Source: a virus
Virus record (IMG/VR): IMGVR_UViG_3300031877_000007
Location: 1 to 29,023 of that record
DNA length: 29,023 bases
Strand: one strand, 5' to 3'
Shown here: in pieces, positions 1 to 29,023 of the stretch
Position numbering within the stretch: position 1 is the stretch's first letter
Layout of the letters: the number at the start of each line of letters is the position of its first letter
Position numbers and translations under genes: made by a program
The notes under the pieces: model-generated
Told to the model about the DNA's origin: nothing
The model's database searches: none
What the model saw: only the letters and a program-made list of their open reading frames with translations

Positions 1-99
1 CAACTCGGCCATACAGACTCTGCTACAACAAGCATCTACCCTCATCTAGACACCGGATATAGAAAGCCGGTGATGAAGAAGGTTTTCGGAGAGCGTTGA
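1..99 (+). CDS. Tyrosine recombinase/integrase, C-terminal end (partial)
   Basis: The reading frame is open from the first base and ends at TGA 97-99, so only 32 residues are seen. They contain LGHTDSATTSIYPHL, the hallmark end of tyrosine recombinases: the LGH histidine of the catalytic pocket (residue 4 here) followed nine residues later by the nucleophilic tyrosine (residue 13) in a T..IY.H context. The enzyme would integrate or excise the element by site-specific recombination, and a tRNA-derived attachment site candidate lies at 6965-6989. The rest of the gene lies left of the window. The assignment rests on this short motif but the match is very typical. Confidence 0.8.
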   Translation, partial: QLGHTDSATTSIYPHLDTGYRKPVMKKVFGER

Positions 100-150
100 G
101 CCTTCGCAATATCCATGTTTTGCGAAAGTGAGGGTCCTAGGGACGCTTAG

Positions 151-157
151 TATATAA
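151..157 (+). promoter_or_regulatory. TATA box for the small gene at 192
   Basis: TATATAA followed by GGAG lies about 35-40 bases before the ATG at 192. This is the right distance for an archaeal TATA box with a very short leader. The same TATAAGG string recurs in the repeats near 4591 and 4636. Confidence 0.5.
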
Positions 158-191
158 GGAGAAGAGAAGGAATGTATGCAGGCGGTCGGAG

Positions 192-362
192 ATGAGAAAG
201 GAAATAAGATGTTTCAAGTGCGGGAAGGTTTTGGGAGAGATTTTTGAGCCCGTGTACATATCTTCTGTAGAATATTCGCCGTACCTGGCGATGAATCCTG
301 ATGATGTAGATTCAAATCCTTTCACCTGCGAAGACTGCGTGAAGACTATTTCCAAGAGTTAG
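192..362 (+). CDS. Small zinc-ribbon protein (56 aa)
   Basis: Starts at ATG 192 and stops at TAG 360-362. Two knuckles, CFKCGK near residue 7 and CEDC near residue 47, form a C-X2-C...C-X2-C zinc ribbon. A TATA-like element lies at 151-157, and GGAG sits directly before the start, so the message may be nearly leaderless. It converges with the radical-SAM gene, sharing four bases at the stops. Function is unknown; a DNA- or RNA-binding role is only a guess from the zinc ribbon. Confidence 0.6.
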   Translation: MRKEIRCFKCGKVLGEIFEPVYISSVEYSPYLAMNPDDVDSNPFTCEDCVKTISKS

Positions 363-1105
363 GGCTCCAGACAGTTTCTCAGTTCCTTCTTCAAGAAGTA
401 ATTCACCTTGTTCTTGTCAAGCCAAGATATCAGGCTGGGAAGCTGTTTAGCATAGAAAGATCTGGGAGCCCCGGCGTACTGCATGCTGCCGATTACGAAG
501 CGATCTACGAAGTCCCTTAACTTCTCTACAATCTCAACTGGCTTCGTGACCTCTGGGATCCAAGGTTCCATGCTAGCGTAGTTTCTGATACCTTGTTCAT
601 GCGCTATCCGGAGGGTTTCGATCCTCGCTGAGCTTCCATCAGCATTAGGCTCCCAGGTCGGTAGGTCCTCTAGGCTTGTTATAGTCATGCCGACTTCAAT
701 GTTTCTTCGTCCTCGAAATAGGTCGAAGTCTCGGACGACTAGCCTGCTCTTCGTTATGATGAGTACATAAAATTCCGAGTCCAATAGGATCGGCAGTATC
801 TTCCTCGCTAACCCTATCTTTCCCTCGAGGGGCTGATAGGCGTCTGTCATGCTGCAGAACATGATTCTACCCGGAGGAAGTCTCTTGATCTCGTGGTGTG
901 CCAGTTCAACCGCATTGAGGACCGGCTGAGGTTTATTCCAGATGAAGTTGGGCTCATTCTTCTTGGTCATGAGCCGTGCATAACAGGGATATTGGCAGTC
1001 GTGGAAGCAGCCTTTATAGATGTTACAGTTGTAGAGAAGAGGATACTTCCCTGTATGGTTCGGCCATTCTACTTCGCTGCGTCTAATGATGGTTCTTCTG
1101 TACAA
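359..1105 (-). CDS. Radical SAM protein of the SPL-like family with CX3CX3C cluster motif
   Basis: The protein has the layout of the spore-photoproduct-lyase-like radical SAM family: an NIYKGC...CYAR segment early in the chain, then a TIM-barrel-like body with TSLEDLPTWEPNADG. The three cysteines that would bind the 4Fe-4S cluster are residues 33, 37 and 41. They are spaced CX3CX3C because a proline is inserted (CQYPC); the textbook spacing is CX3CX2C. I chose TTG 1105 because GGAGGT lies eight bases upstream. The longer frame to 1126 has no such site. It is the last gene of the leftward operon, overlapping the DUF488 gene by 23 bases. Substrate is unknown; no radical-SAM partner substrate is visible nearby. 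Confidence 0.7.
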   Translation of the reverse strand: MYRRTIIRRSEVEWPNHTGKYPLLYNCNIYKGCFHDCQYPCYARLMTKKNEPNFIWNKPQPVLNAVELAHHEIKRLPPGRIMFCSMTDAYQPLEGKIGLARKILPILLDSEFYVLIITKSRLVVRDFDLFRGRRNIEVGMTITSLEDLPTWEPNADGSSARIETLRIAHEQGIRNYASMEPWIPEVTKPVEIVEKLRDFVDRFVIGSMQYAGAPRSFYAKQLPSLISWLDKNKVNYFLKKELRNCLEP

Positions 1106-1475
1106 GATGCTGAACCTCCTTCTCAATCAGATCCTTTAAGACGAATCTATGGCATCTCTCAGTATCGCGTTCCCAGCAGAGCAGAGTTACGGTTTCCCCG
1201 AAAGCTCCTGCAGCGATGCTTTGAATGTAGGCTCTTGGAGTCGCGTACTCCATTTCTTCCCGATAGGCGGAGACAAAGTCATTCCAAGACATCAGTTTTC
1301 TACGATAGGCTGTCAAGAGATTCAGAGAGGGAGCTAGGTTTGGAATCCAATGGTCATGAAGCCGAAGAACCCTTTCTTTACGGAGACCCCGAGGCCATCT
1401 TCTCATGACTAGGATCCTTCTTCCATCTGATTCTTCGATGAGCTCGTAGACTGACTTGGTTTTAACACTGATCAA
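1083..1475 (-). CDS. DUF488 family protein
   Basis: 130 residues matching the DUF488 pattern: RRWPRGLRKE near residue 26, a DHWIPNLAPS segment, a central F..AYREEM helix, and a C-terminal LLCWERDTERCHR motif, whose Cys and CHR are the conserved putative active-site residues. The start is TTG 1475, overlapping the upstream stop as TTGA. A purine-rich GGAGAGGAAGGG precedes it. The family is widespread in archaea and bacteria but its reaction is unknown. Its tight overlap with the radical-SAM gene suggests that the two work together. Confidence 0.8.
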   Translation of the reverse strand: MISVKTKSVYELIEESDGRRILVMRRWPRGLRKERVLRLHDHWIPNLAPSLNLLTAYRRKLMSWNDFVSAYREEMEYATPRAYIQSIAAGAFGETVTLLCWERDTERCHRFVLKDLIEKEVQHLVQKNHH

Positions 1476-1729
1476 CTGCCCTTCCTCTCCAATTCATGTT
1501 TCTGTTGAGAAAGCGCGGTCGCCATCACCAAGGATACTAAGGCTAGAACCGAGAGGAGAACCAGTACGGTTTTCTGTGGACATGTCAGCGTCGCATGTGT
1601 ACTGTAGAGCCATAACGCAGCCATGGAGATTAGACCTCCTACGAATGCCCAAGCTGATGATAAATATCTCCTCAGGAGGCCTACAAGATGCTCTGATGTT
1701 TCCTTCTTAGAGAGATCTTTCCCGGTCAT
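1472..1729 (-). CDS. Two-helix membrane protein (85 aa)
   Basis: I chose the ATG at 1729 because it forms an ATGA overlap with the stop of the gene before it. A second candidate ATG at 1747 adds six residues. The protein has a polar N-terminus and then two hydrophobic stretches, roughly residues 27-44 (AWAFVGGLISMAALWLY) and 50-70 (KTVLVLLSVLALVSLVMATAL), so it is predicted to span the membrane twice. It ends with a charged QQKHELERKGS tail. I do not recognise a family. It sits within the leftward operon just before DUF488. Confidence 0.6.
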   Translation of the reverse strand: MTGKDLSKKETSEHLVGLLRRYLSSAWAFVGGLISMAALWLYSTHATLTCPQKTVLVLLSVLALVSLVMATALSQQKHELERKGS

Positions 1730-2376
1730 TTCGAGCTTCCCATCCATCTTTCTAAAGATTCGTCTAGGCCTTGGACTCGATAGTATCTCGGTGCTCCGAT
1801 GGTTGCTTTCATCTTGCATTCCTGAAGTCTCTCGGTAATCCATTTTCTAATTTCTACTTCAGCTTCCCCATGCAGTTTACCAGCGAGCTCCGGGATCATT
1901 TGATAGAACTCGTGTTCCCAAGTCTCCCTGCGATACTTCGGGGCTCTTCGACCGGACTGCTCGATCACTGTCTCATAGAAATCTCGTAGGGAGTGAATAT
2001 TCGTATAGAGCGGACCGACTCCAACCGGAATCTCTCTAGGCGGTCCGTCCATTGGATATTGAACTGTTATTTGTCGGCCGCCATTTCGGTAAACCCTGAA
2101 TCCTTCCGGTGTAGGTCTTATCAGCATTCGAGTCTTAGTCTTTCCTTCGCCGCTTATCTTCTCCTGGTCCTTGCAGATCAAATCTTCTGCTGCAAGGGAT
2201 TCTCTGATCCTCGCAAATCCCATCGTTCCATAAGTCCAGACGCTGAATTCACCATTATCCCCACTTTGCTCACGATCCACTCTGATAGGATCTTCTCCTT
2301 TCTCGAATCGGGAGTATAGTTCGAGGAAACATTTGTTGACGTCGCCGAGCATCCTATTGGATAAGCCGCCTGTCAT
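1726..2376 (-). CDS. Hypothetical protein (216 aa)
   Basis: The largest unrecognised protein of the leftward operon. It starts at ATG 2376 in an ATGA overlap with the previous stop and has AAGGA just before it. The middle contains SVWTYGTMGFARIRESLAAEDLI followed by TPEGFRVYRN, which could be a winged-helix-like segment. The C-terminal half is rich in charged helix formers (HEFYQMIPELAGKLHGEAEVE). There is no signal peptide or membrane segment. No function is claimed. Confidence 0.6.
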   Translation of the reverse strand: MTGGLSNRMLGDVNKCFLELYSRFEKGEDPIRVDREQSGDNGEFSVWTYGTMGFARIRESLAAEDLICKDQEKISGEGKTKTRMLIRPTPEGFRVYRNGGRQITVQYPMDGPPREIPVGVGPLYTNIHSLRDFYETVIEQSGRRAPKYRRETWEHEFYQMIPELAGKLHGEAEVEIRKWITERLQECKMKATIGAPRYYRVQGLDESLERWMGSSK

Positions 2377-2603
2377 TCCTTCTTGCCCTCCAACTCTCGT
2401 TTGGCTTCATAGTAGGTCAGGGAGGTATCGATCTCCTCGCTGTCAAGTCCTCTGCTCCAAGCTTTCTCTAGTAGAAGAGCTAGCTCGATTACGCCCAGTC
2501 TAACCTTGCCCTTCACCTTCTGATATTGCAGTAGGCGAGCTACGACTTTCATGCGATCTCGGGAGAAAAGATATCTAGGCCAAGTCTTCCAAGTCACCTT
2601 CAT
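2373..2603 (-). CDS. Hypothetical small protein (76 aa)
   Basis: The ATG at 2603 overlaps the stop of the preceding mini-gene as ATGA and is preceded by GTGGAGGGA, so I prefer it to the longer frame that opens at 2636. The protein is basic at the N-terminus (WKTWPRYLFSRDRMKVVARLLQ) and helical and charged afterwards. No recognised domain. It is coupled to both neighbours in the leftward operon. Confidence 0.55.
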   Translation of the reverse strand: MKVTWKTWPRYLFSRDRMKVVARLLQYQKVKGKVRLGVIELALLLEKAWSRGLDSEEIDTSLTYYEAKRELEGKKE

Positions 2604-2743
2604 TCCCTCCACGTCTCCCGGTGGCCGCAGACGCATACCTTCACCATGTAGAGTCTTCGACGCCAGTAGGTTAGGAAGACTCTCAGCCGATCCTTCTGGC
2701 AGTCAGGGCAACGTTCTACCCGGACTCTCCCAAACTCCGACAT
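2600..2743 (-). CDS. Mini zinc-ribbon protein (47 aa)
   Basis: A gene too short for most callers. ATG 2743 has GGAGGAAGAGAAAG in front of it, and the frame ends at TGA 2600-2602. The chain holds CPDCQKDRLRVF near residue 12 and VCVCGHRE near residue 37, which is a C-X2-C...C-X-C-X-H metal-binding arrangement. Its start lies inside the 3' end of the 2703-3068 gene, and its stop overlaps the next ATG, so it fits exactly into the operon's chain of overlaps. Function unknown. Confidence 0.6.
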   Translation of the reverse strand: MSEFGRVRVERCPDCQKDRLRVFLTYWRRRLYMVKVCVCGHRETWRE

Positions 2744-3068
2744 CTTTCTCTTCCTCCTTCCTCTTTCTCCTTCGTCGCATTTTCACCGAATCCTCCACTT
2801 CTCGTTTAGAACGTCGTGGACCCGATGTTTTATGGAGGCTGCAGTTGGGCACTTCGCAGTCTACGATTTCCGGGAATTTCTCGGGATGGTGATGCCAAGC
2901 ACAAGCCGGGCTGCAGTAGGTTGAGGCTTCTCCCGGCTTTGATGGAACCCATGTTGGAGGACATAGAATTATTGGACCGTCTATGTTCCTGCCGCACCAG
3001 CAGCAAGATGCCTGCTTTATCTTCACGGTTCCGTCTTCGCCGAAGTAGCTCTGGACTACTCTAGACAT
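2703..3068 (-). CDS. Cysteine-rich putative zinc-binding protein (121 aa)
   Basis: ATG 3068 follows GGAGGA with six bases of spacing. Residues 22-60 hold CCWCGRNIDGPIILC and YCSPACAWHHH, a treble-clef-like set of Cys/His ligands. The last third is very basic (KMRRRRKRKEEE) and doubles as the ribosome binding site region for the mini zinc-ribbon gene that starts inside it. It is probably a nucleic-acid binding protein, which is an inference from zinc ligands plus basic tail. Confidence 0.55.
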   Translation of the reverse strand: MSRVVQSYFGEDGTVKIKQASCCWCGRNIDGPIILCPPTWVPSKPGEASTYCSPACAWHHHPEKFPEIVDCEVPNCSLHKTSGPRRSKREVEDSVKMRRRRKRKEEEKDVGVWESPGRTLP

Positions 3069-3369
3069 AGAGGGTCCTCCATAACTTCTCGTCTCGCCTT
3101 CCGAGTCTAGCAGCCATTTCTAAAATCTTTGTTTTGAACTCCTTGAACTCCGGATCTTGTCCAGATTCCTTCCCAGAAGATTTCTCCGGATTCAAGAGTT
3201 CTTCTTCATCGAAGCCCTCTTTCTTCAAAATATTGTAAAGGTTCTCGGTGACGAATCTCAGGGCTTCCTTCCGCTGTTCCTCCGCTTCCTTCTCAGTCCT
3301 GCTTCTAAAGACGGCTATCTGACGTCTCCGCAATTCCAGATAGATCTTCTTGATTTCGTCAGCGTCCAT
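3061..3369 (-). CDS. Coiled-coil hypothetical protein (102 aa)
   Basis: Begins at ATG 3369, 11 bases inside the previous gene, with GGAGGAA further upstream. It is almost wholly helical and charged: residues 1-50 (IKKIYLELRRRQIAVF, EKEAEEQRKEALRF) read as a coiled coil. Then comes an acidic linker and a second basic helix. No known family; likely a small structural or regulatory partner. Confidence 0.5.
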   Translation of the reverse strand: MDADEIKKIYLELRRRQIAVFRSRTEKEAEEQRKEALRFVTENLYNILKKEGFDEEELLNPEKSSGKESGQDPEFKEFKTKILEMAARLGRRDEKLWRTLYV

Positions 3370-3550
3370 GTCTCTTCGATTCCTCCAAGAATAGGTCAGC
3401 AGCCGCTGAAATGCCGCACTGCTGTTCTGTCAGATTCAGGACTACGCTGATTCCCCACTGTTCAGCTAAATGGAAGATCTGTTCCCTGTTGAGGTTCCAG
3501 AATTCCTTTAGAGCCTTGTCCTTAGCGTCTTTGAGGCGTTCGGCTATCAT
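3359..3550 (-). CDS. Hypothetical small protein (63 aa)
   Basis: ATG 3550 overlaps the upstream stop as ATGA. The N-terminus MIAERLKDAKDKALKEFW is a charged helix. The rest (EQWGISVVLNLTEQQCGIS) is mixed. It is unrecognised and supported mainly by its exact place in the chain of overlapping genes. Confidence 0.5.
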   Translation of the reverse strand: MIAERLKDAKDKALKEFWNLNREQIFHLAEQWGISVVLNLTEQQCGISAAADLFLEESKRHGR

Positions 3551-3756
3551 TTGAAGCCCTCCCTTACGGCAAACGCTGGATGGGCTCTAGCGTAAGCTTT
3601 GATTCTAAGATCTCTCTTGGATAATACTAGGCCCTCTCCCCAAACTTGTTTGGCGCGTTCTGCATGTTCCTCCGCGGTTCTCCTATCTGGATGTCCACAG
3701 AGAACCATCCGGGGCGTCGGCAGATAGACGTAACATCTGTTTGTCGTCCTCCTCAT
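3547..3756 (-). CDS. Hypothetical small protein (69 aa)
   Basis: I chose ATG 3756 because GGAGGT stands eight bases before it. The frame is open to 3807, but the extra residues overlap the previous gene and have no site of their own. The chain (CYVYLPTPRMVLCGHPD, then a helical EEHAERAKQVW) suggests a small alpha/beta fold. No family recognised. Confidence 0.55.
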   Translation of the reverse strand: MRRTTNRCYVYLPTPRMVLCGHPDRRTAEEHAERAKQVWGEGLVLSKRDLRIKAYARAHPAFAVREGFK

Positions 3757-3760
3757 TCTC

Positions 3761-4225
3761 TCAGACCTCCGAGGTTTTGAAGTTCTTCTCCATAGTTGCC
3801 AGATCATTGACCGGCGGTTTCTCGAAGTCTTCTTCCTGCAGTTTCCTCCAGACGCGACTTTGGAAGTTATAGTCGCTTCGACTTGTGAAACTGCCTTCGA
3901 CGAAAGAATCCCAAAGTTCGTCCTCGGCCTTCCTTCTCACATCCTCCGAGTACTCTCGATGGCAGTGGACGTATCTGTTTCCACCCGACAGGATTTCACC
4001 GGTGACTTGATCTCTGTCGATATGTTCGAATTGTTCTGCTATTCTGTTGATCTTATCATATGCCGGTCCATCTGTCCAAGAGATATCTATAGACTCACCC
4101 ATCGAATATCGGGAAATTTGAACACGAAACTTGAAGTTGGGAAAATCCTTCTTCAAGATCGCTCTAATTTCCTTCGCGATATCTGCGATATCGCGTTCAT
4201 ACCATTTCTCCGTCGCTTCCTCCAA
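3761..4225 (-). CDS. LPD29-domain viral accessory protein (154 aa)
   Basis: Residues about 10-75 match the large polyvalent protein-associated domain LPD29: IAKEIRAILKKDFPNFKF, a sheet ending in YSMGESIDISWTDGP, then a helix with AEQFEHID. The domain is common in phage and mobile-element accessory proteins; its role is unknown. I chose TTG 4225, which has GGAGGG six bases upstream. A longer frame opens at TTG 4273 but would encode a hairpin. A third option is ACG 4213, with GGAGG five bases before it, giving MEKWYERDIADIAKE. It is the first gene of the leftward operon. Confidence 0.65.
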   Translation of the reverse strand: MEEATEKWYERDIADIAKEIRAILKKDFPNFKFRVQISRYSMGESIDISWTDGPAYDKINRIAEQFEHIDRDQVTGEILSGGNRYVHCHREYSEDVRRKAEDELWDSFVEGSFTSRSDYNFQSRVWRKLQEEDFEKPPVNDLATMEKNFKTSEV

Positions 4226-4570
4226 ACTTATCCCTCCTATTTTGGTTGGCCCAGCTTTGCGCTGGGCTGTCAAAGAAAAAATAGGAATTTAGGCCGCTCC
4301 GTCTCTGGCCGCCACTTAAGATCTCTCGCGTCGTTCCCAACGCATAAATCGCAGGACCTTTACAGCCGACATTCCATGGCTCTCCGGCTGCTGATCCGTT
4401 CCTTCCCTAACCACGCTCGCCAATACCAGGCTTCACCGCTTCCTCATCGCCCTCGGTTTCCCTACGGCTCTCTCTAGCTCGCCGGTTTCACGATCTCAGC
4501 TTTCGCCTTTCACCGTTCGCTTCAGGACTCGGCTTATCGCCCTACCATCCCACATCGCAACAAACATTTT
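4226..4570 (-). other. Long untranslated leader or non-coding RNA region
   Basis: No convincing protein frame is present here on either strand; the plus-strand frame across it is the shadow of the LPD29 gene. Read leftward it follows an AT-rich TATA-like element near 4584-4597 and runs some 340 bases before the first gene. It is visibly richer in G+C and purine motifs than the flanking DNA. A 25-residue frame near its start (MKMFVAMWDGRAISRVLKR) is possible. It may be a structured leader or a separate RNA. Confidence 0.35.
4249..4267 (-). promoter_or_regulatory. Leader hairpin before the LPD29 gene
   Basis: GCCCAGC and GCTGGGC form a perfect 7-bp stem around a 5-base loop. In the leftward message it follows a run of six U (about 4274-4280) and ends about 11 bases before AGGAGGG, the ribosome binding site of the first operon gene. 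It could control access to that site. Confidence 0.4.
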
Positions 4571-4588
4571 CATGTTCACGGCCAATAA

Positions 4589-4652
4589 AATATAAGGCGT
4601 CAGAAACCGTGGAGTTTTGAGGTGGCTGAAACTAATATAAGGCGACCGAAAC
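4589..4652 (+). repeat. Two TATA-containing direct repeats
   Basis: AATATAAGGCG followed by two variable positions and GAAAC occurs at 4589-4607 and 4634-4652, 45 bases apart. The 19-base units differ at two to three positions. A further GAAAC lies between them at 4628. The TATAAGG core equals the probable TATA box at 151. No rightward gene starts within 500 bases, so they could mark an RNA promoter, regulator binding sites, or the leftward operon promoter read from the other strand. Confidence 0.5.
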
Positions 4653-4729
4653 TATTCGGAGCGAAATCAAGCCCTAAAACCTAGGAAAACCCGGAAAACA
4701 ACCCGTTCCCCTTCAGGAAACTGAGATCT

Positions 4730-4743
4730 ACAACGCGCGTTGT
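4730..4743. promoter_or_regulatory. Perfect 14-bp palindrome, candidate operator
   Basis: ACAACGCGCGTTGT is its own reverse complement. It sits in the gene-free stretch between the leftward operon and the ribbon-helix-helix-like gene. Such dyads are typical binding sites for dimeric regulators; binding by the neighbouring protein is inference. Confidence 0.4.
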
Positions 4744-4771
4744 GAAACTTGAACGCCACTTAGCGGCATAA

Positions 4772-4808
4772 CGGGAATCAGCTGGGGAACCGGGAATAAC
4801 GGGAATAA
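4772..4808 (+). repeat. Three short CGGGAAT repeats
   Basis: CGGGAAT followed by C/A and A occurs at 4772, 4791 and 4800, the last two directly adjacent. Together with the GAAAC repeats and the palindromes this gives the control region an iteron-like look. Confidence 0.35.
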
Positions 4809-4817
4809 GGTCCTTCA

Positions 4818-4835
4818 AGTTTCCCCGGGGAAACT
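4818..4835. promoter_or_regulatory. Perfect 18-bp palindrome at the 3' end of the regulator gene
   Basis: AGTTTCCCCGGGGAAACT is an uninterrupted palindrome 15 bases past the stop of the leftward regulator gene. It lacks a loop and no U-run follows on either strand, so an operator is as likely as a terminator. Confidence 0.45.
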
Positions 4836-4850
4836 CTCTGCCCGGGATGT

Positions 4851-5081
4851 TTAGAGTCCGAGGGCTTTCTTCTCTTCCTCATCCAGATACTGCATCTCAG
4901 CAAGCTTCATTAAAAGTAGACTTTTGATGGTGGCTGAGAGCGACGGATCCATACGGTCGCCTTGAAGTCTCTCCAGTATGCGGACAAGTTTGCTCGGGAG
5001 ACTTATCGAGAGCGATTCAAACTCGTTCTTCTTAGCCGCTTCCGAGGGCGGTCTCCCCGGCTTAGCGTTATTCCCAGTCAC
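4851..5081 (-). CDS. Ribbon-helix-helix-like transcriptional regulator (76 aa)
   Basis: After a basic, AT-hook-like KPGRPPSEAAKK segment the chain has a short strand SLSISLP followed by two helices (KLVRILERLQ and SLSATIKSLLLMKLAEMQ). This is the order of a CopG/Arc-type ribbon-helix-helix DNA-binding dimer. The start is GTG 5081, the only start in frame. An eight-codon upstream frame (MRVIMSAS) ends in TAG overlapping this GTG, so translation may be coupled. It sits beside palindromes and repeats that could be its operators, and it is a plausible repressor of the flanking leftward operon and the divergent gene at 5221. Confidence 0.55.
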   Translation of the reverse strand: MTGNNAKPGRPPSEAAKKNEFESLSISLPSKLVRILERLQGDRMDPSLSATIKSLLLMKLAEMQYLDEEEKKALGL

Positions 5082-5153
5082 TATGAAGCACTCATAATTA
5101 CTCTCATTCTATCGGACTTAACTGTTATTCATCCATGGAGGCTCTCAAGACTT

Positions 5154-5164
5154 CTTTTATAATT
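5154..5164 (-). promoter_or_regulatory. TATA-like element of the regulator gene
   Basis: On the minus strand AATTATAAAAG follows the purines AAAGG, resembling an archaeal BRE plus TATA box, and would start a message near 5130. The same AT-rich tract read on the plus strand could serve the gene at 5221. Confidence 0.4.
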
Positions 5165-5220
5165 CCTTTATGAGAGCTAGAATTCGGCCGCTGAGATGCT
5201 GATGAGCGTGGCTGCTTAGG

Positions 5221-5460
5221 ATGCCTCATAAACCGGGTCCACATTCCAAACGGGCTGAGAACAAGGCTCTCCACGAAAGGCGCTATGTCAAGAAGGATGG
5301 AGAGCTGGTTCACATTCAGGGGATTCGGCGGTTCTTCGAAGCAGGCGAAGTCGTGGAGTCACCTCGACATCTATCACCTTCTCACCGGGCCTGGGTTTTA
5401 GCGCAATTACGCTATGAAGCCTATCTTCGATGGCTTTCGAAGCAGGAATCCAAGTTCTAG
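5221..5460 (+). CDS. Hypothetical basic protein (79 aa)
   Basis: ATG 5221 opens a frame of 79 residues divergent from the regulator. The composition is protein-like: a basic N-terminus (HKPGPHSKRAENKALHERR), then a probable helix-turn region (HIQGIRRFFEAGEVV) and an Arg/Trp-rich C-terminal helix. No clear ribosome binding site is seen. I do not recognise a family; the opposite frame at 5288-5470 is less protein-like. Confidence 0.5.
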   Translation: MPHKPGPHSKRAENKALHERRYVKKDGELVHIQGIRRFFEAGEVVESPRHLSPSHRAWVLAQLRYEAYLRWLSKQESKF

Positions 5461-5527
5461 CCGCCGACACGCCGATGATGGGCTCTCCCCGGTCTTGAGG
5501 CTCAGTTTCGAAGCGTCTTCAGCGTCC

Positions 5528-5568
5528 CTGAGGTTTAGCGTGTAACCCTTGGGTTACACGGTCCTCAG
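5528..5568 (+). other. Strong stem-loop between 5221 gene and protease
   Basis: CGTGTAACCC (5539-5548) pairs with GGGTTACACG (5551-5560) over a 2-base loop. CTGAGG (5528-5533) pairs with CCTCAG (5563-5568) outside it, separated by a small internal loop. The element lies 54 bases before the protease start. It may end the upstream message, bind a regulator, or be a processing site. No U-run follows. Confidence 0.45.
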
Positions 5569-5621
5569 CATCCTAGAGATTTTGACAAATTGAAAAATTC
5601 GATTAGAGGAGGTGAGTATTG

Positions 5622-6920
5622 ATGAATGAAGAGAACCGCGTCAAAGCGGCCATAGGTAATCTACCGAGACCTCTAGGATCAACCCTAGAGAAATTTCCAA
5701 ATGTTGTCGGCTTCAGCGCAGACCCTCAGAAAAAGATCGTCGCCGGGAAGGAGACTAAAATTCTCTGCGTCAGAATCTACGTCTCGAAGAAAGTCCCCGA
5801 AGCAGAGCTCAAGCCTGAATCGATAATTCCTAAAAAACTGTTCGACGTTCCAACCGACGTTGTAGAGTATGGTGTCCCCGTTTTTCAGCAGGACCCCCAC
5901 AAGAGCCGCGCCGAAGTCATTCAAGGAGGAATAAGCTTCGTCCACTACAAATGCACCGCCGCAACCCTCGGTATAGTTCTCCCGGACAAAGATACAAACG
6001 ACCCATTCGAGGTCAGCAATACGCATGTTATCTACAACCTAGACAATCCAGGAGGCGAATGCTCAAAGATAGGCGACCCTCAACTTCAACCGGGTCCAAC
6101 AGACGGCGGAAAGGACCCAGCAGACCAAGTAGGGAATGGAGACAAGTATATTCCATTCACAGCAAGCCTACCGGGGGGAATCGCAGATGCGGCCCGAGCT
6201 AAATGGAATGGACAGAGAAAGATTGAGCTTGCTACAATCCTCCATGCCGGACGATTGAAAGGAGTCAAAGAGCCGAAAGTCGGCATGATTCTGAAAGGAT
6301 GCTGCCGCAACGGAGATTTCAAAGTCAAGATCACAGACATCAACGCATCTGTCAGAGTAAGTGGTCTCGGATGCAAATTGAGAGATCGTTATGCAATACT
6401 CCAGAAACAAGTCATGTATGAGCCCGGATTAGGCGGAGGCTCCTCAGGGACGTGCATGTATAGCGAAGATGGATATGCAGTCGCCCTCAATAGTTTCGGC
6501 ACAGCAGGAGTAGGTGAAGGCAAAGGAGGCGGAGGATGGTTCAGCGAAATCATGGAACCTCTCAATCTGAAATGGCCGGAAGAAGGCCCACCGCCACCTG
6601 CAAAGAAGTATCTTCCAAGCCGATCTGAGCCTGTGAAGATTCGATGGATGAAACCTCAAGAGGGAATCGATACAACTGTAAGTCTTCACGCCGATAAGAA
6701 TGAACATACCATAGGTGAGAAGGCTGTCCTAGATGGAGTCCTGTTAGAGTTAGCCGAGGGAAAGCCGATAAACCCGATTCCCAATCAGCCCATCTATCTA
6801 CTGAAGAACGGTCAACAGATCGATATGAAGTACACGAGTTCCGATGGAGCTTTCAAGTTTGAGATAACAGAGAATGAAGAGCAGGAACCTAGTTACGAGG
6901 CTGATTTCAAAGGAACCTGA
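5622..6920 (+). CDS. Nal1-like trypsin-fold serine protease with C-terminal Ig-like domain
   Basis: ATG 5622 is preceded by AGGAGGTGA with six bases between. Residues about 100-315 follow the Nal1-like trypsin-fold pattern: TLGIVLPDK, the histidine motif VSNTHVIYN (His about 135), LQPGPTDGGKDPADQVG, the aspartate motif GGIADAARA (Asp about 189), and the serine motif GLGGGSSGT (Ser about 275). Residues 352-432 look like a bacterial Ig/transthyretin-like fold (TIGEKAVLDGVLLE...NQPIYLLKNGQ...TSSDGAFKFE). That domain stops abruptly at YEADFKGT, where related folds usually add more strands, so it may be truncated. There is no signal peptide. A role in cell entry, release or host interaction is possible but unproven. 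An attachment-site candidate begins 45 bases downstream. Confidence 0.75.
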   Translation: MNEENRVKAAIGNLPRPLGSTLEKFPNVVGFSADPQKKIVAGKETKILCVRIYVSKKVPEAELKPESIIPKKLFDVPTDVVEYGVPVFQQDPHKSRAEVIQGGISFVHYKCTAATLGIVLPDKDTNDPFEVSNTHVIYNLDNPGGECSKIGDPQLQPGPTDGGKDPADQVGNGDKYIPFTASLPGGIADAARAKWNGQRKIELATILHAGRLKGVKEPKVGMILKGCCRNGDFKVKITDINASVRVSGLGCKLRDRYAILQKQVMYEPGLGGGSSGTCMYSEDGYAVALNSFGTAGVGEGKGGGGWFSEIMEPLNLKWPEEGPPPPAKKYLPSRSEPVKIRWMKPQEGIDTTVSLHADKNEHTIGEKAVLDGVLLELAEGKPINPIPNQPIYLLKNGQQIDMKYTSSDGAFKFEITENEEQEPSYEADFKGT

Positions 6921-7102
6921 AAGCCTGAAGAATGCGTCGGGCATAGTTGATGAAGTCCCCTCGCGGTTCGAATCCCGGCGACCGCACCACTTCTATAAAG
7001 GTTGTTTTCATCATTCAGAGAAAACTTCTTCGAAAGCCGAAGAAGAATCCGGGATAGTTCTTCGAGAAATGAAGAAAGATCAAGATGGAGGAGAGAATTA
7101 AA
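6921..7102 (+). other. Non-coding stretch holding the attachment site
   Basis: A frame runs across this stretch (6874-7101), but it is out of frame with both neighbours, starts inside the protease gene and is not protein-like. The only clear content is the tRNA 3' end at 6965-6989 and the ribosome binding site of the next gene at 7088-7096. Confidence 0.5.
6965..6989 (+). other. tRNA 3'-end fragment, candidate viral attachment site (attP)
   Basis: GGTTCGAATCC is the exact tRNA B-box/T-loop consensus. It is followed at precisely tRNA spacing by CGG, a 7-base acceptor strand CGACCGC, discriminator A and CCA ending at 6989. The 5' T-stem strand (CGCGG) does not pair fully with CCCGG, and no matching acceptor GCGGTCG lies upstream. 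This is therefore not a complete tRNA but a 25-bp copy of one's end. Integrases of archaeal elements use such cores to insert into tRNA genes, and the C-terminus of a tyrosine recombinase lies at the left edge. Confidence 0.7.
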
Positions 7103-7804
7103 ATGAAGTTAAGACGGCTACTGATAGTTCCGACGTTCCTATTCTTCGCATGCCTGGTACTCTACTACTGGTCTATACTCGCGCCGCTTCTGAAGCCAGA
7201 CGACTTCGACTCCTGGGGCAAATTCCTACTCTTCCTGCAGAACCCTGAGATCTTCCAATCAGTCGGCTCATCCTTCATGATCAAGTACATTCCAGTGGCT
7301 CTCATCATCCTCTGGGCTTTCTATCTCTTTCAGCTCATGTGGAACCATACCTATAGGGAGAGAGGAATATCTTTCCCGATCTACCTTCTTTGGACCAACT
7401 GGAAATACATGGTCTTCACCACAGTAGCATGTACGATATGGATCCTCTTCGCATCCTTCGTTCAAGCCTACAACCTCTACTACGATCCGACTGGAGGAAT
7501 CAGACCGGGCTTAGCTGGATACTTCGCTCACATGGCAAGTGGATTCGGAATAACCATCATCCTCTATAACATCAACCTCTTCGACATCTTCCAGCTCAAG
7601 GGGATGAGGGGAAGGATGGTTGAGGTTCTCTTGATTCTTGCTATCCTTCTTACAATAGCCTTCAACTACGAATACACTGAGGCCCTGCATCCTGAGCGAT
7701 ACTATTCCGAACTCGTTGACATGAGAGCAGACATCTTCAGCAACATCTTCGGCTGGAGCCTCGGAGCAGCGCTCTACCAAATGTTCGTTCCATTCGAGGA
7801 ATAG
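7103..7804 (+). CDS. Multi-pass membrane protein (233 aa), possibly DUF2238-like
   Basis: I chose ATG 7103, ten bases after GGAGGAGAG, over the ATG at 7085. About six hydrophobic segments are visible, near residues 3-22, 54-74, 97-117, 136-154, 166-185 and 206-222. Conserved-looking polar residues lie in the second half: HMASGFG, the FNYEYTEAL stretch, and DIFSNIFGWSLG. The order H...E...D...NxxGW recalls the YjdF/DUF2238 family, though only weakly. No transport or lysis role can be assigned. It ends with TAG 7802-7804, directly upstream of another small membrane protein in the same frame. Confidence 0.6.
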   Translation: MKLRRLLIVPTFLFFACLVLYYWSILAPLLKPDDFDSWGKFLLFLQNPEIFQSVGSSFMIKYIPVALIILWAFYLFQLMWNHTYRERGISFPIYLLWTNWKYMVFTTVACTIWILFASFVQAYNLYYDPTGGIRPGLAGYFAHMASGFGITIILYNINLFDIFQLKGMRGRMVEVLLILAILLTIAFNYEYTEALHPERYYSELVDMRADIFSNIFGWSLGAALYQMFVPFEE

Positions 7805-7807
7805 AGA

Positions 7808-8011
7808 ACGAAACTCAAAACGATAGCCGTCATCCTCATCGTGGCCGGCGTTCTGCTCTTCGCTGACGGCGTCGGAAGCATCCTAATTCGATTCGGACAG
7901 AAGCACAGCCTCCTATTCGATTTGGAGAGGGCTGCCAGGACATTTCTCGCCGTCATCATCACCATAGTAGGCCTGCATCTTCATTTGAAGAGTAAGAGAG
8001 ATGGAAGTTAA
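7808..8011 (+). CDS. Small two-helix membrane protein with apparent ACG start (67 aa)
   Basis: The frame is open from just after the stop at 7804 to TAA 8009-8011 and has no ATG, GTG or TTG until GTG 7841, which would cut into the first membrane helix. Starting at ACG 7808 the product begins MKLKTIAVILIVAGVLLFAD, an ideal membrane-protein N-terminus, and GAGGA lies seven bases before. The second hydrophobic segment is residues 44-60 (RTFLAVIITIVGLHLHL). Its 3' end overlaps the next gene by 11 bases. Function unknown. The start codon is discussed with two similar cases. Confidence 0.6.
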   Translation, partial: TKLKTIAVILIVAGVLLFADGVGSILIRFGQKHSLLFDLERAARTFLAVIITIVGLHLHLKSKRDGS

Positions 8012-8507
8012 GTTCACTCCTCTCGGCTTGACTGGAGAAGTCTCAGCTCCGGTCCAGGAGGATAGGCGTCCCGAATGTTGCCCGGACAGAATTGCCTGCA
8101 AGCCTATCCTGGTCTTCTGGCAGACCGATAAGGAGCAGCTTGATAAAGGCTATTCCGGTTCCTGCTGGGGCTACTGCGGAGAGAGAAGATTCATCTACGG
8201 AGAAGCAGAACACCGTAACGATCTATCTCATTGTGTGATAACTCCGCTTAAGGGAGTCATAAGATTCTTCACTGTTTGGTCTGACTTAGGCAACGACTCT
8301 CTTGAACTTAGAAGACTGCTCTACATGCTATCTCCCAACGAGTGCGAAGAATGTAAGACGTCTCGAATACATGAGAACTTGACCAGCTACATAATCCAGC
8401 GGGAACCTGAACTTCGAAGATGGCTCTGCCTCGGCTGCGCAGTGAGACTTGGAGTAGTTGAATTCCATTCCGAGAACATTGGGACCGGGAGAGCCGTCTA
8501 CTACTGA
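8001..8507 (+). CDS. Cysteine-rich hypothetical protein (168 aa)
   Basis: ATG 8001 lies inside the end of the previous gene and follows AAGAGAG. The protein holds about twelve cysteines in pairs: ECCPDRIAC, CWGYC, then CEEC and CLGC with 34 residues between the last two, a clear C-X2-C...C-X2-C zinc site in the C-terminal third. No known family is recognised. Position before the holin-like genes and terminase suggests an early-late or lysis-region accessory protein. Confidence 0.6.
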   Translation: MEVKFTPLGLTGEVSAPVQEDRRPECCPDRIACKPILVFWQTDKEQLDKGYSGSCWGYCGERRFIYGEAEHRNDLSHCVITPLKGVIRFFTVWSDLGNDSLELRRLLYMLSPNECEECKTSRIHENLTSYIIQREPELRRWLCLGCAVRLGVVEFHSENIGTGRAVYY

Positions 8508-8539
8508 ACGCTCACGAAGATCCTTCGAGGAATAAGAAG

Positions 8540-8725
8540 ATGACGAACCTAATGTTCAAGAGCATGAAGGGACTCTACGCTGTTCTTCAATGTCCCAGAT
8601 GCAAAAAAGTCCTGTTCAGTGTTCAAGCTTACGTCGACAGAGTCACGGAGTATCGATGCTGTGAAGATGGAGAGATCCTGATGAGGCTGGATATCGCAAC
8701 GGAGAGAGTCGAGATAGAACTCTGA
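8540..8725 (+). CDS. Small zinc-ribbon protein (61 aa)
   Basis: GAGG nine bases before ATG 8540 supports the start. CPRCKK near residue 18 and CC near residue 40, followed by a strand-rich tail (ILMRLDIATERVEIEL), resemble a rubredoxin-like zinc ribbon with one pair modified. Function unknown. Confidence 0.55.
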   Translation: MTNLMFKSMKGLYAVLQCPRCKKVLFSVQAYVDRVTEYRCCEDGEILMRLDIATERVEIEL

Positions 8726-8727
8726 GG

Positions 8728-9009
8728 ATGAAAGCGATGTTAGAGGTACTGATTGAGATAGCCATGGGCGCCTTCGGAGCATTGGTCCGGCAGATCGTCA
8801 GTAAAGCCGGAATCATCAAGCTGCCTCGAAGATTCGACTCTGATCTAGATCTAGGCGTGGTCGGAGGCTGCATCGTCGGAGCTTTCTGCGGCCTGCTTTG
8901 GCAGCTCATCTTTCCAGGTCTAGCTGTCGCCGGATGGGTCGCAGCTGGAGCCGCCGGATATGTCGGAGCCGACTTCCTCGAGAACCTGTATCAGAAGGCG
9001 AAGAGCTGA
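8728..9009 (+). CDS. Holin-like membrane protein (93 aa)
   Basis: The chain begins with an amphipathic segment, then has LVRQIVSKAGIIKLPRRF and two to three Gly/Ala-rich hydrophobic helices (VVGGCIVGAFCGLLWQLIF, GLAVAGWVAAGAAGYVGADF), ending in a short charged tail. Size, layout and place beside a coiled-coil membrane partner and just before the terminase fit a holin; the pattern also recalls DUF4257. ATG 8737 is an alternative start, nine bases after GAGG. No lysin gene is recognised nearby. Confidence 0.5.
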   Translation: MKAMLEVLIEIAMGAFGALVRQIVSKAGIIKLPRRFDSDLDLGVVGGCIVGAFCGLLWQLIFPGLAVAGWVAAGAAGYVGADFLENLYQKAKS

Positions 9010-9254
9010 TGGCTGAGAACATAAGCGACCATGATCGTCTCATCCGTCTAGATCAGAAGGTGGATGATCTCATCGAAGAAGTCAAAAGGGTCTGCGGGGT
9101 CGTCATAGATTATCCTTTAACTAAGAATAAGCTGGGGCAACATCTCGACAATCATAAGGCTCAACAGAGAAAACAGCAGCTCTATCTCGGCGCCCTCGCC
9201 GGATCGATCTCAACCGTTCTCTACATCATATTTCGACTGGCAACCGGCTCATGA
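9009..9254 (+). CDS. XhlA-like coiled-coil membrane protein (81 aa)
   Basis: The ATG at 9009 overlaps the previous stop by one base (TGATG). Residues 5-30 (HDRLIRLDQKVDDLIEEVKRV) form a heptad-like helix, and the C-terminus (LYLGALAGSISTVLYIIFRLAT) is a single membrane helix. This is the layout of phage XhlA-type holin accessory proteins. It is coupled to the holin-like gene, and the two probably act together at the membrane. Confidence 0.5.
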   Translation: MAENISDHDRLIRLDQKVDDLIEEVKRVCGVVIDYPLTKNKLGQHLDNHKAQQRKQQLYLGALAGSISTVLYIIFRLATGS

Positions 9255-9349
9255 CTCGAACATGCATCATCTGCGGCCAGCCATTCGAAACCAAGCGTTC
9301 GAGATGGATCTGCGGTCCCTGTAAGATGGAACTGTACGGCCATACATGA
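9251..9349 (+). CDS. Micro zinc-finger protein (32 aa)
   Basis: A gene of 33 codons joined to both neighbours by ATGA overlaps (9251-9254 and 9346-9349), which is strong evidence for a translated frame. Its chain has CIICG near residue 5 and CGPC near residue 21, a complete C-X2-C-X12-C-X2-C zinc site in a very small protein. It directly precedes terS and could assist DNA recognition in packaging, which is speculation. Confidence 0.55.
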   Translation: MTRTCIICGQPFETKRSRWICGPCKMELYGHT

Positions 9350-9360
9350 GGTTCACGAGA

Positions 9361-9975
9361 ATGCCTAAGACTTGTAAGATCTGCTTTCACCCTCGAAGAG
9401 CCGATATCGAGAGAACTTATGCTGACGGAACCTCTTGGAAAGCCGCTATCGACAAGTTCAAAGTTTCTAAAAACGGATACTACCGTCATCGACTTCACTA
9501 TCTTTTGAATCGGGATGAGATCAAGGCTAGTGAAGTCACCCGGCATATCGATGAGATGACTGAGCTTCTGAAGACCTTCAATCTAGTCAACAGCACTGTC
9601 AACCGTCTACTCAGCCTCCCAGTCACTAAGGAGATTCTGCCTGCTACGATCCGGGCGTTGACTCTACGGACTCGGATCCTGGAAACCTTTCTTAAGGCAA
9701 GAGGGGTCCTGGAGCCTCCTAAAATCACTGAGATTCATGTGGAACGCGAATACACCATTCTCGCAAACTTGATTCTGGATCTTCCTGAGAAATGGAGGAC
9801 TGAAATTGTCGATAAGCTCAAGCGGGAAGCTGAGCGGGAGCAAGCTGCTGCAGGTACTTCAAGCGGAGGAGGTCAAACGGGATCCTCTAGCTCTAGCGAG
9901 ATGCCAATTCCCTCAGATGGATTGGGAAAACTGGCATCTAAAACTGATGGCGGACAAGATTCTAAACGAGCTTAG
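9361..9975 (+). CDS. terS: Terminase small subunit
   Basis: The N-terminus CKICFHPRRADIERTYADG, then WKAAIDKFKVSKNGYYRHR, is the zinc-knuckle plus helix-turn-helix typical of small terminase subunits that recognise the viral packaging site. A helical oligomerisation core (residues about 60-125) follows. I prefer ATG 9361, eight bases after GAGGT; ATG 9346 would give an ATGA overlap with the micro zinc-finger gene. The last 55 residues are Ser/Gly-rich and low complexity, exactly where the gene overlaps terL in another frame by 170 bases. Confidence 0.7.
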   Translation: MPKTCKICFHPRRADIERTYADGTSWKAAIDKFKVSKNGYYRHRLHYLLNRDEIKASEVTRHIDEMTELLKTFNLVNSTVNRLLSLPVTKEILPATIRALTLRTRILETFLKARGVLEPPKITEIHVEREYTILANLILDLPEKWRTEIVDKLKREAEREQAAAGTSSGGGQTGSSSSSEMPIPSDGLGKLASKTDGGQDSKRA

Positions 9976-11311
9976 GGTGCTGCTACTCCTCCCTAGATTC
10001 GGCGGAAAATCAACGCTTACAGGCACAATCATTCCACCTTGGCTTATCGGCAGAGATCCGGAGAACGAGTCGATCTCATTCATAACTCATACGCAGGGAT
10101 ATAGTGAAGCTTTCGTCCGAGCAACTAAAGACATCATCAACTATAATCCCTACTACCGCACAGCCTTCGGACGACTTGAAACGATCAAATCCAGCCAGAA
10201 CGAGGTTGTCTTAAAGCGGAAGATCGAGAAGAAGATTCCCAGCCTCTCAGGGCTCGGCGTCGGCTGCGCAACCCTTGGGCCTCATCCTAGAAGATGGATC
10301 ATCGACGACGTGATAGATCGAAGGAAAAGCATCAGCGAAGCTCAGACAAGAGATATCAAAGACTGGTTCAAGTACGAGCTTCTTCCAGCAGTCGGGAGAG
10401 ACCAATATGTTACCGTCGTAGGAACTAGATGGAGGTTCAACGACCTCTACGGCGACATCATCAAAGAGGGAAAGTTCAAAGTCATTCACGTCGAGGCGAT
10501 CGGTTCCGAGAAGACAGAGCTCGGGAAGACATATCTCGATCAAAGTTACTGGAGGAGGATCTGGCCGCTAGAAGCCTTACTCGAAAAGAAAGCGGAGATC
10601 GGAATTCACGCCTGGATGTCTCAGTTTCAAAATGATCCCAGCTTAGAAGAAGGCGCAACCTTCAATCCGAAATGGCTGAAATATTACGGTCCAGGAGAGG
10701 AGGCGCAGCTTCCTCCTCGAGAGAAACTTCGAATCTTTCAAGGCGTCGATCCTGCTATCGGTAAGAAGTCCACCGCTCACTACTTTGTGATCGTAACGAT
10801 CGGAGTCTCCGAGGAAGGCCACATCTATCTCCTCGACTATTATCGTGAACACCTAGATCCTGCAGCTCAAATCAAAGCGATTGAAAATCAAGGAACCGCT
10901 TGGAAACCTGAAGTCATCGGCATCGAATCAGTCGCCTATCAGGAAGCTCTCGTTGAATTCGTGAAGCCCTTAATGCTTCCAACGATAGGGATTCCTCAGA
11001 GTCAAGATAAGATCCTTCGAATCCAGGGACTCGCTCCCTACTTTGAGGGAGGGCGCGTCTTCATCTTGAGAATTCATGAGCAGTTCATAATCGAGTACAG
11101 TCAATTTCCGAGAGGAGAATCTGAGGTCGACGTATTAGATGCTTTCCAGATAGCTGTCCGATGTGCTACTTCTCATAAGCGAGGTGGAGGAAGGCTTCCA
11201 GCTGAATCTGTCTCACGAGCACCGCCGTGGCAGCCTCCGGGCGAAGAGATACCTTCAGTCGATTGGAGAGAATGGATTGAACATCCTGAGAGGGATCCGG
11301 GTTTAAGATGA
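9806..11311 (+). CDS. terL: Terminase large subunit
   Basis: The packaging motor ATPase and nuclease. Motifs in order are the Walker A-like PRFGGKST (residues 63-70), Walker B WIIDD (164-168), coupling motif VVGTRW (204-209), and the RNase H-fold nuclease acids in FQGVDPA (Asp 315), IGIES (Glu 374) and VDVLDAFQ (Asp 445). The start is TTG 9806 with GGAGG seven bases before it, inside terS. The segment AEEVKRDPLALARCQFP, read within the overlap, is typical of terminase N-termini, so the overlap is real. It is joined to the portal gene by an ATGA overlap. Confidence 0.93.
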   Translation: MSISSSGKLSGSKLLQVLQAEEVKRDPLALARCQFPQMDWENWHLKLMADKILNELRVLLLLPRFGGKSTLTGTIIPPWLIGRDPENESISFITHTQGYSEAFVRATKDIINYNPYYRTAFGRLETIKSSQNEVVLKRKIEKKIPSLSGLGVGCATLGPHPRRWIIDDVIDRRKSISEAQTRDIKDWFKYELLPAVGRDQYVTVVGTRWRFNDLYGDIIKEGKFKVIHVEAIGSEKTELGKTYLDQSYWRRIWPLEALLEKKAEIGIHAWMSQFQNDPSLEEGATFNPKWLKYYGPGEEAQLPPREKLRIFQGVDPAIGKKSTAHYFVIVTIGVSEEGHIYLLDYYREHLDPAAQIKAIENQGTAWKPEVIGIESVAYQEALVEFVKPLMLPTIGIPQSQDKILRIQGLAPYFEGGRVFILRIHEQFIIEYSQFPRGESEVDVLDAFQIAVRCATSHKRGGGRLPAESVSRAPPWQPPGEEIPSVDWREWIEHPERDPGLR

Positions 11312-12627
11312 GCAAGCTTCCAGATCGAATCCTTAGAAGATTCGGGCTTCAACGCTTTCAGAAGCCTGAAGTGAAGAAGATTGAGCCTGAAGAGATAGAG
11401 AAGGAAGCGGGACTTTTCAAGAGCCCTTGGATGATAGGGCTTGAAGACTACAATCCGGATGAAGTTGGCCTTAGCAAATATAAGGAGATGATCAAGGACG
11501 CCCAAGTGAAAGCTGGCTTAGACCTCATCGAGATGGCTATTCTCTCGAAGCCTTGGCACATCTATCATTCTGACTCAGAGGTAGCCAAGTGGACTGAGCA
11601 GGTCCTTGAGAATCTGAAGGGCCCGGATTTCACCCAAGCTCTCCACGAAATGCTTTCAGCCATCTGGGCCGGCTTCAGCGTCATCGAAGTGGTGTGGGGT
11701 TACGATAAAGAGAATCAGAAAGTCGTCATTCGCCCTCGAACCGGATTGAAGGTTCTGGATCCTGAAACGATCACTTTCAAAACCTCGGCGAAAGGCGCTC
11801 TTGAAGAGATTAAGCAGACGATGGGTGCAGAACCTGTCACACTTGATCCGGAGCGAACATTCATCTGGAGTTTCCGGAAGAAGTTCGGCAACTACTATGG
11901 GGAATCCATTCTCCGACCTGTCTACACGAACTGGTATGCGAAAAGATGGTTGATGGGCTTCTCCAACATCTACATGGAGCAGTTCGGCTCACCGATCTAC
12001 GTTGGAACGGTGAAGGAGCCAGGTGACATAGATGCGATGGAGAAGACTCTGAAAGGTCTACGGGTCTCCGGAGTCGCAGTTCTCCTTGAAGGCTGGAGGA
12101 TCGACGTTCTAGAGGCTAAGTCTCGAGGAGACGTTCCCTTCCTCGATTACATCAGATATCAAGACGAAATGATAATGCGTCGCCTACTCATCGGCAGCCT
12201 AGTCCTGACGAAGGAGAAGGGAGGAGCTTTAGCATTAGGCCAAGTCCACTTCGACGTCTTCCTAATGAGTATCGAGGCGATGAGAGGAGACTTGGTCAGC
12301 CTCATCAACGCCATCGTCAATAAACTCATCTCCTTCAACTTTGAGACGGAGGCTCCAGCTCGATTCGCATTCGAACCCCTCACTGAAGAAGATCTTGAAC
12401 GGCTCGCAAGCGTCTTCACATCTCTAATTGAGGCTGAAGTCATAGCGCCAGATGAATCTTGGATTAGAGAGCGCCTAGGTTTCCCAGCTAAACCTACGCC
12501 GGAAGAGATAGCGACTGAGAAGCAGCCTCTGACATCTGAGGAGGAGAAGGAAGTGAAACCTTCGAAGGAAGCTGCCGGAGAGCCGAAGAAGATGGCTAGG
12601 AGACCGCCGAGAATCTGGTGGCCATAG
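11308..12627 (+). CDS. Portal protein, Mu gp29-like (DUF935)
   Basis: 439 residues with the DUF935 landmarks: VKAGLDLIEMAILSKPW near the N-terminus, a middle FGNYYGESILRPVYTNWYAKRW, then EQFGSPIYVG and a helical C-terminal clip region. The portal is the dodecameric ring at one capsid vertex through which terminase pumps DNA. Immediate placement after terL supports this. The C-terminal 45 residues are Glu/Lys/Pro-rich and probably disordered. Confidence 0.88.
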   Translation: MSKLPDRILRRFGLQRFQKPEVKKIEPEEIEKEAGLFKSPWMIGLEDYNPDEVGLSKYKEMIKDAQVKAGLDLIEMAILSKPWHIYHSDSEVAKWTEQVLENLKGPDFTQALHEMLSAIWAGFSVIEVVWGYDKENQKVVIRPRTGLKVLDPETITFKTSAKGALEEIKQTMGAEPVTLDPERTFIWSFRKKFGNYYGESILRPVYTNWYAKRWLMGFSNIYMEQFGSPIYVGTVKEPGDIDAMEKTLKGLRVSGVAVLLEGWRIDVLEAKSRGDVPFLDYIRYQDEMIMRRLLIGSLVLTKEKGGALALGQVHFDVFLMSIEAMRGDLVSLINAIVNKLISFNFETEAPARFAFEPLTEEDLERLASVFTSLIEAEVIAPDESWIRERLGFPAKPTPEEIATEKQPLTSEEEKEVKPSKEAAGEPKKMARRPPRIWWP

Positions 12628-12825
12628 ATGACCGGAGAGGTCTTCGTCTGCGATAGATGCGGTAGAGCAATATCCACCGTTAAGAGAAGACGGCATGAAG
12701 GACGCTGTAGAGGCCGATTTCAAGGAAGACTTGTTGAGAAGATTAGGAAGCGAATTCAGCGGGAAGAGCAGACTCGGAAGGCGTTGAGTCGAGCGGGCGC
12801 GTTGAGAGGAGTCGAGAGGACCTAG
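12628..12825 (+). CDS. Small basic zinc-finger protein (65 aa)
   Basis: ATG 12628 follows the portal stop without a gap. VCDRCGRAISTVKRRRHEGRC near residues 7-27 forms a C-X2-C...H-X3-C finger, and the rest is a strongly basic helix (LVEKIRKRIQREEQTRKAL). It probably binds nucleic acid. Comparable mini-proteins follow portals or connectors in many archaeal viruses, but no function is established. Confidence 0.6.
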   Translation: MTGEVFVCDRCGRAISTVKRRRHEGRCRGRFQGRLVEKIRKRIQREEQTRKALSRAGALRGVERT

Positions 12826-12826
12826 T

Positions 12827-13555
12827 TTGGAGAAGAAGCCTTTAGATCTCATTGAACATCAAGAGGATTTAGAGAGAGCGGTCGGCAAGATAGCTCGAAT
12901 CCGCTATTACGACAGCTTTTCCTTCGATGAAACTAGACTTGAGGAAGCTAAGAAACAAGAGTCCATCATCCTCACAGCGATCGGCCGGATAGTGGCGATT
13001 CGAGAACACGATCTCCTCATAGTCCTCGAGCAGGCTGAAGGAGTAGAAGAGAAACCTCAACTTTCAGGTGTAGGAATTCTAAAGTCGTCGATCATCTTTC
13101 CAGTTGAAATCCTCAGCGATGTTCCGCCAGCAGAATCCTTAGTGCTCTCAGCTGATAAAGCGATGAAAGCTCAATCGCCGATCGGGAAGCGGATCTACGA
13201 CGGCCTCCCGAATGAGATCCTACTCCTCGAAGAATTCGTAACCGGCGTAGGAAGCATCGTTGAGGCCGACCGGCAGCCTCACGACATAGACATTCTCTAT
13301 CGCCAGGACACTAGGAATCAGTATCTTGAACGGAAAGTTGGAGAGCATATCCCTCAAGATCTCAGGCCCTACGTCCACATCATCTATGATTCTAGAGGGA
13401 AGCATGGTCCCGGCTTACCTTTCTACGATCTCGTGCTCAAGAAGAGAGTTAAGTTAGAAGTGCTGCCTCACGCCTACAAGACTCAACTCTTCAAACCCAT
13501 TCCGATGGCTAAGCCGGTTAAACTTGACTCAGTGAAGTTGGAAGAGCTCTCATAG
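12827..13555 (+). CDS. Predicted polymerase-beta-fold nucleotidyltransferase (242 aa)
   Basis: Residues 137-158 read FVTGVGSIVEADRQPHDIDI, the GS...D-x-D signature of the polymerase-beta nucleotidyltransferase superfamily: Gly142-Ser143 for the triphosphate and Asp153/Asp155 for metal. A third acid is probably in LPFYDLVLKK. The N-terminal 110 residues are an unrecognised strand-rich domain. The C-terminus (LPHAYKTQLFKPIPMAKPVKL) recalls tails of ligase-linked proteins. The start is TTG 12827, one base after the previous stop. It lies directly before the DNA ligase, so it may add nucleotides to ends to be sealed, which is inference. Confidence 0.6.
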   Translation: MEKKPLDLIEHQEDLERAVGKIARIRYYDSFSFDETRLEEAKKQESIILTAIGRIVAIREHDLLIVLEQAEGVEEKPQLSGVGILKSSIIFPVEILSDVPPAESLVLSADKAMKAQSPIGKRIYDGLPNEILLLEEFVTGVGSIVEADRQPHDIDILYRQDTRNQYLERKVGEHIPQDLRPYVHIIYDSRGKHGPGLPFYDLVLKKRVKLEVLPHAYKTQLFKPIPMAKPVKLDSVKLEELS

Positions 13556-13608
13556 CTTACGACACGTCTCGTAGACTCATTATTCTACCTCGGGATGAGT
13601 GAACTTCT

Positions 13609-15027
13609 TTGACTAGATGGATCGTCGAGAAGATCCCTTTAGACGCTAAGAGATTCATGATTCATAGGCGACTCGATGAAGCGCGAGCCTTCGGCGAGAA
13701 TGGCGCAGAAATCTCTCTCAGCCCTGAGATTCTGAATTCAATAACCGGAATCAAGGAACCTTCGAAATTCATCATAGACGGCCATCTCGATCAAGAAGGC
13801 TTCTACCGGATCTTCGACATTTTATGGTGGGAGAACACTGAACTTTTCGATTCTCCTCTTGAGCATCGGAAAGGCTTCCTCTCGAAGTGGCCTGAAACCT
13901 CCCACATCAAGATTCTACCTTACTATCGCTGCAACGATATCTCTGAGATCAAGAATGCCATCGTTGAATTAGGATCCTGCGGAACCGATGAGATCTACCT
14001 GATCCGAAGGGCAGAAGGATTCTATCCACTCGACGGGAAGGCTGAGGATTGGCATTACTTTCAATGTCCTAGAATGATGGCCTCAGCCGGCTCAGATAAG
14101 CGTATTCAGGAGCTCGTGGACTCCGGGAGATGGCCGGAGCTGAAGGCTGAAGAACGATTTGAACTCATGATCCAACGTAGAAGCCTGGAGGCTCTCTATC
14201 CTTTCTCACCGCTGAAGACCTCGAAGAAAGGCTATCGAATTCAAGAGCTCTGGACCTTAACCGGCGTCAGAGGCTTAATGCAGGAATGGTTCGAAGGTCC
14301 AGCGACCGTTGCAGTTGAAGTGAAGTTCGACGGCTTCAGAATCGTCATCCATAAGAAGGAAAAAGAAGTTAGAATCGACACGGAATCCGGAGACGACATC
14401 TCAAGGAATCTACCAAACCTCTCAGCTGACGTTAAGACCTTGATGTGCGAGAGCTGCATCCTCGACAGCGAACTGGTCCCTTACGATGAAGAGGGGAGAG
14501 CTTTAGGTCGGAGGAAGGGGGCTGAAGCCAGAGGCAGCAAAATCATCGACGACTCCCACTGGATCGCCCATGTCTTCGACCTGCTCTACCTAAACGGGAG
14601 AGATCTTCATCGAGAACCCTACTCCAGGCGCCGAGAACTGCTGAAAGGCTTAGAGCTTCCAGCCGTCGATCTCCCTAAGATTCCTCCGAAACCGAAGTTC
14701 CATCTCCATGAGAATTCAGTTCACTTAGCGAAGAATGTGGATCAAGCCCTCCGCTTTGCAGGAGAAGTCTCTAAGGTCAAATACTCTGAGGGAGCGATGT
14801 TCAAGCTCTGGGACGGAGACTATCCGCTCAACGGAACCACTTTAACCTGGGCGAAGATGAAGAAGAGCTTCGAGATCGACTGCATCCTCCTCGCCAAGTT
14901 TCCAGCCGTCCACAAAACGGGACCGGAGAAAGGAAAGCCGATTGAAGGCAACTACGTCTGGCTAGCTGGAATCGGTCCACTCGACGAATCTCAAATCCCT
15001 GAGGACGGGAAGGCGCATAAGATCTAA
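13609..15027 (+). CDS. ATP-dependent DNA ligase with degenerate second ligase-like domain
   Basis: Residues 230-430 hold all nucleotidyltransferase motifs of ATP-dependent ligases: motif I VEVKFDGFR (Lys239 forms the AMP adduct), III CILDSELV, IIIa HVFDLLYLNGRDL, IV SEGAMFK and V WAKMKK. Residues 1-150 look like a decayed copy: HRRLDEAR, IIDGHL, YRIFDILWW...EHRK, AEGFYP, EDWHYF, with the motif I lysine missing. The protein ends at WLAGIGPLDESQIPEDGKAH, where related ligases continue into an OB fold. A matching OB fold opens the 1297-residue protein at 15721. The start is TTG 13609 with only a weak upstream site. Confidence 0.85.
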   Translation: MTRWIVEKIPLDAKRFMIHRRLDEARAFGENGAEISLSPEILNSITGIKEPSKFIIDGHLDQEGFYRIFDILWWENTELFDSPLEHRKGFLSKWPETSHIKILPYYRCNDISEIKNAIVELGSCGTDEIYLIRRAEGFYPLDGKAEDWHYFQCPRMMASAGSDKRIQELVDSGRWPELKAEERFELMIQRRSLEALYPFSPLKTSKKGYRIQELWTLTGVRGLMQEWFEGPATVAVEVKFDGFRIVIHKKEKEVRIDTESGDDISRNLPNLSADVKTLMCESCILDSELVPYDEEGRALGRRKGAEARGSKIIDDSHWIAHVFDLLYLNGRDLHREPYSRRRELLKGLELPAVDLPKIPPKPKFHLHENSVHLAKNVDQALRFAGEVSKVKYSEGAMFKLWDGDYPLNGTTLTWAKMKKSFEIDCILLAKFPAVHKTGPEKGKPIEGNYVWLAGIGPLDESQIPEDGKAHKI

Positions 15028-15740
15028 TGAGCGAAACAGAATCCGCTTACTTCGATGAAAGCTGGAGAACTGCCACCGAGTTTAAACCTCCGGCTTGGGG
15101 AGTTGAACCCGACCCTGAGGTCCCTGAGAAGTTTGAGCAGCGAGCTGAAGCCCGAGACGCCTTGAAGGATCACGACACTATTCTTGAGCTTTATGCTGGA
15201 AGAGGCTTCCTGACTGAACGAGTCTATAAGGGCCATGGGAAGCTGCTTGTGCTCGTTGACGATGAGCAGAGATTATTGAAGCGGGCGAAGGAGAAGGTTC
15301 GAGGTCAGAAAGCCTACCTCTATTACATGGATAATATGCGGTTTCTTGATCGATATGTCCGCCGCTACCCTGAGATCACTCTCGTTGACTTCGATGCTTA
15401 CGGCAGCCCTGCCTTTCAGATTCAAAGGTTCTTCGCTCGATATCCAATCAACCATCGCATAGTTATCTCGATTACCGATGGAATGATGACCAGCTGGCCT
15501 ATTCTCAGCAAGGACTGGGAGGGGCGATACTTTCGTCCGAAGAAGCACTTGGGAACAGAGGATTTTCCCAGCTTCATAGATTCCCTGATGCAGACTATGG
15601 CTAAGCAACATCACTTCGACTTCGAGAGGATAAACGGAGTCTGGAAGGATCGAGCAGCCACCTACTACTGCAGCTACCTCATCTCACCTCCTGAAGACTC
15701 AACATCGAAGGGAGAGAAGATTGAGAGAAGTAGAGATTGA
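15027..15740 (+). CDS. Trm1-like SAM-dependent methyltransferase (237 aa)
   Basis: Motif I is ILELYAGRGFLTERVY (residues about 52-67), followed by LVLVDDEQ for the ribose acid. Motif IV is VDFDAYGSPAF, very like the DxDPFGSP catalytic loop of the tRNA guanine-26 methyltransferase Trm1. The protein is shorter than Trm1 and lacks its C-terminal RNA-binding domain, so the target could be RNA or viral DNA. ATG 15027 overlaps the ligase stop by one base (TAATG). It stands between the ligase core and the OB fold that seems to belong to it. Confidence 0.7.
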   Translation: MSETESAYFDESWRTATEFKPPAWGVEPDPEVPEKFEQRAEARDALKDHDTILELYAGRGFLTERVYKGHGKLLVLVDDEQRLLKRAKEKVRGQKAYLYYMDNMRFLDRYVRRYPEITLVDFDAYGSPAFQIQRFFARYPINHRIVISITDGMMTSWPILSKDWEGRYFRPKKHLGTEDFPSFIDSLMQTMAKQHHFDFERINGVWKDRAATYYCSYLISPPEDSTSKGEKIERSRD

Positions 15741-18700
15741 GGATGCTGACTACGTCCGCTTCAAAGGCAAATGGTTCAGCATCCTTGGGAAAACATTCGT
15801 CACAGCGGATCCTCTCAAGATCGGCGATATCGCCAGAATCAAATGCGATCAGATCCGAAAGATAAACCCAACCCTCTACAAATGGATCATCGCGAAAGTT
15901 CTCGAGGTGAAACCTGAACCCGGAAGCATGGACACTCTCGCTGTGGCTGAAGAGATCGCTCGCGCTACGAAAGAGATAGTTGAAGAAGAGAAGAAGAGAG
16001 CTGAAGGCTTCGAGTCCTACGTCTCAGTCAAGAAGGCTGAATTAATCTGGTTTCTAGCGGAGCTTCCTTGCAGTGAGGAGGAACCGCTTAAACTTCAGAT
16101 GGCCGACCTACTGGTCTACCCAGATGAAAGCAAGACATGGCTATTCGTAGTTCAAGCTCACATACGGGGACTTTCAGTTCACGGCGACAATCGAAACGAG
16201 ATCTCAGACACGAAGCTAGTCGGATGGACTTGGAGCATCATCAAATCCCTGTTGCCGGAGATGCTCGCTCAACACGTCACTCCTCAAGAGCTCTCTGAAG
16301 CCGATGTAAAGCTTTCAAAGGAGGAGTTGCTGAAACTCGAAATCGATGAGATGTCGGAGAAGATCCCAGACCCGATTAAACAGAAGCTCAGCAGCATCGT
16401 CGATGCCATGTCTCCAAGCGAACTTGAAAAGATTATTCGGGAACGCATCCCTGAAATCAAAGCGTTCCTCTCGGATCCAACTAACAAGATCTTCACGACT
16501 ACGAAGGCTACGGAACCTCATGAATGGTTGACATTCCGAGGGAAAGTTGAGCCGGGAAGAGTTGGAGCTACCAAAGAGCATCCCGGTTTCTTCATCATCC
16601 TCGACAAGGGTAGAGTTGAATTCGGCTGCCAGAAACCTTATGCTCATGAATATTGGTTCCATGGAGATGTCTTCAATGGACACTTCTACATCAGGCAGAT
16701 TGCACGTCGACCTGAATGGGAGAAAGCCGGTCGCCGCGGTTTAGTCTGGATGACCTTTAGAGCCCGCGATGACGCTCCACCATACGTTCTCTCATCCCGG
16801 GCTGTCGAAGAAGGTTGGATTCCTCCTAAAGGAGTCAGCTGTCTCCCAGAGAAGATTCGGAAGCAGATTCCAGATCAATACAGGTATTGGTTGAAGCCAG
16901 AGCCCAAGAAGACTCGGGATGCACTTGTAGCCACATTGAGGAAGAAGGAGCTTGTCTTAAAGTTCGCGGCGCCGAAACTTCAGTTTCAAGTGAAACGATT
17001 CTGGTGGAAGGGGCCGACTCAAATTCGAGGTATGCCCCAGATCTTCTGGGCGATTATCCTCCACGACGGCGGAGACGTCAAGGAGTTCTGGCATTTCGAT
17101 GAAGACCCAACTGAGCATTTAGGCATCTTGGCTACGGTTGAAAGATTCCGAGACCCGAAACTCATTGAAGAGCAAGGTGAATTTCATAGAGGCCACGCCT
17201 TAAACCCTAACTTGAAGCTGCCTCTCTACTATGACACAATCGATGAAGGGCCTGCGGAGATCATCGCTGAATCTTCAAGCCTATTTCGAGTTAGATTGAA
17301 GGGAAAACGGCTCTCCGGACTTTTCGTCTTCCTCCGGGAAGATCCGAAGAGCGAGATGTGGAAGTTTCTGAAATCGGAGCTGCCGAAGCCGAAGATGGAG
17401 GCTTCTGAACTTGAAGGCGAAGAACCTCAAGGCTTCCTCTCATTCATAACGGATATCGAAGGATTCAATCCCTCGAAGGCTCCAGATACCGAGCTTGCGC
17501 GAAAGAGGATGAGGGATGATTGGAGGCTCACGATGGCTTGGTGGTCTTCCAAACGCCAAGGGAAACCGATTCAACACTCCTACGATCTGATCTTCCAGAC
17601 TGCATTGAACCTCGCCCGGGAGCTCATCAAGCGGAAATGGATTAGATTCCATCCTGAAGAGTACAAGGAGCATTCGAAAGAGCTCTTCGAGAAAGTCGTC
17701 AAGCAGCTTGAGAAAGAAGGCATAGAGATTCCGATCGCGGATGAAGAGACTGCTAAACGAAGCTTCAGCTCCCCAGAGATTAAGGTCATTCAAGTCGAAA
17801 ACATAGCTGTAGCATCAGGCCTCGCCATTAAAGAAGGCGAGATGATCGGCATGGATCTGAAGCCGACTTTCTTTTCAGCCGATATAATCAATCGGACCTT
17901 CGGACAGATGGCTGGAAACCCGATCTCTCTCACGCATGGAGAGAGGAAAGGCGACGTCGTCGGCTACGTTGAACGAGTGAAAGCCGGAGAAGGCCGAGGA
18001 TGGATAGATCGAGGAATCGTCTGGGACCAGGAGACTATTCCACTTCTACTTCAACAGCAGAAAGGCACAATCCCACCTTTAGGCTGGTCAGTAGAGGTCT
18101 TCCCCAAAACAGTTTGGGATGAAGTGAATCAACGAGACATGGTCGTCGACGCCAGATGGGTTGGAGTCGCCTTAGTTCCAAATCCAGCTTGCGGCAAAGA
18201 ATGCCTAGTAGCAGACGTGAAACTGGAGAAGGCTTCCGGCGGAAAGATTGAGGAACTTGAAAGAAGATTCGGGGAACCTCTCGAAAACTTTCTTAATCGC
18301 CGATATCTTCAAGATCAAGCGAGCACCGAGACCCTAGCTGAAGAATGCGGAGTCTCCAAACAGACGCTCCTCAGATGGTTTGAGAAATTCAACATTCCAT
18401 CTCGAACTCCCTCCGAAGCTGCTTCGATCAGATGGGCTAGGGAAGAGACGGATAAACGGAAGTTCTCTGAACCAATCCGAGTAACAGTTCTCGGAACTGG
18501 CTGTGAAACCCAGATCCCAAAGAAAGACTGCCGCTGCCCTCAATGCCGGGAAGCCCGAGAAGGCGGCCCAAGCAAACGAGGATCCTCCAGCCTCCTAATT
18601 GAAGCTGACAGTGACCAAATCATCATCGACGCAGGACCCGACATCCTCAATCAACTCTCCCAGTTGAAACTTCAGCCTTCAACCATCATTCTCACTCACG

Positions 18701-19614
18701 CTCATCCAGATCACGCAGGCGGATTGAAGGATCTCAAATTCAAAGACTTGAAGATCTATGGAAGCCGAGACACTTGGACTCGCATCAAGAACCTAAGCGA
18801 GATGCCTTTCAAGAAACTCGTCTTCACCCCGGAACGGGCCTTCCGAATCGGGAAGATCAGAGTTCTCCCCTTCCCGGTTGAACATTCAATCGTCGCTCCA
18901 GCAGTAGGATTCAAAATCTCCATCGACGAACGATCTCTAATCTATGCTCCAGACGTCTTGGGGATTCCTAATCGAATAGAAATCCTCCAGGATGTCGATT
19001 GCTACATTGGAGACGGCAGCTCCCTCTACCGAGATCTTGAACGTGAAAGAGAAGGGAAACATTTCGGACACGCCTCCATTAAGAAGCAGATCACTGAATG
19101 GGGACATGAAGCAGAGATTCCGGTGAAACTCTTCACGCATATCGGGCATCTTGAACTGAACCATGCGTCATTACAGGAGAAAGTAAAAGAACTCTATCAG
19201 GGAGCCGAAGTTCTCAAGGATGGGGATAGCTTCAATCTCTCAGGCTCAAACCCAGGCCTCTACCTCGTAGCTCCTCACGCAGAGATGCTTTGGTCCGGAG
19301 AGAAGAAGATGATTGTGAAAGCCAGACCTTTCACGCGCTATTCGAAGCAAGCGATCCCATGGTGTGACCGAAACCTATGCTACGGCTACTTGGTTATGGG
19401 GCTGCCTGAAGGCCCCTTCAAAGCTGACATAGTCCTCGAGAAGTTCAGGGATCTCCATAGGATCAGCGATAAAGAGTGGGCTGAATGGTGGCCTAAAGCC
19501 GAGCAGGTTTGGACTTATCGACCGAAGATCGTTAAACGATTCGATCCGCCGAAGAAGTGGCGTTGGGTTCCGTTCACTCAAGTCTTCATCCCCGATGTAA
19601 TTCTCCTAGAGTGA
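15721..19614 (+). CDS. Giant fusion: OB fold, LigD-like phosphoesterase (two copies), capsid protease, HTH, metallo-beta-lactamase, ASCH-like
   Basis: One 1297-residue frame starting at TTG 15721 after GGGAG. Domains seen: residues 10-68 an OB fold like ligase C-termini (ILGKTFVTADPLKIGDIARI); 128-365 a LigD-type 3'-phosphoesterase with H147, H154, D156, R158 and E160 in H...HGDNRNE, then FRGKVEPGRVGAT; 420-555 a related copy without those residues; 690-835 a capsid-maturation protease with His739 (THGERKGDVVG) and Ser790 (GWSVEV); 850-905 a helix-turn-helix; 918-1172 a PhnP/RNase Z-like metallo-beta-lactamase with HAHPDH (993-998), D1078 and H1140, and a CxCxxC knuckle at 937-942; 1178-1292 an ASCH-like domain. 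It is placed where the head protease belongs, before scaffold and capsid. Self-cleavage into separate enzymes is likely but inferred. Confidence 0.8.
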   Translation: MREVEIEDADYVRFKGKWFSILGKTFVTADPLKIGDIARIKCDQIRKINPTLYKWIIAKVLEVKPEPGSMDTLAVAEEIARATKEIVEEEKKRAEGFESYVSVKKAELIWFLAELPCSEEEPLKLQMADLLVYPDESKTWLFVVQAHIRGLSVHGDNRNEISDTKLVGWTWSIIKSLLPEMLAQHVTPQELSEADVKLSKEELLKLEIDEMSEKIPDPIKQKLSSIVDAMSPSELEKIIRERIPEIKAFLSDPTNKIFTTTKATEPHEWLTFRGKVEPGRVGATKEHPGFFIILDKGRVEFGCQKPYAHEYWFHGDVFNGHFYIRQIARRPEWEKAGRRGLVWMTFRARDDAPPYVLSSRAVEEGWIPPKGVSCLPEKIRKQIPDQYRYWLKPEPKKTRDALVATLRKKELVLKFAAPKLQFQVKRFWWKGPTQIRGMPQIFWAIILHDGGDVKEFWHFDEDPTEHLGILATVERFRDPKLIEEQGEFHRGHALNPNLKLPLYYDTIDEGPAEIIAESSSLFRVRLKGKRLSGLFVFLREDPKSEMWKFLKSELPKPKMEASELEGEEPQGFLSFITDIEGFNPSKAPDTELARKRMRDDWRLTMAWWSSKRQGKPIQHSYDLIFQTALNLARELIKRKWIRFHPEEYKEHSKELFEKVVKQLEKEGIEIPIADEETAKRSFSSPEIKVIQVENIAVASGLAIKEGEMIGMDLKPTFFSADIINRTFGQMAGNPISLTHGERKGDVVGYVERVKAGEGRGWIDRGIVWDQETIPLLLQQQKGTIPPLGWSVEVFPKTVWDEVNQRDMVVDARWVGVALVPNPACGKECLVADVKLEKASGGKIEELERRFGEPLENFLNRRYLQDQASTETLAEECGVSKQTLLRWFEKFNIPSRTPSEAASIRWAREETDKRKFSEPIRVTVLGTGCETQIPKKDCRCPQCREAREGGPSKRGSSSLLIEADSDQIIIDAGPDILNQLSQLKLQPSTIILTHAHPDHAGGLKDLKFKDLKIYGSRDTWTRIKNLSEMPFKKLVFTPERAFRIGKIRVLPFPVEHSIVAPAVGFKISIDERSLIYAPDVLGIPNRIEILQDVDCYIGDGSSLYRDLEREREGKHFGHASIKKQITEWGHEAEIPVKLFTHIGHLELNHASLQEKVKELYQGAEVLKDGDSFNLSGSNPGLYLVAPHAEMLWSGEKKMIVKARPFTRYSKQAIPWCDRNLCYGYLVMGLPEGPFKADIVLEKFRDLHRISDKEWAEWWPKAEQVWTYRPKIVKRFDPPKKWRWVPFTQVFIPDVILLE

Positions 19615-20387
19615 CGTTACCGTTACTTGAGTTCCGTTTGGCTTATATGAGGTCGCAAGCGGCTCAGCTCACTCAGGAAAATGGAAGTGCCATCCAATTG
19701 AGTAAGCAAGAAGGTACACAAGAAGAGATTCTAGAGTTCAAGGAGAATCCAGAGAATCCAGAAGGCACAGAGCAGAAGACAAAAGGCCAGTATCCTCCAG
19801 TTGGACCATACGGATACCCGAAAGTTCCATGCCGCAGAGTGAATACTGAGAAATGCCCGGCCTCCGATTACGGTTTCCCCGACGCTGAGAAAGGGATACC
19901 GGATGCAGCGAAGACCTGTCCTCTTCTGAAAGCCTACGCATGCCCCTTCTTGTACAAAGCTCCGGCCGCCAAGGGTGCGGAAGGTGAAGTCGAGAAGAAG
20001 ATCGCGGAAGCTGTTAAGAAGAAGGAGCAGGAGTACCAAGGCACAGTTGAGAAGCTTGAGAAACGGATCGCTGAACTCGAAGATGAAGCGAAGAAGCGAG
20101 CTGCCGAAGGAACCACTGAGAAACTCATGGCTGAAGGCCACATAGCTCCAGCGCAGAAAGATTCTGTAACGAAGCTGCTTCTCAGCCTTCCACCGCAACT
20201 CGTTGAATCCACCATCTCCATCTTCGAGAAGCAGAAGCTCGTTCCCGTCGGAGAGGAGACTGGTAAACAGGAGACGAAGCGGGAAGGCGAGTTCAGTCAA
20301 ACCGACGACGCTAGAATAGCGAAGGAGCAGGGAATCGACACGCTTGTTGACGAACGAGGAGTTCCGAAGCAAAAGGAGGTAAAGTAG
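19611..20387 (+). CDS. Capsid scaffold-like protein (258 aa)
   Basis: The GTG at 19611 overlaps the protease stop as GTGA; ATG 19647 is an alternative. Residues 60-120 hold four cysteines in PCRRV, KCPAS, TCPLL and ACPFL, possibly a metal site. Residues 130-175 are a long coiled coil (EVEKKIAEAVKKKEQEY, VEKLEKRIAELEDEAKKR), and the C-terminal part has LMAEGHIAPAQKDSV and IFEKQKLVPVG. Helical, charged proteins just before the capsid gene act as internal scaffold and are usually removed by the head protease. The end of the gene contains AAGGAGGT, which serves the next gene. Confidence 0.65.
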   Translation: MTLPLLEFRLAYMRSQAAQLTQENGSAIQLSKQEGTQEEILEFKENPENPEGTEQKTKGQYPPVGPYGYPKVPCRRVNTEKCPASDYGFPDAEKGIPDAAKTCPLLKAYACPFLYKAPAAKGAEGEVEKKIAEAVKKKEQEYQGTVEKLEKRIAELEDEAKKRAAEGTTEKLMAEGHIAPAQKDSVTKLLLSLPPQLVESTISIFEKQKLVPVGEETGKQETKREGEFSQTDDARIAKEQGIDTLVDERGVPKQKEVK

Positions 20388-20388
20388 A

Positions 20389-20796
20389 ATGCCAGTGACA
20401 GCAATCAAGTTGGACGACATCGTCCAATACGAACCGAAGACCACGATCAAAGCCTACGCGAAGGCAGGAGTAGCGATAGACCGGGGACAACCGATCAGCC
20501 TAGACGCGAATGGAGAATGGGTTCTAGCTGACGATGACGGAGGGATACGATGCGACGCCTTCGCCTTAACCAGCTGCACCGCAGCTGAAGCCACTGCGAA
20601 ATCACAGAAAGCCCTCATAGTCGGAGTAACCCATGGCCGAGGCAAAGCTGACTTCGCCGGAAACGGATTCGCAGTCGGACTGATCGCATTGAGCGACACA
20701 GCTGGGAAAGTCGATCAAACCGCAGCAAACCAGAAGGTCGGAGTGAACATAGACGGCAAAATCTGCTTGATCCACGTTGAAAAGTCGGTGATCTAG
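20389..20796 (+). CDS. Head decoration protein, DUF2190-like
   Basis: 135 residues with the DUF2190 pattern: an N-terminal Y-x-P...A, then IKAYAKAGVAIDRGQPISLD, a central ALIVGVTHGRGKADFAG and a final strand GKICLIHVE. Proteins of this family bind to the outside of HK97-type capsids and stabilise them. A full AAGGAGGT lies before ATG 20389, the strongest site in the region, in keeping with high expression. It directly precedes the major capsid gene. Confidence 0.7.
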   Translation: MPVTAIKLDDIVQYEPKTTIKAYAKAGVAIDRGQPISLDANGEWVLADDDGGIRCDAFALTSCTAAEATAKSQKALIVGVTHGRGKADFAGNGFAVGLIALSDTAGKVDQTAANQKVGVNIDGKICLIHVEKSVI

Positions 20797-20798
20797 AA

Positions 20799-21755
20799 AT
20801 GCCAGAAGGAATTTTCACACAAGACAATGTTGACACTCGAATGCTCTACAAAGAGTTCGTGAGAGGCATCGAGATCTACAATGAGAAAGAGTGGGCTGTA
20901 ATCTCGAAGTTCATCCGCTCAACCGAGAAGGAGTCCGTCAAAGTTTGGCAGAGAAGCATGGAGTTCACGAGAGGCGCACAAGGCTACCCGGCAGATATGC
21001 AGAAGATTGAAGCCTTAGAAATCGGTGTTCCATTGGATACCTTTGATCTAGGGTACGGTTTCACGCTTGAAGCGATCCAAGACTCAACTGCAGATGAGTT
21101 GAAGGAGACTCAAGCTGAAGCCCTTAGAGCGGATCAACGTCTGCTCATGAAGATCTTCTGTTCGAAATGCTTGGTGCCCGGTGCATCGGGAGCTTCCCGA
21201 GGTTTCTGGGACAGCTTCCAGACAAAGGCTCCTCCACCGTATCGAGGAAACACCTTCGCTGCTAACCATGACCACTATAATGTGAGCGGAGCCGCCACCG
21301 TCCAGTTAGCCGACTTGACATCCCTCAAGAAGCATATTCGAGAACACGGATACATGGGCGACCTCTACTTGTTCATCAACAGCGGAACCGTGAAGGCTTT
21401 CGAGGATCTAGCAGGCTGGACCACAGCTATGAGCGCCACATCGATCATCGAAACCGTTGCGACTCTCGGATTGAGAGCCGTAACCAAATTCAATGAGTTC
21501 ATCATCGTCATCGAGGATTGGGTTCCCGACGGCTATCTATTCGGAGTCGAAGGTCAGATCCTGCCGGTCACCATGAGGGAACCTGTTAATCCTCAAGCGA
21601 CAGGCTTAAAGCTGTACCGTGGTCCACACGACGAGTATCCGCTGGTTGAAGCATACTATCGAAGACGCTGCGGAATGGAAGTCGTCCATCGAGGAGCAGG
21701 CGCCGTAACTCAGATAACAGCGGGATCCTGGGTAGATCCAACATTCACATTCTAG
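20799..21755 (+). CDS. Major capsid protein, HK97 fold
   Basis: 318 residues in the position of the major capsid protein, after the decoration protein. An N-terminal helix (MLYKEFVRGIEIYNEKEW) is followed by the spine-like region, a P-domain helix with SLKKHIREHGY, the A-domain strands (LYLFINSGTVKAFEDL, IIVIEDWVPDGYLFG) and a C-terminal VEAYYRRRCGMEVVHRGAG. The layout resembles capsid proteins of archaeal tailed viruses. GGTGAT precedes the start. There is no obvious long delta domain, which agrees with a separate scaffold gene. Confidence 0.82.
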   Translation: MPEGIFTQDNVDTRMLYKEFVRGIEIYNEKEWAVISKFIRSTEKESVKVWQRSMEFTRGAQGYPADMQKIEALEIGVPLDTFDLGYGFTLEAIQDSTADELKETQAEALRADQRLLMKIFCSKCLVPGASGASRGFWDSFQTKAPPPYRGNTFAANHDHYNVSGAATVQLADLTSLKKHIREHGYMGDLYLFINSGTVKAFEDLAGWTTAMSATSIIETVATLGLRAVTKFNEFIIVIEDWVPDGYLFGVEGQILPVTMREPVNPQATGLKLYRGPHDEYPLVEAYYRRRCGMEVVHRGAGAVTQITAGSWVDPTFTF

Positions 21756-21776
21756 AGGGCCTCCCGGTGAACAGCC

Positions 21777-21917
21777 ATGGTCACTAAGAAGGAATGGATC
21801 AAAAAGCACGGCGAAGCAGGCCCATTCCCACATTTCCTAGAGTTCGACGTTCCCGTTGAAGTGGAAGCCAAGCCAACTGAAGCTCCTAAAGTCAAGTCGC
21901 CTCGCATCAAGAAGTAG
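21777..21917 (+). CDS. Small basic protein (46 aa)
   Basis: ATG 21777 is preceded by GGTGA and the frame stops at TAG 21915-21917. The chain is short, with a WIKKHGEAGPFPHFLEFDV core and a Lys/Pro-rich tail (PTEAPKVKSPRIKK). Such mini-proteins often sit between capsid and connector genes. Function unknown. Confidence 0.55.
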   Translation: MVTKKEWIKKHGEAGPFPHFLEFDVPVEVEAKPTEAPKVKSPRIKK

Positions 21918-21928
21918 GGTAGAGAGAG

Positions 21929-22231
21929 ATGCCTAAGGAAACAGTCTTCGCTCATCACCCGGTTCGAATCAAGAAAGCCTTAGAGCTGGAGACCGCGAGC
22001 ATAAAGAAAGCCGGCAGAATCTGCAGCTTAAGCGCAGAACAGACTGGAACCGGAAGCGCTCAAAACATAGCTCACGGATTAGGAGTCGTACCCAGCCTAG
22101 TGATGATAATCATCACGGGAAGCCCAGGCACCTATGCAGCTCTCTCCGTTGTTGAAGGAACCCATACCTCGACGAACGTGGTCGTCACTGTAACCGCCAA
22201 CTGGAAATTCAAAGTCTACGCTGAAGCCTAA
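21929..22231 (+). CDS. Putative virion surface protein (100 aa)
   Basis: After a basic start (HHPVRIKKALELE) the chain becomes a small beta-sandwich-like domain: NIAHGLGVVPSLVMIIITG, THTSTNVVVTVTANWKFKVYAEA. The AHGLG..P....I segment is typical of phage head or tail decoration domains. It is the last gene before a terminator-like element. Confidence 0.5.
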   Translation: MPKETVFAHHPVRIKKALELETASIKKAGRICSLSAEQTGTGSAQNIAHGLGVVPSLVMIIITGSPGTYAALSVVEGTHTSTNVVVTVTANWKFKVYAEA

Positions 22232-22234
22232 GTG

Positions 22235-22268
22235 GACTCTCAAGAGTCTCTAATATCCCCTCTTTTTT
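22235..22268 (+). terminator. Hairpin plus U-run after the capsid gene block
   Basis: GACTCT and AGAGTC pair over a 2-base loop at 22235-22248, and a run of six T follows at 22263-22268. Archaeal termination needs mainly the U-run; the hairpin adds support. It would separate highly expressed head genes from the connector and tail genes. Confidence 0.55.
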
Positions 22269-22298
22269 CGGGAAATTCAACTTGGAGATTGAAAGCTG

Positions 22299-22664
22299 AT
22301 GGCGTATTCTGCAGCTGCAGACGTCAGGAGAATTCTTAACACCAAGCTTACCGATCCTGAGCTTGAAGAATTGATTAAGGAAGCTGACGCGCTCATCGAC
22401 AAGAGGCTCGGCCCTCAAACCTCAGGCGACCTCTTGATTCGGCGTCTAAGCACCCGTCTAGCAGCAATCCCCGCGAAGAAGAGGGATCCTGAAAGCTTCG
22501 CACTCGGCGAATACCGTGAAGACCATGATCCGATTGAAACTTGGAAAGGTGAGTGCGAAGAGGTTTGGAGGCTCTGCATGAAGAAGAAATTCCACAGCTC
22601 CCTAGAAGACGAAGATTCAGTCTTCAAACTGAAGAACGGATACGGTCCCGGAATCAACTACTAG
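22299..22664 (+). CDS. Head-tail connector/adaptor protein (121 aa)
   Basis: An all-helical protein starting YSAAADVRRILNTKLTDPELEELIKEADALIDKRLG, the usual opening of gp6/gp15-like head-completion adaptors (a helical bundle docking under the portal). GGAGAT precedes ATG 22299. The order capsid, adaptor, stopper, tail terminator agrees with this role. Confidence 0.65.
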   Translation: MAYSAAADVRRILNTKLTDPELEELIKEADALIDKRLGPQTSGDLLIRRLSTRLAAIPAKKRDPESFALGEYREDHDPIETWKGECEEVWRLCMKKKFHSSLEDEDSVFKLKNGYGPGINY

Positions 22665-22675
22665 GTGAAGAAGAG

Positions 22676-23080
22676 ACGTCGAATATTCCTGATCAAATCG
22701 ACCGCATCGGGGAATCCGGCTACTTCAGACCGATCACTCGAACCCCAGATACAGACGGCCAGCTCAAGGAAACTCCGATCGGAGATCCACCTCAAACCGG
22801 CGATATCTCGGTCAAAGTGAAAGTCCAAGAGACTCAACTCACAAGAGGAGCTGCAGCGAACGAGCCAATCCCGTTCCTCGCCATGGCAAGGGACACTTGG
22901 ATCTTCGGGAAGAGTTCAGACTTTCTGGGAGACGTCAAAGTCAAACAGTCAGATCAAATCATCACCGGTTCAGCTGGAGCATGGAAGTTCTGGAGGATTG
23001 ATGAGATTCACTTCCGGAAGATCGGCGATTCCGTAGCATTCCTTGCGATGCGCTGTGTCCAAGTCGATAAGAGAGCATGA
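22676..23080 (+). CDS. Head closure (stopper-like) protein with apparent ACG start (134 aa)
   Basis: The frame has no ATG, GTG or TTG between the end of the previous gene and residue 70, but an in-frame ACG at 22676 lies seven bases after AGGTGA. The product then begins MSNIPDQIDRIGESGYFRPI and continues RTPDTDGQLKET, the typical N-terminus of stopper/head closure proteins (D.IG...). The beta-rich body follows (DISVKVKVQET, DTWIFGKSSDFLGDVKVKQSD, WRIDEIHF). The alternative is GTG 22553, which overlaps the adaptor gene by 112 bases and adds a non-family-like Arg-rich stretch. Confidence 0.6.
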   Translation, partial: TSNIPDQIDRIGESGYFRPITRTPDTDGQLKETPIGDPPQTGDISVKVKVQETQLTRGAAANEPIPFLAMARDTWIFGKSSDFLGDVKVKQSDQIITGSAGAWKFWRIDEIHFRKIGDSVAFLAMRCVQVDKRA

Positions 23081-23186
23081 GGGATCAAAGAGATCCCGAT
23101 TATTGATTAGCCTTCGGCTACGCGATGGGCAGCCTGAAGAAGGCTTGAGCGCGGCCAGAAATCCCAAGGAGGGTGAAGAACGAAGA
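23081..23186 (+). other. Intergenic stretch with three successive stem-loops
   Basis: GGGATC/GATCCC (23081-23097, 5-base loop), TAGCC/GGCTA (23108-23120, 3-base loop) and AGCCT/AGGCT (23131-23145, 5-base loop) follow one another directly after the stop of the head closure gene. No U-run follows. They could form an RNA processing, stability or regulatory element in the middle of the late operon. Confidence 0.4.
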
Positions 23187-23240
23187 ATGAGCCTTATCGG
23201 CGAGCGAGAAGGCTTAGCGAATGCTCTGAGGAGAGAATGA
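23187..23240 (+). CDS. Possible 17-codon micro-gene
   Basis: ATG 23187 has GGAGGGTGA ten bases upstream and encodes MSLIGEREGLANALRRE, ending where the GAGGAGAG site of the next gene begins. It may be a leader peptide for the tail terminator gene. Support is limited to the ribosome binding site. Confidence 0.25.
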   Translation: MSLIGEREGLANALRRE

Positions 23241-23241
23241 C

Positions 23242-23712
23242 ATGCCGACTCCTAAAGACCTCGATAAGACAATTAGGGATTTAATCTTCAACCAATGGTC
23301 GATCACTGCACCGGAGCATCCGATTAAGACTGAGATCGTATTCCCCTATGTCGTCAATCGAGAAGTTCTAATCAACTTGAGTTACGCCATCTGGGTTTCA
23401 GAATTCACTTCATCAAGGACTACGAAGACCCTTCGGCGAGATCTCGAGGCTAGACATATCTTCAGAGTTCACTGTTTCGTACGGCCGAAGACAGGGAAGA
23501 AAGAGGATGTGAACACAGCGAAGAGCGAGAAGGACGGGATGAGAATTGAAGTTGAGAGGATTATTACAGCTTTCCGAACAGGGATCCCGGGAGTAGTCGA
23601 TATGTATCCGAAGAGACCTCTGCCCGCTGATCAATGGGATATGGATCCCCCCTTCCTAATCGAATTGGTCGAGGTTGAATGCATCTATCTCACAGGAATC
23701 CCAGGTGAATGA
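23242..23712 (+). CDS. Tail terminator/tail completion-like protein (156 aa)
   Basis: ATG 23242 follows GAGGAGAG. The chain has the alpha/beta pattern of tail terminators: an N-terminal helix (DLDKTIRDLIFNQW), strands carrying Arg-rich turns (HIFRVHCFVRP), a long helix after MRIEVERIITAF, and a C-terminal IELVEVECIYL strand. Such proteins cap the tail tube at the head side. Position between head closure and tail tube supports it; sequence alone is not decisive. Confidence 0.55.
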   Translation: MPTPKDLDKTIRDLIFNQWSITAPEHPIKTEIVFPYVVNREVLINLSYAIWVSEFTSSRTTKTLRRDLEARHIFRVHCFVRPKTGKKEDVNTAKSEKDGMRIEVERIITAFRTGIPGVVDMYPKRPLPADQWDMDPPFLIELVEVECIYLTGIPGE

Positions 23713-23748
23713 GGAATCGATTTGTCGCAGGTATGAAAGGTGAATGAG

Positions 23749-23883
23749 ATGCCTCCGCTAAAACTGTGTGAGAAATGCGGAAAACAGTTTGAGGACGAGA
23801 CGGGAGGGCAGGCGAAACTCTGCCCGGAGTGTGCTCCTCGTTCCTCGTTGAAAGAGAAGCCTAAGAGGAAAGCCGGCGAATAG
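23749..23883 (+). CDS. Mini zinc-ribbon protein (44 aa)
   Basis: ATG 23749 has AGGTGA five bases upstream and stops at TAG 23881-23883. CEKCGKQF near residue 7 and CPEC near residue 24 form a zinc ribbon, and the tail is basic (LKEKPKRKAGE). Its stop overlaps the AGGAGGTGA site of the tail tube gene. Function unknown. Confidence 0.55.
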   Translation: MPPLKLCEKCGKQFEDETGGQAKLCPECAPRSSLKEKPKRKAGE

Positions 23884-23896
23884 GAGGTGAAAGGAA

Positions 23897-24319
23897 ACGG
23901 TAACCATTGGATCTCAGGAAAAATCATGTTTCGGCGGAAAGTGCATAGTGAAGATCGACGGCGACACAATAGGCTTAGCGGATCGCTATGAAGCTCAATG
24001 GGGTTATCCGGTTGCGAAACGACCTGTATTCGGATCCCAGATCAAAATCCGGGGAACTCAGAGCTACGACGGCGAGCTTAGAGTTGAAGGGCTCTACTCG
24101 ACGGACAATGTGATCGCTTCGAAAGCAACTCCTGTCACAGGAGTCCTTCCCTCCGTTACCGTAGTTGTCGAAGAAACTGACATTCAAAGCCCCACCCCTG
24201 TCAAGAAGACTTGGACTTTCGTGGGTCAGCTTCCATCTTTCCAAAAGACCGGGCAAGCAGACCAATTCTCCATATTCCGGATGACCCTCGATCTGAGCGC
24301 CGAGCCGGCCTGCACTTAA
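23897..24319 (+). CDS. Tail tube-like protein with apparent ACG start (140 aa)
   Basis: A full AGGAGGTGA at 23882-23890 is followed after six bases by ACG 23897, in frame with the downstream GTG 23948. Starting at ACG the protein begins MVTIGSQEKSCFGGKCIVKI, then DGDTIGLADRYEAQ, which is tube-like; starting at GTG 23948 would lose the first strand and leave the perfect ribosome site 57 bases away. The rest is beta-rich (VTVVVEETDI, KTWTFVGQL). The place before the tail chaperone fits a tail tube or closely related tail protein. Confidence 0.6.
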   Translation, partial: TVTIGSQEKSCFGGKCIVKIDGDTIGLADRYEAQWGYPVAKRPVFGSQIKIRGTQSYDGELRVEGLYSTDNVIASKATPVTGVLPSVTVVVEETDIQSPTPVKKTWTFVGQLPSFQKTGQADQFSIFRMTLDLSAEPACT

Positions 24320-24366
24320 TCGCGAGCTCTCATATCGATAAGGTTCAATCTATCGGAGAGATCGCT

Positions 24367-24894
24367 ATGCCGAAGACTGAGGAAGAAAAGATCGAAGCCA
24401 TTCTTAAGATTCTTGAGAAGTGGCCGGAAGACTGCCCTAACAAACCGACCTTAATGCAGGCCCTCTTAGACCCGAACATCCTGCACTCCAAAGATCTCCT
24501 TGAGGATCCCGGCATAGCAACATTAACCTCCACACTTGGAACCGTTGAACTCTACCATCTTGAGAGACCACCTGAACTTCTCCCCACGAAACTGGAGGAG
24601 AGCGAGATTCCGGGAAGACACGGCGACATCTTCCATTATAGAGCGGATAAATCTGATCGCTTAGAACTGAGAGGACTCGTTGACGCTGAAAGCGAATACA
24701 CCGCCATCAAATCGACTTTGAAGACTATGAGACAGGGCCAAGATGCTAATCCGATCAGCGTAACAGTTCGATGCGGAACCATAGCCTACATCAACGGCGT
24801 CCAATATTGGGTTGGAGACATCGAGATTGAACCTGAACCGGGATTTGGGATATTCTGGATGGTTTACTCGATCAAGCTTACCAAGAGAGATTGA
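24367..24894 (+). CDS. Tail protein (175 aa)
   Basis: I chose ATG 24367, six bases after GGAGAG; the frame is open further upstream but only as overlap with the tube gene. A helical N-terminus (EEEKIEAILKILEKWPE) is followed by GRHGDIFHYRADKSDRLELRG, a helix with LKTMRQGQ, and strands VQYWVGDIEIEPEPGFGIFW. The second half resembles the minor tail/tube-associated domains that record L..M..G..P.....Y..G..Y.V. Exact role not certain. Confidence 0.5.
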   Translation: MPKTEEEKIEAILKILEKWPEDCPNKPTLMQALLDPNILHSKDLLEDPGIATLTSTLGTVELYHLERPPELLPTKLEESEIPGRHGDIFHYRADKSDRLELRGLVDAESEYTAIKSTLKTMRQGQDANPISVTVRCGTIAYINGVQYWVGDIEIEPEPGFGIFWMVYSIKLTKRD

Positions 24895-24899
24895 AAGAA

Positions 24900-25334
24900 A
24901 TGTTCACGCTGGAAGTTGAAGGCTTAGAACCGCTCTCATTCCGATTTGAGAAAGCTCTTAGAAAAATTCCAGAGGACCTTCAAGCAGTCCTAGAGATGTC
25001 TGCGAACAATACGATTGAGAGAGCGAAAGTTTTGGCTGGTCAACGTCTCAAGAACCCGGGATCCTATCTTGACTCCTTTTACATCTCAGCAGCCCGATTG
25101 GAAGTCATGTTCGGCAATATTCATCCAGCGGCTCGATGGATTGAATTCGGCATAGCTCCTCATGCGATTCTTCCCGTCCGAAGAAAAGCCTTAAGATTTG
25201 AAAAGGAAGGCGCAGAGGTCTTCGCAAAGCGGGTTCTCCATCCCGGCACCCAGGAGCTTTGGATACTATCTGACGCTTTCCGAGAAGAACTTACCGGATT
25301 AATGGATAAGTTAAAGGAGATAGCTGAAATTTGA
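24900..25334 (+). CDS. HK97 gp10-like head-tail joining/tail completion protein (144 aa)
   Basis: The segment ARWIEFGIAPHAILPVRRKALRF followed by VFAKRVLHPGTQ is the signature of the HK97 gp10 family (EfGT.PH.I.p...kaL.f...v.HPGt). The N-terminal half is helical. ATG 24900 is used here; TTG 24891, overlapping the previous stop as TTGA, adds three residues. Members complete the neck or tail end. Confidence 0.75.
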   Translation: MFTLEVEGLEPLSFRFEKALRKIPEDLQAVLEMSANNTIERAKVLAGQRLKNPGSYLDSFYISAARLEVMFGNIHPAARWIEFGIAPHAILPVRRKALRFEKEGAEVFAKRVLHPGTQELWILSDAFREELTGLMDKLKEIAEI

Positions 25335-25921
25335 GTGAATCAACTTCAGAAGTCCCAGATCAACCCTACTCGATTAACTCAAGCGGAATGCTGGAATGCA
25401 AGTGGCCGGGCTGCACCTCAACTTTCACTCAAGATACTTCGGGCCTCAAGGCATTCGCGGCTCATTGGGCTGCACATAAGAAGAAAGGTCTCCAGACTCC
25501 TGAATCGAGGAAGGGCTTGACACCAGAGGAAATGACTACCCTCCTCGACTGGAGGAAACAATATGACGAGCAGAGCAAAAAGGCGGTCATTAAGACCTGT
25601 GCTCAAATTCTCTCCGAGAAAGACCAGGTCTTCGAGGTTTACATCCCTTTCTTCGATGGCAAGATCAAGTATGTGCGTATGGATCTCGGGGAATTCATGG
25701 GCATCATGAATCTTAAGGAGGAGGACTTCCTCCGCAAAGCCATCTACATTATGTGGTCTAAAGGTGATCCAACCGCTACATGGGATAAAGTGAAACGCTA
25801 TAAGATGGAAGAGATCAGGCAGATCTGGTTCTACATCCTGGAGAACACTCGTTTTTTATTCCCAATGAAGAGCAAGACAGTCGAATCATCCAAACACCCG
25901 AGATCCAAGCGATCTACCTGA
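25331..25921 (+). CDS. Tail assembly chaperone, short form, with N-terminal C2H2 zinc site (196 aa)
   Basis: TTG 25331 overlaps the previous stop as TTGA, with GGAGAT upstream. Residues 23-49 carry CKWPGC...HWAAH, ligands C23, C28, H45 and H49, a zinc-finger-like addition not usual in tail chaperones. The rest is helical (EEDFLRKAIYIMWSKGDP). The gene lies directly before the tape measure gene, as do chaperone pairs such as lambda G/GT. Near its end the frame crosses T TTT TTA, after which the zero frame gives only a Lys/Ser-rich tail. The long form is described separately. Confidence 0.7.
   Translation: MSESTSEVPDQPYSINSSGMLECKWPGCTSTFTQDTSGLKAFAAHWAAHKKKGLQTPESRKGLTPEEMTTLLDWRKQYDEQSKKAVIKTCAQILSEKDQVFEVYIPFFDGKIKYVRMDLGEFMGIMNLKEEDFLRKAIYIMWSKGDPTATWDKVKRYKMEEIRQIWFYILENTRFLFPMKSKTVESSKHPRSKRST
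25852..25858 (+). promoter_or_regulatory. Programmed -1 ribosomal frameshift site
   Basis: TTTTTTA lies in the zero frame as cgT TTT TTA, the canonical X XXY YYZ slippery heptamer. Slipping back one base lets ribosomes enter an open frame of 57 codons that is protein-like and ends at TAG 26029-26031, inside the tape measure start. Confidence 0.75.
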
Positions 25922-26031
25922 TTCTCAAGAAAACCTACAGTCCCGAAGAGATACGGAAACTCCCTCTCGACGTCTTCAACTTTCTAAGGAGAATGGCTTT
26001 AGAGGAGAAGTTGAAAAGTGGCGGAGAATAG
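25858..26031 (+). CDS. Frameshift extension of the tail chaperone (GT-like)
   Basis: Read in the -1 frame after the slippery site, this gives IPNEEQDSRIIQTPEIQAI, then YLILKKTYSPEEIRKLPLDV and FNFLRRMALEEKLKSGGE. It is a helical, charged domain of the kind expected for the T part of a lambda GT-like chaperone. It has no start codon of its own at the beginning. The fused protein would have 176 + 57 = 233 residues. Its stop overlaps the tape measure start by 14 bases. Confidence 0.72.
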   Translation: MPNEEQDSRIIQTPEIQAIYLILKKTYSPEEIRKLPLDVFNFLRRMALEEKLKSGGE

Positions 26032-26863
26032 CGTTGACATAGTCATCAGAGCCAGAGACGAAGCCTCAGCTGAAATTCGAAGAATCTATGGTGAGATGAA
26101 GCAGCTCGGCTACGTTTCAGAGGACTCCAGAGGAAGATTAGCAGTCGCAGGGGAAACACTTCGAGAGCAGAATCGAGTTCTACGACTAGTCTCAACTTCA
26201 ACTCGAGTCCAATACTCCGATGCCATCCTAATGGCTAACGCACTTTCCAGAGTCGGATCCATAGCAAGCCACGTCACCAGCATGATGACTGCATACAACG
26301 TCGCCGCGATCCGGGTTACTGAGGCCCAACGAGATTATCGGGAGGCTTTAGCGGAATCGGGTCCAGCGAGTGAGAAGGCTCAGCAAGCCCTCGAAAGGTT
26401 GAGGGCTGCTCAGCAAGCTCAACAGATGACGATGGTTTCTCTAATAGTCCAGATTCCCGGATTGATCGCTCAGTTGATCTCATTAAGCGTAGCGATGCAA
26501 ACAGCCGGAGTCGCGGCTCGAGGATTCTGGGCGTCCATGGGTCCCATGGGATGGGCGGTACTCGGCATCTCAGCCCTCGCCGCAGGCATGGCGCTATGGA
26601 GCGCAACTCAAACTCCGAGAGTTCCTTCAGCCCAAACTCTCCCCGGACAGATCGCGGAGATCTCTCGAACAGGTTTAGCGGTTGTACATAGAGGTGAAAC
26701 CATCGGTCGAGGAGGAGGCGGCTTAGAGGTTCATGGTCCACTTCTCTCAGTGGGTAAGATCGAGATGAATCCTGAGGGAGAAAGCATCGACGCAATCTCC
26801 CGAAGGCTTGGAATGAGAATTCAGGATTTCCTTCGGGCGAAAACAGTCGCCCTTCCGATTTAA
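26018..26863 (+). CDS. Short tail tape measure-like protein (281 aa)
   Basis: GTG 26018 with GGAG upstream. The opening VDIVIRARDEASAEIRRIYGEMKQLGYV is the standard tape-measure N-terminus (a D.. ...A.D.aS..l..i pattern). Helical stretches, an Ala/Gly-rich hydrophobic segment (residues about 140-195, VSLIVQIPGLIAQLISLSVAM and GWAVLGISALAAGMALW) and a small C-terminal region follow. At 281 residues it is far shorter than most tape measures, so the tail should be short or another protein must contribute to length. Confidence 0.7.
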   Translation: MAENSVDIVIRARDEASAEIRRIYGEMKQLGYVSEDSRGRLAVAGETLREQNRVLRLVSTSTRVQYSDAILMANALSRVGSIASHVTSMMTAYNVAAIRVTEAQRDYREALAESGPASEKAQQALERLRAAQQAQQMTMVSLIVQIPGLIAQLISLSVAMQTAGVAARGFWASMGPMGWAVLGISALAAGMALWSATQTPRVPSAQTLPGQIAEISRTGLAVVHRGETIGRGGGGLEVHGPLLSVGKIEMNPEGESIDAISRRLGMRIQDFLRAKTVALPI

Positions 26864-26877
26864 GATAAAAGAGTTGA

Positions 26878-27630
26878 ATGAATATGAGTCAAGAAGCAAG
26901 CGAAACATATCCAAGCGGAACCGCCTATATGGTTCCAGCTGAAGTTTGGCTGAAAGAATACGACGCAGCGCTCGGCAAATGGAGACGAAGCCTTTTCCTA
27001 GATCGCGTCCTGATGGAAGAGCGATTCCAAGAAACCGATAAGTGGACAGGCGAAGGAACTGGCACAGACTTTCTTGTGGACGGAGACTACGCCGGAGCAG
27101 AAGCCTACTTCAAAGACAAATGCTTGAAGATGCAAACCAAAGCAACAACACCAGCAGTAGGAGACTATGTGCGAGGAAGCCGATCTTTCGTCATGGCAGC
27201 TGGAAAGAAGATAATGGTCTTCTTCAAATTCCGGTTTGCATCGAGAGCGAACACAGCCTACGTTGAGTTTCAAGCGTACTACTACGACACGACGAAAAGG
27301 CATGAAGCTAGAATCCGCTATGACGTTCAGAACAACAAATGGCAGTACCTCAACAGCTCCAATACTTGGGCTGACTTCCCGACCTCAGCAACGCAGAAAC
27401 TCAAGGAAGGCAAATGGCATCTCCTATACTTCTCAGTCGATTTGACGACTGGAAAGTTCGGCCCAATGTGGTGCGCCGGATATACTCGGGATCTCTCAGC
27501 CTGCAGCTACTATAAACCCGACGACTCAAGCGACGAATACGCTGAGATCGCAGCTAGACTTGAAACCGCAACAGCCAATCAGATAACCGGATATTTCGCA
27601 GACCTGTTGGTCGCGGAACTCCCGGTGTAG
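26878..27630 (+). CDS. Tail-tip protein with jelly-roll (LamG-like) domain (250 aa)
   Basis: ATG 26878, with a second ATG two codons on. Residues 15-45 look like a docking segment; residues 50-245 are a jelly-roll/laminin-G-like sandwich: FVMAAGKKIMVFFKFRFAS, YVEFQAYYYDTTKR, EARIRYDVQNNKWQYL, GKWHLLYFSVDLTTGKFG. Such domains bind glycans or mediate contact at tail tips. It lies between tape measure and the hub-like protein, where distal tail proteins are found. It ends with TAG in the same frame as the next gene. Confidence 0.55.
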   Translation: MNMSQEASETYPSGTAYMVPAEVWLKEYDAALGKWRRSLFLDRVLMEERFQETDKWTGEGTGTDFLVDGDYAGAEAYFKDKCLKMQTKATTPAVGDYVRGSRSFVMAAGKKIMVFFKFRFASRANTAYVEFQAYYYDTTKRHEARIRYDVQNNKWQYLNSSNTWADFPTSATQKLKEGKWHLLYFSVDLTTGKFGPMWCAGYTRDLSACSYYKPDDSSDEYAEIAARLETATANQITGYFADLLVAELPV

Positions 27631-27645
27631 GAAAGCCGATCCGTC

Positions 27646-29023
27646 TTGGCTGGAACTCTTACGAAACCAGAGGCAGTTATCGAGTATAGTCAGGGCGGAT
27701 CATCTTGGACCCAGATCCAGAATAAACTGATCAACTACGACATTCATTTGAGGGAACTTGCGGCTGGGATGAGTCAAGCAACTTTCATCTTCGATGATAA
27801 AGGAAACAGCTTGATGAAAGATATCTTCCCCTTTCAAATGACTGAGAAAGGGCTCTACTGGCATTTCCGAGCTCGAGTGAATGATAAACATCTGCTGAAT
27901 GGAAGGATCTACAAGATTCATCCTTCAATCGGAATGAAGGATACGATAGCGATTGAAGCGAGATGTTACGGCCAGGAGTTTCTCAGAAAATTCATCGGCA
28001 AAAACTATAGTAAGGATCCTAAGAAAGCAGACGACCTGATCGAAGATGTCCTCAAAGTCTGCAAGGTTTTTGACGTCGACTACACATCCCCGCACGAGGG
28101 CTCACTGCCACTTCTGAACCCGGATTACACCGACAAATGCCCCTATATCAATGATGTCGTCAGAGAAATCGGTGAGCAGGTGGACTATTCTGCTTTTGTT
28201 CAAACGCAAGCTGCTGTGACGAAGGGAACTCTCTTATTCTTTCCGAAAGACGACAGTAGCAAGCGCCATACAACTATTCTAAAGAGCGTTCTCTTCGATT
28301 CAACCAACAATATTCGAGAAGCGGATATGCCTCGAAGCATCGACGAGATCGTCAACTGGATTGCGCTAGTTGGAAGACAGGCCAACGCTGAACCAGTGGA
28401 CGGCGATGCTTGGACTGAAGATCCGAATATGAAGGGCTGGTATAGCTGCGATGGAGGGATAACTCATGTCACTTGGTTCGGCGACAACCCGAGTCGAGGA
28501 AACTATTCGGTTGGAGGGCAGACGTTCTCGAAGACAGGTGTCCACTTCAAGCTTTCGCTTCCAGATGTCTTCGGCGACGTCTTCGACTGCGTGGCTCGGA
28601 AAGCAACCTCACTTAACTTCGATTTCATGGTCAGCCACGGAGCGGATATGCCTTATTTCATGCAGATTCAGCCCATAGTCATTCTCGAGGATACTTCAGG
28701 AAACAGGATTCAGCATCTACTCTTCAACCCGATTTTGAACGACCTTATGGGCCGCACTTGGAGGACCGAGAATGTCCCGGTCGGGGATGACGACTACATC
28801 TATTATCGGGAAGCCGGGGAGAAGCCGACGAGTAAGAACCCGTACTGGTGGTTTTATAATGGAGGCACAGGGCGTAACGGAGTTCCCGGCCAAGACTTCT
28901 TCTATTGGGATAAAATTCGCTTCATAGAATTCGAGGACGTCAACAAGATTCGGGGAATATCCACAAGCACTTGGCTGCGGATCGACGCCCTCTGGTTCGG
29001 GCAGTCTTATCAAGCCTCATATA
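27646..29023 (+). CDS. Tail hub/baseplate-like protein, partial at the right edge
   Basis: The frame is open from just after 27630 to the end of the window (459 codons from TTG 27646). The N-terminus (TLTKPEAVIEYSQGGSSW, then NYDIHLRELAAGMSQATFIF) and the segment HFRARVNDKHLLNGRIYKI match the two-strand pattern of gp27/late-control-D-like hub proteins, and ADDLIEDVLKVCKVFDVDY is a typical helix of that fold. The later half (PDVFGDVFDCVARKATSL, then an acidic Trp/Tyr-rich stretch) may be a carbohydrate-binding insertion. The start has no good ribosome site. Confidence 0.6.
   Translation, partial: MAGTLTKPEAVIEYSQGGSSWTQIQNKLINYDIHLRELAAGMSQATFIFDDKGNSLMKDIFPFQMTEKGLYWHFRARVNDKHLLNGRIYKIHPSIGMKDTIAIEARCYGQEFLRKFIGKNYSKDPKKADDLIEDVLKVCKVFDVDYTSPHEGSLPLLNPDYTDKCPYINDVVREIGEQVDYSAFVQTQAAVTKGTLLFFPKDDSSKRHTTILKSVLFDSTNNIREADMPRSIDEIVNWIALVGRQANAEPVDGDAWTEDPNMKGWYSCDGGITHVTWFGDNPSRGNYSVGGQTFSKTGVHFKLSLPDVFGDVFDCVARKATSLNFDFMVSHGADMPYFMQIQPIVILEDTSGNRIQHLLFNPILNDLMGRTWRTENVPVGDDDYIYYREAGEKPTSKNPYWWFYNGGTGRNGVPGQDFFYWDKIRFIEFEDVNKIRGISTSTWLRIDALWFGQSYQASY

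Follow-up and report, generated by a model that had tools for sequence, protein, structure and literature searches.

A long open reading frame in an uncultivated virus, P0001, puts domains of DNA end repair and a head maturation protease into one chain, and the question it raises is what such enzymes are doing on a head protein. The sequence studied is an IMG/VR virus record, a metagenome contig of 29,023 bases, called the window below when the whole stretch is meant. P0001 encodes, in order, the second half of an OB fold, two phosphoesterase domains of the LigD type (PE1 and PE2), a domain termed DDWR, the head protease, an HTH, a metallo-beta-lactamase (MBL) and an ASCH domain. Coordinates are given in Table 1.

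Table 1. Coordinates and supporting evidence for the features of the window.
Feature	Position	Strand	Evidence
Terminase large subunit	9806..11311	+	phrog_38 8e-79
Portal, Mu type	11308..12627	+	PF06074 2.7e-60
Nucleotidyltransferase-like P0007, residues 126-232	12827..13555	+	BLAST to ANMV-1 ligase protein; HMM
ATP-dependent DNA ligase P0004	13609..15027	+	PF01068 7.6e-33
Methyltransferase gene P0005, between the two OB-fold halves	15027..15740	+	PF00398 1.9e-6
P0001, giant ORF, 1297 aa, TTG start	15721..19614	+	in-frame coding throughout
Second half of ligase OB fold, P0001 residues 1-70	15721..15930	+	alignment with ANMV-1 ligase protein
PE1, LigD-type 3'-phosphoesterase domain, residues 126-363, S-V-H-G-D-N-R-N-E motif	16096..16809	+	family alignment, PDB profile matches, PF13298
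PE2, LigD PE fold without catalytic residues, residues 403-556	16927..17388	+	AF2 and VIA-align
DDWR domain, residues 586-670, undescribed, helical in model	17476..17730	+	common to relatives
Head maturation protease domain, DUF2213-type, residues 702-825	17824..18195	+	window-free profile E 7.1e-12
HTH, residues 855-905	18283..18435	+	phrog_8446 1.2e-6, phrog_7545 7.7e-5
PhnP-like metallo-beta-lactamase, residues 918-1172	18472..19236	+	PF12706 1.1e-19
ASCH domain, residues 1177-1297	19249..19611	+	11-member profile
Scaffold gene P0006, C-terminal half of Mu-like protease-scaffold protein as its own gene	19647..20387	+	phrog_976 237-387/415, 3.1e-7
Major head protein	20799..21755	+	phrog_3990 5.2e-45

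Domains of P0001 and the genes beside it

The preliminary description of this DNA took P0001 to be a single long frame, and the frame is indeed intact. It is open over 1297 codons, and its codon usage, with the neighbouring genes as reference, fits its own frame and not the other two in 13 of 13 successive 100-codon segments, which gives no hint of a frameshift within it or of a stretch that does not code. A GGGAG sequence stands before the TTG start, and the frame shares 20 bases with the methyltransferase gene upstream. Separate genes could have been joined into one long frame by a fault of assembly or sequencing, and the exact architecture of P0001 is known in one copy only, on a metagenome contig. 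The in-frame codon usage throughout disfavours such an artefact, as do the ORFs that join PE or other module domains to a protease in 11 other loci, and we regard it as very improbable.

P0001 was also treated as self-contained, with an OB fold at residues 1-70. An OB fold is present there, but just its second half; the first half ends P0004, the ligase ORF upstream. Among phage records, tblastn gave one strong match, the ANMV-1 virus, to P0001 residues 22-553 (E 1e-52, 29-30% identity), and the same residues align with residues 399-864 of the ANMV-1 ligase protein (E 2.4e-61). Because the matching part of the ANMV-1 protein follows its adenylation domain, P0001 starts partway through the OB fold. 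In P0004 the adenylation domain (residues 206-421) looks active, with the K-x-D-G of motif I present as K239-F-D-G, and residues 228-421 match LIG1 structures (E 3e-11). The ligase of the window therefore has its adenylation domain on one chain, while the C-terminal OB fold that a ligase carries on that same chain is divided between P0004 and P0001. As the two chains share this fold, the ligase and the PE/protease chain should assemble together. The methyltransferase gene P0005, which separates the two halves, overlaps both neighbouring genes at its start and stop, as read from the sequence, and has no relative that we could find in the other loci described below. P0007 aligns with residues 41-125 of the ANMV-1 ligase protein (E 6.9e-7), in the nucleotidyltransferase-like region with which that protein begins, and a nucleotidyltransferase (NTase) of this type is fused to the ligase in most relatives. 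Residues 66-149, at the start of P0004, form a second, degenerate ligase-like adenylation domain.

The LigD-like 3'-phosphoesterase and its second copy, both noted at the outset, hold up, on different kinds of evidence. PE1 keeps S-x-H-x-D-x-R and the wider signature H147...H154-x-D156-x-R158-x-E160, with H147, H154, D156 and R158 in place. When a nine-member PE1 profile was compared with the PDB, the top four matches were all LigD PE domains (3p43, E 0.0036; 3p4h, E 0.0099). Pfam LigD_N (PF13298) matched three of the nine family members (best 2.8e-4); P0001's own PE region gave no PF13298 match up to E 5, and the PE of a related locus (L015) scored 18 bits against a curated cut-off of 31.1. 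As that cut-off is not reached, the viral PE is a distant relative of the family and not a member by this standard. The fold of PE1 is assigned from sequence profiles, its predicted model being poor. Structure prediction, suggested earlier as a check, succeeded in part: AlphaFold modelled residues 1-565 well at 419-554 but weakly elsewhere, and its model of the protease region was poor. The well-modelled segment covers PE2. Residues 419-555 match 3p43 with Z 16.2 (rmsd 2.3, 120 residues aligned), followed by 3p4h (15.1), 3n9b (13.4), 3n9d (13.3), 5dmp (12.4) and 2lj6 (11.8); these best matches are all LigD phosphoesterases, and the score falls to 5.0 after them. The catalytic residues are gone, and PE2 of P0001 is predicted to be catalytically dead. 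Across the PE2 positions, a viral profile of P0001 residues 1-565 independently finds cellular LigD PE genes that stand alone in the genomes of archaea, and two of these genes were checked as PF13298.

The head protease was the hardest domain to place. Pfam and PHROGs scans of the region gave nothing useful, hhalign with a shallow alignment was uninformative, and small DUF2213 profiles matched the P0001 protease with E above 0.2. A profile that contained the window sequence was circular and was dropped as evidence. Only a larger profile, seeded with L016 and built without the window, settled the assignment. It comprised 21 sequences, among them the PF09979 proteins of L003 and L037, and P0001 residues 702-825 are its sole match among the 116 ORFs of the window. 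Alignment shuffles gave Z 6.5, 6.1 and 4.4 against three relatives, the last a PF09979 protein, and control segments were mostly below 2, with one at 3.0 and one at 4.1. The THG and GWSVE motifs pointed out in the preliminary description contain His739 and Ser790, which we propose, from the profile alignment, as putative catalytic residues. The P0006 scaffold gene resembles the scaffold half of the L005 protein (Z 4.2). Its similarity to the C-terminus of the L037 protein is not significant (Z 1.3), so the term scaffold in L037 rests on position and composition. A second protease-like gene of the window (5619-6920; phrog_20754, 1.3e-31) lies outside the head block.

The remaining domains were identified more directly. 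The DDWR domain had been missed; it also occurs in L003, L015, L035, L036 and other loci. The HTH and the PhnP-like MBL are as first described. The HTH resembles that of phage HNH proteins. The MBL has both the H-x-H-x-D-H motif and the MBL fold: its intact HAHPDH occupies residues 993-998 (nucleotides 18697-18714), and its best structural matches are of the PhnP family (6b9v, E 2.1e-17; 1zkp; 3g1p). The ASCH-like domain has no Pfam match when searched alone, and is recognised through an 11-member profile that matches TTHA0113 (1wk2/2dp9; E 0.001) and cellular PF04266 proteins.

Relatives of the module and fusions to head proteins

Relatives were sought in viral contigs and in the genomes of one archaeal phylum. 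The exact fusion was seen once, but 67 loci share a pool of domains (MBL, ASCH, DDWR, NTase, ligase, PE1 and PE2) arranged in many different ways, in single ORFs, the longest of 1808 aa, or divided among a few genes. In 34 of the 67, at least three module domains share an ORF that is 1000 aa or longer. Protein-pattern scans with P0001, the major head protein or the protease alone found no relatives in the viral collection, so nothing close to this virus emerged from it. Three of the module contigs belong to genomes with the label Methanosarcinales and a fourth to one labelled Euryarchaeota; the identifiable relatives come from archaea, and the virus that encodes P0001 is tailed and probably infects an archaeon.

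The active-site motifs are retained in most loci (S-x-H-x-D-x-R type in PE1, 42/49; K-x-D/G-G in the ligase, 40/50), indicating enzymes that are mostly maintained. This conservation suggests that PE1 and the ligase are working end-cleaning and sealing enzymes. L036 (2135-7081, 7036-10077) has Pfam intein/Hint matches in its ligase and, by reading, a similar insertion in PE1; L016 (3175-5163) has an intein-like insertion in the ligase, also by reading. At L037 (6873-10625) the ligase start and a 1041-aa OB-PE-protease-DDWR-NTase frame lie in the same frame with a single TAG between them. This TAG may be decoded as an amino acid by the host, or may genuinely terminate translation.

The module mostly adjoins terminase and portal genes. 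A portal gene lies within the stretch read in 52 of the 67 loci, and the portals adjoining the module were confirmed against PHROGs in seven. Beyond adjacency, a module domain is fused to a head protease in 12 loci, and the proteases belong to three Pfam families: XkdF/S78_2 (L010, L013, L090, L097, L100, L128), S78 (L122, L126, L127) and the DUF2213 type (L037 and the window; L038 has the same look but no Pfam match). Pfam confirmed PF14550 in L010 and L013 and PF09979 in L037, as well as PF04586 in L036, the seed for S78; the others were assigned by profiles built here. The records of L010 and L013 have no S78_2 match other than the fused protease. When mapped on a ligase tree of 50 rows, protease fusion requires at least seven changes of state, a count that could be inflated by incomplete loci scored as unfused. 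The window sits on a long branch of this tree and its neighbours are not protease-fused, so its fusion probably arose separately. A second kind of fusion joins ASCH to the C-terminus of the portal in eight loci (L077, L078, L086, L087, L094, L099, L107, L123), usually with a DDWR-NTase-ligase-PE gene directly following. The portal assignment is supported in one of these fusions by PF06381 (3.8e-7, just under the cut-off) and, weakly, by a PDB portal.

These fusions bear on the possibility that the protein is a late polyprotein that is never delivered. In the producing cell, ahead of packaging, the enzymes would then seal nicks in replicated viral DNA and repair ends for the terminase, and the protease fusion would reflect procapsid recruitment or an accident between adjacent genes. 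The position of the module beside terminase and portal fits such a role, and so does the protease's having its own gene in most of the 67 loci. If location in the capsid were irrelevant, one would hardly expect repeated fusion to the protease and, as a distinct kind, to the portal C-terminus, and we consider this explanation unlikely. The preliminary description proposed that the enzymes are tied to the head protease and may travel with the head. The protease fusions, the portal fusions and the position in the head-gene block all favour this; gene order together with recurrent fusion to two head proteins makes association with the capsid likely.

Several other genes near the module deserve mention. 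Similar genes of a PAPS reductase-type-like kind adjoin it in L003 (3958-4701) and L078 (6776-7432), judged by eye. L012 (6461-8023) encodes a MuF-like head protein with an extra C-terminal domain and an HNHP motif, again by eye. In ANMV-1 (L002, 5868-9368) a cysteine-rich protein of 1166 aa (AJP62007.1) directly follows the ligase gene, and by eye its end carries a motif like the C-terminus of MuF head proteins.

Comparison with described systems

The preliminary description knew of no virus protein with this domain order; it overlooked two precedents. The first is the class of polyvalent proteins, multidomain proteins encoded near virion genes and proposed to be injected, some of which end in assemblin-like peptidases with a role in virion assembly (Iyer et al., 2017, PMC5512222). 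P0001 resembles them in being giant and in combining many unrelated domains in one chain beside virion genes. Polyvalent proteins also include peptidase domains proposed to process them and fusions to virion head proteins (MuF, portal). They differ in that they are scarce in archaea, nearly all large examples being bacterial, and in that the assemblin-like peptidase is always C-terminal, whereas the protease is internal in the window and in L037 (PMC5512222). The text of that paper contains no 'DNA ligase', 'ASCH' or 'XkdF' and no passage on LigD phosphoesterase. The second precedent is the ANMV-1 protein AJP62006.1 (KP703175), annotated 'ATP-dependent DNA ligase', which already combines NTase, ligase, OB, PE1 and PE2 in one protein. 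Unlike P0001, it has no protease, HTH, MBL or ASCH. ANMV-1 is a virus of uncultured methane-seep archaea, and its paper does not mention the ligase.

The module shares with LigD and the archaeal NHEJ phosphoesterases (3p43, 3p4h, 3n9b, 5dmp) the PE fold, the H...H-x-D-x-R of PE1 and the link to an ATP-dependent ligase. It differs in having one dead PE copy and in being tied to a head protease. A complete NHEJ system was considered and set aside: neither Ku (PF02735) nor the LigD primase-polymerase (PF21686) had a match in 13 virus records, all of which may be fragments. The host could supply Ku. Two further systems are closer to the protease. D12 methyltransferase-head protease fusions in phages (PHROG 1530, 13242) likewise place a nucleic-acid enzyme on an XkdF-type protease, but a single enzyme, without the ligase/PE module. 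Mu-type protease-scaffold proteins (phrog_976) have the protease upstream of the scaffold domain, beside the portal and major head protein, as here; the window splits protease and scaffold over two ORFs, and HTH, MBL and ASCH lie between them.

The general kind of protein is thus already known. A search of the open-access literature found no description of a ligase-PE-NTase-ASCH-MBL module, and there seems to be no account of the DNA-end-sealing module, of its apparent distribution among archaeal viruses or of the portal fusions. What is new here is this set of domains, its many copies in archaea-linked viruses, the internal protease, the portal-ASCH fusions and the ligase divided over two genes.

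A possible role for the module

That the module is a head-associated polyvalent system we regard as highly probable. The fuller statement, that P0001, P0004 and P0007 make up a DNA-processing toolkit tied to head assembly with P0001 as a polyvalent head protein, seems to us evenly balanced. Starting from the domain identities, the gene order and the recurrent protease and portal fusions, we infer the following course. P0001 would be translated late, with the head genes, and the scaffold P0006 would draw it into the procapsid by way of its protease domain. The protease would mature the head and cut the linkers, leaving enzyme fragments inside that would exit with the DNA at infection. PE1 could then clean damaged 3' ends, the nucleotidyltransferase and the MBL could adjust the ends, and the ligase could seal nicks or ends, while ASCH, together with methyltransferases in the relatives, might recognise or mark nucleic acid.

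We slightly favour packaging and delivery of the module, and the recurrent protease and portal fusions give good reason to expect packaging. The propeptides released by the head protease of one studied giant phage mostly exit the capsid as it matures (PMC10052503); the enzymes could likewise be lost and not kept, which counts against packaging. Counting further against the model are the separate protease in most loci, the lack of any match to Ku or LigD polymerase in the 13 records, the dead PE2, and the absence of ligase motif I from 10 of 50 loci and of the MBL motif from 12 of 28. The first proposal for P0001, that genome ends are mended or circularised on entry, is plausible; that sealing or repairing incoming DNA would be the main job of the module is put forward tentatively.

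ASCH, MBL, the methyltransferases and the NTase also fit RNA repair or counter-defence. The module might be packaged and injected mainly to undo or block host defence and not to process genome ends. It could repair cut RNA or DNA, use the PhnP-like MBL to remove cyclic nucleotides and ASCH to recognise modified bases, and counter restriction by methylation. The domain set is broad and shuffled, like that of published polyvalent proteins that counteract CRISPR and restriction (PMC5512222); in L010, L013, L036, L110 and other loci the module is accompanied by D12 DNA methyltransferases; and the structural matches of the MBL include PhnP, tRNase Z and also Apyc1 (7u2s, 7u2r). The near-constant core, however, is a ligase and a PE1 with conserved active-site motifs, which points to nucleic-acid sealing, and the ligase matches DNA ligases and not RNA ligases. 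We find a role chiefly in counter-defence somewhat unlikely.

The boldest version of the end-sealing model is that archaeal tailed viruses carry in the capsid a head-linked end-joining kit, freed by the protease, that would seal the genome on entry without Ku. The kit would comprise the ligase, the 3'-phosphoesterase, the nucleotidyltransferase and the MBL nuclease, covalently linked to the head. We hold this version to be doubtful.

More broadly, the data suggest that these viruses may pack a repair or defence-evasion toolkit inside their heads. The module extends polyvalent proteins to archaea-linked viruses, where they have been described as scarce, and offers a testable case of virion-carried repair enzymes with the head protease or the portal as carrier. 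The recurring fusions provide a simple rule for predicting which viral enzymes enter heads. The module is present at 67 loci, of which the one in a named virus has no annotation beyond DNA ligase, and it also gives a name to many giant uncharacterised proteins of uncultivated viruses.
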